DNA of 64,000 nucleotides, from the NCBI GenBank assembly GCA_014653535.1, contig JACWEK010000002.1, positions 1 to 64,000 on the forward strand, given 5' to 3'. This stretch comes from Pelagibacterales bacterium SAG-MED43. GTDB lineage: Bacteria > Pseudomonadota > Alphaproteobacteria > Pelagibacterales > Pelagibacteraceae. Position numbers and translations under genes: made by a program. The notes beneath the pieces are model-generated. The model saw nothing but the letters and a program-made list of their open reading frames with translations. It was not told the origin of the DNA and made no database searches. Positions 1 to 64,000 of the stretch are shown one piece after another (the stretch's first letter is position 1; every line of letters starts with the position of its first letter).

Positions 1-1772
1 TTTATATCATGTGGATATCCCACAACAGCTGCCTCAGCTACCTTAGGGTGAGCGACGAATGCACTTTCAATTTCTGCTGTACCAAGGTTGTGTCCAGATA
101 CAATTATCACATCATCAACTCTTCCTGTGATCCAGTAATATCCATCCTTATCTCTTCTACAGCCATCTCCTGTAAAGTACTTTCCATTAAATTGAGAAAA
201 ATAAGTATCTATAAATCTTTGATGATCACCATAGACAGTTCTCATTTGGCCTGGCCAAGATTGAGCAATACAGAGCCTTCCTTCCCCTGGTCCCTTTATC
301 TCTTTTCCATCTTTATTTAGAATAACAGGTTTTACTCCATAAAAAGGCTTAGTAGCCGACCCTGGTTTTAAAGGCATCGCACCTGTTTGAGGAGCTATCA
401 TTATTCCTCCAGTTTCTGTTTGCCACCATGTATCAACTATTGGACATTTAGAGTTTCCAACAGTTTTATAATACCACATCCAAGCTTCTGGATTGATTGG
501 TTCACCAACGGTACCAAGAAGTTTTAGTGATTTTCTTGAAGTTTTATTAACTGGTCCATCACCCTCTCTCATTAGAGCCCTAATAGCAGTTGGAGCAGTA
601 TAAAATGTATTTACTTTATATTTATCGATTATTTGCCACCATCGAGAGCTATCAGGATAATTTGGTATACCCTCAAACATCATAGTTGTAGCACCATTGG
701 CAAGTGGACCATAGATAATATAACTATGTCCCGTTACCCAACCAATGTCAGCAGTACACCAATAAATATCTTTTGGTTTATAATTAAAAATGTATTGATG
801 TGTCATAGATGCATAAACCATATAACCACCAGTAGTATGAAGCACTCCTTTTGGTTTTCCAGTTGAACCTGAGGTATAAAGAATAAACAAGGGGTCTTCA
901 GCATTCATTTCTTCTGGCTCACAATGAGAAGAAACATCTTTTATCAAGTCACTATACCAAACATCTCTATTATCATTCCAACTAATTTCATTTCCTGTTC
1001 TTTTAACAACAATACACTTTTTCACATTTGGGCAACTTAGTAACGCTTCATCTGTTGTTGCTTTAAGAGGAATAGTTTTTCCTCCTCTAACACCCTCGTC
1101 TGCAGTAATTATATATTCTGACTCGCAATCATTAACTCTACCAGAAATAGACTCTGCAGAAAATCCCCCAAATATAATTGAATGAACAGCTCCAATTCTT
1201 GCACAAGCTAACATCAAAATTGCAAGTTCAGGTATCATTGTTAAATAAATAGTAACTCGATCACCTTTTTGAATTCCAAGTTTTTTTAAACCGTTTGCAG
1301 CTTTAGATACTTTTTGATGAAGCTGTTTGTATGAAATTTTTTGATTGTCCTTAGGGTCATCTCCTACCCAAATAATTGCAGTTTTGTCTTTCTTATCTTT
1401 TAAGTGTCTGTCAATACAATTAGCTGATGCATTTAAGCTTCCGTCTTGAAACCAATTAATTTTAACTTCTTTTGTACTATATTTTACATCTTTGATTTTT
1501 TTATAAGGCTTTATCCACGTTATTCTTTTTCCTTCTTTTTTCCAAAAGTCATTATTATTTTTTATAGAGTCATTATATTTTTTTTGATAACCCGACTTAT
1601 TTGATAACCCAGCCTTAACCCACTCTGGTTTAGTTTTAATTATTATTTCGGTTGATTCACTAGATTTAGCTGTTCTTTTTTTTGCTTTTCTCTGTTTCTT
1701 TCTGAATACCTTTTTAGTTTTTTTCTGTTTCTTTCTGAATACCTTTTTAGCTTTTCTTTTTTTCTTTGGCAT
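1..1772 (-). CDS. acs: Acetyl-CoA synthetase, partial (C-terminus runs off window start)
   Basis: Manual reverse translation from CAT at 1770-1772 gives [16 protein letters not shown]...; later motifs [85 protein letters not shown]. Not in ORF track because it is open at the window edge. The exact start is uncertain because of the Lys-rich N-terminus. Confidence 0.93.
1692..1750. repeat. 33-bp-period tandem repeat (26-nt identical core, copies at 1692-1717 and 1725-1750) in the N-terminal coding region of acs
   Basis: ctgtttctttctgaatacctttttag occurs twice, 33 bp apart; encodes KKVFRKKQ twice. Confidence 0.9.
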
Positions 1773-1789
1773 ATGAATATATTTTAGAG

Positions 1790-2203
1790 TTAAATCTTAC
1801 CCATCTTATTTAAAATTTTCCAGCTTTTAGAATCTATTGGCATAACAGATAATCTGCTTTGTTTGATTAAAGATAAATGGCTTAATTTCTTGATTTTTTT
1901 GATTTTATCAAGGCCTACAGGCTCATCAAGTTTTTTTACAAATCCAACTGTAATTGCAACAAATCTACCAGTTTTATCAGTTTTATCCAAATATGCCTCT
2001 CTTATTACTTTTACTATACCAACAATTTCTTTTCCAATATTTGAATGATAAAAGAAACATAGATCTCCTTTATTCATTAATTTCAAATTTTTTGCAGCTT
2101 GATAGTTTCTCACCCCATCCCAAGGAGCACCTTTTGAACCAGCCTTTTTTTGTTGGTCGATTGACCATACATCTGGCTCTGATTTAAGTAACCAATATTG
2201 CAT
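1790..2203 (-). CDS. EVE domain-containing protein
   Basis: [18 protein letters not shown]...[31 protein letters not shown] is typical of EVE/thymocyte nuclear protein 1-like proteins. Confidence 0.9.
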
Positions 2204-2226
2204 TTATTTGTTTTTCCAATGTTTAC

Positions 2227-3042
2227 TTATTTAGAGTTTTGAAAATAATTTTTTATTATTTTTTTCGTTTTACTTAACTTGCAGTCATTATGTGCTGTAC
2301 CATGTCCCTTACCACATTTATAAGCTACTAGTTCTACAGTGTTAGGATATTTTTCTTTTAAAAAATTTAGTTCTTTAGGTCGATTAAATGCATCATCTTC
2401 ATAAGCAAATATTAGTGCCTTTACAGCTTTTACCTTAGTCATTTTTTTAACCTGCCTAGGACGCTCCACCTTTCTCCAATGAGGATATTTATTAGTTTCA
2501 CTTCTTGGTCCAGCAAATGCGGGTGCAAAAACTATTGCTGAATTGAATTTTTTTTCCACTTCATCCATCATCATAAGGGATGTCCATCCACCTGCTGAAA
2601 AGCCGGTTAAAAAAATATTTTGTGGATTAACACTTTTTTCAATTAATTGATCTAAAATTTTATTAATTTCCTTTTTTCTTTTGTAAATATAAGAGCCTGT
2701 CGTTCCTGCGTCGATTGCTGTAGAGCATAAGTAATAAAAATATGTATTTTCAATTTTTGTCAAAATTTTTAAAGATTTTGGAATTTGATTATAAGATTTA
2801 GTACAATTTTCCTTTTTTTGAGGACGAGTGGTTCCATGTGAATATATAACTATTGTTAAATCACTACCATTGTCTAAATTTATTTGAGGGGTTTTACCTT
2901 TGTATTTTTGAGAGATTGGTTCTAAATTATTTGTATTAGGTGAACCAAACAACATAAAACCAGAAAAGTTTTTATTTCCTGCATGAGCATTCAAGCATAA
3001 AAATAAGCTATATAGAAAAGCTAATAAAAATTTCATATTCAC
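2227..3042 (-). CDS. Secreted alpha/beta hydrolase (prolyl oligopeptidase/dienelactone hydrolase-like)
   Basis: Signal peptide MNMKFLLAFLYSLFLCLNAHA; GFSAGGWTS nucleophile elbow; C-terminal GKGHGTAHNDC. Confidence 0.65.
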   Translation of the reverse strand: MNMKFLLAFLYSLFLCLNAHAGNKNFSGFMLFGSPNTNNLEPISQKYKGKTPQINLDNGSDLTIVIYSHGTTRPQKKENCTKSYNQIPKSLKILTKIENTYFYYLCSTAIDAGTTGSYIYKRKKEINKILDQLIEKSVNPQNIFLTGFSAGGWTSLMMMDEVEKKFNSAIVFAPAFAGPRSETNKYPHWRKVERPRQVKKMTKVKAVKALIFAYEDDAFNRPKELNFLKEKYPNTVELVAYKCGKGHGTAHNDCKLSKTKKIIKNYFQNSK

Positions 3043-3170
3043 TCTTTTAACATAAAAAATTAAATCGTACTATGTGATGTCATATGCAGTAGTATTTATT
3101 AAATGGCTTCAATCAAGAGTTCTATGTGGGAAAGTATTGTAAAATGTTAGTTGAGGTTGATGGAAGTAGG

Positions 3171-3211
3171 TGGGTAAATAACACTAACTGACTCTATTAG
3201 CCAATATTGCA
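3171..3211 (-). pseudogene. Possible relic of the 5' end of an EVE-domain gene immediately after tsaD
   Basis: Reverse strand after the tsaD stop reads ATGCAATATTGGCTAATAGAGTCA (MQYWLIES...), matching the start of the intact EVE gene ([32 protein letters not shown]). Confidence 0.5.
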
Positions 3212-4285
3212 TTATAATTTTACCCCAGCTCCTTTTAAATAAGCAGCATTTTCATCTAATGACCATCTTGGTTTTGCCGGATAGTCCAAATCATTAAATT
3301 TTTTCATTTTAAATTTTTCTAGTCCTACCATTGCAATCATTGCTGCATTATCACCACATAAATTAATTGGTGGAAAAATATGCTTATATTCATTTTCACT
3401 ACAAAGATTTTCAAGCATGGTTCTAATTTCTTTATTAGCCGCAACCCCTCCAGCAACAACAAATATTTTATTCTCTAACTTATTATTTTTTTCATATTCA
3501 TCAAAAGCATTCTTTGTCTTTTTATACATAATATCCAAAATTGTTTTTTGAAAAGAAGCAGCAATATCAAACTTATCTTGTTCTTTTTTAATGTTTTTAC
3601 TTATTTTTAATACTGCAGTTTTCAATCCAGCAAAAGAAAGGTTACAACCACCCTTGTTAAATATTGGTTTGGGTAATTGATATCTATTAGGATCTCCCTT
3701 TTTAGCTAAAACTTCTATTTGTGGACCACCAGGAAATTCAATCCCTAATAATTTTGCAGTTTTATCAAATGCTTCACCTAGCGCATCATCAATTGTAGTT
3801 CCCAACCTTTTATAAGATCCAATTCCTCCAACAGATAAATATTGAGAGTGACCCCCAGAAATTAATAATAATAGATATGGATAATCCAGTTTTGAATTTA
3901 ACTTAGGACTTAAAGCATGTCCCTCTAAGTGATTAACCGAAATAAAGGGTATGCTCATTGCTGAAGCAAATGATTTTCCAAAACTTAAACCAACAGACAA
4001 ACAAACAATCAATCCTGGACCAGCTGTAGAAGCCACAGCGTCAATAGCCTCTTTTTTTATACCACTGTCATCGATTGCTTTTTGAACAATCCAATCAATT
4101 TTGTTAATATGAGCTCTTGCTGCTAGTTCTGGTACAACACCACCAAATTCTTTGTGCACTTCAACTTGACTAGATACGATATTTGATAAAATTATTGGGA
4201 TTCCTTGATTATTTTCACTTATAATTGATGCGGCTGTTTCATCACAGCTAGTCTCTATTCCAAGAATTATTGGTTTTTTGCTCAT
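3212..4285 (-). CDS. tsaD: tRNA N6-adenosine threonylcarbamoyltransferase TsaD
   Basis: ILGIETSCDETAAS; NHLEGHALSP; LLISGGHSQYL; VVAGGVAANKEIR; GDNAAMIA. Confidence 0.97.
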   Translation of the reverse strand: MSKKPIILGIETSCDETAASIISENNQGIPIILSNIVSSQVEVHKEFGGVVPELAARAHINKIDWIVQKAIDDSGIKKEAIDAVASTAGPGLIVCLSVGLSFGKSFASAMSIPFISVNHLEGHALSPKLNSKLDYPYLLLLISGGHSQYLSVGGIGSYKRLGTTIDDALGEAFDKTAKLLGIEFPGGPQIEVLAKKGDPNRYQLPKPIFNKGGCNLSFAGLKTAVLKISKNIKKEQDKFDIAASFQKTILDIMYKKTKNAFDEYEKNNKLENKIFVVAGGVAANKEIRTMLENLCSENEYKHIFPPINLCGDNAAMIAMVGLEKFKMKKFNDLDYPAKPRWSLDENAAYLKGAGVKL

Positions 4286-4324
4286 TCAAATAGTTTCTAT
4301 TAATAGTACAATCTGTTTACAAGT

Positions 4325-5245
4325 ATGAAAAAAGAAAAAATTATAATTGGCACAAGAAATAGCAAATTAGCATTAATTTACGCTCAAAATGTAAAAAATA
4401 AAATTTTAGATAATTCTGATTTAAAAGATGATCAAATAGTTATTAAAGGAATTGTTACAAAAGGTGATCAAGTACAAAATAAAAGACTTTCAGACGTAGG
4501 GGGAAAAGGATTATTTTCTAAAAATATAGAGTTAGAACTTTTAACGGGAAATATAGATATAGCTGTTCATGCACTTAAAGATATGCCTGCTGATGAAACT
4601 AAAGGTTTATTATCAAACTTTTTTTTAAAACGTAACGATCCTAGAGAAATTTTAATAAGTAGAGATCATAATAAACTTGAGAATTTAAAATCAAAATCAA
4701 TTATTGGTACCTCATCGTTTAGAAGAGAATTTCAAATTAAAAGATTAAATGAAGATATTTCATGTAAATTAATAAGAGGAAATGTTGATACTCGTTTAAA
4801 AAAACTTAAAGAAGGTTTATATGATGCAATTATTCTTTCATTAGCAGGAATTAAATCATTAGATCTAGAAAAAGAGATAACCCAAATATTTTTACTAAAA
4901 GAAATAATTCCAAGCGCAGGACAGGGTGTCATCTCTGCACAATGCAAAGAAAATAACCTGGAAATTATTAAATTATTAAATAAAATTAATGATCCTGATA
5001 CTTTCAAATGCGCAGTAGCTGAAAGAAATGTGCTAAAAATTTTAGAGGGAGATTGTGAAACTGCAGTTGGAGCTCACGCGATATTAAAAGATGACATGAT
5101 AACTCTTGAAGCTGAGTTGTTTTCTTTAGATGGATCACAAAGGTTTTTTGAAAAATTAACTAAGAATAAATCAGAATTTGATACAATAGGTTTAGAAATT
5201 GGTAAAATTTTGAAAGAAAAATCTAGAGGAAATTATAAAAAATAA
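4325..5245 (+). CDS. hemC: Hydroxymethylbilane synthase (porphobilinogen deaminase)
   Basis: IIIGTRNSKLALIYAQ; DIAVHALKDMPAD; cofactor-Cys region EGDCETAVGAHA. Confidence 0.96.
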   Translation: MKKEKIIIGTRNSKLALIYAQNVKNKILDNSDLKDDQIVIKGIVTKGDQVQNKRLSDVGGKGLFSKNIELELLTGNIDIAVHALKDMPADETKGLLSNFFLKRNDPREILISRDHNKLENLKSKSIIGTSSFRREFQIKRLNEDISCKLIRGNVDTRLKKLKEGLYDAIILSLAGIKSLDLEKEITQIFLLKEIIPSAGQGVISAQCKENNLEIIKLLNKINDPDTFKCAVAERNVLKILEGDCETAVGAHAILKDDMITLEAELFSLDGSQRFFEKLTKNKSEFDTIGLEIGKILKEKSRGNYKK

Positions 5246-5246
5246 A

Positions 5247-5945
5247 ATGCATATACTTTTAACAAGACAACTTGATGATTGTTTGGATATGATTATTCGT
5301 TTTAAAAAGCTAGGGCATATTGTGTCTCATTTACCTTTATTGAATATTAAAAAAGTTTTATATGACCATGAGCCATTTAAAGACTGTAAAGGTATTATTT
5401 TTACAAGTGCAAATGCAATAAAATTTTTGGACACAAAAGAAATTAATAAGCAGATCAAGTGTTTTTGTGTTGGGTTTTCAACAGAAAAAAAAGCAAAAAG
5501 TACTGGATTCCAAAATATAATTTCAGCGGAGGGGAATGTTAGAAATCTTAAGGAATTAATATTACAAAATTTTAAACCCTCTAGTGGAAATATAGTCTAT
5601 GTAAGTGGTGAAATCATTTCTACAGATTTAGACCAGCAGCTATTAAAAGAAGGATATTCTGTTAAAAGAGTGATTAATTATAAATCCGATCATAATCAAA
5701 ACTTTGAAGACAATTTTATTGAAAATTTGAAAATGAATATGCCTGATATTGTCTATATATACTCATATAATAGTGCACTTAGTTTTTTGAATTTTATTAA
5801 AAATGAAAAAACTGAGAATTTATGGATGGATACAAATTTGATGTGTATGAGCGAAAAAACCTCATCAATATTGAATGAAATTAAATGGAAGAAAATATTT
5901 CTTTTTAATCCTGGAGAAGAGGAGTTTTTGTTATATAAAATTTGA
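5247..5945 (+). CDS. hemD: Uroporphyrinogen-III synthase
   Basis: MHILLTRQLDDCLDMI...GIIFTSANAIKFL...YVSGE; directly after hemC. Confidence 0.8.
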   Translation: MHILLTRQLDDCLDMIIRFKKLGHIVSHLPLLNIKKVLYDHEPFKDCKGIIFTSANAIKFLDTKEINKQIKCFCVGFSTEKKAKSTGFQNIISAEGNVRNLKELILQNFKPSSGNIVYVSGEIISTDLDQQLLKEGYSVKRVINYKSDHNQNFEDNFIENLKMNMPDIVYIYSYNSALSFLNFIKNEKTENLWMDTNLMCMSEKTSSILNEIKWKKIFLFNPGEEEFLLYKI

Positions 5946-7033
5946 TTATGGAATTAATAAATAACTTTTCTGAGGTATTTCTATCGGTTTGGAACAAGGG
6001 AATATTAGGTGTTGATATATTTCAAATTTTGATTGGCATAGGAATTTTTTTTATTTTTCTAATTTTTAGGGGGATTATCAGCAAGCTAATAATTAAAAAA
6101 TTAGAATTAATCTCTAAAAAAACCACCAATAAATTAGACGACACTTTTGTTAACGCTTTGGTGGGTCCAGCAAGGTTTTTTCCAATAGTAGTAGGTTTTT
6201 TTATTGCAAGCTATTATATGTCTTTTACTTCAGAGGGTAGAGAAATTGTAGATACAATTAATAGAACTTTGATCACAATTTTAATATTTTGGATCATTCA
6301 TCAAATTATAGAACCTGTATCATACATATTAAGCGGCTTAGACCAATTATTAACTAGAGAATTAATTGGCTGGATAATAAAATCATTAAAGATATTAATT
6401 TTTATCTTAGGACTTGCTGCGGTCCTAGAATTATGGGGCATAAAAATTGGACCTATTATTGCGGGATTGGGTTTATTTGGTGTGGCTGTTGCTCTGGGCG
6501 CACAAGACTTATTTAAAAATTTAATCTCTGGGATTTTAGTTTTAGTCGAGAAGAGGTTTAAAATTGGTGACTGGATTTCAGTTGAAGGGATAATAGAAGG
6601 CATAGTAGAAAAAATTGGTTTCAGATCAACAACAATTAGAAAATTTGATAAATCACTGGCTATAATTCCTAATTTTCAATTTGCAGAAAATGCAGTTGTT
6701 AATGTTAGTGAAACTTCTAATTGGCTGATTAGTTGGATAATAACTCTGCAATATGACACTACAATTGGACAACTAAAAAAAATAAGAGATGAAATAGAAA
6801 ATCATATTAATGCAAGTGATGATTATAATACTTCAGTTGGAGTTGCAGTCAGAGTTGATAAATTTTCAGATAGTTCAATTGATATGTATGTGAGATGTTT
6901 TACCAAGACAGGAAGTTGGACTAATTGGCTGGATGTAAAAGAAAGACTAGCCATTGCAATCAAAGAAATTGTAGAAAAAAACGGCGCTTCTTTTGCTTTT
7001 CCAAGTCAGTCTATTTATGTTGAAAAGAAATGA
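5942..7033 (+). CDS. Mechanosensitive ion channel family protein (MscS-type)
   Basis: Multiple TM segments; GLGLFGVAVALGAQDLFKNLISGILVLVEKRFKIGDWI is the MscS core. Confidence 0.93.
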   Translation: MIMELINNFSEVFLSVWNKGILGVDIFQILIGIGIFFIFLIFRGIISKLIIKKLELISKKTTNKLDDTFVNALVGPARFFPIVVGFFIASYYMSFTSEGREIVDTINRTLITILIFWIIHQIIEPVSYILSGLDQLLTRELIGWIIKSLKILIFILGLAAVLELWGIKIGPIIAGLGLFGVAVALGAQDLFKNLISGILVLVEKRFKIGDWISVEGIIEGIVEKIGFRSTTIRKFDKSLAIIPNFQFAENAVVNVSETSNWLISWIITLQYDTTIGQLKKIRDEIENHINASDDYNTSVGVAVRVDKFSDSSIDMYVRCFTKTGSWTNWLDVKERLAIAIKEIVEKNGASFAFPSQSIYVEKK

Positions 7034-7320
7034 TAGCAATTTTTTATCTAGTTTTACAAATTTTAAAACTTTACTCTTATGTTGTAATAGCAAATGTAAT
7101 AGTTAGTTGGCTGGTTGCTTTTAATGTTTTAAATACTCAAAATAGATTTGTTTATGGAATCTTAGAGCTAAGTTACAGACTTACAGATCCATTCTTAAAT
7201 AAAATAAGACGTTTTTTACCAAATCTTGGTTCATTGGATATTTCTCCTGTTATTCTTCTTCTGTTGATTTGGTTTATTGAAATGTGTATGAAGCTTTACA
7301 TTGCACCAATAATTTTTTAG
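7030..7320 (+). CDS. YggT family membrane protein
   Basis: YVVIANVIVSWLVAFNVLNTQNRFVY...LTDPFLNKIRRFLPNLGSLDISPVILLLLIWF. Confidence 0.88.
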   Translation: MIAIFYLVLQILKLYSYVVIANVIVSWLVAFNVLNTQNRFVYGILELSYRLTDPFLNKIRRFLPNLGSLDISPVILLLLIWFIEMCMKLYIAPIIF

Positions 7321-7328
7321 AAAATAAT

Positions 7329-8174
7329 ATGATTTTAATTGATGGAAAAAAAGCAGCTTCAGAATTAAGAGAAGAACTTAGGCAAGAGGTTGCAGAATTA
7401 AAAACTAAACATAATAAAGTACCAGGACTGACTGTAATATTAATTGGAGATCTTACACCAAGTCAGATTTACGTAAGAAACAAAGAAAAATCAGCTAATG
7501 AAGTGGGTTTAAAATCAGATGTTATTAGATACCCAGACTCTGTAGAAGAAAAAACAGTATTAGAAAAAATTAGTGAATTAAATAAAGATGACGGTGTTTC
7601 AGGAATTTTAGTTCAATTACCCTTGCCAAAGCATATAGATAAGAAAAAGGTGATTGAAGCAATCGATCCCTCAAAAGATGTTGATGGATTTCACCCAATG
7701 AATGTTGGAAACCTTTCTTCAGGCTATGAGAGTTCTGTACCTTGTACACCCCTTGGATGCTATCTACTAATAAAAAAAATTGAACCAAACTTAAATGGTA
7801 AAAAAGCAGTTATAGTTGGAAGATCAAATTTAAATGGAAAACCAATGACACAACTTCTTTTAAAAGAAAATTGTACTGTAACAATTACTCACTCTAAAAC
7901 AAAAGATCTAAAATCTGAGTGTTTGGAAGCAGATATTGTTGTTGCGGCTGTTGGAATACCTGAGCTTGTTAAAGGTGATTGGATTAAAGAAGGAACAATC
8001 GTTATTGATGTTGGAATTAATAAAACAGAAAAAGGAATCGTTGGAGACGTGCACTTTGAGGAGGTTTCGAAAGTAGCAAAAGCTTTAACTCCAGTGCCGG
8101 GTGGAGTTGGACCTATGACGATAGCTTGTTTATTAAAAAATACAATTGACTGTTTCAAAAGATCGCAAATTTAG
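7329..8174 (+). CDS. folD: Methylenetetrahydrofolate dehydrogenase/cyclohydrolase FolD
   Basis: VILIGDLTPSQIYVRNKEKS; GILVQLPLPKHID; PCTPLGC; VIVGRSNLNGKPM; TPVPGGVGPMT. ATG at 7329 preferred over track start 7284. Confidence 0.97.
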   Translation: MILIDGKKAASELREELRQEVAELKTKHNKVPGLTVILIGDLTPSQIYVRNKEKSANEVGLKSDVIRYPDSVEEKTVLEKISELNKDDGVSGILVQLPLPKHIDKKKVIEAIDPSKDVDGFHPMNVGNLSSGYESSVPCTPLGCYLLIKKIEPNLNGKKAVIVGRSNLNGKPMTQLLLKENCTVTITHSKTKDLKSECLEADIVVAAVGIPELVKGDWIKEGTIVIDVGINKTEKGIVGDVHFEEVSKVAKALTPVPGGVGPMTIACLLKNTIDCFKRSQI

Positions 8175-8211
8175 TATTTAAATCAGTAAATAATTTTTGT
8201 TAAATTAGTGT

Positions 8212-8415
8212 ATGAAAAAACCCAGATATCCATATAGGATAGCCATTCTAATGGCCATACTTACTATTCCGCCAATTGGAGCCACACAATTGGGTTGGCA
8301 TTTATATGATCAACAAACTGGATTTGATTATGGTATGATAGTTGGAACATTTTCGGTTATATTTGCAGCTTGGCTAATGTATGAAAAAAATTGGAGAGAA
8401 GATGACGAGGATTAA
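8212..8415 (+). CDS. Small membrane protein, unknown function
   Basis: 67-aa ORF with hydrophobic segments, followed closely by the next ORF. Confidence 0.6.
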   Translation: MKKPRYPYRIAILMAILTIPPIGATQLGWHLYDQQTGFDYGMIVGTFSVIFAAWLMYEKNWREDDED

Positions 8416-8418
8416 TTA

Positions 8419-8682
8419 ATGGAAAAAGTAATTTTTTTTGGTTTAGTAATACCGATATTTGCATTTGTACTTTATTTAGGGGGCAATGCTATTATGAATG
8501 GTATGAGTGCTAAAAATGCAAATAAAAAAGATGAAAACTTAGAAAGCAATGAAATTGAAAATTCTACCGATACTCAAAAAAACTTAAGTGAAGAATTAAG
8601 TAAGTTAAATGATCTTTTAAAAGAGGGTGTTTTAACCCAAGAAGAATTTGAAAAGGCTAAAAGAAAATTATTAGATAATTAA
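8419..8682 (+). CDS. SHOCT-domain small membrane protein
   Basis: N-terminal TM plus C-terminal LSEELSKLNDLLKEGVLTQEEFEKAKRKLLDN. Confidence 0.75.
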   Translation: MEKVIFFGLVIPIFAFVLYLGGNAIMNGMSAKNANKKDENLESNEIENSTDTQKNLSEELSKLNDLLKEGVLTQEEFEKAKRKLLDN

Positions 8683-8686
8683 AATT

Positions 8687-9361
8687 TTGCTGTCTTTAAT
8701 TAAAAAAAAACTTCATATTTTACATAATATTTATTTAAAGAATAAATTCTTTATTAAAAAAAAGACTTATTCCATGGATAGGGAAGATTTAAATATTTTA
8801 AACTACTTTGGAAATAAGAAAAATGGATTTTATGTTGATGTTGGATGTTTTCATCCTATAGACAGAAATAACACTTATTTATTATATTTAAAAAATTGGA
8901 GGGGAATAAATATTGATATAAGTCAGTTTTCTATCGATTTATTTAATTTTTTGCGTCCAGATGATCATAATCTAAAATGTGCGGTTTCAGAAAAAGAACA
9001 AATCGTTAAAATTTTTTTTCAAAAAGAACTTAGTCAATTAAGTACTATTGATGAGGAACAAGCTAAAAAAGTTTTTCAAGGAGAAATTAAATCTAAAGAA
9101 ATTAAAGCTTATACTTTAAACCAAATTATTGAGAAAAGTATATATTTTGATAGGGAAATTGATTTACTAGATATTGATGTTGAGGGAGCAGACCACAGAG
9201 TGTTGTTAGGCCTTAATTTTGAAAAATACAAACCTAAATTGATCTGTATTGAAATCCATAATAAAAATATTAAAGATGATATGATATACAAATTTTTAAC
9301 GAATAAGGGTTATATTCTTATTTGGTCAAATATTTTTAGTCACTTGTTTAAAATAGCATAA
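8687..9361 (+). CDS. FkbM family methyltransferase
   Basis: NGFYVDVGCFHPIDRNNTYLLYLKNWRGINID...DLLDIDVEGADHRVLLGL...ICIEIH. Confidence 0.85.
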   Translation: MLSLIKKKLHILHNIYLKNKFFIKKKTYSMDREDLNILNYFGNKKNGFYVDVGCFHPIDRNNTYLLYLKNWRGINIDISQFSIDLFNFLRPDDHNLKCAVSEKEQIVKIFFQKELSQLSTIDEEQAKKVFQGEIKSKEIKAYTLNQIIEKSIYFDREIDLLDIDVEGADHRVLLGLNFEKYKPKLICIEIHNKNIKDDMIYKFLTNKGYILIWSNIFSHLFKIA

Positions 9362-9369
9362 ATGAAAGA

Positions 9370-10425
9370 CTAATTTTCCATTAACCACAAACTATTATTG
9401 GCTAAGAAATAAATTTTTCCATTTAAGGGATGCACTTGAATATCTCTAATTCGACCTATCTTATCTTTAAAAATTATTTGCTCTTTTACGTTATTAAGAT
9501 TTTCAAAATCTAATTTTCTCAGTGATTGATCTTTAAGTGAAGTAACTAGTGCTTTTCCGTTCCATTCTTTGAATTCTAAACCATTATAAATTGTAATCGC
9601 ACTAGTGGCTATTGAAGGAACCCAATATTGAATTGCTTTAGTAAACCCAGGTTTCCATTTTGGACCTATTGGAATACCTGAGTAATTTTTTCCTCCCCAT
9701 CCTAATATTTTCCATCCATAGTTTTCTCCTTTTTTAGCTTCACCAAACCAGTCCCCTCCTTTCGCTCCATGATTACTCATATATATTTTTCCATCAAATG
9801 GAGATAGGGTTAAACCTTGAGGATTTCTAATTCCTATTTGATAAATTTCAGGTAACCAATCTGGTTTATTAACAAACCTAGGGTTATCTTTTGGAATAGT
9901 TCCATCTAAATGAATTCTTATTATACTACCTGGATGTTTAGTTGGATCTTGGGCAATCATTCCTTTTCCTCTTTCTCCAGCTGAAGCAAAAAGAAAATTA
10001 TCTTTAACGACTAATCTTGAACCAAAATGGTAACCAGAATCAATAGGTGGATTTGCCTGAAATATATTCTTGAATATTAAATTTTTTTTATCAAATTTTG
10101 CTTTTGCAATGGAGGTACTTGTTTTCCAATTACCTCTATTTTCAGAGTAGGAAACATAAACAAAATTTTTGTCAAAAAGAATATCTAAAAGACCACCTTG
10201 ACCATATTCAAGAAAATTTAAGTTATGATTTATTAAATTAATATTTTTAGTATTTATGTTTATTAATTTAATTGCCCCACTTTTTTCGGTAATAAGTAAA
10301 TTATTTTCATCAATAAATGTTGAGCCCCAAGGGTCATTCAGATCTACTAACTTTTTAAAATTTAAATTTTCTGCGCTAGCTAAGTTTGCAAAAATAAAAA
10401 TAAATAATATGAAAATAATTTTCAT
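9370..10425 (-). CDS. PQQ-dependent sugar (glucose/sorbosone) dehydrogenase family protein, secreted
   Basis: Signal peptide; DPWGSTFIDENNLLITEKSGAIKLI; GQGGLLDILFD; RNPQGLTLSPFDGKIYMSNHGAKGGDWFGEAKKGENYGWKILGWG. Confidence 0.88.
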   Translation of the reverse strand: MKIIFILFIFIFANLASAENLNFKKLVDLNDPWGSTFIDENNLLITEKSGAIKLININTKNINLINHNLNFLEYGQGGLLDILFDKNFVYVSYSENRGNWKTSTSIAKAKFDKKNLIFKNIFQANPPIDSGYHFGSRLVVKDNFLFASAGERGKGMIAQDPTKHPGSIIRIHLDGTIPKDNPRFVNKPDWLPEIYQIGIRNPQGLTLSPFDGKIYMSNHGAKGGDWFGEAKKGENYGWKILGWGGKNYSGIPIGPKWKPGFTKAIQYWVPSIATSAITIYNGLEFKEWNGKALVTSLKDQSLRKLDFENLNNVKEQIIFKDKIGRIRDIQVHPLNGKIYFLANNSLWLMEN

Positions 10426-10430
10426 ATTTT

Positions 10431-10733
10431 CTAAAAAACTACTTTAAAACCCTCAAAATCTGGTGGACCTAAATATAAATCTCTATGTTGAGCTGCATTT
10501 TTATGAGCTAGTCTAAAAGCCTCTGATTTGGTCCAATTAATAAAATCTTCCTCAGATTTCCATGTGCTATGAGATGAATATAAAGAATACTTATTGTTAG
10601 TATCACCTTTAATTAAATGAAAATTATTAAATCCCTTAACTCCTTCGAGATGTGTGTCTCTGTTTTTCCAAACATCTTCAAACTCTTTTTCTTTACCTAA
10701 AACAATTTTAAATCTATTCATCGCAATATACAT
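10431..10733 (-). CDS. Antibiotic biosynthesis monooxygenase / IsdG-like ABM domain protein
   Basis: YIAMNRFKIVLGKEKEFEDVWKNRDTHLEGVKGFNNFHLIKG...LYSSHSTWKSEEDFINWTKSEAFRLAH. Confidence 0.82.
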   Translation of the reverse strand: MYIAMNRFKIVLGKEKEFEDVWKNRDTHLEGVKGFNNFHLIKGDTNNKYSLYSSHSTWKSEEDFINWTKSEAFRLAHKNAAQHRDLYLGPPDFEGFKVVF

Positions 10734-10739
10734 ATTTAA

Positions 10740-11450
10740 CTAAGATAATTTTGATCTTCCTCCATCAACAGCTATTATTTGACCAGTAACCCAAGAACTG
10801 TCCTCTGTTAATAAAAACTTTGCTAGAGCAGCAGAGTCTTTACCCTCTCCCAATCTCTTTAAAGGATGTGCTTTTGCAATACCTTCTGCGATTGCAACAT
10901 TCTTTAACATTGGTTCAGCAATTTTAGATTTTGTTAAGCTAGGAGCCACACAATTAACTCTAATATTTGGAGCAAATTCAGCAGCAAGAGAAACAGTTAG
11001 ACCTTCAACAGCTGCTTTTGTAGATGCTATTATTGCATGATTAGTAAATCCTCTTTGAGCAGCAACGGTTGAAAACATAACAATTGATCCTTTATTTTTC
11101 TTTAAACTTTCTTGATATCCTTTAATTGCTTCAACTGCTGAATAAAGATTTAATTTCATACATTTTTGAAAATCTTGTTCCTGAACCATTCTTAAAGGTT
11201 TTAAATCAATTGAACCTACACAATATGCAAGACCTTTAATTTCAGAAATATCTGATTTAACCTTTTCTATAAAACCATCCTCTAAAACATCAGCAACTGT
11301 ATGAGAACAACCAAGTTTATCAACAATTGGACTAAGTTCACTTTCATTTCTCGCAACTAAATGAATATCTAGCTGAGAGTTTTTTAATTGTTCAGCCAAA
11401 CTAGATCCAATAGAACCTGTCGCACCAAAGATTAGATATTTTTCTGACAT
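10740..11450 (-). CDS. SDR family NAD(P)-dependent oxidoreductase
   Basis: YLIFGATGSIGSSLAEQL; STVAAQRGFTNHAIIASTKAAVEG; GQIIAVDGG. The catalytic YxxxK position reads HAIIASTKAA, i.e. the usual Tyr is not apparent. Confidence 0.88.
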   Translation of the reverse strand: MSEKYLIFGATGSIGSSLAEQLKNSQLDIHLVARNESELSPIVDKLGCSHTVADVLEDGFIEKVKSDISEIKGLAYCVGSIDLKPLRMVQEQDFQKCMKLNLYSAVEAIKGYQESLKKNKGSIVMFSTVAAQRGFTNHAIIASTKAAVEGLTVSLAAEFAPNIRVNCVAPSLTKSKIAEPMLKNVAIAEGIAKAHPLKRLGEGKDSAALAKFLLTEDSSWVTGQIIAVDGGRSKLS

Positions 11451-11477
11451 AAAATTTTTTATTAGTTATATTTATAT

Positions 11478-12968
11478 ATGAAATTATTTTTTATACTTGG
11501 TAATCAATTATTTCCATTAAAATACATAGACCGCTTCAAAAAAGACCATTTATTCTTTATGGCAGAAGATAACGGTTTATGCACTTATGAAAAACATCAT
11601 AAGCAAAAAATACTACTATTCTTATCTTCTATGCGGTCTTATGCAGATAAGCTCAAAAAGAATAAATTTAAGTTAGATTATACAAAAATTGAAGATAAAG
11701 AATTTAAAGATGATTATCTTAAAAAATTAAAAAAAATTATTGATTTTAAAAAAATTAAGGAGATTTCCAGTTTTGAAATTGAAGATAAATTTTTTGAAAA
11801 AAAGATTACTCAATTCTTAAAAAAAGAAAAAATTAATTGGAGTGTTGTTCAAACTCCTATGTTTTTAAATTCAAGGGATGAATTTAAAAATTACTTAGGA
11901 AAATCAAAAAAACCTTTTATGGCGACATTTTATAAAGAAGTTCGAAAAAAATCAGGAATATTGATGGGTGCGGATGGTAATCCAATTGGAGGAAAATGGA
12001 GTTATGATGATGATAATAGAAATAAATTGCCTAAAGATATTTTGATACCAAAATTTCCCAAAATTAAAGAAACTAATCATACAAAAAAATTAAAGCCTAT
12101 CGTTGAAAAATTTTTTAAAGATCATCCAGGTAACACAGAGAACTTTTGGTTAGCAACAGAATTTGATGACATAGTCAAACTCCTAAATTTTTTTATAAAA
12201 GAAAAATCAAATTTGTTTGGTGATTATGAAGATGCAGTAAATCAAAAAGACAACATTTTGTTTCACAGTGCTTTAAGCCCCTACATTAATCTAGGATTAA
12301 TAACTCCTGAGTTAATTATTCAAAAAGTTTTAGATTTTCATAAAAAAAATAAAATAAGAATGAATTCGTTGGAAGGTTATATCCGCCAAATAATTGGTTG
12401 GAGAGAATTTATGAGAGGTATTTATCAAAGTTATTCAGAGGAAATGGAAACTAGAAATTTCTTTAAACAAAATAGAAAAATGAAAAATTCTTGGTATGAA
12501 GGAACTACTGGTCTTCCACCATTAGATTATGCTGTTAAAAACGCAGTTAATTATGGATGGTCTCATCATATTGAAAGGCTAATGATTTTGTCCAACATAA
12601 TGAACCTTTGTGAGATTAAGCCAACAATTGTCTATAAATGGTTTATGGAAATGTTTGTAGATTCATCTGATTGGGTAATGGTTCCAAATGTTTATGGAAT
12701 GGGATTATTTAGTGATGGAGGTATTTTTGCAACTAAACCATATATTTGTGGATCAGCTTATTTTATGAAAATGATGGATTTTAAAAAAGGAGACTGGTGC
12801 AATACAATGGATGGATTATATTGGAGATTTATAGATCGGAATAGAAAATTTTTTTTAACAAATCCAAGACTATCAATGATGGTGAGAATTTTTGATAAAA
12901 TGAAAACGGATAGAAAAAAATTAATTTTATCTGAGGCTGATAAATTTATTAAACAAAATACAATTTAA
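11478..12968 (+). CDS. Cryptochrome/photolyase family protein, deoxyribodipyrimidine photolyase-related (DPRP) type
   Basis: [116 protein letters not shown]. Confidence 0.92.
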
Positions 12969-13099
12969 TGAGAAAAGAAAATTTACCATCTAAAACCTGT
13001 CCAGTTTGTAAAAGGCCTTTTACTTGGAGAAAAAAATGGAAGTTAAATTGGGAAAAAGTTAAATATTGCTCAAATAAATGTTCAAGTAAGAAATATTAG
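12968..13099 (+). CDS. DUF2256 domain-containing small zinc-ribbon-like protein (43 aa)
   Basis: Manual translation [43 protein letters not shown]; start overlaps the photolyase stop codon; CxxC...CxxxC. Not in ORF track (too short). Confidence 0.85.
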
Positions 13100-13203
13100 A
13101 GTCGAGATGGTGCATTAGAAAAATTTAATCAGTCAGCCAAAAAAAACATGCAAGATATGAATAATTATTCAAAAATTTTATATAATAGTTTTAAAAAACT
13201 CCT

Positions 13204-13341
13204 ATGAGTAAAAAAAGAAAAAAATTAAAAAAGAAAAATCTAATGGCAAAATTATTAAGCTCACCAATGTTAAGAAATAAAATAGTAAAAAATAAGAAAA
13301 AAATTTATAATAGAAAAAAGTTAAAATTAGAAAATGAATAA
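13204..13341 (+). CDS. Small highly basic protein (45 aa), unknown function
   Basis: Manual translation MSKKRKKLKKKNLMAKLLSSPMLRNKIVKNKKKIYNRKKLKLENE*; ATGA junction with an in-frame TGA and an 8-bp overlap with the next ORF. Not in ORF track. Confidence 0.55.
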   Translation: MSKKRKKLKKKNLMAKLLSSPMLRNKIVKNKKKIYNRKKLKLENE

Positions 13342-13555
13342 TAAAATTTTTGAATGGGCAGGGGTTATTACTGCAATCTTATATTCATTATTTGTAGCGA
13401 TGAATATTGGTATAGAGTTTTTTGGTTTTTGCTTATTACTTATATCTGCAATCTTAATTGGAATTTGGGCATATAGGGATGGTCATAGAGGAATATTATT
13501 TTTACAATTTTTTTATGCCACAGCTGGAATTATCGGAATGTTTAGGTGGTTTTAA
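13334..13555 (+). CDS. Small membrane protein (73 aa), unknown function
   Basis: Two or three TM segments: EWAGVITAILYSLFVAMNIGIEFFGFCLLLISAILIGIWAYRDGHRGILFLQFFYATAGIIGMFRWF. Confidence 0.65.
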   Translation: MNNKIFEWAGVITAILYSLFVAMNIGIEFFGFCLLLISAILIGIWAYRDGHRGILFLQFFYATAGIIGMFRWF

Positions 13556-13563
13556 TTTGATAT

Positions 13564-14706
13564 TTAATTAAAAGTTGAAATTATTTTAGGAATATAATTC
13601 TTAAAATTAAAAAAACCTTTGTTACAATATTGCCAAGAATATTGATCAAGTGTTCTATATAAAAAATCTAATTTTATATTATTAGAATTTAAATAATCTA
13701 AGTTTTCACCAACAGTCGGATATAATCCAATTATCTGTTCATTTATATTATTAATTTCACTTATATCTAAGAGCTCATAATCGATAGAGTTATTTTTTAA
13801 TCTTTGCTCCTGATCACTAATAAGTAGAGATTTAAATTTTACTACTTTTTCACTTAATTTAATGGACCTATTTTCATTTTTATTTGAAATTATATAAATT
13901 TTTTTAAATTTATTATTCTGAAAATCAGAGGTTTCAAAGGAAAGATTGTTTTCAAAAATTAATAGATTTTTATCTTCAATATTTTGCGGATTATCAAAAT
14001 CTTTTTTTACTATTGAGTAAGTTTTTTCAGATACTTTTGAAGGAGCATTTTCATTTAATTTGATATTATTAAATCGATTATTGGTAAATTTTTTAATATT
14101 CCATTCACTTGCTAAATAATGTTTTCCCTGTGTTTGAACTCCTGCAACCCATCTCCAACCAAGAGTATTTGATGCAGCATCCCCATCGTAAAGATGTTGC
14201 ATAAAAAATTCTGCACCTAATTGCCAAGGTAGTTGAAAAGTAAAAATCCAAATACTAGCAAACCACATTCTTGTGTGGTTATGTAAATAATTGTTTTCCT
14301 TTAGTTCATTTACCCATGAATTAAAGCATTCAATATTTGTTTTACCTTCTATTGTATTTAGATAATTCTTATTATTTCTAAATTCTTTCCTGATTTTACT
14401 TAATTCGATCAAATAATCGGACCAAACATTTGGTCTTAATTCTAACCAACCCTTCCAATATGTTCTCCATAAAACTTCTTGAATAAATTTTTCACTTTTT
14501 GAAAAAGAAAATTTAGATAAAGATTTTTTAATTATCTCTTGTTCATTAATTATTCCATGAGTTATATAAGGAGATAAACAAGAAACATTTGATCTTTTTT
14601 CTGGTCCAAAATCAAAATTCCTTAATTTTGAATATTCGTAGAGATTTTTTTCAATAAACTCGTTTAATTTTTCAATGGCTTTTACCTTTGAACTTTCAAA
14701 TTTCAT
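13564..14706 (-). CDS. Photolyase/cryptochrome-like FAD-binding domain protein, apparently domain-permuted
   Basis: N-terminal half: LSPYITHGIINEQEI, FIQEVLWRTYWKGWLELRP, NNYLHNHTRMWFASIWIF, FFMQHLYDGDAASNTLGWRWVAGVQTQGKHYLAS (photolyase FAD domain). C-terminal half: LLIFENNLSFE..., EQRLKNNSIDYELLD..., FFNFKNYIPKI (resembles a photolyase antenna domain). Confidence 0.85.
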   Translation of the reverse strand: MKFESSKVKAIEKLNEFIEKNLYEYSKLRNFDFGPEKRSNVSCLSPYITHGIINEQEIIKKSLSKFSFSKSEKFIQEVLWRTYWKGWLELRPNVWSDYLIELSKIRKEFRNNKNYLNTIEGKTNIECFNSWVNELKENNYLHNHTRMWFASIWIFTFQLPWQLGAEFFMQHLYDGDAASNTLGWRWVAGVQTQGKHYLASEWNIKKFTNNRFNNIKLNENAPSKVSEKTYSIVKKDFDNPQNIEDKNLLIFENNLSFETSDFQNNKFKKIYIISNKNENRSIKLSEKVVKFKSLLISDQEQRLKNNSIDYELLDISEINNINEQIIGLYPTVGENLDYLNSNNIKLDFLYRTLDQYSWQYCNKGFFNFKNYIPKIISTFN

Positions 14707-14712
14707 AGTGAT

Positions 14713-15900
14713 TTATGATCGTAATTTTTTTTTGTGATATTTAATAAATCTTTCAACATTTGATTTATTGAAAGTTTTATTTTCTTCAAATGAAACTTTT
14801 TTCATGGAGTAAGCCGAACTATTTGTTTGTCTAGACTCAATTATTATATTTCCTTTATAAAGTTTAAGTTTCACCGATCCATTAACTTTGTTTTTTTTGA
14901 GGTCTACAATTTTTTGAAGTTTAAATCTTTCTTTAGAATACCAATAACCGTTATAAATCAGTTCAGCATATCTAGGCATAATCTTATCTTTTTTATGCAT
15001 TGTTTCTTTATCTAAAGTTACAGACTCAATTGCTCTGTGTGCATGAATTAATAAAGTTCCACCTGGTGTTTCGTACACACCCCTGGACTTTATTCCAATA
15101 AATCTATTTTCAACTAAATCAACTCTTCCTATTCCATTTTTTCCAGCAACCTTATTAAGTTTTTCTAATAGTTTTGAAGGAGACATTTTTTTCCCATCGA
15201 TTGCAACTGGGTCTCCTTTTTTAAAATTAATCCTAATAAATGAGGGTTTGTTTGGGGCTTTCTCAGGACATTTAGTTCTTTGGTAAATTAACTCAGGAGC
15301 TGAATTTTTAGGGTTCTCTAAAACTTTACCTTCTGTTGAAGTATGAAATAAATTATCGTCTATTGAAAAAGGTGGAGCCCCCTTTTTATCCTTAGGAATT
15401 TCTATTCTATACTTTTTTGCATAATTTATTAAATCAGTTCTAGATTTTAATTTCCAAATTCTCCAAGGGGCTATAACTTTTATTTTAGGTCCAAAATAAT
15501 GATAACCTAACTCAAATCTAATCTGGTCATTTCCTTTACCAGTTGCACCGTGAGAAACAGCAAATGCTTTAAATTTTTTTGCAACTCTAATTTGATCTTT
15601 TGCTATTAGCGGTCTTGCAATTGATGTTCCTAATAAATATACACCTTCATAAATAGCATGCCCACGTATCATTGGAAAAATATAATCTTTAACAAAAATA
15701 TTTTTTAGATCTTTAATAATAATTTTTTTGACACCAAACTTTTTGGCATTAGAAATAATTTTTTTTTTATTTATTTTCTGGCCAATGTCAGCAGTATAAC
15801 AAATAACTTCAGCATTATAATTCTCTTGAAGCCACTTCAAAATTATAGATGTGTCCAAGCCTCCAGAGTAAGCTAGAACAATTTTTTTTTTCAATTTCAT
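14713..15900 (-). CDS. argG: Argininosuccinate synthase
   Basis: KIVLAYSGGLDTSIILKWLQENY; AVSHGATGKGNDQIRFELG; GIKSRGVYETPGGTLL. Confidence 0.98.
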   Translation of the reverse strand: MKLKKKIVLAYSGGLDTSIILKWLQENYNAEVICYTADIGQKINKKKIISNAKKFGVKKIIIKDLKNIFVKDYIFPMIRGHAIYEGVYLLGTSIARPLIAKDQIRVAKKFKAFAVSHGATGKGNDQIRFELGYHYFGPKIKVIAPWRIWKLKSRTDLINYAKKYRIEIPKDKKGAPPFSIDDNLFHTSTEGKVLENPKNSAPELIYQRTKCPEKAPNKPSFIRINFKKGDPVAIDGKKMSPSKLLEKLNKVAGKNGIGRVDLVENRFIGIKSRGVYETPGGTLLIHAHRAIESVTLDKETMHKKDKIMPRYAELIYNGYWYSKERFKLQKIVDLKKNKVNGSVKLKLYKGNIIIESRQTNSSAYSMKKVSFEENKTFNKSNVERFIKYHKKKLRS

Positions 15901-15903
15901 TAA

Positions 15904-16416
15904 TTAACTGCAAGCTTTTTTTGCAGCATTATAAGCTTTAGTAAAACCTAATAGTGAATAATGGTCAATTGTTTGTGAACCTTTTTGATTATATCCAGTG
16001 ATCATAATTCTTGAACCTTTTTTCATAAGTTTAACCATCTTTTTTTCAATCTTGTTATCAGCTATCCAAGCAAAGCCTTGCTGAATAATATCAAATTTTA
16101 TCTTATTTTTTCCAGATGTTGCTGTAACAGAGTTTTTTTTGTTAAACTCATAGCCGGGACTAGCACTTATTTCGTCTACAATTTTTTCATTTGGTCTAAA
16201 AGTTACAAATAATTTTGAGTCTCTTTTATTTGATTTGGGTGCCTGTAATACAGGAGAAGATTGTGCAAAGCAAACCGTACCACTTGGTTCAACCAAAACC
16301 ATAGTTTGCCAATCTTTATATTTTCCAATTTCCTTTAAATCCTCTGCCTTTAATGGTGACAAGCTGAATAAAAAAATTATTGAAAAACAAATGGAATATT
16401 TTTTAATTATGGACAT
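15904..16416 (-). CDS. Invasion-associated locus B (IalB)-like periplasmic protein
   Basis: Signal peptide; KDWQTMVLVEPSGTVCFAQSSPV; AWIADNKIEKKMVKLMKKGSRIMITGYNQKGSQTIDHYSLLGFTKAYNAAKKAC. Confidence 0.75.
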   Translation of the reverse strand: MSIIKKYSICFSIIFLFSLSPLKAEDLKEIGKYKDWQTMVLVEPSGTVCFAQSSPVLQAPKSNKRDSKLFVTFRPNEKIVDEISASPGYEFNKKNSVTATSGKNKIKFDIIQQGFAWIADNKIEKKMVKLMKKGSRIMITGYNQKGSQTIDHYSLLGFTKAYNAAKKACS

Positions 16417-17444
16417 GGATTTGGGTAAATTTTTTGAACTTCATTAATTTCATTAATAACATCATCAGTTAAATTTATATTTACACTTTCTATGTTAGTT
16501 TTCAACTGATCCATTGTTGTGGCGCCAATAATCACACTTGTCACAAAAGGCTGAATTTCTAAAAACTTTAAAGACATTTGAGCTAAATCTAACTTATTTT
16601 TTTTTGCTATTTTATAATAAGATTCTATTACTTTGTCGGTGTTAGGCTTGTTGTACCTGGTCCAAAAATCTTTATGAAGTTCAATTCTAGATCCTTTTGG
16701 CAGTTGATTATTCATGTATTTTCCTGAGAGATATCCACAAGCTAAAGGAGAATAAGCTAACAAACCTGCTTGTTCTCTAACTGATATTTCTGCAAGACCA
16801 ACTTCATAAGTTCTATTTAATAAGTTGTAAGGATTTTGAACAGATAGCATTCTAGGAAGATTCTTATTTTTAGATAATTCTAAAAACTTTGATAATCCCC
16901 ATGGAGTTTCATTTGAAAGACCTATATATCTAATTTTTCCTTGATCTATAAATTTTTTTAAATCAGCCAATATATCTTCAAATCGAGTCCACTCATTACT
17001 GTCTTCATGCTCATAACCTAATTTTCCAAAAAAATTTGTTTTTCTTTCTGGCCAGTGTAATTGGTATAGGTCGATATAATTTGTCTTTAATCTTTTTAAA
17101 CTGCCCTCTAAGGCCTCAGTTATGTTTTTTGTACCAAATTGATTTCCACCACCTCTCACGTATTCCCTCATGGGTCCACAAACTTTTGAGGCTAAAATTA
17201 CTTTGTCTCTTTTTTTTGTTTTTTCAAACCAGTTTCCTATGATCTTTTCAGTATCCCCAAATGTTTCCTGTTTTGGAGGAATAGAATAAATCTCAGCAGT
17301 ATCCCAAAAATTTACTCCTTGATCTAAAGCATAATCCATTTGTTGAAAACCTTCCTCTTGAGTGTTTTGTTCACCCCATGTCATTGTACCGAGACAAATT
17401 GTGCTTACATCTAGGTCAGTATTTCCTAATTTTTTGTAATTCAT
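16407..17444 (-). CDS. Aldo/keto reductase
   Basis: MNYKKLGNTDLDVSTICLGTMTWGEQNTQEE; NFWDTAEIY; YIDLYQLHWPER; IRYIGLSNETPWG. Confidence 0.95.
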   Translation of the reverse strand: MNYKKLGNTDLDVSTICLGTMTWGEQNTQEEGFQQMDYALDQGVNFWDTAEIYSIPPKQETFGDTEKIIGNWFEKTKKRDKVILASKVCGPMREYVRGGGNQFGTKNITEALEGSLKRLKTNYIDLYQLHWPERKTNFFGKLGYEHEDSNEWTRFEDILADLKKFIDQGKIRYIGLSNETPWGLSKFLELSKNKNLPRMLSVQNPYNLLNRTYEVGLAEISVREQAGLLAYSPLACGYLSGKYMNNQLPKGSRIELHKDFWTRYNKPNTDKVIESYYKIAKKNKLDLAQMSLKFLEIQPFVTSVIIGATTMDQLKTNIESVNINLTDDVINEINEVQKIYPNPCP

Positions 17445-17525
17445 TAAGGTTTTGTAGTATTAATTTTTTTGATAATCTTTTAAGGCATCTTGAATAATTA
17501 GTAAAAGACTATATATCTTAACATC

Positions 17526-18287
17526 ATGGAATTTGATAAAAAAGGAATTTTAGGCAGAGCAAAAGCAGCTCAGCAAACAGCAGTGGTTATGGATGAAGGC
17601 TTAAGAGCCTACATGCTAAAAGTATATAACTACATGGCAACAGGAATATTGTTAACTGGTATAGTTGCTCTGGTGACGTTTAAAATGTCAGTAGTTACAA
17701 ATGATGCTGGATCAATTGTAGGACTTACTCAAGTCGGTAATGCAATTTACATGTCTGGATTGAAGTGGTTAGTTATGTTGGCACCTTTAGGAATTGTTTT
17801 TTATATGAGCTTTGGAATTAATAAAATGAGTGCATCGAAAGCTCAAACAACTTTCTGGGTTTTTGCTGGATTAATGGGTTTGTCATTATCTTCTATCCTA
17901 TTAGTTTATACTGGAATGAGCGTTACTAGAGTTTTCTTTATTTGTTCAGCAACTTTTGGAGCGATGAGTATTTATGGTTACACTACCAAAAGAGACTTAA
18001 CTAAGTTAGGTTCATTCTTAATAATGGGATTGATTGGAATTATAATTGCATCTATCGTTAATATTTTCATGAAATCTTCTATGATGTATTTTGTTATATC
18101 AATCTTAGGTGTTTTGATTTTCGTAGGTTTAACAGCTTATGACACTCAAAAAATTAAGAATATGTATGTAACAAGTGACTCTGGTGAAATCATGGGTAAA
18201 AAAGCAGTAATGGGTGCTCTAACACTTTATTTAGACTTCATTAATTTATTTATAATGCTTTTAAGATTATTTGGTCAAAGAAGATAA
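17526..18287 (+). CDS. Bax inhibitor-1/YccA family membrane protein
   Basis: MNFDK-type N-terminus, seven hydrophobic segments, GLTAYDTQKIKNMY, ALTLYLDFINLFIMLLRLFG. Confidence 0.95.
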   Translation: MEFDKKGILGRAKAAQQTAVVMDEGLRAYMLKVYNYMATGILLTGIVALVTFKMSVVTNDAGSIVGLTQVGNAIYMSGLKWLVMLAPLGIVFYMSFGINKMSASKAQTTFWVFAGLMGLSLSSILLVYTGMSVTRVFFICSATFGAMSIYGYTTKRDLTKLGSFLIMGLIGIIIASIVNIFMKSSMMYFVISILGVLIFVGLTAYDTQKIKNMYVTSDSGEIMGKKAVMGALTLYLDFINLFIMLLRLFGQRR

Positions 18288-18295
18288 TAAAAATT

Positions 18296-18634
18296 TTAAA
18301 TTTTTTTCCAGTTAGTATTTTTCAATAGATTTTTTAGTTCAAAAGAATTCTTTAAAATTTTCCCATTTGTATCTGTGATCATATATTTTAAATTTTTGTT
18401 TTTTGGTTTAAAGTTCTTGCATATTTTATATAGAGCATTTTCAGCAGCATTTTTAAAAACACTAAAACTTACTTGTTTACTAGAAATACTTAGCCCATAA
18501 TCTTTCCAAGAACCGTCAGATACCATTTTTGCATATAAATCTAATATTATTTGTAATTCCTCTTTCTCAAAAAAATGTTTCTCTTCAATTTTATTTTGAG
18601 AATTATTTACTATTAATCTTAAATTATTATTCAT
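18296..18634 (-). CDS. DUF2794 domain-containing protein
   Basis: FEKEELQIILDLYAKMVSDGSWKDYGLSISSKQVSFSVFKNAAENALYKICKN. Confidence 0.82.
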   Translation of the reverse strand: MNNNLRLIVNNSQNKIEEKHFFEKEELQIILDLYAKMVSDGSWKDYGLSISSKQVSFSVFKNAAENALYKICKNFKPKNKNLKYMITDTNGKILKNSFELKNLLKNTNWKKI

Positions 18635-19178
18635 TGATTTTATATTTGTTAATTAAACTAATTTGAAAAGCAGTAAAAACTAATGTTATTGGCAACATTC
18701 CCCATACTTTAAAGTTTACCCAAAATTCCTCTGTTTGTGTCCTCCAAATAAATTCATTTAATAAAGCAAGACTAAGAAAAAAATACATCCACCTTTTATT
18801 AAGAATTTCCCAACCAACATCATTTAAGGGTATCGATTTACCCATGATTTTTTTAAGAATTGGCTCTTTTGTGAAGTATTTTCCAAAATACAATACAATA
18901 GCAAACATAATATTTATAATAGTTGGTTTTACATAAATAAATATTGGATCATTAAAATAAATGGTAAGCCCTCCAAAAAAAGTAATTAAAATTCCACTTA
19001 CCAAAGGCATTGGGGGTATTTTTTTTTCAAATAACCAAACAATGATTAGTGCAACTATTGTCGCAACTATGAGGGGAGGAATTGCTATAGATAAATTTTT
19101 ATCATTATTATAATAATAGAAAAAAAATATCGCTAAAGGTCCAAAATCTGTGATAAATTTTAAAAAAGATTTGTTCAC
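18627..19178 (-). CDS. Inner membrane septation protein A (YciB/IspZ family)
   Basis: FITDFGPLAIFFFYYYN; GGLTIYFNDPIFIYVKPTIINIMFA; LNKRWMYFFLSLALLNEFIWRTQTEEFWVNFKVWGMLPIT. Confidence 0.92.
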   Translation of the reverse strand: MNKSFLKFITDFGPLAIFFFYYYNNDKNLSIAIPPLIVATIVALIIVWLFEKKIPPMPLVSGILITFFGGLTIYFNDPIFIYVKPTIINIMFAIVLYFGKYFTKEPILKKIMGKSIPLNDVGWEILNKRWMYFFLSLALLNEFIWRTQTEEFWVNFKVWGMLPITLVFTAFQISLINKYKINE

Positions 19179-19267
19179 TTAAAAGATATTAACATAATTA
19201 ACGGTTTGATAAAAACTTTATATTTTTTCCTATTGATTTTTAATTTTAAATCTCCATATTCAACTTA

Positions 19268-19588
19268 ATGGCAATACAAAAAGCAAAGTTTTCAATTGGA
19301 GATATTGTAAAACACAAGCACTTCGAATTTAGAGGAGTTATTTATGATGTTGATTTTGAATTTAATAATTCTGAAGAATGGTATCAATCTATTCCAAAAA
19401 ATGTAAGACCTAGAAAAGATCAACCATTTTACCACTTGCTGGCAGAAAATGATGAAATTACATATGAGGCATATGTCTCAGAGCAAAATCTTCTTATTGA
19501 TGATTCTGACGAGCCAATTAAACATCCTTTAATTGAGGAAATCTTCTCCGGTAAAAGAGGATCCAGTTATTTTAAGCCCTCTAATTAA
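19268..19588 (+). CDS. hspQ: Heat shock protein HspQ
   Basis: AKFSIGDIVKHKHFEFRGVIYDVDFEFNNSEEWYQSIPKNVRPRKDQPFYHLLAEN. Confidence 0.93.
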   Translation: MAIQKAKFSIGDIVKHKHFEFRGVIYDVDFEFNNSEEWYQSIPKNVRPRKDQPFYHLLAENDEITYEAYVSEQNLLIDDSDEPIKHPLIEEIFSGKRGSSYFKPSN

Positions 19589-19654
19589 AACAATCATCAT
19601 TTAAACACATTTAGTTCAAATCTTCGACATAGAGAATTGTTAATAATTTAACAT

Positions 19655-19718
19655 TATCTGGTCAAGAGTGTTTAATTTTACCCTCATTATTATCTCCCTC
19701 TACATTCTTGATCAGATA
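19655..19718. other. Imperfect inverted repeat (13-bp arms, one G-T pair, 38-nt loop) in the hspQ-ccmC intergenic region
   Basis: TATCTGGTCAAGA (19655-19667) and TCTTGATCAGATA (19706-19718). Confidence 0.7.
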
Positions 19719-19752
19719 TATCATTCATATTAAAATCATTCTAATATAATTT

Positions 19753-20460
19753 ATGTTAAAATTTTTTGAACCAAATAAGATTTTTTTGATTACATCAAAA
19801 GCACCAAAGTACGTAATGACATTATTTATAGTAGTACTTTCAATTGGTTTAGTTGAATCTCTAATTTTATCTCCAGAGGATTATAAACAAAGTCATTCAG
19901 TTAGAATTATGTATGTGCACGTTCCTGCGGCATGGATTTCTTTAGGAATTTTTTCATCAATCACAATTTTATCTTTGAGTGGTTACATATTTAAAAATAA
20001 AAATTTTTTTTTAATTGCAAAAAGCTTAGCTCCATCAGGATTAGTTTTTAATATTGTTGCATTGGTTACTGGATCTATATGGGGAAAACCTACTTGGGGA
20101 ACTTGGTGGGCTTGGGATGCAAGAATCACTTCTATGTTAATTTTAGTTTTATTTTATTTAATGTATTTATTGGCATGGAGAATCTTTGAGAATAAAGAAA
20201 AAGTTTTTAAGATAACCACTATTATTACCATTTTTGGAATAATTAATGTTCCTATCATAAAATATTCAGTTGATTGGTGGAATACTTTGCATCAACCAGC
20301 TTCTATCAATATACTTTCTAAGTCTTCAATACATTCCTCAATGTTATTTCCATTGATAATAATGACTGCGGCATTTGCCCTTTTTTCTTTGCTGATTTTT
20401 TTAATGAAATATAATACAGAACTGATAAAAATTAAGAATAAAGGATTAGATAGATTATGA
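19753..20460 (+). CDS. ccmC: Heme exporter / cytochrome c maturation protein CcmC
   Basis: RIMYVHVPAAWISLG; GKPTWGTWWAWDARITSMLILVLFYLMYL; VDWWNTLHQPASI. Confidence 0.97.
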   Translation: MLKFFEPNKIFLITSKAPKYVMTLFIVVLSIGLVESLILSPEDYKQSHSVRIMYVHVPAAWISLGIFSSITILSLSGYIFKNKNFFLIAKSLAPSGLVFNIVALVTGSIWGKPTWGTWWAWDARITSMLILVLFYLMYLLAWRIFENKEKVFKITTIITIFGIINVPIIKYSVDWWNTLHQPASINILSKSSIHSSMLFPLIIMTAAFALFSLLIFLMKYNTELIKIKNKGLDRL

Positions 20461-20684
20461 TGAATGAGTTTTTATACATGAATGGTTATGGATCTTATGT
20501 ATGGTCTGCATTTTTTTTTACATTCTTAAGTTTTTCAATTTTATATTTAGTTATAAAAATCCAATACGTAAAAGAGAAAAATAAATTTATTTCTAAATTT
20601 GGAGCCCTAGACTCTGAAAAAGCACAAGTAGCGAGAATTCAAAATATCAATAAAGAAATTTTATCTAGCAGCCAAAGTATTTAA
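20457..20684 (+). CDS. ccmD: Heme exporter protein CcmD
   Basis: Small single-TM protein GYGSYVWSAFFFTFLSFSILYLV between ccmC and ccmE. Confidence 0.75.
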   Translation: MMNEFLYMNGYGSYVWSAFFFTFLSFSILYLVIKIQYVKEKNKFISKFGALDSEKAQVARIQNINKEILSSSQSI

Positions 20685-20694
20685 CTTCTAAGCC

Positions 20695-21114
20695 ATGTAT
20701 GGTCGAAAAGTTAAATTTAGATTTTTTTTCATAATTTTAATTTTATTATCTTTAATCTTATCAGTTTTTTTAGTTTTAAAATCTTTAGAAGAAAATGTTA
20801 TTTTTTTTAAGTCTCCATCTGAAGTTAAATTTTTAGAGGAAGTAAAAAATAAAAAAATTAGAATTGGTGGAATGGTGAAATTAGACTCAATAGAAATGTC
20901 AAGTGATGAAGTAAACTTTATAATCACAGATTTTAAAAATGAAATTAATGTTAGTTATTCTGGTGTTGTGCCTAATCTCTTTTCTGAAGGAAAAGGAGTG
21001 GTAGCTGAAGGATACTTAAAAGATAGGATTTTTTTTGAAGCTTCAAAAATTTTGGCAAAACATGACGAAAATTATATGCCTCCAGAGGTAAAAGCAGCTT
21101 TAGAGGAAAATTAA
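20695..21114 (+). CDS. ccmE: Cytochrome c maturation protein CcmE (heme chaperone)
   Basis: [48 protein letters not shown] (heme-binding His). Confidence 0.95.
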
Positions 21115-22989
21115 ATGCTTTATAGTTTAATTGGACATTATTCATTAATTTTAGGACTATCTGTTTCTTCTCTTATTTTTTTTTCCTCAATAAAAAATTT
21201 TAGAAATAATGAAATATTAGATATAAAAATTATTAATTTTTCTTTTCTTCAATTATTTTTGGTAATTATAAGTTTTTTTGCACTTGTATTGTCTTTTATA
21301 TATTCTGATTTTAGTAATGAAACAGTTTTTAACAATTCTCATACTACTAAGCCATTATTTTATAAAATTTCAGGTACGTGGGGCAATCATGAGGGCAGTC
21401 TACTATTATGGCTACTTGTTTTAAATTTATTCATTTTTGTATTTTTAATTAAATCAAAAAATTTATTAAAGAAGTACAGAATTCTTACAGTATTATTTCA
21501 ACAGATAATTATTATTGGTTTTTTTGTCTTTTTATTAAGTTCATCAAGCCCATTTAATTATATATTTCCAATACCAGAAGAAGGACTAGGTCTTAACCCA
21601 ATTTTACAAGATCCAGCTTTAGCAATACATCCACCAATTTTATATTTAGGCTATGTTGGTTCATCAATAATATTTTCCAGTGTGCTAGCTGCGACTGTTT
21701 TAAAATATGTTTCAAAAACTTGGGCCATCCATATAAAGAGCTGGGTATTAACTTCATGGATATTTTTAACTCTAGGAATATTACTTGGATCAATATGGGC
21801 TTACTATGAATTAGGTTGGGGTGGTTTCTGGTTTTGGGATCCAGTTGAAAATGTATCATTAATGCCCTGGCTTGCATTAACTACTTTAATGCATTGTATC
21901 TTAGTTTTAGAAAAGAGATCAACTCTTAAATCTTGGGTAATAATTTTATCTATAACAACTTTCACACTTAGTATGAGTGGAACTTTTTTAGTGCGTTCAG
22001 GAATTCTGAATTCTGTTCATACATTTGCAAATGACCCTGAAAGAGGTTTGTTTATATTGACATTTCTATTTATATTAATTTTTATATCTTTATTTGTCTT
22101 TTTTGTTTTCCATAAAAGTGAGAAACAAGACTCAATGTTATTTTCTTTATTAAGTAAAGAGACTTCAATTTTAATAAATAATTGGTTTATGATGTATTTT
22201 TTGTCCGTTGTTTTAATTGGAACTGTATACCCAATATTTTTACAAGTTATCTCCTCTGAGCAGATATCTATCGGTCCACCTTTTTATCATAAATTAATTG
22301 TTCCTTTTTTAATTCCTTTTTTAATTTTTATGGCAATTGGGCCTAGATTAAAATGGATTAAATCAAAGTTAGATAAAAAAATGAGCTTAGTGGTACTTTT
22401 TGTCATTTCTATTTTAATATCTTTTTTAATTTTAAAAAATCTAAGCGCCAATTTTTTAATAAATACAATATTGGTAGGAAGTGCATTTTACTTGTTTCTC
22501 ATGACTACAAGAGATTTTTTTTCAAAAACAAATAAGAATATTTCTCAGAATTTATCACATTTTGGATTTAGTCTATTAATTTTAAGTATTTTATTTAATA
22601 ATATTTTCTCTAAAGAAGTAATAACCAATCTTAAAGTTGGTGAAAAATTTTATGGTGAGAAATTTCAAATAGAATTTAGTGACCTTAAAAAATTTGAGAA
22701 GCAAAATTTTATATCTTTTAAAGGTTTTCTTTTAGTTACAGAACAGGGAGTCAAAAATGAGTTTAATCCTGAATTAAGAGTTTATAATCAACCAAATATA
22801 ATTACAAGTGAGGCTGATATTCTAACTACATTTTGGACAGATAAATTTATTACAATGAATACTTTACAAAATGAAGAGTACTTTAACATAAGATATCAAG
22901 TTAAACCTTTCATGCTCTGGATATGGGTGTCTGTTTTGTTAATTTCTTTGGGAGGATCAATAAGTTTATTTAATAGGAAGATTAAATGA
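21115..22989 (+). CDS. ccmF: Cytochrome c-type biogenesis protein CcmF
   Basis: SGTWGNHEGSLLLWLL; DPALAIHPPILYLGYVG; GWGGFWFWDPVENVSLMPWL; TLSMSGTFLVRSGILNSVHTFANDPERG. Confidence 0.97.
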   Translation: MLYSLIGHYSLILGLSVSSLIFFSSIKNFRNNEILDIKIINFSFLQLFLVIISFFALVLSFIYSDFSNETVFNNSHTTKPLFYKISGTWGNHEGSLLLWLLVLNLFIFVFLIKSKNLLKKYRILTVLFQQIIIIGFFVFLLSSSSPFNYIFPIPEEGLGLNPILQDPALAIHPPILYLGYVGSSIIFSSVLAATVLKYVSKTWAIHIKSWVLTSWIFLTLGILLGSIWAYYELGWGGFWFWDPVENVSLMPWLALTTLMHCILVLEKRSTLKSWVIILSITTFTLSMSGTFLVRSGILNSVHTFANDPERGLFILTFLFILIFISLFVFFVFHKSEKQDSMLFSLLSKETSILINNWFMMYFLSVVLIGTVYPIFLQVISSEQISIGPPFYHKLIVPFLIPFLIFMAIGPRLKWIKSKLDKKMSLVVLFVISILISFLILKNLSANFLINTILVGSAFYLFLMTTRDFFSKTNKNISQNLSHFGFSLLILSILFNNIFSKEVITNLKVGEKFYGEKFQIEFSDLKKFEKQNFISFKGFLLVTEQGVKNEFNPELRVYNQPNIITSEADILTTFWTDKFITMNTLQNEEYFNIRYQVKPFMLWIWVSVLLISLGGSISLFNRKIK

Positions 22990-23501
22990 AAAATAAAATA
23001 ACCTATTTTATATTTATTACTTCCTTAATATTTACATTCGTAATTTTTTATAAAAGTCTTAATAAATCAAATTTATATGAGCCCAAAAGTAAAATAGAAA
23101 ATATTCCAGAATTTAAAGCAAAAATTTTTTTTGAAAATAAAGAACTAACATCAAAACAAATTTTTAGTCAAAATAAGTTTTATTTACTTAATATCTGGGC
23201 CTCATGGTGTATTCCTTGTAGAGATGAACATTCTTTATTATTAAATTTAAGTAATTATGATCAATTAGAAATCATCGGATTAAATTATAAGGATAACTTA
23301 GAGAATGCAAAAAAATTTCTTAATGAGTTAGGAAATCCTTATAAAAAAATTTTACTTGATAACGATGGAACAAAGGCAATCGAATGGGGTGCATATGGGG
23401 TTCCTGAAAGTTTTTTAATCTATCAAAAGAAGATAGTGAAAAAATTTGTTGGCCCACTAAATTTTGACTCAATAGAGGAAATTAAAAAATTAATAAAATG
23501 A
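22986..23501 (+). CDS. ccmG: Thiol:disulfide interchange protein CcmG/DsbE
   Basis: LLNIWASWCIPCRDEH; WGAYGVPESFLI. Confidence 0.93.
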   Translation: MKNKITYFIFITSLIFTFVIFYKSLNKSNLYEPKSKIENIPEFKAKIFFENKELTSKQIFSQNKFYLLNIWASWCIPCRDEHSLLLNLSNYDQLEIIGLNYKDNLENAKKFLNELGNPYKKILLDNDGTKAIEWGAYGVPESFLIYQKKIVKKFVGPLNFDSIEEIKKLIK

Positions 23502-23863
23502 AAATATTAAAAATTTTTGTGATAATTCAAATATTATTTTATTTTAGTCCATTAAAGGCTGATCAAAAAATATTTCAAAATAAGATAACAAAAAATTTAA
23601 GATGTTTAATTTGCCAAGGGCAGTCAGTTTATGATTCTGACTCAGAATTTGCGACCAGTTTAAAACTAGTTGTAAAAAACAAAATAGATGAGGGTTTGTC
23701 AGAAGATCAAATTTATAAGTTTTTGACAGAAAAATATGGTGAATGGATTTTGTATGATCCTCAATTTAATAAAAATACATATTTATTATGGTTTTTGCCT
23801 CTATTGCTCTTCCTATTTGGTGGTACAATGATTTTTAAAAAATTAATAAAAAAACAAAGATAA
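23498..23863 (+). CDS. ccmH: Cytochrome c-type biogenesis protein CcmH
   Basis: NLRCLICQGQSVYDSDSEFA; FLTEKYGEWILYDP. Confidence 0.94.
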   Translation: MKILKIFVIIQILFYFSPLKADQKIFQNKITKNLRCLICQGQSVYDSDSEFATSLKLVVKNKIDEGLSEDQIYKFLTEKYGEWILYDPQFNKNTYLLWFLPLLLFLFGGTMIFKKLIKKQR

Positions 23864-23879
23864 TCTGTTAAATAGAAAC

Positions 23880-24389
23880 ATGTTTTTGAAAAGAATAATT
23901 TATATTTTAGCCTTTATGATGACATCAACAAATTTAGTTGTTGCTCAAGAGGAAAATAGTAAAGAACATCAAATTAATTTGTTTACAGGAAATTTTGATT
24001 TTAGTGATCATAAACAAAGTGCACTGTTAGTTGGATTTCAACATCAAAATGAAAATTTAAATAGAGATACATTTTTAGGAAATGTTTCTCCAATTACTGG
24101 TGGATTTTTGACAGAAAATTCTGCAGCTTACGTTTATACAGGAGTAGAATGGAATGTAGACATTGGGGAATTAATGTTTACACCAAGTTTTGCTCCAGGA
24201 TTATATCACGAAGGAGACGGTAAAGATCTTGGGCATGCATTGGAATTCAAATCTGAAGTGCAATTATCGTATTCTTCATCAGATAATACAAACTTTGGTG
24301 TCTCATATAATCATGTATCTAATGCTAGTCTAGGAGATAAAAATCCTGGGGCAAATAGTTATATGTTTAATTTCATTAAAAATTTCTAA
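23880..24389 (+). CDS. Acyloxyacyl hydrolase / PagL-like lipid A 3-O-deacylase
   Basis: Signal peptide; PITGGFLTENSAAYVYTGVEW; GVSYNHVSNASLGDKNPGANSYMF. Confidence 0.75.
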   Translation: MFLKRIIYILAFMMTSTNLVVAQEENSKEHQINLFTGNFDFSDHKQSALLVGFQHQNENLNRDTFLGNVSPITGGFLTENSAAYVYTGVEWNVDIGELMFTPSFAPGLYHEGDGKDLGHALEFKSEVQLSYSSSDNTNFGVSYNHVSNASLGDKNPGANSYMFNFIKNF

Positions 24390-24399
24390 TATTCTTTTT

Positions 24400-25551
24400 A
24401 TGAATTTAAAAGATTGCCATAACTTTAGTGATTTTAGAAAATTAGCTGAAAAAAAATTACCGTCTCCAATATTCCATTATATCGATGGTGCGGCTGATGA
24501 TGAAATTACATATGCTAGAAATACAAGTGCTTTTGATGATGTTGATTTAGTTCCAAATGTTTTAAGAGGAGTAGAAAATGTTGATTTATCTACTACAATA
24601 TTTGGAAAAAAAATAGATTTACCTTTTTACTTATCTCCAACAGCACTTCAAAGGCTTTTTCATTATGATGGTGAGAGAGCAGTTGGTAAAGCAGCAAAAA
24701 AATTCAATACTATGTTTGGTGTTTCAGCGCTGGCAACAGTTAGCGTAGAAGAGATATCATCAATGATTGATACTCCAAAAATGTTTCAGTTTTATTTTCA
24801 TAAAGACAGAGGTTTAAATGACTCGTGTTTAGAAAGAGCCAAAGCAGCAAATTTTGATGTGATGGCGTTAACGGTTGATACTATTACTGGAGGAAATAGA
24901 GAGAGAGACTTAAGAACAGGATTTACCTCTCCACCAAAGTTAACTTTAGCAAGTTTATATAGTTTTGCTACTAAACCAATGTGGGGAATTAATTATTTAA
25001 CAAAAGGTAAGTTTGAATTACCTCATTTACAAGATTTTGTGAAAGAAGGTACTGATGTTAACTCATCAATTGGAAATTATTTTTCAACCATGTTGGATCA
25101 ATCTATGAATTGGAAAGACGCTGAAAATCTTTGTTCTAAATGGGGAGGTCATTTCGCACTTAAAGGAGTTATGAGTGTGGAAGATGCAAAAAGAGCAGTA
25201 GACATAGGATGCACAGGTATAATGGTATCAAACCATGGTGGAAGACAGTTAGATGGATCTAGAGCGCCTTTTGATCAACTTGCAGAAATTGTTGATGCAG
25301 TTGGTGATAAATTAGATGTTATATGCGAAGGTGGAATTCATAGAGGCACACATATGCTTAAAGCATTGTCATTAGGTGCCAAAGCTTGTTCAGGGGGAAG
25401 ATTATATCTTTATGCTTTAGCTGCAGGAGGACAAGCAGGTGTTGAAAGAGCTATAGAAAAATATAAAACAGAATTAGTCAGAGATATGAAATTAATGGGG
25501 TGTACAAAAATAAGTGATCTAAATCGAGATAACTTACGATTTAGAAGATAA
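24400..25551 (+). CDS. Alpha-hydroxy-acid oxidizing protein (FMN, LldD-like), copy 1
   Basis: FHYIDGAADDEITYARN; LALTVDT; GIMVSNHGGRQLDGSRAPFDQLAEIVDAV; EGGIHRGTHMLKAL. Confidence 0.94.
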   Translation: MNLKDCHNFSDFRKLAEKKLPSPIFHYIDGAADDEITYARNTSAFDDVDLVPNVLRGVENVDLSTTIFGKKIDLPFYLSPTALQRLFHYDGERAVGKAAKKFNTMFGVSALATVSVEEISSMIDTPKMFQFYFHKDRGLNDSCLERAKAANFDVMALTVDTITGGNRERDLRTGFTSPPKLTLASLYSFATKPMWGINYLTKGKFELPHLQDFVKEGTDVNSSIGNYFSTMLDQSMNWKDAENLCSKWGGHFALKGVMSVEDAKRAVDIGCTGIMVSNHGGRQLDGSRAPFDQLAEIVDAVGDKLDVICEGGIHRGTHMLKALSLGAKACSGGRLYLYALAAGGQAGVERAIEKYKTELVRDMKLMGCTKISDLNRDNLRFRR

Positions 25552-26702
25552 TGAGCTTGAAAAATTGTTATAATTTTGAGGACTTTAGAAAATTAGCAAA
25601 AAAAAAATTACCTTCACCAATTTTTCATTATATAGATGGTGGTGCAGATGATGAGTCAACACTTAGAAGAAATACGGATTCATTCAATGAATGTGATTTA
25701 ATTCCTAACATTTTAGCAAGTGTAGGAAAACCAGATTTATCAACAACTTTATTTGGAAGAAAAATTGATATGCCAATTTTTTTATCTCCAGCAGCAATGC
25801 AGAGACTCTACCATCCGGACGGGGACCAAGCATCAGCCCGAGCAGCTGAAAAATTTAATACTTTTTACAGCATGTCCTCAATGGGTAATAATACCATTGA
25901 AGAGGTATCTAATATTTCAAGTGGACCAAAATTATTTCAACTTTATGTTCATAAAGATAGATCAATTTCAGATGATTTAATAGATAGATCAAGAAGATCT
26001 GGATTTGATGCAATGTGTTTAACCGTAGATACTTTAGTTGCTGGTAATCGGGAGAAAGACCACAGAACTGGATTTACCACACCACCAAAACTTACTCTTC
26101 AAAGTTTAATGAGCTTTGCAATGCGTCCAGGGTGGGTCTTTAATTATTTGATCGGTAAAAGATTTGAATTGTCAAATGTAAAAAAAAAAACTGATAAAGG
26201 TACAAATATTGCTAAATCAGTTATTGAATATATTAATGAGCAATATGATCCAGCCATGGGATGGAAAGATGCAGAATATTGTGCAAAAAAATGGAATGGA
26301 CCTTTTGCTTTAAAAGGTGTGATGTCAGTAGATGATGCAAAAAAAGCAATTGATATTGGATGTACAGCAATAATGATATCAAACCATGGTGGTCGGCAAT
26401 TAGATGGATCACGTTCACCATTTGATCAGGTAAAAGCAATTTCAGATGCTGTTGGTGATAAGTTAGAAATAATTTTAGATGGAGGGGTCAGACGAGGAAC
26501 CCATGTTTTAAAAGCTATAGCAGCAGGTGCCAAAGCTTGTAGCTTTGGTAAAATGTTTTTGTTCTCTTTAGCCGCAGGTGGACAGCAAGGTGTTGAACAT
26601 TTATTAAAAAATATGCATGATGAAATAAGTAGAAATATGGTATTGATGGGATGTAAAAATTTAAAAGATTTAGATAGTTCAAAACTAATTTACAGAAAAT
26701 AG
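25551..26702 (+). CDS. Alpha-hydroxy-acid oxidizing protein (FMN, LldD-like), copy 2
   Basis: FHYIDGGADDESTLRRN; AIMISNHGGRQLDGSRSPFDQVKAISDAV; DGGVRRGTHVLKAIAAGAKAC; same length as copy 1, start overlaps copy 1 end. Confidence 0.94.
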   Translation: MSLKNCYNFEDFRKLAKKKLPSPIFHYIDGGADDESTLRRNTDSFNECDLIPNILASVGKPDLSTTLFGRKIDMPIFLSPAAMQRLYHPDGDQASARAAEKFNTFYSMSSMGNNTIEEVSNISSGPKLFQLYVHKDRSISDDLIDRSRRSGFDAMCLTVDTLVAGNREKDHRTGFTTPPKLTLQSLMSFAMRPGWVFNYLIGKRFELSNVKKKTDKGTNIAKSVIEYINEQYDPAMGWKDAEYCAKKWNGPFALKGVMSVDDAKKAIDIGCTAIMISNHGGRQLDGSRSPFDQVKAISDAVGDKLEIILDGGVRRGTHVLKAIAAGAKACSFGKMFLFSLAAGGQQGVEHLLKNMHDEISRNMVLMGCKNLKDLDSSKLIYRK

Positions 26703-26721
26703 AATAGAAAGGTACATTTTT

Positions 26722-27888
26722 ATGAAACTAGCCAAAAATTTAGATAACTTAGGAACGGAAACTGCATTTAGTGTATTAGCTGAAGCTAAAGCTTTAGAAG
26801 CTAAAGGAAATCCAATGATACATTTAGGTTTAGGCCAGCCTGATTTTAAAACACCTAAACATGTCGTTGAAGCTGCAAAAAAAGCCTTAGATGATGGTCA
26901 TCATGGTTATGTAATGTCAAATGGTATTCCTGAATGTAGACAAGCTGTAACAAGGTGGATTAAAAAACGTTACAACACGGATGTAGACTTTGAAAGAATT
27001 TTAATTATGCCAGGTGGAAAACCAACAATGAGTTATGCAATTCAATGTTTTGGTGAACCAGGAGCAGAAATAATTCACCCTACACCAGCTTTTCCAATTT
27101 ATGAGTCGATGATAAATTATACTGGATCAACACCTGTTCCTTATGATTTAACAGAGGATAAAGATTTAAAATTTAATCCTGAAAAAATTTTATCTCTAAT
27201 CACAGATAAAACTAGACTATTAATTTTAATTAATCCAAACAATCCTACAGGAAGTTTTGTGGAAAAATCTGATATAGATGTATTAGCTGAAGGGTTAAAA
27301 AAACACCCTCATGTAACGATTCTTAGTGATGAAATTTATAGTAGACAAATTTTTGACAATAAAGAGATGCCAACATTTTTTAATTACCCTGAATTAAGAG
27401 AAAGATTAATTGTACTAGAAGGATGGAGCAAAGCTTATTCAATGACTGGATGGAGATTGGGATGGAGCTTTTGGCCCAAAGAATTAGTTCCACATGTAAA
27501 CAAACTTTTAATCAACAGTGTCTCGTGTGTAAATGCTGCTGCACAATTCGCAGGGATTGCTGCCCTTGATGGACCAGATGATTCAATTGATGCAATGATG
27601 GTGAAATTTACACAAAGAAGGGACTTAATTCATAAAGGTTTGAATGATCTTCCAGGAGTTGAATGCAGTTTACCTGGTGGTGCTTTCTATGCATTTCCAA
27701 ATGTAAAAGGTACTGGAATGACAGGGGGTGAGTTTTGTAAAAGAGCTATGCACGAGGCTGGAGTTGCTATAGTGCCCGGTACTGCATTTGGTAAAACTTG
27801 CAATGATTATGTTAGGTTTAGTTTTGCTGCTTCACAAGATAATATTTCTCAAGCTTTAGAAAACGTAAAGAAAATGCTAATTAAATAA
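26722..27888 (+). CDS. Pyridoxal phosphate-dependent class I/II aminotransferase
   Basis: IHLGLGQPDFKTPKHVVEAA; INPNNPTGSFVEKSDI; LSDEIYSRQIF; GWSKAYSMTGWRLGW. Confidence 0.95.
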   Translation: MKLAKNLDNLGTETAFSVLAEAKALEAKGNPMIHLGLGQPDFKTPKHVVEAAKKALDDGHHGYVMSNGIPECRQAVTRWIKKRYNTDVDFERILIMPGGKPTMSYAIQCFGEPGAEIIHPTPAFPIYESMINYTGSTPVPYDLTEDKDLKFNPEKILSLITDKTRLLILINPNNPTGSFVEKSDIDVLAEGLKKHPHVTILSDEIYSRQIFDNKEMPTFFNYPELRERLIVLEGWSKAYSMTGWRLGWSFWPKELVPHVNKLLINSVSCVNAAAQFAGIAALDGPDDSIDAMMVKFTQRRDLIHKGLNDLPGVECSLPGGAFYAFPNVKGTGMTGGEFCKRAMHEAGVAIVPGTAFGKTCNDYVRFSFAASQDNISQALENVKKMLIK

Positions 27889-27926
27889 GCTGTATTTTTG
27901 TTAAAAATGTTATTAGTATTCTTTTA

Positions 27927-29300
27927 ATGAATGATCAAATTCAAGAAGAATTAAAAAAAATTTTTAACGGAAGATTTTCTACTTCTGAATCGACAAGGGC
28001 AAATTATGCTAGAGGTGAAGATACATATGATCCTATTTTATCTAAAGCAGTAGTTTTTCCAGAAACAAATGAAGAAGTTTCTAAAATATTAAGCTTATGT
28101 AATAAACATAAAATTCCAGTAGTTCCTTTTGGTACAGGAACTTCTTTAGAGGGAAATGTCGTCGGAAATGACAAGGGAATAACGATATCTTTAGAAAAAA
28201 TGAACAAAATTTTAAGTGTTAACGCTGAAGATTTTGATTGTCGGGTGCAGGCCTGCGTAACCAAAGAACAATTAAATGATTATTTGAGAGAGGATGGAGT
28301 TTTTTTCCCAATCGATCCTGGTGCAAATGCTGCTATAGGTGGCATGGCATCAACTTCGGCCTCAGGCACAATGGCTGTCAAATATGGCACTATGAAAACT
28401 GCAATAACAGGACTTACAGTTGTATTACCTAATGGTGATATAATAAAAACTGGAAGTAGAACTAAAAAAACTTCAGCAGGATATAATTTGACAAATCTTT
28501 TTATTGGTTCAGAGGGTACATTAGGTGTAATTACAGAAGTTCAATTAAGATTATCTCCTATTCCAGAGAGTATTATGAGTGCAGTTTGTCATTTTCCATC
28601 ACTAGAGATGGCAGTACAAACAGCTCAACAAGTTACGCAATATGGAGTTCCTATAGCAAGAATTGAGATGCTCAACAAAGAGCAAATGGAAATTAGTATT
28701 AATTATTCTAAATTAAAAGATATTGAGGCAGTACCAACACTATTTTTTGAATTTCATGGCTCTGAAACATCTAATCAAGAAAATATAAAGATTGTTGAAG
28801 AAATTTCAAAAGATAATAATGGAAGTTCATTTAAATGGGCAAAAGATTTAGAGGAAAGGAATAAACTCTGGAAAGCCAGGTGGGATGTATATTATTCTGT
28901 TAAAGCTTTGATAAATAATGGAAGGGTTTACTCAACCGATGTATGTCTTCCTATTTCAAAAATAACTGAATGTGTAAATTTTGCTGAGGAAGAAACAAAA
29001 AAACTAGGGCTTAGAGCTCCTATGGTTGGCCATTTAGGCGATGGAAATTTTCATGTGATCTTACCTTATGATCCTAAAGAAGAGGGAACATATGATAAAA
29101 TAAGGGATTTTAGTGATCTATTAATTGAAAAAACTTTAGAATTAAATGGAACTATAACAGGAGAACATGGAGTTGGACTTCATAAAAAAGCTTATTTACT
29201 ACAAGAGCATGGTGACAGCATTCCATTAATGAGAACTATCAAAAGAAGTATCGACCAGAATAATATAATGAATCCTGGCAAAATATTTGATTTAAATTAA
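27927..29300 (+). CDS. FAD-binding oxidase (GlcD / D-lactate dehydrogenase-like)
   Basis: PVVPFGTGTSLEGNV; IDPGANAAIGGMASTSASGTMAVKYGTMK; GHLGDGNFHVILPYDP; GTITGEHGVGLHKK. Confidence 0.95.
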   Translation: MNDQIQEELKKIFNGRFSTSESTRANYARGEDTYDPILSKAVVFPETNEEVSKILSLCNKHKIPVVPFGTGTSLEGNVVGNDKGITISLEKMNKILSVNAEDFDCRVQACVTKEQLNDYLREDGVFFPIDPGANAAIGGMASTSASGTMAVKYGTMKTAITGLTVVLPNGDIIKTGSRTKKTSAGYNLTNLFIGSEGTLGVITEVQLRLSPIPESIMSAVCHFPSLEMAVQTAQQVTQYGVPIARIEMLNKEQMEISINYSKLKDIEAVPTLFFEFHGSETSNQENIKIVEEISKDNNGSSFKWAKDLEERNKLWKARWDVYYSVKALINNGRVYSTDVCLPISKITECVNFAEEETKKLGLRAPMVGHLGDGNFHVILPYDPKEEGTYDKIRDFSDLLIEKTLELNGTITGEHGVGLHKKAYLLQEHGDSIPLMRTIKRSIDQNNIMNPGKIFDLN

Positions 29301-29311
29301 TAAACATACAA

Positions 29312-30265
29312 ATGAAAAAAATTTTAATAACCAGGAGATTAATTAAAGATAGTGAAGATAAAGCAGTAAAAATTTTTGACGCAAAACTGAATTCAAATGA
29401 TGAATTATATTCTCAACAAAAGGTAATAGAGATGAGTCAAGGGTGTGATGGAGTTTTAACTTCATTGACTGATAAAATGGATAAACAAACAATAGATATG
29501 TTACCTGATACAGTAAAAATTATTTCAAATTTTGCAGTAGGTTTTGGAAATATTGATTTAGATGCTGCAAAAAAAAGAGGTATTGCAGTTACAAATACCC
29601 CTGAGGTATTGTCAGATGCAACTGCTGAAATAGGTATTCTATTAATATTAGGAGCATGCAGAAGAGCATCTGAAGGAATAGAGTCAGCTAGAGAAGGAGG
29701 ATGGAAATGGTCAGCTGATTATTTAATAGGAAAACAATTGACTGGTACAAGATTAGGTGTTTTGGGAATGGGAAGAATTGGACAAAAGATTGCAAAAATT
29801 GCTAAATCTTTAGGAATGATAATTCATTATCATAATCGATCAAAATTAAGTGAAGAAAAGGAAAATGGTGCTGTATATCATGACAATGTAAAAAGTTTAT
29901 TTTCTGTTTCAGATGTATTGTCTATTTGTTGCCCAGCCACAAAAGAAACAGAAAACATGATTAATAAGGAAACTGTCGAGTTTTTTCCAAAGGGTTCAGT
30001 AATTACAAATGTAGCAAGAGGAGATATAGTTGATGATGAAGCGTTGATAGATGCTTTGAATAGGAGAAAGATTTATGCAGTAGGCCTCGATGTATACAAA
30101 AATGAACCAAATTTAAATCCAGGTTATTTAAAAATTAAAACAGCTTTTATTTTACCCCACTTAGGAAGTGCCACCAAACACACTAGAATAGCAATGGCAA
30201 ATTTAGCTATTGATAACATAGATGAATTTTTTAAAACTGGAAATTGCTCAAATAAAGTTAATTAA
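29312..30265 (+). CDS. D-isomer-specific 2-hydroxyacid dehydrogenase (glyoxylate/hydroxypyruvate reductase-like)
   Basis: NFAVGFGNIDLDAAKKRGIAVTNTPEVLSDATAE; LGVLGMGRIGQKIA; GLDVYKNEP; LPHLGSAT. Confidence 0.95.
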   Translation: MKKILITRRLIKDSEDKAVKIFDAKLNSNDELYSQQKVIEMSQGCDGVLTSLTDKMDKQTIDMLPDTVKIISNFAVGFGNIDLDAAKKRGIAVTNTPEVLSDATAEIGILLILGACRRASEGIESAREGGWKWSADYLIGKQLTGTRLGVLGMGRIGQKIAKIAKSLGMIIHYHNRSKLSEEKENGAVYHDNVKSLFSVSDVLSICCPATKETENMINKETVEFFPKGSVITNVARGDIVDDEALIDALNRRKIYAVGLDVYKNEPNLNPGYLKIKTAFILPHLGSATKHTRIAMANLAIDNIDEFFKTGNCSNKVN

Positions 30266-30283
30266 TTCTACTTGAGATTGTAT

Positions 30284-30319
30284 AAAGGTTGGATTATGCG
30301 ACATCTACACCTTTTTTTT
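30284..30319 (+). terminator. Putative intrinsic terminator downstream of the 2-hydroxyacid dehydrogenase
   Basis: AAAGGTTGGAT - TATGCGAC - ATCTA(C)ACCTTT stem (one bulged C, one G-T pair) followed by a T run. Confidence 0.65.
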
Positions 30320-30373
30320 AAAAGACTCTATTCTGATTCTATGTTTAAATTATTATAGTTAATTAACTACTAG

Positions 30374-30378
30374 AGGAG
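30374..30378 (+). promoter_or_regulatory. Strong Shine-Dalgarno AGGAG upstream of the TRAP substrate-binding protein
   Basis: tagAGGAGaaataATG, 5-bp spacing to ATG at 30384. Confidence 0.8.
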
Positions 30379-30383
30379 AAATA

Positions 30384-31541
30384 ATGACAAAAGAAAATAA
30401 ATCATTGAAGATTAAAACTTCTTCAAGACGTAAGTTCTTTAAAACTGCTGCTAAAGCAGGAGCTGTTGCTGCAGCTACTGTTGCAATGCCAAACATTGCA
30501 AGAGCAGACGGTCATGTAACATTAAAGATGCAAGCAGCTTGGCCTTCAGGCGCTAACATCTTTTTTGAAATGGCTGGGGATTACTGTAACATGGTTAAAG
30601 AAATGTCTGGAGGTTCACTTAAGATTGATCTTCAACCAGTAGGTTCAGTTGTAAAAACTTCAGAAATAGGTGCAGCTGTTAGTGACGGTAACTTAGATAT
30701 GGGTCACTGGGTAACAGCATATTGGTATGGAAAAAATCCTGCCGCTTCACTATTTGGAACTGGTCCTTCATATGGAATGTCATCTCAAGAAGTTATGGGA
30801 TGGATGGAGTATGGTGGAGGAAGAAAACTGTATGATGAAGCAGTAGCTTCAGTTGGATTCGATTATATTGGATTCTTTCATATGCCTATGCCAGCACAAC
30901 CTTTTGGTTGGTTCAAAAAGAACGTAACAAAAGTATCTGATGTTAAAGGTATGAAGTATAGAACGGTTGGTTTAGCGACTAACGTTTTGACTGCTATGGG
31001 AATGGTCGTAAGACAATTACCAGGTGGTGAAATTCAACCAGCGATGAAAACTGGTTTGATCGATGCTGCAGAGTTTAACAACCCTACATCAGACTCACAG
31101 TTTGGAATGCAAGACGTATCTAAACACTATCACTTAGGTAGTTTCCACCAGTCTCAAGAAATGTTTGAGATACCGGTGAACAAGAAAAGATACAATAGCC
31201 TTTCACCTGCTCATCAAGCTATCTTGAAAAATGCTGCTTATGCTGCAAACTCAGATAACTACTTTAAAGCTTTAGTTAGATATTCAGCTGACTTAGCTAA
31301 GTTGATGAATGAGCATAAGGTAAATGTTTACCAAACATCTGATGCAATTTTAGCTGAACAATTAAAAGGTTGGGATAAAATTGTTGGTGATTTTTCAAAG
31401 AAAGATCCTTTCTTTAAGAAAATTATCGAATCTCAAAAAGCATATGCTAAGAGAACTATGAAGTATCTGTTGATGAATCAACCGAACTACAAATTAGCTT
31501 ATGAAAATGAGTTTGGTCCAATTGGAAAAGTTAAAATTTAA
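30384..31541 (+). CDS. TRAP transporter substrate-binding protein DctP family, probable Tat signal
   Basis: SSRRKFFKTAAKAGAVAAATVAMPNIARA signal; AAWPSGANIFFEMAGDYCNMVKEMSGGSLKI; GEIQPAMKTGLIDAAEFNNPTSD. Confidence 0.94.
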   Translation: MTKENKSLKIKTSSRRKFFKTAAKAGAVAAATVAMPNIARADGHVTLKMQAAWPSGANIFFEMAGDYCNMVKEMSGGSLKIDLQPVGSVVKTSEIGAAVSDGNLDMGHWVTAYWYGKNPAASLFGTGPSYGMSSQEVMGWMEYGGGRKLYDEAVASVGFDYIGFFHMPMPAQPFGWFKKNVTKVSDVKGMKYRTVGLATNVLTAMGMVVRQLPGGEIQPAMKTGLIDAAEFNNPTSDSQFGMQDVSKHYHLGSFHQSQEMFEIPVNKKRYNSLSPAHQAILKNAAYAANSDNYFKALVRYSADLAKLMNEHKVNVYQTSDAILAEQLKGWDKIVGDFSKKDPFFKKIIESQKAYAKRTMKYLLMNQPNYKLAYENEFGPIGKVKI

Positions 31542-31563
31542 TTAACTTTAAAAGATTTAAATT

Positions 31564-31593
31564 AAAGGGGGTTTAAAAACCCCCTTTTTTTTT
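31564..31593 (+). terminator. Intrinsic terminator between TRAP dctP and dctQM genes
   Basis: AAAGGGGGTTTAAAAACCCCCTTTTTTTTT: G5/C5 stem, flanking A-T pairs, T9 tract. Confidence 0.92.
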
Positions 31594-31622
31594 GCCGAAA
31601 TTTACTATACTTATAAATTATT

Positions 31623-32207
31623 ATGGAATCTTACATTAAATTTGCAGACACACTAAGTACTTCAATGGGTAAGTCTTTCTCCTGGTGCATAGTTATTTTA
31701 ATGGGAGGCACAGTCTACGAAGTAGTAATGGCTTATGCTTTTAATGCACCTACATTATGGAATTTTGATTTTAGTATGCAAATGTATGGAGCTATATTGA
31801 TGATGTCTGGTGCATATTGTCTTGCAACTGAAGCTCATGTAAGAGGAGATGTAATTTATAGATTATTTAGCCAAAAAACTCAGGCATGGATAGATTTAAT
31901 CCTATATTTTATTTTCTTTTTTCCAGGAGTTATAGCTTTAGCATTTTATGGTTATGAGTATGCAGCTCAAGCTTGGAAAATTAAAGAGACTAGCTGGAGC
32001 AGTCCAGCTCAAATTCAAATTTATATGGTAAAATCTATGATCCCTGCTGCAGGTGTTATGTTAATTATTCAGGGAGTAAGTGAAGTATTCAGATCTCTAA
32101 TCTGCATAAAAACTGGTATTTGGCCTTCGCGAATGGTTGTCGCTGAAGAAACAGATAAAATTTTAATGAGAACTTCTCAAGCAGAGGATAAGAACAATGT
32201 TATTTAG
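31623..32207 (+). CDS. TRAP transporter small permease (DctQ family)
   Basis: Four TM segments; ILMMSGAYCLATEAHVRGDVIYRLFSQKTQAWIDLI. Confidence 0.92.
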   Translation: MESYIKFADTLSTSMGKSFSWCIVILMGGTVYEVVMAYAFNAPTLWNFDFSMQMYGAILMMSGAYCLATEAHVRGDVIYRLFSQKTQAWIDLILYFIFFFPGVIALAFYGYEYAAQAWKIKETSWSSPAQIQIYMVKSMIPAAGVMLIIQGVSEVFRSLICIKTGIWPSRMVVAEETDKILMRTSQAEDKNNVI

Positions 32208-33558
32208 TCTTACAAATCCAGAAGTTGCAATTCTAATGATGGGCGTTTTTTTATTTGCAGTATTATTAGGTTTTCCAATAGCTTTTACTCTGATGGCGAT
32301 GGGAATAGGTTTTGGTTATTATGCTTATTACGATCCAGTTTTAATGGATCACCTTTTTGACAATAGAATATTTTCTTTATTCGTTAAAAATACTTACACA
32401 GTTATGGATAACAATGTGCTTACTGCAGTACCCCTTTTTTTATTTATGGGATATTTGGTTGAAAGAGCTGGGATTGTAGCTAAATTATTTTTTGCAATAA
32501 GACTTGCCGCTCATAGATTGCCTGCATCTATGGCTGTAGCAGCATTAATAACCTGTACTTTATTTTCTACGGCGACAGGAATTATTGGAGCAGTGGTAAC
32601 ATTAATGGGCTTATTAGCTTGGCCTGCGATGGTTAAAGCGGGATATGATAAAAAATTTGCATCAGGAATAATTTGTAGTGGTGGTTGCTTAGGAATTTTA
32701 ATTCCTCCAAGCATAATGTTAATTGTATATTCAGTAATTGCACAATTATCACCATTAAGATTATTTGCTGCAGCAATTTTTCCAGGATTAATGTTAGCAG
32801 GACTATATATTGGATATGCAATTTTTAGAGCATGGCTTAATCCTTCAATAGCTCCACGACCACCAGCTGAAGATATTCCACCAAGAGCAGAAATTTTAAA
32901 AGAAGTCCTAGTTTCCTTTGTTCCTTTGTTTGGTTTGATAATGCTTGTGCTTGGAACGATTTTGGCGGGGATTGCCACCCCAGCAGAAGCTGCAGCCGCT
33001 GGAGCTTTTGGTGCTTTAATTTTATCTTGGTTTTATAAAACACTTAAATGGCAAAATTTTAAAGAATCTGTCTTTTTAACAGCAAAAACTACCGCAATGA
33101 TTATGTGGTTATTTATTGGATCTTGGACTTTTTCTTCAGTCTTTTCTTATTTAGGTGGTCATGAGGTATTTGAACATTTCTTTACATCAATAAATATAAC
33201 AACATGGCAATTTTTAATAATAACTCAAATAATAATTTTTCTTTTAGGCTGGCCCTTAGAATGGACAGAAATTTTAATTATATTTGTACCAATATTTTTA
33301 CCATTATTAGAAATATTTAATGTTAATCCCTATTTTTTTGCAATGTTAATTGCATTAAACTTACAAACATCCTTTTTAACTCCTCCAATGGCTATGTCCG
33401 CCTATTATCTCAAAGGAGTGCAAAAAACTAACGTTGAACTATTAGAAATATTTAAGGGCATCATGCCGTTTTTGGGCATAGTTATTTTTGGAATGTTTTT
33501 GATGTATATGTTTCCTGGAATTGCTTTATGGCTTCCAGAAGTATTGTTTGCAGACTAA
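32197..33558 (+). CDS. TRAP transporter large permease (DctM family)
   Basis: GFPIAFTLMAMGIGFG; AVPLFLFMGYLVERAGI; GILIPPSIMLIVYSVIA; ATPAEAAAAGAFGAL; NLQTSFLTPPM. Confidence 0.95.
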   Translation: MLFSLTNPEVAILMMGVFLFAVLLGFPIAFTLMAMGIGFGYYAYYDPVLMDHLFDNRIFSLFVKNTYTVMDNNVLTAVPLFLFMGYLVERAGIVAKLFFAIRLAAHRLPASMAVAALITCTLFSTATGIIGAVVTLMGLLAWPAMVKAGYDKKFASGIICSGGCLGILIPPSIMLIVYSVIAQLSPLRLFAAAIFPGLMLAGLYIGYAIFRAWLNPSIAPRPPAEDIPPRAEILKEVLVSFVPLFGLIMLVLGTILAGIATPAEAAAAGAFGALILSWFYKTLKWQNFKESVFLTAKTTAMIMWLFIGSWTFSSVFSYLGGHEVFEHFFTSINITTWQFLIITQIIIFLLGWPLEWTEILIIFVPIFLPLLEIFNVNPYFFAMLIALNLQTSFLTPPMAMSAYYLKGVQKTNVELLEIFKGIMPFLGIVIFGMFLMYMFPGIALWLPEVLFAD

Positions 33559-33563
33559 AAAAA

Positions 33564-34889
33564 ATGATTGATATATTTTCGTTAAGTGTTGAAGATTTAG
33601 CCTCAAAAATCAAAGAAGGCCATTTAAGCTCAGTTGAAGTTTGCAAAAAATATATTGAAAGAATAAGTAAATTTGAAAAAGATATTAAAGCATGGACTCA
33701 CTTTGATAAAAAAGTTTTATTGGAGAAGGCTGCTGACGCAGATGAGCACAGAAAATCAGGAAAACCTGTAGGTTCATTACACGGAGTTCCAATAGCTTTA
33801 AAAGATATAATAGGAACTGTAGATATGCCAACAGAGTGCGGAACAACTATTAGAAAAGGTAAATCTTATTCTCAAAATGCTGAGATAGTTGAACTTTTAC
33901 ATTCTGCTGGTGCTATTGTAATGGGCAAAACAGCTACTTCAGAATTAGCATATCTCAGTCCACCAAAAACTACCAATCCTCATGATTACTCACGCACGCC
34001 AGGTGGTTCATCTAGCGGTTCAGCAGCTTCAGTTGCATCTCTAATGGCTCCACTTTCAATTGGGTCACAAACTGGGGGATCAGTTATAAGACCCGCTTCC
34101 TATTGTGGTGTCGTTGGATATAAACCAACTTATGGTTTAATTTCAAGAAATGGTGTTTTGAGAACTTCCTACGCGCTAGATCATATTGGTATATTTGGAA
34201 GAAGTGTTCAAGATGTAGCTTTACTAGCAAAAGTTTTAATTAAAAAAGATCATCATGATCCAGCAACTATTTATTACTCAGCAGAAAATATTTTAGAAGA
34301 AACAAAAAAAGGTCCTGCATATGAACCTAAGTTTATTTTTTACAAATCAGACTATTGGAAAATAATTGATAAAAAATCTAGAGAGTCTTTTGAATACTTT
34401 ATAAAGTCATTTAAAAATATTGAGGTATTTGATACTCCATCATATTTTAAAGATATACATAAATATCATCAGATTATTCATGAATCAGATTTGGCTAATA
34501 ATTTTGCGATGTATTATAAAAAGTATAAAACAAAATTATCAAAATATATGCAAACTGCTATAACTAAAGGCAACAAGTATTCAGCAAAAGAATATGCTGA
34601 GGCAATTGATTTTAAAAAAAGAAGTTATGAGTCTTACCAAGAAGTATTTGAGGATTACCATGGTGTGCTATCGCCCTCTAGTCCTGGTGTAGCACCTAAA
34701 GGCTTGAAGAGCACTGGAACAGCAGAATTTAACAAAGTCTGGTCTTATCTAGGAACACCATGTATATCTCTTCCGTTGCTTGAAGGTGAAAATAATCTAC
34801 CATTAGGGGTTCAGCTAATAGGAGATCGTTATGATGATCATAGGTTTTTAGGTGTTGCTAATTGGTTAGAAAAGGAATGTAATAATTAA
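33564..34889 (+). CDS. Amidase family protein (GatA-like amidase signature)
   Basis: GSLHGVPIALKDIIGT; TPGGSSSGSAASVASLMAPLSIGSQTGGSVIRPASYCGVVGYKPTYG. ATG at 33564 preferred over track start. Confidence 0.93.
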   Translation: MIDIFSLSVEDLASKIKEGHLSSVEVCKKYIERISKFEKDIKAWTHFDKKVLLEKAADADEHRKSGKPVGSLHGVPIALKDIIGTVDMPTECGTTIRKGKSYSQNAEIVELLHSAGAIVMGKTATSELAYLSPPKTTNPHDYSRTPGGSSSGSAASVASLMAPLSIGSQTGGSVIRPASYCGVVGYKPTYGLISRNGVLRTSYALDHIGIFGRSVQDVALLAKVLIKKDHHDPATIYYSAENILEETKKGPAYEPKFIFYKSDYWKIIDKKSRESFEYFIKSFKNIEVFDTPSYFKDIHKYHQIIHESDLANNFAMYYKKYKTKLSKYMQTAITKGNKYSAKEYAEAIDFKKRSYESYQEVFEDYHGVLSPSSPGVAPKGLKSTGTAEFNKVWSYLGTPCISLPLLEGENNLPLGVQLIGDRYDDHRFLGVANWLEKECNN

Positions 34890-34890
34890 G

Positions 34891-35067
34891 ATGCAAAAAT
34901 TTACTACGTTTTTAGGTTCTTTACTTGCGATTGCCTTTTTAGTGGGCCTTGCATTTACATTAACAAGATCATCGATGATAGGTTTTTTTGATGTATTGCC
35001 TGTTTATATTTTAATGGGTATCGCAATCTTTATGATGGTTTATGAAGCCTTCTTTGATAAAAAATAA
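34891..35067 (+). CDS. Small membrane protein (58 aa), unknown function
   Basis: Manual translation MQKFTTFLGSLLAIAFLVGLAFTLTRSSMIGFFDVLPVYILMGIAIFMMVYEAFFDKK*; two TM segments; 1-bp gap after the amidase stop. Not in ORF track. Confidence 0.65.
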   Translation: MQKFTTFLGSLLAIAFLVGLAFTLTRSSMIGFFDVLPVYILMGIAIFMMVYEAFFDKK

Positions 35068-35084
35068 ATAATCCAAGTAAATCA

Positions 35085-35990
35085 TTGAGCAATAAAACTA
35101 ATAATCTTTTAGCACTCTCACTTTTGTTTATCCAGCCAATTTTTATGGCATCAAATTTAGTTGTAGCTCGAGGAGGTGTTGAGTATGTTCCACCAATTTC
35201 CTTAGCATTTTGGAGATGGACATTAGTTTTTTTAATTCTCCTACCCTTTACTTATGTAACCTTAAAAAAAAATTATAAAATTTTAAAAAAAGAATATAAA
35301 AAACTTTTTTTCTTAGGTGCAACTGGCTGCGGTATCTGTGGTGCGTTCCCTTTTTTAGCTGGTCAAACCACTACAGTTACTAATATGGGAATTATATATA
35401 CGTCTTCTCCAATATTTATAATTTTGATTTCTAGTATTTTTTTTAATGAAAAAATTAATTTAACTAAGATTATTGGGCTTATAACTTGTTTAATTGGAGT
35501 CTTTGCAATTATTATAAAGGGTGATTTTTACTTATTAATAAATCTAAATTTTACAATTGGTGATCTTTGGATGTTAGCTGCTGCTATAGGATGGGCATTA
35601 TATTCAATTTACTTGTTTTATTGGAAATCAAAACTTGAGATTTTTCAAAGATTTACTTTGATTGCATTTTTTGGTGCAGTTAGTTTATTTCCTTTTTATA
35701 TTGGGGAAGAAATTTTTTTTGAAAAAACTGTATTTAATAAACAATTTTTAATGTGGGTAATTTTTGCAGCTATTTCTCCAGGTATAATTGCATTCACACT
35801 TTATACTATTACACAAAAAAAACTTGGTGCCTCTTTGACCGGATTTACATTATATATTTTTACAATCTATGGAGCGATATATGGTTATTTTTTATTTGGA
35901 GAAAAATTAGAAAACTATCATTTGATAGGAACAATTTTGGTATTTATTGGTGTATATTTAGCAAAGAAAAAAAATGTTCAAAAAATTTAG
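35085..35990 (+). CDS. DMT family (EamA) transporter, probable TTG start
   Basis: About ten TM segments, two EamA repeats (SLAFWRWTLVFLILLPF; GDLWMLAAAIGWALYSIYLFYWKSK). Confidence 0.92.
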   Translation: MSNKTNNLLALSLLFIQPIFMASNLVVARGGVEYVPPISLAFWRWTLVFLILLPFTYVTLKKNYKILKKEYKKLFFLGATGCGICGAFPFLAGQTTTVTNMGIIYTSSPIFIILISSIFFNEKINLTKIIGLITCLIGVFAIIIKGDFYLLINLNFTIGDLWMLAAAIGWALYSIYLFYWKSKLEIFQRFTLIAFFGAVSLFPFYIGEEIFFEKTVFNKQFLMWVIFAAISPGIIAFTLYTITQKKLGASLTGFTLYIFTIYGAIYGYFLFGEKLENYHLIGTILVFIGVYLAKKKNVQKI

Positions 35991-36792
35991 GAAGAATTTA
36001 TTGCAATTAGTTTTAATTATCTTTTTTTTGTATTTTTTTGTTTTAGTATTTTTATACTTCTATCAGCGAAATTTACTTTATCATCCAAATGAAAATAACT
36101 ATTCAGGAGATAAAATTTTAGTTGATATTAAAAAAGTTAAAATACGAACTTCAGATAACATTGAACTACTTGGATGGTATCATGAAAAAAATCTTAAAAA
36201 CTTCAAAACTTTAATTTACTTTCATGGGAATGCAGGATCTTTAGAAAATAGAATTCATAAGCTGAATCATTTTCAAGATATGAATATCAATTTTTTAATT
36301 ATAGCTTGGCGAGGGTTTAGTGGAAATAATGGTAAACCTTCTGAACAAGGTTTCTATGAAGATGGAAAAAGTGCAATTAATTGGATTACTGAAAAACAGG
36401 TGGATGAAAAAAATATTATTTTATATGGAGAGTCATTAGGCACAGGGGTAGCTACACATTTAGCTCAAAATAAAAGTTATGCGGGCGTTATTTTAGAAAC
36501 CCCATTCACATCAATGATAGATGCGGCCAAAACATTTTATCCTTATATTCCAGTAAATTTATTACTTAAAGATAAATTTGAAAATTATAAAAAAATTAAG
36601 AATATAAATGCACCTATTTTAGTAATGCATGGTGAGGCAGATCAAATAGTTCCATTCTCAATGGGTAAAAAAATTTATGAATTAGCAAATGAACCCAAAT
36701 ATTCTTACTTTACCAAATATGACAATCATATGATGGAATACGATGAAAAGTTAGTTTTAGCACTTAAATCATTTCTTAAAAGTTTAAATTAA
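35974..36792 (+). CDS. Membrane-anchored alpha/beta hydrolase (serine aminopeptidase/Bem46-like)
   Basis: TLIYFHGNAGSLENR; IIAWRGFSGNNGKPSEQG; ILYGESLGTGVATHLA; VMHGEADQIVPFSMG. Confidence 0.92.
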   Translation: MFKKFRKNLLQLVLIIFFLYFFVLVFLYFYQRNLLYHPNENNYSGDKILVDIKKVKIRTSDNIELLGWYHEKNLKNFKTLIYFHGNAGSLENRIHKLNHFQDMNINFLIIAWRGFSGNNGKPSEQGFYEDGKSAINWITEKQVDEKNIILYGESLGTGVATHLAQNKSYAGVILETPFTSMIDAAKTFYPYIPVNLLLKDKFENYKKIKNINAPILVMHGEADQIVPFSMGKKIYELANEPKYSYFTKYDNHMMEYDEKLVLALKSFLKSLN

Positions 36793-36841
36793 GACACATT
36801 CCAACCAAATAAAATTCAATATTATCTTTTAAGTTTAGAAT

Positions 36842-37405
36842 ATGAGAAGAATATTTTTACTAATTATTTTTATTTTTTCTTTAAAGAACGTTGTTAGTGC
36901 AAAAGATAATGAATTTTTAGCTGATGATTTATTTCATATTGATCACATGAATTCTCATAACAAAAATTTTGCCTTGTATTTTAAGGGTAGAGAAAAATCA
37001 ATTTTGGCCAGAGGTGAAATTAGCAATTATATTAATGATTATCCAAAAGATCTTTATATTTATGATTATAATACTAAAACTTCATCTCCATTAATATCTT
37101 ATGAATGGTTTCCGTCCCACGCAAAATATTATCTTCAGGAATATGACTTTCCTGTATTTCCAGACGATTTTGCATACTATCTTCTAAAAGATAATAAAAC
37201 CTTAGTTATGATAAGTGCAGTAAAAAGTTTTAATGCTAACTTTAAATTTGATATTATAGAAAAAAAACTAGAGTTGTATCCTGCTAATGGAAAATTTGAT
37301 TTTATCATATCTTCTTTTGCCAAAAATTGTGGTCATTCTAAATTTGAGGATAATTATAAATGTAGTTTTTACAAACCATTAATATCAAGCAACTTAATTA
37401 ACTAG
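36842..37405 (+). CDS. Hypothetical secreted protein
   Basis: 187-aa ORF with signal peptide MRRIFLLIIFIFSLKNVVSA; no family recognised. Confidence 0.65.
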   Translation: MRRIFLLIIFIFSLKNVVSAKDNEFLADDLFHIDHMNSHNKNFALYFKGREKSILARGEISNYINDYPKDLYIYDYNTKTSSPLISYEWFPSHAKYYLQEYDFPVFPDDFAYYLLKDNKTLVMISAVKSFNANFKFDIIEKKLELYPANGKFDFIISSFAKNCGHSKFEDNYKCSFYKPLISSNLIN

Positions 37406-38315
37406 TTTGAGTAAAAGCCTCGGCAAATTTTTCAGCCTCAAATATTTGTAAGTCATCCTCTTTTTCACCTAAACCTAAAGCAATAATTGGAAGTTTATAT
37501 TTTTTTGCCAAAGCTAAAAGAATCCCACCTTTTGCAGTTCCATCTAATTTTGTCATGATAATACCTGTTATTGGAATTATCTTATTAAATTCTTCGACTT
37601 GATTAATTATATTTTGACCAGACGTTGCATCTAGAACCAAGATGACATCATGCGGTGCATCTGGATCTATCTTTTTTGTTACATTGGCAATTTTTTTATA
37701 TTCCTCCATTAAATTTTTTTTATTTTGCAATCTTCCAGCTGTATCAATTAGAACTTGATCAAAATTATTATTAATAGCTTCTTCAATAGCTTTGTAAGCA
37801 ACCGAGGCAGGGTCAGATCCTTGTGATGATTTAGTTATTTGAACATCTATTTTTTTTGCCCAATTTTCTAATTGTTCAATAGCTGCAGCTCTAAAGGTAT
37901 CAGATGCAGCAAACATAACTTTATTACCGTTAGTCTTTAAAATTTTTCCAATTTTACCAATACTTGTTGTTTTTCCAACACCATTAACTCCAGAAATTAA
38001 GGTTGCATTTAGTTTATCTTTTTTTTTGAAAAAATAACTATTCTCCAAAGGTTTCATAAGAGAAATTATATATTCTTTTAAAATGAGATTGATTTCTAAT
38101 TTTAAATCTTTATTTGGATTAACTTTCTTTGTTGAAATTATATCCTTTATCTCAGAAGCAGCTTCAATACCAACATCTGATTGAATTAAAAATTCTTCAA
38201 TTTTATTTAAATTTTTATCATCTATTTCTTTTTTTATAATAATTTCTTTAAGACCAGATGAAAGTGCTGAAGCACTTTTTTGAAAACCTTTTTTAAATTT
38301 ATCAAATATTCCCAT
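37398..38315 (-). CDS. ftsY: Signal recognition particle receptor FtsY
   Basis: LISGVNGVGKTTSIGKIG; AASDTFRAAAIEQLENWA; LIDTAGRLQNKKNLMEE; ITGIIMTKLDGTAKGG. Confidence 0.97.
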   Translation of the reverse strand: MGIFDKFKKGFQKSASALSSGLKEIIIKKEIDDKNLNKIEEFLIQSDVGIEAASEIKDIISTKKVNPNKDLKLEINLILKEYIISLMKPLENSYFFKKKDKLNATLISGVNGVGKTTSIGKIGKILKTNGNKVMFAASDTFRAAAIEQLENWAKKIDVQITKSSQGSDPASVAYKAIEEAINNNFDQVLIDTAGRLQNKKNLMEEYKKIANVTKKIDPDAPHDVILVLDATSGQNIINQVEEFNKIIPITGIIMTKLDGTAKGGILLALAKKYKLPIIALGLGEKEDDLQIFEAEKFAEAFTQTS

Positions 38316-39139
38316 TATAATTTTATCAAAATTTCCTTTATATCTGAAACAGGACCTTTCATATGAATAGAATTTTTCTCATCTATAAAAATTGATAATT
38401 TTCCAGTTTCAAATTCTATATCTGTATTATGATCTGTGAGTTTATTTAATGTGCCAGCAAATGCTGTTGCGCATGCTGCAGTTCCGCATGCCTTCGTTAA
38501 CCCGGCACCTCTTTCCCAGACTTTAACTTTAATTAAATTTTTATTTAAAACTTTAGCAATTGTAACATTACATTTTTCTGGAAACATTTTATGATTTTCA
38601 ATTTGTGGACCAATTTTTTCTATGTCAAAGTTTTTTATTTCATCAACAAAAAAAACAATATGAGGATTTCCAACATTTATTGCAGTGCCACCTAAATGCT
38701 CATTGTTGTTTATGTCATTAATTTTAATATTAAGATTAAGAGTATTTAACTCCTCTGAAAGGGGAATTTCATTCCATTTAACTTTTGCATTTCCAATTTC
38801 AGTTGTAACTAAATTATTATTTAGTATTTCAGATTTTAAATTTCCAGATAGAGTAGTTAAAATTATAGTTTTGTTGCCGTTTTCTTTTGAAATCAAATCA
38901 GCAACACATCTTGTCCCATTACCACACGCTCCAGACTCACCACCATCAGAATTAAAAAACTTTAAATGAGCATCTGCAGTGTTATCTCTTTCAATTAATA
39001 TTAATTGATCACATCCAATAAAATTTCTATCGCAAATTTTAATTATTTGCTCTTTTGATAAATCAGTAATTTTTTGTCTATTATCAATGATAACAAAATC
39101 GTTACCCAATCCATCCATTTTAAAAGCTTTAATGTCCAT
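38315..39139 (-). CDS. dapF: Diaminopimelate epimerase
   Basis: FKMDGLGNDFVIIDNR; NSDGGESGACGNGTRCVA; VGNPHIVFFVD; VWERGAGLTKACGTAACA. Confidence 0.97.
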   Translation of the reverse strand: MDIKAFKMDGLGNDFVIIDNRQKITDLSKEQIIKICDRNFIGCDQLILIERDNTADAHLKFFNSDGGESGACGNGTRCVADLISKENGNKTIILTTLSGNLKSEILNNNLVTTEIGNAKVKWNEIPLSEELNTLNLNIKINDINNNEHLGGTAINVGNPHIVFFVDEIKNFDIEKIGPQIENHKMFPEKCNVTIAKVLNKNLIKVKVWERGAGLTKACGTAACATAFAGTLNKLTDHNTDIEFETGKLSIFIDEKNSIHMKGPVSDIKEILIKL

Positions 39140-39191
39140 ATATCTTTATTTAACTTATTTATTGACTTTTTGAACCTCTATTATAGTTTGT

Positions 39192-39286
39192 GGCAGTTTC
39201 CGCAAAACGTTAAATTTGCGGTGTCTTTGGAAACAAAGAGATCGACACTAGTCAGCGAGGGTTCGCCCACTAGTGTGATTACTGCT
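39192..39286 (+). ncRNA. Structured RNA leader upstream of ffh (multibranch; probably the described Pelagibacter ffh 5'-UTR motif)
   Basis: Closing stem GGCAGT(39192-39197)/ACTGCT(39281-39286); hairpins CCGCAAA(39200-39206)/TTTGCGG(39215-39221), TCTTTG-GAAA-CAAAGA(39224-39239), ATCgACACTAGT(39241-39252)/ACTAGTGTGAT(39269-39279) with inner GGG-TTCG-CCC(39259-39268). Locally GC-richer than the flanks. Confidence 0.88.
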
Positions 39287-39299
39287 GTGTGTAATAAAT

Positions 39300-40658
39300 A
39301 TGTTTGAAAATTTAACTAATAAATTTGAAGAAATTTTTTCTTCTTTAAAAAAGGCTCCCTCCCTTGATGAAAATCAAGTTGATGAAGGTTTGAGAGGTAT
39401 TAGACAGGCTTTACTTGAAGCAGACGTCTCCTTAGACGTTGCAAAAGAATTTATTGAAAAAGTTAAGCCAAAAGCTTTAGGACAAGAAATAATTAGATCA
39501 ACATCACCTGGAGATATGGTAGTTAAGATCGTTTACGATGAGCTAGTAAGTTTATTAGGTGAAAAAAATAATGATGTAAATCTTAATGCGGTTCCTCCAG
39601 TGCCAATGATGCTAGTTGGATTACAAGGTTCTGGTAAAACTACCACAACTGCTAAACTTGCAAGATATCTTGAAAATACGAAAAAAAAGAAAGTTATGAT
39701 GGTTAGCTTAGATATCTATAGGCCAGCTGCCCAAGAACAATTAAAATCTTTAGGGGAACAAAATAATATTTTAACGCTTCCCATAATTGAAGGCCAACAA
39801 CCAGCTGATATTTGTCAAAGAGCTATTAGTGCAGCTAATTTAAATGGTGCTGATATTATATTATTTGATACTGCAGGCAGGACGCAGATCGATCTACAAA
39901 TGATGAGTGAAATCAAACAAATTGAAAAAACAATTAATCCTGCAGAGACATTTTTGGTTGCAGATTCACTTACAGGACAAGTAGCGGCATCTGTTGCAAA
40001 AGAATTTAAAAATACTGTAAATATTTCTGGAATAATTTTAACTAGAGCAGATGGTGATGCTAGAGGTGGAGCAGCAGTTAGTATGAAGTACGTTTCTCAA
40101 GTTCCAATTAAATTTTTAGGAATAGGTGAAAAAATTGAAAATCTTGAAGTATTTCATCCAGATAGAATTGCAAATAGAATTCTGGGCATGGGAGATATCG
40201 TATCTCTTGTAGAAAAAGCTGCACAAGATCTAGGTGAAGAAAATATTAAAAAGGCTGAAGAAAATTTAAAAAAAGGACAATTTTCAATGCAAGATTATTT
40301 AACCCAATTAAGACAAATGAAAAAGATGGGTGGAATAGAAGGTGTAATGTCTTTTATGCCAGGTGTATCCAAGGTTAAATCCCAAATGGATGCAGCAGGA
40401 ATAGATGAAAGTGTTATTACTAAAAATGAAGCAATAATTTTGTCCATGACAAAAAAAGAAAGAGAGAACCCAAAAATAATTGATGGTTCAAGAAAAAAAA
40501 GAATTGCGAGTGGCTCAGGTACAGACCCAGCTACTATCAATAAATTGTTAAAACAATTTAAAATGATGTCTGAAATGATGAAAAAGATGTCTAAAGGAAA
40601 TCTGAAAGGTATGACTGATAAAGGAATACCGCCAGAATTATTTAATCAATTAAAATAA
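39300..40658 (+). CDS. ffh: Signal recognition particle protein Ffh
   Basis: MMLVGLQGSGKTTTTAKLARYL; SLDIYRPAAQEQL; LFDTAGRTQIDLQMMSE; C-terminal Met-rich M domain. Confidence 0.98.
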   Translation: MFENLTNKFEEIFSSLKKAPSLDENQVDEGLRGIRQALLEADVSLDVAKEFIEKVKPKALGQEIIRSTSPGDMVVKIVYDELVSLLGEKNNDVNLNAVPPVPMMLVGLQGSGKTTTTAKLARYLENTKKKKVMMVSLDIYRPAAQEQLKSLGEQNNILTLPIIEGQQPADICQRAISAANLNGADIILFDTAGRTQIDLQMMSEIKQIEKTINPAETFLVADSLTGQVAASVAKEFKNTVNISGIILTRADGDARGGAAVSMKYVSQVPIKFLGIGEKIENLEVFHPDRIANRILGMGDIVSLVEKAAQDLGEENIKKAEENLKKGQFSMQDYLTQLRQMKKMGGIEGVMSFMPGVSKVKSQMDAAGIDESVITKNEAIILSMTKKERENPKIIDGSRKKRIASGSGTDPATINKLLKQFKMMSEMMKKMSKGNLKGMTDKGIPPELFNQLK

Positions 40659-40671
40659 AAAAGGAGAATAA

Positions 40672-41190
40672 ATGTTAAAGTTAAGACTATCAAGAGGTGG
40701 AACGAAGAAGAGACCCGTTTATAAAGTAGTTGTGGCGGACAGTAGATTTGCAAGGGATGGAAGATTTATTGAAAAGGTTGGTTTTTTCAATCCATTACTT
40801 CCTAAAGAAAAAAAAGAAAGAATTGGACTTGAGGCTGAAAGAATTAAATATTGGCTAGGTCAAGGTGCACAGCCAACTACAAGAGTAGCAAGAATTTTAG
40901 GAGAAAATGAATTAATGCCTATGCCTGCTAATGGAAATAATCCTCAAAAAGCGATTGCTAAGAAAGATAGAAAAAAAGAAGGATCTGAAGAAGCTCCTAA
41001 AGCAGAAGCAGCACCAGCAGCAGAAGCTAAAAAGGAAGAAGCTCCTAAAGCAGAAGCAGCGCCAGCAGCAGAAGCTAAAAAGGAAGAAGCTCCTAAAGCA
41101 GAAGCAGCACCAGCAGCAGAAGCTAAAAAGGAAGAAGCTCCTAAAGCAGAAGCTAAAAAAGAAGAAGCTCCTAAAGAGGAAAAAAAATAA
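40672..41190 (+). CDS. rpsP: 30S ribosomal protein S16 with long repetitive C-terminal extension
   Basis: MLKLRLSRGGTKKRPVYKVVVADSRFARDGRFIEKVGFFNPL; tail of EEAPKAEAAPAAEAKK repeats. Confidence 0.97.
   Translation: MLKLRLSRGGTKKRPVYKVVVADSRFARDGRFIEKVGFFNPLLPKEKKERIGLEAERIKYWLGQGAQPTTRVARILGENELMPMPANGNNPQKAIAKKDRKKEGSEEAPKAEAAPAAEAKKEEAPKAEAAPAAEAKKEEAPKAEAAPAAEAKKEEAPKAEAKKEEAPKEEKK
40987..41187. repeat. 48-bp in-frame tandem repeat (units 40987-41034, 41035-41082, 41083-41130, plus degenerate partial units)
   Basis: gaagaagctcctaaagcagaagcagc(a/g)ccagcagcagaagctaaaaag repeated three times; encodes EEAPKAEAAPAAEAKK. Confidence 0.95.
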
Positions 41191-41204
41191 TCTAAAGTTT
41201 GTTT

Positions 41205-41891
41205 ATGTTTCAAGCTCAAGTATTTACTCTTTATCCTGAGGTTTTTCCTGGCCCATTAGCTAAAAGTCTTTATGGAAAAGCTTTGTCTAATAAATTATGG
41301 AATTTAAACGTAATAAACATTAGAGACTCAGCTACTGACAAACACAAAACAGTTGATGACACTCCGTATGGTGGAGGAACAGGAATGTTATTAAAAGCTG
41401 ATGTTTTAGCAAAAGCGCTTGATCAAAAAGTTAAAAAAGGAGAGAGAATTTTTTATCTTTCACCAAAAGGTAAAAAATTTGATCAAAAACTTGCTCAAAA
41501 ATTATCAAAAGAAAAATCTATATCTTTGATATGTGGTCATTTTGAAGGAGTAGATGAAAGAGTTTTAACTACAAGGAATATTGAAGAATTAAGTATAGGA
41601 GATTATGTTTTGTCAGGGGGTGAAACTGCTGCGTTAGTAGTGCTTGATAGTATTTTGAGACTTTTGCCAGGAGTTATAGGAAATGATAAATCTTCACTCG
41701 ATGAAACCTTTGAAAATGGTCTTTTAGAATATCCTCAATATACAAAACCTCAAATATGGGAAGAAAAATCAGTACCAGATGTATTATTATCAGGAGATCA
41801 TAATAAAATTAAAGACTGGCGTTTATCTCAATCTGAGGCTATAACACGCGACCGAAGACCAGATTTATGGCAAAAATATAAGAAAAACTAG
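41205..41891 (+). CDS. trmD: tRNA (guanine-N1)-methyltransferase TrmD
   Basis: [61 protein letters not shown]. Confidence 0.97.
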
Positions 41892-41907
41892 TTTGTTAAA
41901 TATTAAA

Positions 41908-42468
41908 ATGAAAACAATAGAAGAAATAAACCAACACAATGTTAAAAAGATTTTATCTGGAAAAAAAATACCAGAATTTTATCCAGGTGATGTTGTTAAA
42001 GTTGGTGTTAGAATTACAGAAGGTAAAAAAGAGAGAATTCAATACTTTGAAGGTGTGTGCATAGCTAAAAAAAGTAGAAACATAAATTCTTCATTTACAG
42101 TAAGAAAAATCTCTTTTGGTGAGGGTGTAGAAAGAACTTTTCCTTTATTTGGACCAGTAATAGACTCAATTAAAGTTATTAGATCTGGAAAAGTAAGAAG
42201 AGCTAAACTTTATTATTTAAGAGATAGAACTGGTAAATCAGCAAGAATTACAGAAAAGATTAGAAAAAAAATTGGAATTGATCTTGAAGTAAAACCAGAG
42301 ACAGTAACCGAAGAAAATATTGTACCAGTAGCTGAAACTTCAAAAGAAGAGGTATCTAAAACAGATATGGCTTCAGCAACAGAAACTAAAGAAGTAAAAA
42401 GTGAAAAAGACTTTAAGTCTGAAAATAAAACAGACAATAAACTTGAAAATATACCAGAAAAAAAATAA
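41908..42468 (+). CDS. rplS: 50S ribosomal protein L19 with acidic/Lys-rich C-terminal tail
   Basis: [94 protein letters not shown] at 41908 preferred. Confidence 0.97.
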
Positions 42469-42479
42469 CTTTTTTTTCA

Positions 42480-43883
42480 ATGCCCAATACTCTTTACGAT
42501 AAAATTTGGAACGATCACTTAGTAGACCAACAAGAAGATGGCACAGCTTTATTGTTTGTTGATAGACATTTGGTTCATGAAGTAACTAGTCCACAGGCAT
42601 TTGAGGGTTTAAGAAATTCAAATCGTAAAGTGAGACACCCAAATTTAACACTTGCAGTTGCTGATCATAATGTTCCAACAACTGATAGATCAAAAGGAAT
42701 TTCTGATAAAGATTCAAAAATACAAGTTGAAACTTTAGAGGCTAATTGCAAAGAATTTGGAATTAAATTATTTGGAATGAACGATAAAAGACAAGGAATT
42801 GTACATGTTACAGGTCCAGAGCAAGGTTTTACTCAACCTGGAACAGTAATAGTATGTGGTGATAGTCATACAGCAACGCACGGTGCTTTTGGTTCCTTGG
42901 CATTTGGAATTGGAACTTCAGAAGTAGAACATGTTTTGGCAACTCAAACATTAGTTCAAAAAAAAGCCAAAAATTTTAAAGTAAATGTTAATGGTAAACT
43001 TCCATTAGGAGTAACCTCTAAAGATGTTATTTTACAAATAATTGGAAAAATTGGTACAGCAGGTGGAACAGGTTGTGTGATAGAATATGCTGGTGACTTA
43101 ATTAGATCATTAAGTGTTGAGCAAAGAATGACAATTTGCAATATGACCATAGAAGGTGGGGCTAGAGCAGGATTAATAGCGCCAGATGAAAAAATATTTA
43201 AATATTTAGAAGGTAGACCAATGTCTCCAAAAGGTGAAGATTGGAATAAGGCTTTAGAATATTGGAAAAATTTAAAGACAGATGATAACGCTAAATTTGA
43301 TAAAGAAATTGATCTTAAAGCAGAAGAGATTTTACCAATGATAACTTGGGGAACTTCACCACAAGACGTAATTACCATAGATCAAAAGGTTCCAAATCCT
43401 CAAAATGAAAAAGATGAGGACAGAAAAAATTCTTTAGAGAGATCCTTAAACTATATGGGTTTAAAACCTAATATGGCTGCGAAAGATATTAAGATAGACA
43501 AAGTTTTTATAGGAAGTTGTACTAATGGAAGAATAGAAGATCTAAGAGAAGCAGCGAAAATTTTAAAAGATAAAAAAATTGCGTCTCATGTTCAGGCCAT
43601 GGTAGTTCCGGGATCAGGATTAGTAAAAGAACAAGCTGAACAAGAGGGGTTAGATAAAATATTTGTTAATTCTGGTTTTGAATGGAGAGAGCCAGGTTGT
43701 TCGATGTGTTTAGCCATGAATGCAGATAAGCTTAAACCCCAAGAAAGATGTGCGTCTACATCAAATAGAAATTTCGAAGGAAGACAAGGAAGAGGTGGCA
43801 GAACACATTTAGTAAGCCCTGGAATGGCTGCTGCTGCTGCAATTTCTGGAAATCTTGATGATGTTAGAAAGTACCAAAATTAA
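42480..43883 (+). CDS. leuC: 3-isopropylmalate dehydratase large subunit
   Basis: [62 protein letters not shown]. Confidence 0.98.
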
Positions 43884-44489
43884 ATGCAAAAATTTAATAC
43901 GCTAAAGAGCATTCCAGCATATCTACCAATAGTAAATATTGATACAGATATGATAATACCAAAACAATTTTTAAAAACTATAAAAAGAACTGGTCTTGGC
44001 AAAAACTTATTTTTTGAGATGAGATATGATGATCAAGGCAAAAAAATAAGTGATTTTATTTTAAATAAAAATCCGTTTAATAATTCTAAAATTTTAATTG
44101 CTGGAAAAAATTTTGGTTGTGGTTCATCTAGAGAGCATGCCCCATGGGCATTGTTAGATTTTGGTATAACTTGTGTCATCAGCTCAAGTTTTGCGGATAT
44201 CTTTTATAGTAATTGTTTTAAAAATGGAATTTTACCAATCATTCTTGAAGAAGATAAAATTAAGGAGCTATCTGAATATGCAAATCGAAAAGAGGAAATT
44301 TCAGTGGATCTCAATGAAAACAAAATTTTTTACGGAAATAATGAAATAAAATTTGATTTAGATGCATTTAAAAAAAAATGTCTCTTAGAAGGATTAGACG
44401 ATATAGCACTTTCTCTAAAAAAATCGGAAAAAATTGAAAATTTTGAAAAAAATTTAAAAGATAAAAAACCTTGGATTTTTAATGATTAA
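43884..44489 (+). CDS. leuD: 3-isopropylmalate dehydratase small subunit
   Basis: [34 protein letters not shown]. Confidence 0.97.
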
Positions 44490-45588
44490 AGTAAAAAAAA
44501 GAAAAATTTTATTATTACCAGGTGATGGTATTGGTCCTGAAGTTATAAGTGAAGTAAAAAAAATAATTAATTGGTTTAACGATAAAAAATCACTTGATTT
44601 TGAAATAGATCAAGATCTTGCTGGTGGGTGTTCATTTGACAAACACGGAACTCCTATAACTGATGAAGTATTTTATAAAGCTTTAGAAAGTGCTGCTGTA
44701 ATATTAGGGGCAGTTGGAGGTCCAAAGTGGGATAATGTAGAATTTTCAAAAAAACCTGAAAGAGCACTATTAAAACTCAGAAAAGAATTAAAATTATTTG
44801 CAAACTTAAGACCTGCTATTTGTTTTAAACAATTAGTTGATGCGTCAACTTTAAAACCAGAAATTGTTTCTGGTTTAGATATTATGATAGTAAGAGAACT
44901 AACGGGTGGAATATACTTTGGTGAACCTCGAGGGATTAAACCAATTGAAAATGGTGAAAGAAAAGGAATTAATACTCACACATACACAAGTAGTGAAATA
45001 ATTAGAGTCGCTAAAATTGCTTTCGATTTAGCAAAAAAAAGATCAAACAAAGTTACATCGTGTGAAAAATCAAATGTTATGGAAGCAGGGCAACTATGGA
45101 GAGAAGAAGTCCAAGCATTACATGAAAAAGAATATAAAGATGTAGAACTAAGCCATATGCTTGCTGATAACTGTGCTATGCAATTACTAAGAAATCCTAA
45201 ACAGTTTGATGTAATTGTAACAGATAATTTATTTGGAGATATGCTATCTGATCAGGCATCAATGCTGACAGGATCTCTAGGGCTTTTACCATCTGCATCT
45301 TTAGGTGCTAAAAATGAAGATGGAGAAATGAGAGCAATGTATGAACCAATTCATGGTTCAGCCCCAGATATAGCTGGTAAAGGAATTGCAAATCCAATTG
45401 CAACTATATTGAGCTTTGCTATGGCTTTAAGGTATTCTTTAGACCTAGATAAAGAGGCTGAAGCTCTAGAAAAAGCAGTACAGGATGTACTAAATGATGG
45501 ATTAAGAACAAAAGATATTCTATCAGATGGAACGAAAGAAGTATCAACCTCTCAAATGGGAGATGCGATAATTTCAAAATTGCAATAA
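44482..45588 (+). CDS. leuB: 3-isopropylmalate dehydrogenase
   Basis: [36 protein letters not shown]-like [42 protein letters not shown]. Confidence 0.97.
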
Positions 45589-45614
45589 TCTATTAATTAT
45601 CCTAAACTAAATCT

Positions 45615-47378
45615 ATGCCAAGCTACACTGCACCAGTAGAGGATATGATGTTTCTTTTTGAGAAACTAAGAGATAATAAAAATTATAATGAATTAGAAAA
45701 ATATAAAGAAGTCAGCTCAGATTTAGTTAAAGATATTTTAGAAGAAGCTGCAAAGATAAATCAAAATTTGATCTTACCACTTGCTAAAGTTGGTGACGAA
45801 AATCCTGCAAGTTTAGAAAATGGAGTTGTAAGAACACCTCCCGGATATAAAGAGGCCTATCAAAAGTATATTGAAGATGGGTGGACTTCTTTATCTTGTG
45901 ATCCAAAATATGGCGGCCAAGGAATGCCTAAAACTGTTAGTGCTTTTTTTGATGAAATGCTCTCATCTTCAAGTTTATCTTTTAAACTTTATAGTGAACT
46001 TAGTATAGGGGCATATAATTGTATAAATCATCATGCTTCAGATGAGATAAAAAATAAATATTTACCAAAAATTGTTGAGGGTAAATGGAGTGGTACAATG
46101 TGCTTAACAGAACCAGTTTGTGGAACTGATTTAGGGCTTCTAAAAACTAAAGCTGAAAAACAAACTGATGGAACATATAAACTTACTGGACAGAAAATAT
46201 TCATTACTTCTGGTGATCAAGATCTTACAGAAAATATTATTCATTTAGTAATTGCTAGATCGACTGACTCTCCAGCTGGCACTAAAGGCATAAGTTTATT
46301 TTTAGTACCTAAATGTATAGTCAATGAAGATGGAAGTGTTGGTCCTAAAAATGGAATATCAACGGGTTCTATTGAAAGTAAAATGGGAATTAAGGGTTCA
46401 GCAACATGTGTTCTGAATTTCGACGGTGCAACTGGTTATATGATTGGAAAAAAAGACAAAGGTTTAAGTGCGATGTTTACAATGATGAATCTTGAAAGAA
46501 TTGTTGTTGGTATTCAAGGACTAGGAATTTCAGAAATTGCTTATCAAAATTCTCTTGCTTATGCCAAGGAAAGAAAACAAGGTAAAACTAACAATACTAA
46601 ATCATCTAATGGAGCAGATTTTATAATTGAACACGCTGACATTAGAAGAACATTATTAAACATGAAATCAATTATAGAAGGTGAGAGAGCATTATGTTTT
46701 TGGCTATCTCAACAGACAGAAGTCAGCTTGTATCATCACAATGAAAAGATCCGTCAGGAGGCTTCAGACTTTGTTTCATTAATGACACCTGTTGTAAAAT
46801 CATTGTTTACAGATCTAGGCATGGAAATTACTAACGATGCAATGCAAATTCATGGAGGCTATGGCTATACAAAAGATCAAGGAATAGAGCAATTATACCG
46901 TGACAACAGAATAACACCTATATATGAAGGGACTAATTCAGTACAAGCAGCAGATTTAGTTTTTAGAAAATTAAATAATAAAAATGGAAATATCATTAAT
47001 AAATTTTTAGATTTGATTAAATCTGAGATTAATTCGAACAACGATCAAATTAAGCCATTTACAAAAGAATTTACTTATCATTTAAATATTTTAAGTAAGT
47101 TTAGTGAGTGGACAATTGAAAAAGCGAAAACAGATAAAGATGATGTAAGTGCTGCTGCTAATGATTATCTAAAAACACTTGGGTACGTATCAGTTGCCTT
47201 TGCTTGGATAAAAGTTTTAGAGGTAAGCTTTAATAATTTTAATGAAAATAAAAAATTCTATGAAGAAAAAATAAATACTGCTAAATTCTATTTTGATAAA
47301 GTTTTACCAAGAGCTGAGCAACACTATAAATCAGCTATTTCTGGTAGTTCAAATATAATGAATTTTAAATTTAATTAA
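45615..47378 (+). CDS. dmdC: Acyl-CoA dehydrogenase, probable 3-methylmercaptopropionyl-CoA dehydrogenase
   Basis: MCLTEPVCGTDLGLLKTKAEK; MQIHGGYGYTKDQGIEQLYRDNRITPIYEGTNSVQAADLVFRKL; linked to dmdB-like and dmdA genes. Confidence 0.85.
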   Translation: MPSYTAPVEDMMFLFEKLRDNKNYNELEKYKEVSSDLVKDILEEAAKINQNLILPLAKVGDENPASLENGVVRTPPGYKEAYQKYIEDGWTSLSCDPKYGGQGMPKTVSAFFDEMLSSSSLSFKLYSELSIGAYNCINHHASDEIKNKYLPKIVEGKWSGTMCLTEPVCGTDLGLLKTKAEKQTDGTYKLTGQKIFITSGDQDLTENIIHLVIARSTDSPAGTKGISLFLVPKCIVNEDGSVGPKNGISTGSIESKMGIKGSATCVLNFDGATGYMIGKKDKGLSAMFTMMNLERIVVGIQGLGISEIAYQNSLAYAKERKQGKTNNTKSSNGADFIIEHADIRRTLLNMKSIIEGERALCFWLSQQTEVSLYHHNEKIRQEASDFVSLMTPVVKSLFTDLGMEITNDAMQIHGGYGYTKDQGIEQLYRDNRITPIYEGTNSVQAADLVFRKLNNKNGNIINKFLDLIKSEINSNNDQIKPFTKEFTYHLNILSKFSEWTIEKAKTDKDDVSAAANDYLKTLGYVSVAFAWIKVLEVSFNNFNENKKFYEEKINTAKFYFDKVLPRAEQHYKSAISGSSNIMNFKFN

Positions 47379-47379
47379 T

Positions 47380-48996
47380 ATGAATCCTTATGATTCTAAT
47401 TTAGATAAAAATAGAGCAAATTATGTTCCGTTAACGCCATTATCATTCTTAGAAAGAGCAAAAGAGGTTTATCCTAATTATGAAGCTATAGTCTATGAAG
47501 ATAGAAAATATACTTGGAGCGAGGTACATAAACGAGCTACTAAATTTGCTAGTGCTCTGGAAAAAATTGGTATAACCAAAGGAGATACTGTTTCATTTTT
47601 AGCATTTAATACACCAGAAATTTTTGAGGCACACTACTCTGTTCCTATGACGGGTGCAGTGTTAAACACAATCAATATAAGATTAGACGCTAACACAATC
47701 TCATATATTTTGAATCATAGTGACGCAAAAGTATTAGTTGTCGATAGACAACTTCATACTGAGGTTAAAAAAGCATTAAATAAATTAAATAAAAAAATTA
47801 TTATAATTGATATTCACGATCAGTTTGCAGATCAATCTAAATTAGAAAAAATTGGAGAATTGGAATATGAAAGTTTTTTAAATATGGGCGATGATAATTA
47901 TATTTGGAAAATGCCAGAAGATGAATGGCAAGCTATATCATTAAGTTACACTTCAGGGACAACAGGAAATCCAAAAGGAGTTGTATATCATCATAGAGGA
48001 TCTTATCTAATGTCAACTGGAAGTGCTGTTGCATGGAATATGCCAAATAGACTAAATTTTTTAACAGTCGTTCCTATGTTTCATTGTAATGGATGGTGCT
48101 ATCCTTGGACAGTTCCAATGTTAAATGGAAGAACTATTTGTTTAAGAAATATAGATGTAAAAAAAATTTTTGAATTAATAGACAAATATAATGTAACTCA
48201 TTTTGGCGGCGCTCCTATAGTATTAAATATGTTAACAGGTGCTCCCGAAAGCGATCGAAAAAAATTAAAACATAAAGTACATGTTCTTACGGCAGGAGCT
48301 CCACCACCAAGTATAATTTTCAAAAAGATGAAAGAACTTGGCTTTGAAGTAATGCACGTATATGGCTTAACTGAGACTTATGGGCATGTCACTCAATGCG
48401 CCTGGAATGATGATTGGAATAATTTTGATGAAGATAAGCAGAATGAAATTAAAGCAAGACAAGGAGTTAGGTATCCTAATCTTGAGGGCGCAACCATAAT
48501 GGATCCTGAAACAATGAAGGAAGTGCCAAAAGATGGAAAAACAATTGGTGAGATAATGCTCAGAGGAAATGTGGTCATGAAGGGTTATTTTAAAGACAAG
48601 GCTGCTACAGATAAAGCCATGGCTGGTGGCTGGTTTCACTCAGGAGACTTGGCTGTAATCCATCCAGATGGATATGTAAAAATACAAGATAGATCAAAAG
48701 ATATAATTATTTCAGGTGGAGAAAATATATCTTCAATTGAAATTGAAAATACTTTATCAAAGCATCCCTCTGTATCAATAGCGGCAGTTGTAGCTAAACC
48801 TGATGAAAAATGGGGAGAAGTACCCTGTGCATTTATTGAAATGGTTAAGGATAAACCTACCACCGATAAAGAATTAATTAATTTCTGTAAGGAAACATTA
48901 GCTGGTTTTAAAGTTCCAAAACAAGTAGTCTTTTGTGAATTGCCAAAAACTTCAACTGGTAAAATTCAAAAATTTGAATTAAGAAAAAAATTTTAG
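47380..48996 (+). CDS. dmdB: AMP-dependent acyl-CoA synthetase, probable 3-methylmercaptopropionyl-CoA ligase
   Basis: LSYTSGTTGNPKGVVYHHRGSYL; MHVYGLTETYGHVTQCAWND; GWFHSGDLAVIHPDGYVKIQDRSKDIIISGGENIS. Confidence 0.85.
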   Translation: MNPYDSNLDKNRANYVPLTPLSFLERAKEVYPNYEAIVYEDRKYTWSEVHKRATKFASALEKIGITKGDTVSFLAFNTPEIFEAHYSVPMTGAVLNTINIRLDANTISYILNHSDAKVLVVDRQLHTEVKKALNKLNKKIIIIDIHDQFADQSKLEKIGELEYESFLNMGDDNYIWKMPEDEWQAISLSYTSGTTGNPKGVVYHHRGSYLMSTGSAVAWNMPNRLNFLTVVPMFHCNGWCYPWTVPMLNGRTICLRNIDVKKIFELIDKYNVTHFGGAPIVLNMLTGAPESDRKKLKHKVHVLTAGAPPPSIIFKKMKELGFEVMHVYGLTETYGHVTQCAWNDDWNNFDEDKQNEIKARQGVRYPNLEGATIMDPETMKEVPKDGKTIGEIMLRGNVVMKGYFKDKAATDKAMAGGWFHSGDLAVIHPDGYVKIQDRSKDIIISGGENISSIEIENTLSKHPSVSIAAVVAKPDEKWGEVPCAFIEMVKDKPTTDKELINFCKETLAGFKVPKQVVFCELPKTSTGKIQKFELRKKF

Positions 48997-49004
48997 GTAA
49001 TCAG

Positions 49005-49781
49005 TTGATAATTGACATAGAAAACAAAAGTGTTCATGCATCTGATGCTGGACAAGGTATAGATAGCTCGAAAGATACGATAGTATTTCTTCATGGAAGT
49101 GGTCTCTCTCATATTGTTTGGTCTTTAACCGAACAATTTTTTTCAAGTAAAAACTTTAATGTTCTTGCAATAGATTTACCAGGTCATGGTAATTCAGATG
49201 GTCCATGTTTAGATAGTATTGAAAAAATTACAGATTGGTTGGAAAAAGTATTTGAGAAACTAAATTTAAAAAATTTGACAATAATTGGTCATTCACAAGG
49301 ATGTCTAGAAGCTCTTGAATATTCTTTTAAATATAAAGCAAGATTAAAAAAAATGGTTTTAATGGGTGGTTCATATCGAATGCCAGTAAATAAGGATCTA
49401 ATAGATTTAGCGTCCAATGGTGACTCTGATGCCGTTAAATTAATGATGAAATGGGGTTATAAAGGTTCTAAAAATTTTATTGGTGGAAATCCAATTGAAA
49501 GAATTATTCAATCACCTAGGGACATAAGTGAAATTTTAGCAGTTGATCTTATTGCCTGTAATAATTATGCCAATGGGTTAGAGGCAGCTAAATCAATTAG
49601 TTGCCCAATCATGTTAGTTTTTGGTGAGTTGGATAAAATGGTTAATTTAGAAGCTGGAAAAAAATTTGCAAACTTAGTTAATAATTCGATCACTCATATA
49701 ATACCTGGATCTGGACATATGATTATGATTGAAAAAGCGTTTGAAATGAGAGAGAAGGTCTTAGAATTTTTAAAAAAATGA
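49005..49781 (+). CDS. Alpha/beta hydrolase, unknown substrate
   Basis: [63 protein letters not shown]. Located between dmdB and dmdA. Confidence 0.92.
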
Positions 49782-50887
49782 AAAATTTCCCTATTGTAAA
49801 ATCAAGAAGATTAAGAAGCACTCCTTATACAGATAGAATAGAGTCTCATGGAGTAAGCAGCTACACAGTTTATAACCATATGTTACTTCCAGCATCTTTT
49901 AAGTCTTTAGAGTCAGATTATGAACATTTAAAAAAATTTGTTCAAGTTTGGGATGTAGCAGCAGAAAGGCAAGTTGAAATTACTGGAAAAGATTCAGCAA
50001 AATTAGTTCAATTAATGACATGCAGAGATTTATCAAAATCAAAAGTTGGTAAATGTTACTATGCTCCACTAATTGATGATCAAGGATTATTAGTTAATGA
50101 TCCAATCATTAATAAATTAGGAGAAGAAAGATGGTGGTTATCAATTGCAGACTCGGATGTAATTTTTTTTGCTAAAGGACTTGCAGCAGGAAATAAATTT
50201 GATGTTGATATCCATGAACCAAATGTAAATATTTTAGCAGTACAAGGTCCACTTTCAGATGATTTAATGGCAAAATTGTTTGGTGAAGAAATAAGACAAT
50301 TAAAATTTTTTAACTTTAAATATTATGAATTTAAAAAAAAAAAATACTTTATTGCTAGATCGGGCTGGTCAAAACAAAGTGGTTTTGAGATTTACGTTGA
50401 AGACAATTTAGCTGGTCAAGACCTTTATGATTATTTATTTGAATATGGAGAAGAATTTAATGTAAAAGCTGGATGTCCCAATCTTATAGAACGAATAGAA
50501 TCAGCATTGTTATCTTATGGAAACGATTTTGATAACAGAGACAATCCTTTTGAAGCAAATTTTGATAAGTTTGTAAATCTAGATAGTGAGGTTGAATTTT
50601 TAGGCAAAGAAAAACTCAAAAAATTAATGCAAGAGGGTATTACAAGAAAATTGATGGGAGTTATGATTGATCATAATAAAATTGATATGTATTGTGAAAA
50701 AACATTGCTAGATGATAATGATAATATCGTGGGCTATGTAAGATCAGCAACTTATTCTCCAACCTTCAAAAAGGTTATTGGTATTGCCATGATTAATAAA
50801 CCTTATTGGAATAATAAAACCCAATTTAAGATAGATATTAATGAGAAAATATTTGTAGGAACAGTTTGCGATTTACCCTTCATTTAG
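49778..50887 (+). CDS. dmdA: Dimethylsulfoniopropionate demethylase DmdA (GcvT-family)
   Basis: [70 protein letters not shown]... GcvT-like fold with DmdA-type N-terminus; linked dmdB/dmdC. Confidence 0.9.
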
Positions 50888-50907
50888 TATAAAAATAAAT
50901 CATTATC

Positions 50908-51915
50908 ATGAATATAGCAATTGTAGGAGCAACAGGAAATGTTGGTAGAAAAATATTAGAAGTTCTTGAAAAAAAAGATCTATCTATAGATAATCTTTAT
51001 TTAGTTGCTTCATCAAATAGTGCTGGAAAAAAAATTATATTTAATAATAAAGAATATGAAATTTATAATTTAGAAAACTTTGATTTCTCAAAAGTTAAAA
51101 TTACTTTTTTTGCAGCTGGTGGAAAAATTTCTGAAAAATTTGCTGAAAAGGCAGCAAAAAGTAGTTTTGTCATAGATAACTCAAGCCACTATAGAATGGA
51201 CCCAGATGTTCCACTAATAGTACCTCAAGTTAATTCAGATTCTTTAAAAAATATAAAAAAAAATATTATAGCAAATCCAAACTGCTCAACTGCACAATTA
51301 GTCATTGCTCTTAAGCCTTTACATGATTTGTTTATAATTAAAAGAATAGTTGTCTCAACTTATCAATCAGTTTCAGGTGGTGGTAAAGCACCTATGGATG
51401 AACTAATTGAACAAACTAAATTAGTATTAGAGGGAAAAAAAGTTAAGTCAAAAAATTTTACCCAGCAAATAGCTTTTAATGCAATTCCTCACATAGATGT
51501 ATTTTCAGAAGGTGGTTATACAAAAGAAGAACTTAAAATGACCAATGAAACAAAAAAAATTTTAGATAATAAAATAGACCTTACAGCCACATGTGTAAGG
51601 CTACCCATATCTGTTTCTCACTCTGAGTCAGTAAATGTTCAATTTGAAAAACCTTTTTTAATAGAGCAAATAAAAGAGGCTTTAGACAACTTTGAAGGTT
51701 GTCAAGTAGTAGATCAAAGAGTTGATGGAGGGTATTCAACTCCCCTTGAAGCTGAAGGAAGAGATGAAACTTTTATTTCAAGAATAAGAGAGGATAATAC
51801 TGTAAAAAATGGATTAAATTTATGGATTGTATCAGATAATTTACTTAGAGGCGCGGCCTTGAATGCTGTAGAAATTGCTGAAGCATTAATTAAGAATAAA
51901 TTTTATGGAAAATAA
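50908..51915 (+). CDS. asd: Aspartate-semialdehyde dehydrogenase
   Basis: MNIAIVGATGNVGRKILEVLEK; IIANPNCSTAQLVIALKPLHD; YQSVSGGGKAPMDEL. Confidence 0.97.
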   Translation: MNIAIVGATGNVGRKILEVLEKKDLSIDNLYLVASSNSAGKKIIFNNKEYEIYNLENFDFSKVKITFFAAGGKISEKFAEKAAKSSFVIDNSSHYRMDPDVPLIVPQVNSDSLKNIKKNIIANPNCSTAQLVIALKPLHDLFIIKRIVVSTYQSVSGGGKAPMDELIEQTKLVLEGKKVKSKNFTQQIAFNAIPHIDVFSEGGYTKEELKMTNETKKILDNKIDLTATCVRLPISVSHSESVNVQFEKPFLIEQIKEALDNFEGCQVVDQRVDGGYSTPLEAEGRDETFISRIREDNTVKNGLNLWIVSDNLLRGAALNAVEIAEALIKNKFYGK

Positions 51916-52288
51916 AAATCCCTTATCTCCTCATCTACAAATTTATAGATGGCATATTTCTTCATTAGTTTCTATTGCTCATAGAATCACTGGCATTATA
52001 AATTTTGTGGCTTTAATATTTATTTGCATTTGGGTATTTTTACTTTTTTCAGGAGAAACAAATTATAATTTAATTGATCATTTTTTAAAATCGATATTTG
52101 GAAAATTTATTATTCTTGGTTTAATTTGGTCTTTTAGTTTTCAAATATTAAGTGAAATTAGACACTTGATTTTAGATATGGGCTATGGCTTTGAACCCAA
52201 AATGACTAAAATAAGTGGTCTACTAGTTATTTTTGGTTCATTTTTTTTAACAGTTACAATTTTTATGGTGGGAAAAAATTTATTTTAA
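51905..52288 (+). CDS. sdhC: Succinate dehydrogenase cytochrome b556 subunit
   Basis: NPLSPHLQIYRWHISSLVSIAHRITG; HLILDMGYGFE; precedes sdhD/A/B. Confidence 0.93.
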   Translation: MENKNPLSPHLQIYRWHISSLVSIAHRITGIINFVALIFICIWVFLLFSGETNYNLIDHFLKSIFGKFIILGLIWSFSFQILSEIRHLILDMGYGFEPKMTKISGLLVIFGSFFLTVTIFMVGKNLF

Positions 52289-52608
52289 TGAATGTCTCTA
52301 CAAAAAAATGGATTTGCCTGAAAATTAGTTCGCTCATTTTAATCCCATTAATGTTGTGGTTTATCCTAAATTTTGTATCTATTTACGATAGAGATTTTGC
52401 TGAAATTAATGACTTTTTTTCAAATACGACATCAAAATTTTTGTTTAGTTTGTTTTTAGTTTTTGGCTTCCTATTCTCTGCATTGAATATAAGTGAAGTT
52501 TTTGAAGATTATATTGAAGAAAATAATTTCAAAAATGTCGCAAATAGACTGCTGTATTTATCTGCTATAATAATTCCTTTATTTACAATAATATTATTAT
52601 TTATTTAA
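52288..52608 (+). CDS. sdhD: Succinate dehydrogenase membrane anchor subunit
   Basis: Three TM small protein between sdhC and sdhA. Confidence 0.85.
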
Positions 52609-52612
52609 ATTT

Positions 52613-54388
52613 ATGAGCTCATATAAAATAATTGAACATGAATACGATGTAGTTGTTCTAGGAGCAGGAGGATCGGGACTTAGAGCTGCAGTAGGTTTAA
52701 GTGAAGCTGGTTTAAAAACTGCTTGTATTTCGAAAGTATTTCCAACGAGAAGTCATACCTCAGCAGCGCAAGGTGGAATTTCTGCTGCTTTAGGGAATAT
52801 GGGAGAAGATGATTGGCGATGGCATATGTACGATACTGTCAAGGGAGCTGACTGGCTTGGCGATCAGGACAGTATTGAATATTTATGTAAAGAAGCACCA
52901 AAAGCAGTAATAGAATTAGAAAAATACGGAGTTCCATTTAGTAGAACCGATGAGGGTAAAATATATCAAAGACCATTTGGTGGAATGACTAAAAATTATG
53001 GAAATGGAATAGTACAAAGAACTTGTGCAGCAGCAGATAGAACAGGTCATGCAATTTTGCATACACTTTATGGTCAAGCTCTTAAACATAATACAGAATT
53101 TTTCATTGAATATTTTGCTCTAGATTTGTTAATGAAAAATGGTGAGTGTAAAGGTTTGATAGCGTGGAATTTAAATGATGGAACAATTCACAGGTTTAGA
53201 GCTCATACAGTAATTATTGCAACAGGTGGGTATGGAAAAGTTTATTATTCAGCCACATCAGCACATACATGTACAGGAGATGGAAATGCAATGGTACTTA
53301 GGGCTGGGCTCCCACTTCAAGACATGGAATTTGTTCAGTTTCATCCAACTGGAATATATGGTCACGGTACTTTGATTACTGAAGGTGCTAGAGGAGAAGG
53401 AGGATATCTTACAAACTCCAAAGGTGAAAGATTTATGGAAAGATATGCTCCAAAGGCTAAAGATTTGGCATCGAGAGATGTAGTTAGTAGATCAATGTCA
53501 ATTGAGATTAATGAAGGTAGAGGTGTAGGAAAAGATGGAGATCATGTTCATTTAAATTTAAGTCATTTAGAAAAAGATATTATTGAAAGTAGATTGCCAG
53601 GAATAACTGATGCAGCAAGATTATTTGCTGATGTTGATGTAACCAAAGACCCAATTCCCGTTGTACCTACTGTTCATTATAATATGGGTGGAATACCAAC
53701 CAATTATAAAGCTGAGGTTTTAACGGTAAATGGCTCTGAAAAAACTGTTCCTGGCTTAATGGCAATAGGAGAAGCAGCATGTGTATCTGTACATGGGGCT
53801 AATAGATTAGGCTCAAACTCTTTGATTGACTTAGTTGTTTTTGGAAGAGCAGCTGCAAAAAGAGCCAGTGAATTAATTAAACCAGGGGCTCCTCATGAAG
53901 AAATTGGAGAGTCCGAAACTCAAAAATGTTTAGATAGATTTGATAAATTGAGAAATGCCAATGGTGAAAATAGTACAGCCGATCTAAGATTATCAATGCA
54001 GAAAACGATGCAATCAAAATGTGCAGTTTTTAGAACAGAAAAAACTTTGAAAGAAGGTGTTGAAGAAATCAAAAATACCTACGACGGAATGAATTCTATC
54101 TCAGTAAAAGATAAATCATTAATATTTAACACTGATTTAGTTGAAACTTTAGAGTTTGATAACCTTATTAGACAAGCTGTTGCGACAGTTGACTCTGCTT
54201 ATAATAGAAAAGAAAGTAGAGGAGCTCACGCAAGGGAAGATTTTCCTAAAAGAGATGACGAAAAATTTATGCAACACACTCTTTCATGGTGTGATGGCAA
54301 AAACACTAAAATTATTTATAGACCAGTCCATAAATCTACATTAACAAATGAAGTACAATACTTTCCACCCCAGGAAAGAGTATATTAA
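52613..54388 (+). CDS. sdhA: Succinate dehydrogenase flavoprotein subunit
   Basis: [88 protein letters not shown]. Confidence 0.98.
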
Positions 54389-55167
54389 TGGTTCAATTAA
54401 ATTTACCTAAAAATTCAAAAATCAAAAAAGGTAATTATTTTAAAGATAAATCTGGTGCTAAAAATATAAAAAAAGTTAATGTTTATAGATGGGATCCTTC
54501 AACGGAAGAAAACCCAAGAATAGATACTTACGAAGTTGACATAGACAATTGTCCCTCAAAAGTTTTAGATGTTTTAAATAAAATAAAAAATGAAATAGAT
54601 CCAACTTTAGCTTATAGGAGATCTTGTGCCCATGGTGTCTGTGGTTCTTGTGCTATGAATATGGGAGGAAAAAATGGATTGGCATGTACTACTCCACATG
54701 CTGAGATTAAAGGAGATATCGATATCTATCCATTGCCACATTTAAAAGTTAAAAGAGATTTAATAGGTGACTTAGATGGGCTTTACAAACAATATCAATC
54801 AATAGAACCTTGGTTAAAATCAAACTCTAAATCTGAAGTAACAGAAATCTATCAGTCAAAAGAAGATAGAGCAAAACTAGATGGTGCTTATGAATGTATA
54901 ATGTGTGCATGTTGCTCAACTTCTTGCCCAAGTTATTGGTGGAATGGTGATAAGTATTTAGGTCCTGCAGTTTTACTCCAAGCTTATAGATGGATTGTAG
55001 ATAGTAGAGATGAGGAGAGAAAATCAAGATTAAAAAAAGTTGCTGATGAATTAAAGCTTTATCGATGTCATACCATATTAAATTGTACTAGTGCCTGTCC
55101 AAAAGGTTTAAATCCTGCAAAAGCAATAGCAGAAATAAAAAAAATGTTAGCAACTGCTAACGTTTAA
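54388..55167 (+). CDS. sdhB: Succinate dehydrogenase iron-sulfur subunit
   Basis: [61 protein letters not shown]. Confidence 0.98.
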
Positions 55168-55209
55168 ACAATAGACTAATAACTTTTTTTGCTCTAAAAG
55201 ATCGTATTC

Positions 55210-57674
<2,465 letters not shown>

Positions 57675-57676
57675 TA

Positions 57677-58837
57677 ATGAACATTCACGAACATCAAGCA
57701 AAACAAATTCTGAAAAAATATGGCGCAACTGTTCCAGAAGGTGTATTTGCCCTCACTGTTGATGAATTAATAGAGAAAGCAAAATCATTAAATACAAAAA
57801 AATATGTTCTTAAAGCTCAAATCCATGCAGGTGGAAGAGGAAAATCAGGAGGAGTAAAAATATTAGATACTATTGAAGAGTTAAGTGAGGCAGCAAAAGA
57901 GATGATGGGAAAAACTTTAGTTACTCATCAAACAGGTCCTGAAGGAAGAGAAGTGAAAAGATTATATGTTGAAGAATCATCAAATATTGACAAAGAGTTT
58001 TATTTATCTTGTTTGATCGATAGGGCCAGTTCTAAAATAGCTTTCATATCTAGTGACCAAGGTGGAATGGATATTGAAGAAGTAGCAAGTAGCTCACCTG
58101 AAAAAATCATAACAACTAAAGTTGATGTTAGTAATGAAATTTCAGAGAAAGATTGTGAGCAAATAATTAAAATATTTAACTTAGGGGATAGTCCAAAAAT
58201 ACAAGCAATTTCTCTGATAAAATCAATTTATCAAATGTTTATAAGTACAGATGCAAATATGGTCGAGGTCAATCCATTAATCTTAACTAGGGAAGAAAAA
58301 GTAATTTGTTTAGATGCAAAAGTAAACTTTGACTCAAATGCTTTATTTAGACATCCTGAAATTGTTGAATTAAGAGATTTAAATGAAGAAGATCCAACAG
58401 AAATAGAAGCAAGCAAACACGATCTAGCTTATATAAAATTGGATGGAAGTATTGGTTGTATGGTTAATGGTGCAGGTTTAGCTATGGCAACTATGGACAT
58501 AATTAAACTATATGGACAAGAGCCAGCTAATTTTTTAGATGTTGGTGGTGGTGCTTCAAAAGAAAAAGTTTCAGCAGCTTTGAAGATAATTCTATCTGAT
58601 AAAAATGTTAAAGGAATTCTAATTAATATTTTTGGAGGAATAATGAGATGTGATGTTCTTGCTCAAGGAGTAGTAGACGCAGCCAAAGAAATAAATATTA
58701 GTGTTCCATTAGTTGTTAGACTTGCTGGAACAAATTTTAAAGAAGGAAAAAAAATATTGGATAACTCAGGATTAAAATTAATATCTGCTGAAAATTTAGA
58801 TGATGCAGCAAAAAAAATTGTAGAGGCAATTAAATAA
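57677..58837 (+). CDS. sucC: Succinyl-CoA ligase subunit beta
   Basis: [56 protein letters not shown]. Confidence 0.98.
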
Positions 58838-58838
58838 G

Positions 58839-59714
58839 ATGTCTGTTTTAGTTAACAAAAATACAAAAGTAATCTGTCAAGGCTTTACAGGTGCACATGG
58901 TACTTTCCATTCTGAACAAGCAATTAAATATGGAACTAATTTAGTTGGTGGTGTGACTCCAAAAAAGGGAGGTCAAAAACACTTAGGTAGACCTGTTTTT
59001 AATACCGTTATTGAGGCAAAAGATAGTGTTGGTGCAGATTCATCAATGATTTATGTGCCTGCTAAATTTGCTGCAGCTGCAATTATAGAAGCGATAGAAG
59101 CATCAATAGAATTAATTGTTTGTATCACTGAAGGTATTCCAGTTCAGGATATGCTTAAAGTAAAGCAAAAATTAAATAATTCAAAAAGTAGATTGATTGG
59201 ACCAAATTGCCCAGGAATAATTACTCCAGATGAATGTAAAATTGGAATTATGCCAGGAAATATTCATAAAAGAGGATCAGTTGGGATTGTATCAAGATCT
59301 GGAACTCTTACTTACGAGGCGGTAGCACAAACGACCGAGAATGGCTTAGGTCAATCAACCTGTATTGGTATTGGAGGTGATCCAATTAATGGAACAAATT
59401 TTATTGATTGTTTAGATTTATTTTTAAATGATGAAGAGACAGAGTCTATTTTGATGATAGGAGAAATTGGAGGTACAACTGAAGAAGAAGCTGCAGAATT
59501 TGTTAAAAATCATAAAATCAAAAAACCAATAGTTGGTTTTATTGCTGGGATTACAGCTCCTCCTGGACGTAGGATGGGTCACGCAGGAGCTATTATTTCA
59601 GGAGGAAAAGGTGGTGCTGAAGATAAGATTAAGAAAATGGAAGAATCTGGCATTACAGTCGCAAAATCGCCTTCAATAATTGGAAAAACTTTATTTAATA
59701 AATTGTCAAATTGA
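58839..59714 (+). CDS. sucD: Succinyl-CoA ligase subunit alpha
   Basis: [69 protein letters not shown]. Confidence 0.98.
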
Positions 59715-59748
59715 AAAATAAAATTAGTGGACTATATTAAATAAATAG

Positions 59749-62658
59749 ATGTCAGCATCAAAAAATCTTGAGTATAAAAAAACTTCATTTTTAAATAAAT
59801 CGAATAGCGCATTTATTGAGCAAATGTATCTTAGGTTTATAAAAAGTGATCCAGATTTACCAGATAGCTGGAAAGATTATTTTGAAGAAATTGGAGATGA
59901 AATAAATATCATTGCAAAGGAAATTAACGGTCCTTCGTGGGGGCCAAAAAAAAACAAAATAGATATTGATGAACTTCAAAGAAAGATGGATCAAGGAGAT
60001 CAATATTCTGATGAAATTTCTGAAAACATTAATATTACTGACGCAAAATCTTTTAGATCAAATGAATACTCAATAAAAGCTGTTTCAATGATTAGATCGT
60101 ATAGACAAAGAGGACACCTTATTGCTAAATTAGATCCACTTAATTTATTAAAATCAGATTATTTAGATGAATTGCACCCAGAGTCTTTTGGTTTTAAAAA
60201 AGAAGATTATAAAAGAAAAATTTATTTAGGAGGAATTACTAACAAACAGTCTTCTAGTATTATTGAAATATTAAAATTCCTTAAAAAAACTTATTGTGGA
60301 CCAATTGGGTATGAATACATGCATATATCAAATCCTACAGAAAGAAAATGGTTTAGAGACAGAATAGAGTTGTCTCAAGATAATTTAAATTTTACGAAAA
60401 ATGGAAAACAAGCGATTTTAAATAAACTAATTCAAGCTGAGGGTTTTGAAAAATTTCTTCATACAAAATATGTTGGAACAAAAAGATTTGGATTAGACGG
60501 AGGAGAAAGTTTAATACCTGCATTAGAACAAATAATAAAAATCAGTAGTCAGTCACAGGTAAAAGAAGTTAAAATTGGAATGTCTCACAGAGGAAGATTA
60601 AATGTTTTAGCCAATGTGTTGCAAAAATCATATAAAAGAATATTCAATGAATTTGCTGGAGAAATTGGTATTTCATCAGATGAAGGTGCAGGAGATGTAA
60701 AGTATCATTTAGGGGCATCGTCTAATAGAGAGTTTGATGGAAATTCAGTTCATGTTAGTTTAACTGATAATCCCTCACACTTAGAGGCTGTTAATCCAGT
60801 TGTACTTGGTCAAACAAGAGCTAAACAATATTTCCATAAGGATAAAGATAGAAATAAGGTAATTCCAATATTAATTCATGGTGATGCTGCTTTTGCAGGC
60901 CAAGGTGTTGTAGCTGAATGTTTTGCAATGTCTGGATTACCTGGTCACAACACTGGTGGTACAATTCACATAATAATTAATAATCAGATAGGGTTTACTA
61001 CTAGTCCGAGGTTTGCTAGGTCCTCCCCATACCCCTCCGATGTAGCAAAAATGGTTGATGCTCCAATAATTCATGCAAATGGAGATGATCCAGAGGCAGT
61101 AGTTTATGCTGCTAGAATAGCAACAGAGTTTAGATTGAAGTTTAATAGAGATGTGGTTGTAGATTTAATTTGCTACAGAAGATTTGGTCATAACGAAGGA
61201 GACGAACCATCTTTTACTCAACCTTTAATGTATAAAAAAATTAGATCTCATCCTTCAACAACAAAAGTTTATGGAAATAAACTTGTAGATGAAAATGTTA
61301 TATCAAATAAGAATTTAGATAACTCAATTAAGACTTTTAAAAATTTGCTTGATGAGCAATTTAAAAATGCAAAAGATTATAAACCAAAAATTGCTTGGTT
61401 TGAAGGCACGTGGTCAGCTTATAAACCAGAAAAAGGGAAAGACAAAAGAGGAATAACTGGAGCAGACATTAAAAAACTCTTAGAAATTTCAGAAAAGATA
61501 AATTTATTACCAGATAATTTAAATTTACATAAAACAATTGTCAAAATATTCAACAACAGAAGAGAGGCCGTAAAGAAAGGAGATTGTATCGACTGGTCTA
61601 CAGCCGAAGCTCTGGCATTTGGATCTCTATTAGAAGAGGGATATCCGGTAAGATTAGTTGGTCAAGACTCGGGCAGAGGAACTTTTAGTCAAAGACACTC
61701 TGTATTAAGAAATCAAAAAGATAATAGTCGGTATGTTCCCCTTAATAATATTTCAAATAACCAAAAACAATTTGAAGTGGTTGATAGTTTTTTATCTGAA
61801 TTAGCTGTTCTAGGATTTGAATATGGTTATAGTTTAGTTGAACCAAATACTCTTTCACTATGGGAAGCTCAATTTGGAGATTTTGCAAACGGTGCTCAGG
61901 TTGTTATTGATCAATTTATTGCATCAGGGGAAAGAAAATGGAGAAGAGCTTCTGGATTAATAATGTTATTGCCACATGGTTACGAAGGACAAGGTCCAGA
62001 ACATTCATCAGCTAGATTGGAAAGATTTTTACAGTTGTGTTCTAATGATAATATGCAAGTTATGAATTGTACAACACCTGCAAACTATTTTCATGCTTTG
62101 AGAAGACAAATGCATAGAGATTTTAGAAAACCATTAATTATGATGACACCAAAATCATTACTCAGAAACAAATATTGTGTTTCAAATTTAGAGGATTTCA
62201 GTAAAACGAATTCCTTTCATAGAGTACTTTGGGATCATTCGATTGATCCAAAAACTAAAGGTTTTATCAAATTGAAAAAAAGTTCTGAAATTAAAAGAGT
62301 AATTATGTGTTCAGGTAAAGTTTACTTTGATTTATTAGAAGCCAGAGAAAAATTGAAAAAAAATGATGTTATATTATTTAGAATAGAACAACTCTACCCA
62401 TTCCCAGCAAAGACTCTTGTTAAAGAGCTTAAGCCATATGCAAAAAGTGCTAAATTTTTTTGGTGCCAAGAAGAGCCTAAAAATATGGGTGCATGGTTTT
62501 CAGTTAGAGATTATATCCAATGGACATTAGATAATATTAAAGCTAATAATAACGAAATTTCTTATATAGGAAGAAGTCCGGATGCATCCCCAGCAACAGG
62601 TTATGCTAAAAGGCACATTTCTCAACAACAAGAAATTATTAAAAAAGTGTTTGAATAA
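59749..62658 (+). CDS. sucA: 2-oxoglutarate dehydrogenase E1 component
   Basis: [30 protein letters not shown]-type [64 protein letters not shown]. Confidence 0.98.
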
Positions 62659-62662
62659 AATA

Positions 62663-63955
62663 ATGATTGAAAAAATTATAGTTCCGGTTTTGGGGGAAAG
62701 CATTACAGAAGCAACTGTTTCTAAATGGTTAAAAAATGAAGGTGAAAGTGTTGAAGCAGATGAACCTATTGTAGAATTAGAGACAGATAAAGTAAATTTA
62801 GAAGTACCGTCACCAATTAGTGGTATTTTATCAGAAATAAATTCAAAAGATGGGATGGTAGTAGAAGTAGGGGCTTTACTTGGCTCAGTATCAGAAAATG
62901 GAACCGACTCAATTAAAAAGAAAGAAATAAAAAAAATTGAAACAACTCAAGTAGAAAATAATATTGTAAATTTAGAAGTTTCAACAAAAGAACCTAGAGT
63001 TTTTGATGAAAAATTGGATGAGAAAATCTCAGCTGAAGAACCATTAATTTTACAAAATGAGATAAAAGAAGAACCGGACCTAGAAATTAAACAAGAAAAT
63101 CAAATCTTGTCTCCTGCGGTTAGAAAAATTGTTGCTGAAAATAAAATTGATATTCAATCTATTAAAGGCACAGGTAAAGATGGAAGAATTTTAAAAGGTG
63201 ATCTAATAAGCCTTATGGGAGTTAACCCTCAACCCTCTGAAAGAAAAATTCAATATGGTCCAGAGGAAAAAATTAAAATGACTAGATTGAGACAAACAAT
63301 TGCTAAAAGATTAAAGCAAGCTCAAGAAAATGCTGCCTTACTAACAACTTTTAATGAAGTTGATATGTTTAACATCATGGAAATGCGAAAAGAAAACCAA
63401 GAAGATTTTCAGAGTAGATATGGAACTAAATTAGGTTTTATGTCTTTTTTTGTTAAAGCATGTATAGTTGCACTTAAATCCTTTCCAGCAATAAATGCCG
63501 AGATTGATGGTGAGAATATTATTTATAAGAATTATTATAATATTAGTTTTGCAGTTGGAACTGATAAAGGGTTGGTTGTTCCAGTTTTAAAGAATGCAGA
63601 TGAATTATCCTTTGCTGATATTGAAAAAAATATTAAAAAAATTTCAGAAAAAGCAAAAGATGGAAAATTGATAATTGAAGATCTCCAAGGTGGAACATTC
63701 ACTATAAGTAATGGTGGTGTATATGGATCAATGCTATCAACACCAATTTTAAATTTACCTCAATCTGGCGTTCTTGGAATGCACAATATAGTTGAAAGAC
63801 CAGTTGTAGTTGATGGAGAGATTAAAATAAGACCGATAATGTATTTGGCTTTATCTTATGATCATAGAATTATAGATGGAAAAGAGTCTGTTTCTTTTTT
63901 AAAGATGGTTAAAGAAAACTTAGAAGATCCAAGAAGGTTATTTTTAGATATTTAG
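62663..63955 (+). CDS. sucB: 2-oxoglutarate dehydrogenase E2 (dihydrolipoyl succinyltransferase)
   Basis: [73 protein letters not shown] at 62663 preferred. Confidence 0.98.
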
Positions 63956-64000
63956 ATGTCAGAGAAATTTCAAGCAGTTGTAATTGGTGGTGGGCCAGGT
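63956..64000 (+). CDS. lpd: Dihydrolipoyl dehydrogenase, partial (N-terminus only)
   Basis: MSEKFQAVVIGGGPG, FAD-binding GxGxxG-type start directly after sucB. Confidence 0.85.
   Translation, partial: MSEKFQAVVIGGGPG

Follow-up and report, generated by a model that had tools for sequence, protein, structure and literature searches.

A photolyase-like protein of reversed domain order in SAR11 bacteria, very probably a member of the NewPHL class

The window analysed here, a stretch of 64,000 nucleotides from Pelagibacterales bacterium SAG-MED43, encodes a photolyase-like protein that begins with the FAD domain and ends with a separate domain of ~135 residues. Is this order genuine, which protein is it, and where does its last domain come from? 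A preliminary description of the window proposed a natural circular permutation with an unknown role. The open reading frame (ORF), its coordinates and the motifs quoted there are all as described. The ORF has 380 codons and starts with ATG. The relevant features are the following.

13564..14706, minus strand: putative NewPHL-type photolyase gene, 380 aa (ORF, Pfam FAD_binding_7, full-length relatives, tree)
14071..14706, minus strand: predicted N-terminal FAD/catalytic domain, residues 1-212 (FAD_binding_7 match at 74-198; contact residues conserved)
13567..13971, minus strand: predicted C-terminal alpha/beta "Z-domain", residues 246-380, antenna-like (AlphaFold, Foldseek, profile comparison)
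11478..12968, plus strand: neighbour gene, PhrB/DPRP-type (prokaryotic 6-4) photolyase, 496 aa (Pfam PF04244, 2e-64)
12968..13099, plus strand: neighbour gene, DUF2256 small protein, 43 aa (Pfam PF10013, 1e-19)

The Pfam family FAD_binding_7 matches residues 74-198 of the window protein (E 4e-16) with positions 1-127 of its 203-position profile. The coverage is 1-128 in the Ruegeria protein and 2-127 in the Peteryoungia protein, whereas E. coli PhrB is covered at 1-202. In the window protein, the FAD domain is missing its C-terminal third. Photolyase matches in PDB and NCBIfam are confined to about residues 2-209, the PDB sequence matches being photolyases and cryptochromes. No Pfam antenna family matches the protein at any position; PF00875, the N-terminal antenna of class I, is absent from it and was not found in the source genome, which is 53.8% complete. 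Neither Pfam nor NCBIfam has a model that matches the last 173 residues. The database matches and the relatives described below agree on the order proposed earlier, with the FAD domain first and no antenna before it. The reversed domain order of the SAR11 protein is real.

An ordinary photolyase could have been deprived of its antenna by a wrong start, a frameshift or an assembly error, and the source assembly is indeed fragmentary (54 contigs, 53.8% complete). However, the ATG lies only 6 bp past the stop codon of argG, and therefore no missed N-terminal antenna is hidden before the ORF. Moreover, identical architecture and synteny were observed at 80 independent SAR11 loci, argG being present at 79. 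Thus a start-site or assembly error, the caveat attached to the preliminary description, is ruled out by the argG spacing, the same-length relatives in SAR11 genomes and the syntenic loci, and the chance of an artefact is negligible.

A survey of SAR11 for the same order, covering the genus and the order, found full-length FAD-first relatives of about 380-390 aa in 25 of 61 genomes. They are 52-91% identical to the window protein and conserved from end to end, including the C-terminal domain. The carriage of full-length genes is patchy: 23 of 37 genomes of the same genus have one, compared to only two of 24 in the sister family. Many of these SAR11-order genomes also contain a photolyase of normal length (about 475-490 aa). 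None of the viral contigs searched carries a relative.

For the analysis of gene order, 80 loci with relatives were retained from SAR11 single-cell genomes. They contain argG (79/80), IalB (77/80), DUF2256 (72/80) and the PhrB-type photolyase (48/80, as far as the 4-kb flanks reach). The gene resides in a conserved UV-repair neighbourhood together with a PhrB-type (6-4) photolyase. In the window, the PhrB-type photolyase gene overlaps at its end with the DUF2256 gene. Its matches at 72 of the 80 related loci suggest that DUF2256 is functionally linked to photorepair. A hydrophobic ORF of 73 aa without a Pfam match (13334-13555, plus strand) lies between the two photolyase genes, as it does at 60 of the 80 loci. 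Outside SAR11, the NewPHL genes of Ruegeria sp. TM1040 (locus L143, 2971-5573) and Peteryoungia desertarenae (locus L145, 1671-4212) adjoin genes of AarF/ABC1/UbiB kinases; both NewPHL genes are annotated only as "FAD-binding domain-containing protein".

The window protein was mapped residue by residue on E. coli PhrB, together with 39 non-redundant rows of alphaproteobacterial NewPHL-type proteins. The CPD contacts E274, W277, N341, M345 and W384 are retained as E77, W80, N143, M147 and W186. The same holds for the FAD contacts Y222, S235, L237 and S238 (Y25, S42, L44, S45) and R344, D372, D374 and N378 (R146, D174, D176, N180). The retained contacts are conserved in all 39 rows, with one exception each at W384 and S235. 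T234 is replaced by V41, and valine occupies this position in most NewPHLs. W382 and W359 (W184 and W161 in the window protein) are invariant, whereas the equivalent of W306 is absent from 39/39 rows. The third tryptophan of the classical triad is missing, and therefore a dyad of W161 and W184 is left. The four-cysteine Fe-S signature was not found in the window protein and its 25 relatives; in these relatives, the only invariant cysteine is C127, and C361 is nearly invariant.

A tree of FAD domains was constructed from 78 rows, including the NewPHL copies of Ruegeria sp. TM1040 (Roseobacteraceae) and Peteryoungia (Rhizobiaceae). A branch with SH-aLRT support of 100% separates the class I rows from the NewPHL-type and Phr4-type rows. 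The SAR11 rows form one clade (95) on the NewPHL side, alongside the NewPHL of Roseobacteraceae, in a tree where several inner branches have low support and the composition of some SAR11 rows is unusual.

Taken together, the sequence data make it very probable that the SAR11 protein is a NewPHL (short photolyase-like, SPL, Phr7), the proteins of Dinoroseobacter shibae and Methylobacterium mesophilicum being compared by their published descriptions. The class was described in 2020, and the SAR11 protein represents the SAR11 branch of a published class. Like NewPHL/SPL (Emmerich et al. 2020; D. shibae, M. mesophilicum) and Phr7 of Prochlorococcus, it has the FAD domain first, the Z-domain last and no N-terminal antenna; it also shares the lack of Fe-S cysteines, the Trp dyad and the conserved asparagine at N5 of FAD. 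Phr7 consists of an N-terminal FAD domain and a C-terminal Z-domain (PMC9426592). A "mere Trp dyad" is reported for the NewPHL of D. shibae (PMC8948257), matching the dyad of the window family, and NewPHL is listed among the families with the conserved FAD asparagine, N378 (PMC12083526). It differs only in sequence, with about 31-34% full-length identity to named plasmid copies of Alphaproteobacteria, and in the argG neighbourhood of the SAR11 genes. The class I CPD photolyase (E. coli PhrB, 1dnp) is similar in the fold of the FAD domain and in the CPD and FAD contacts, but has an N-terminal antenna, a full-length FAD domain and a Trp triad, and is well apart in the tree.

The role need not be called unknown, as it was in the preliminary description: the NewPHL/Phr7 class is reported to consist of single-stranded-DNA CPD photolyases (PMC9426592, PMC13274461). 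NewPHLs are described there as having inverted topology and single-stranded-DNA CPD repair, and Phr7 as orthologous to the single-stranded-DNA CPD photolyases of D. shibae and M. mesophilicum (PMC9426592). By analogy with the characterised NewPHLs, the substrate of the SAR11 protein is probably single-stranded DNA as well. Based on the family and the conserved residues, we infer that the N-terminal helical domain binds FAD. Once excited by blue or UV-A light, reduced FAD would donate an electron; the acceptor would be a cyclobutane pyrimidine dimer that has flipped into the active site. The dimer would then split, and the electron would return to FAD. Photoreduction of FAD would proceed via the Trp dyad (W184, W161) instead of the usual triad. 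The Z-domain probably substitutes for the helices that the FAD domain has lost, covering and sealing the FAD pocket. Reportedly, Emmerich et al. 2020 (NAR 48:12845) attributed the sealing of the FAD site to the C-terminal domain.

One might suppose that the protein is a cryptochrome-like light sensor or regulator, as the third tryptophan of the classical triad is absent and repair could be redundant: many of the searched genomes have a normal-length photolyase, and the window has a PhrB-type one. This is very unlikely, since every CPD-contact residue tested is retained and the gene lies within a conserved DNA-repair neighbourhood. Further, characterised NewPHLs that have a Trp dyad repair CPDs according to published reports (PMC9426592, PMC13274461, PMC8948257).

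The FAD-first order of this predicted repair enzyme is shared with Phr4/Phr5 and Phr6 of marine Synechococcus/Cyanobium, described as having inverted order and Fe-S cysteines (PMC9426592). In the tree, FAD domains of the Phr4 type lie with the NewPHL-type rows. However, in Phr4/Phr5 and Phr6 four Fe-S cysteines are present and a photolyase (antenna) domain can be recognised, possibly as a separate gene, whereas the window protein has neither Fe-S cysteines nor an antenna recognisable by Pfam. A two-gene inverted photolyase, described in cyanobacteria (PMC9426592), was also observed outside them, at the alphaproteobacterial loci L130, L131, L132, L133 and L135 (e.g. L135, 1399-2193 and 975-1403, minus strand). 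Here a Phr4-like gene for an FAD-only protein of about 246-300 aa, with a Cys-rich tail in several cases, is closely followed by a Phr5-like gene for a mini-antenna of 130-155 aa, which hhalign relates to the class I antenna at 93.6%.

The origin of the Z-domain is a separate problem. AlphaFold predicts the whole window protein with pLDDT 82. For the isolated C-terminal domain, modelled from a diverse alignment of 22 sequences, pLDDT is 93; in the full model most blocks of this domain have about 84-93. The C-terminal domain is modelled as a Rossmann-like alpha/beta domain, with beta strands alternating with helices. A Foldseek search with the whole model finds photolyases via the FAD domain only. 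The C-terminal domain alone produces no match with E < 0.001, all E-values being above 0.02. Among the matches listed, the highest probabilities and TM-scores belong to the prokaryotic (6-4) photolyases and CryB: 4dja (probability 0.97, TM 0.54, E 0.04), 8ijy (0.92, TM 0.56) and 3zxs (0.92, TM 0.55). The antenna is the sole alpha/beta part of these photolyases and therefore must be the part matched. Malate dehydrogenases, eIF2B and universal stress proteins are listed as well. The antenna-like C-terminal domain of the preliminary description is supported by the predicted fold and by the presence of PhrB/CryB photolyases among the best matches. The prokaryotic (6-4) photolyases (Agrobacterium PhrB, 4dja; PF04244), although among the folds nearest to the Z-domain, carry their antenna at the N-terminus, unlike the window protein; one of them is encoded by the separate neighbour gene in the window.

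With small alignments, hhalign produced nothing significant for the C-terminal domain (probability under 2%). A signal was seen only when 65 non-redundant C-terminal domains were combined into one profile. This profile aligns in register with both antennas, that of the (6-4) type (116 columns, score 29.8, P 4.8e-4) and that of class I (98 columns, score 28.5, P 9.5e-4), the hhalign probability of the link being weak at 22-32%. The maxima of 100 column shuffles each were 21.3 and 18.7, respectively. Between the two accepted antenna families the score is 25.9 and P is 2.9e-3, and the test is therefore calibrated by a known weak homology. Usp, another HUP domain, scored 23.6-24.1 (P about 0.003, 51 columns), and ArgG scored below Usp; the ArgG and ETF decoy sets held some antisense frames and are rough controls. 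The separate Phr5 protein is a clear antenna homologue (hhalign 93.6%, E 2e-7). As the main bridge between the Z-domain and the antenna it failed: the Z-domain matches Phr5 more weakly (P 0.0065). The profile scores are supportive, though not conclusive, of kinship with the antenna.

The Z-domain is probably a shrunken and relocated relative of the photolyase antenna domain. Tentatively, NewPHL and Phr4/5/6 may all stem from a single inversion of domain order in an ordinary photolyase, the reduced and moved antenna taking the place of the C-terminal helices that the FAD domain has lost. The circular permutation suggested earlier is one possible history of this kind; the antenna-like fold and the profile scores speak weakly for it, and no Foldseek E-value reaches 0.001. 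A literature search for circular permutation of photolyases retrieved nothing relevant. It is also quite conceivable that an unrelated Rossmann/HUP-like domain was fused to a truncated FAD domain, by loss and gain with no permutation; this would concern the origin of the Z-domain and not the NewPHL assignment. The insignificant hhalign results with small alignments (probability under 2%), the Foldseek E-values above 0.02 with malate dehydrogenase, eIF2B and universal stress proteins in the list, and the nearly equal profile score of Usp (P 0.003) are all consistent with such a fusion. On the other hand, the two photolyase antenna families are the best profile matches, aligned in register and scoring higher than any of 100 column shuffles, and the match between the accepted antenna families themselves is poorer (P 2.9e-3). 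The PhrB/CryB photolyases also have the top TM-scores and probabilities among the Foldseek matches listed.

A photolyase of the single-stranded-DNA type is thereby documented in SAR11, among the most abundant bacteria of the surface ocean, beside a (6-4) photolyase. The remote link between the Z-domain and the antenna bears on whether NewPHL/SPL are ancestral to photolyases or were derived by domain shuffling. If a single inversion did occur, it would count against NewPHLs as primitive, antenna-less ancestors of the family.
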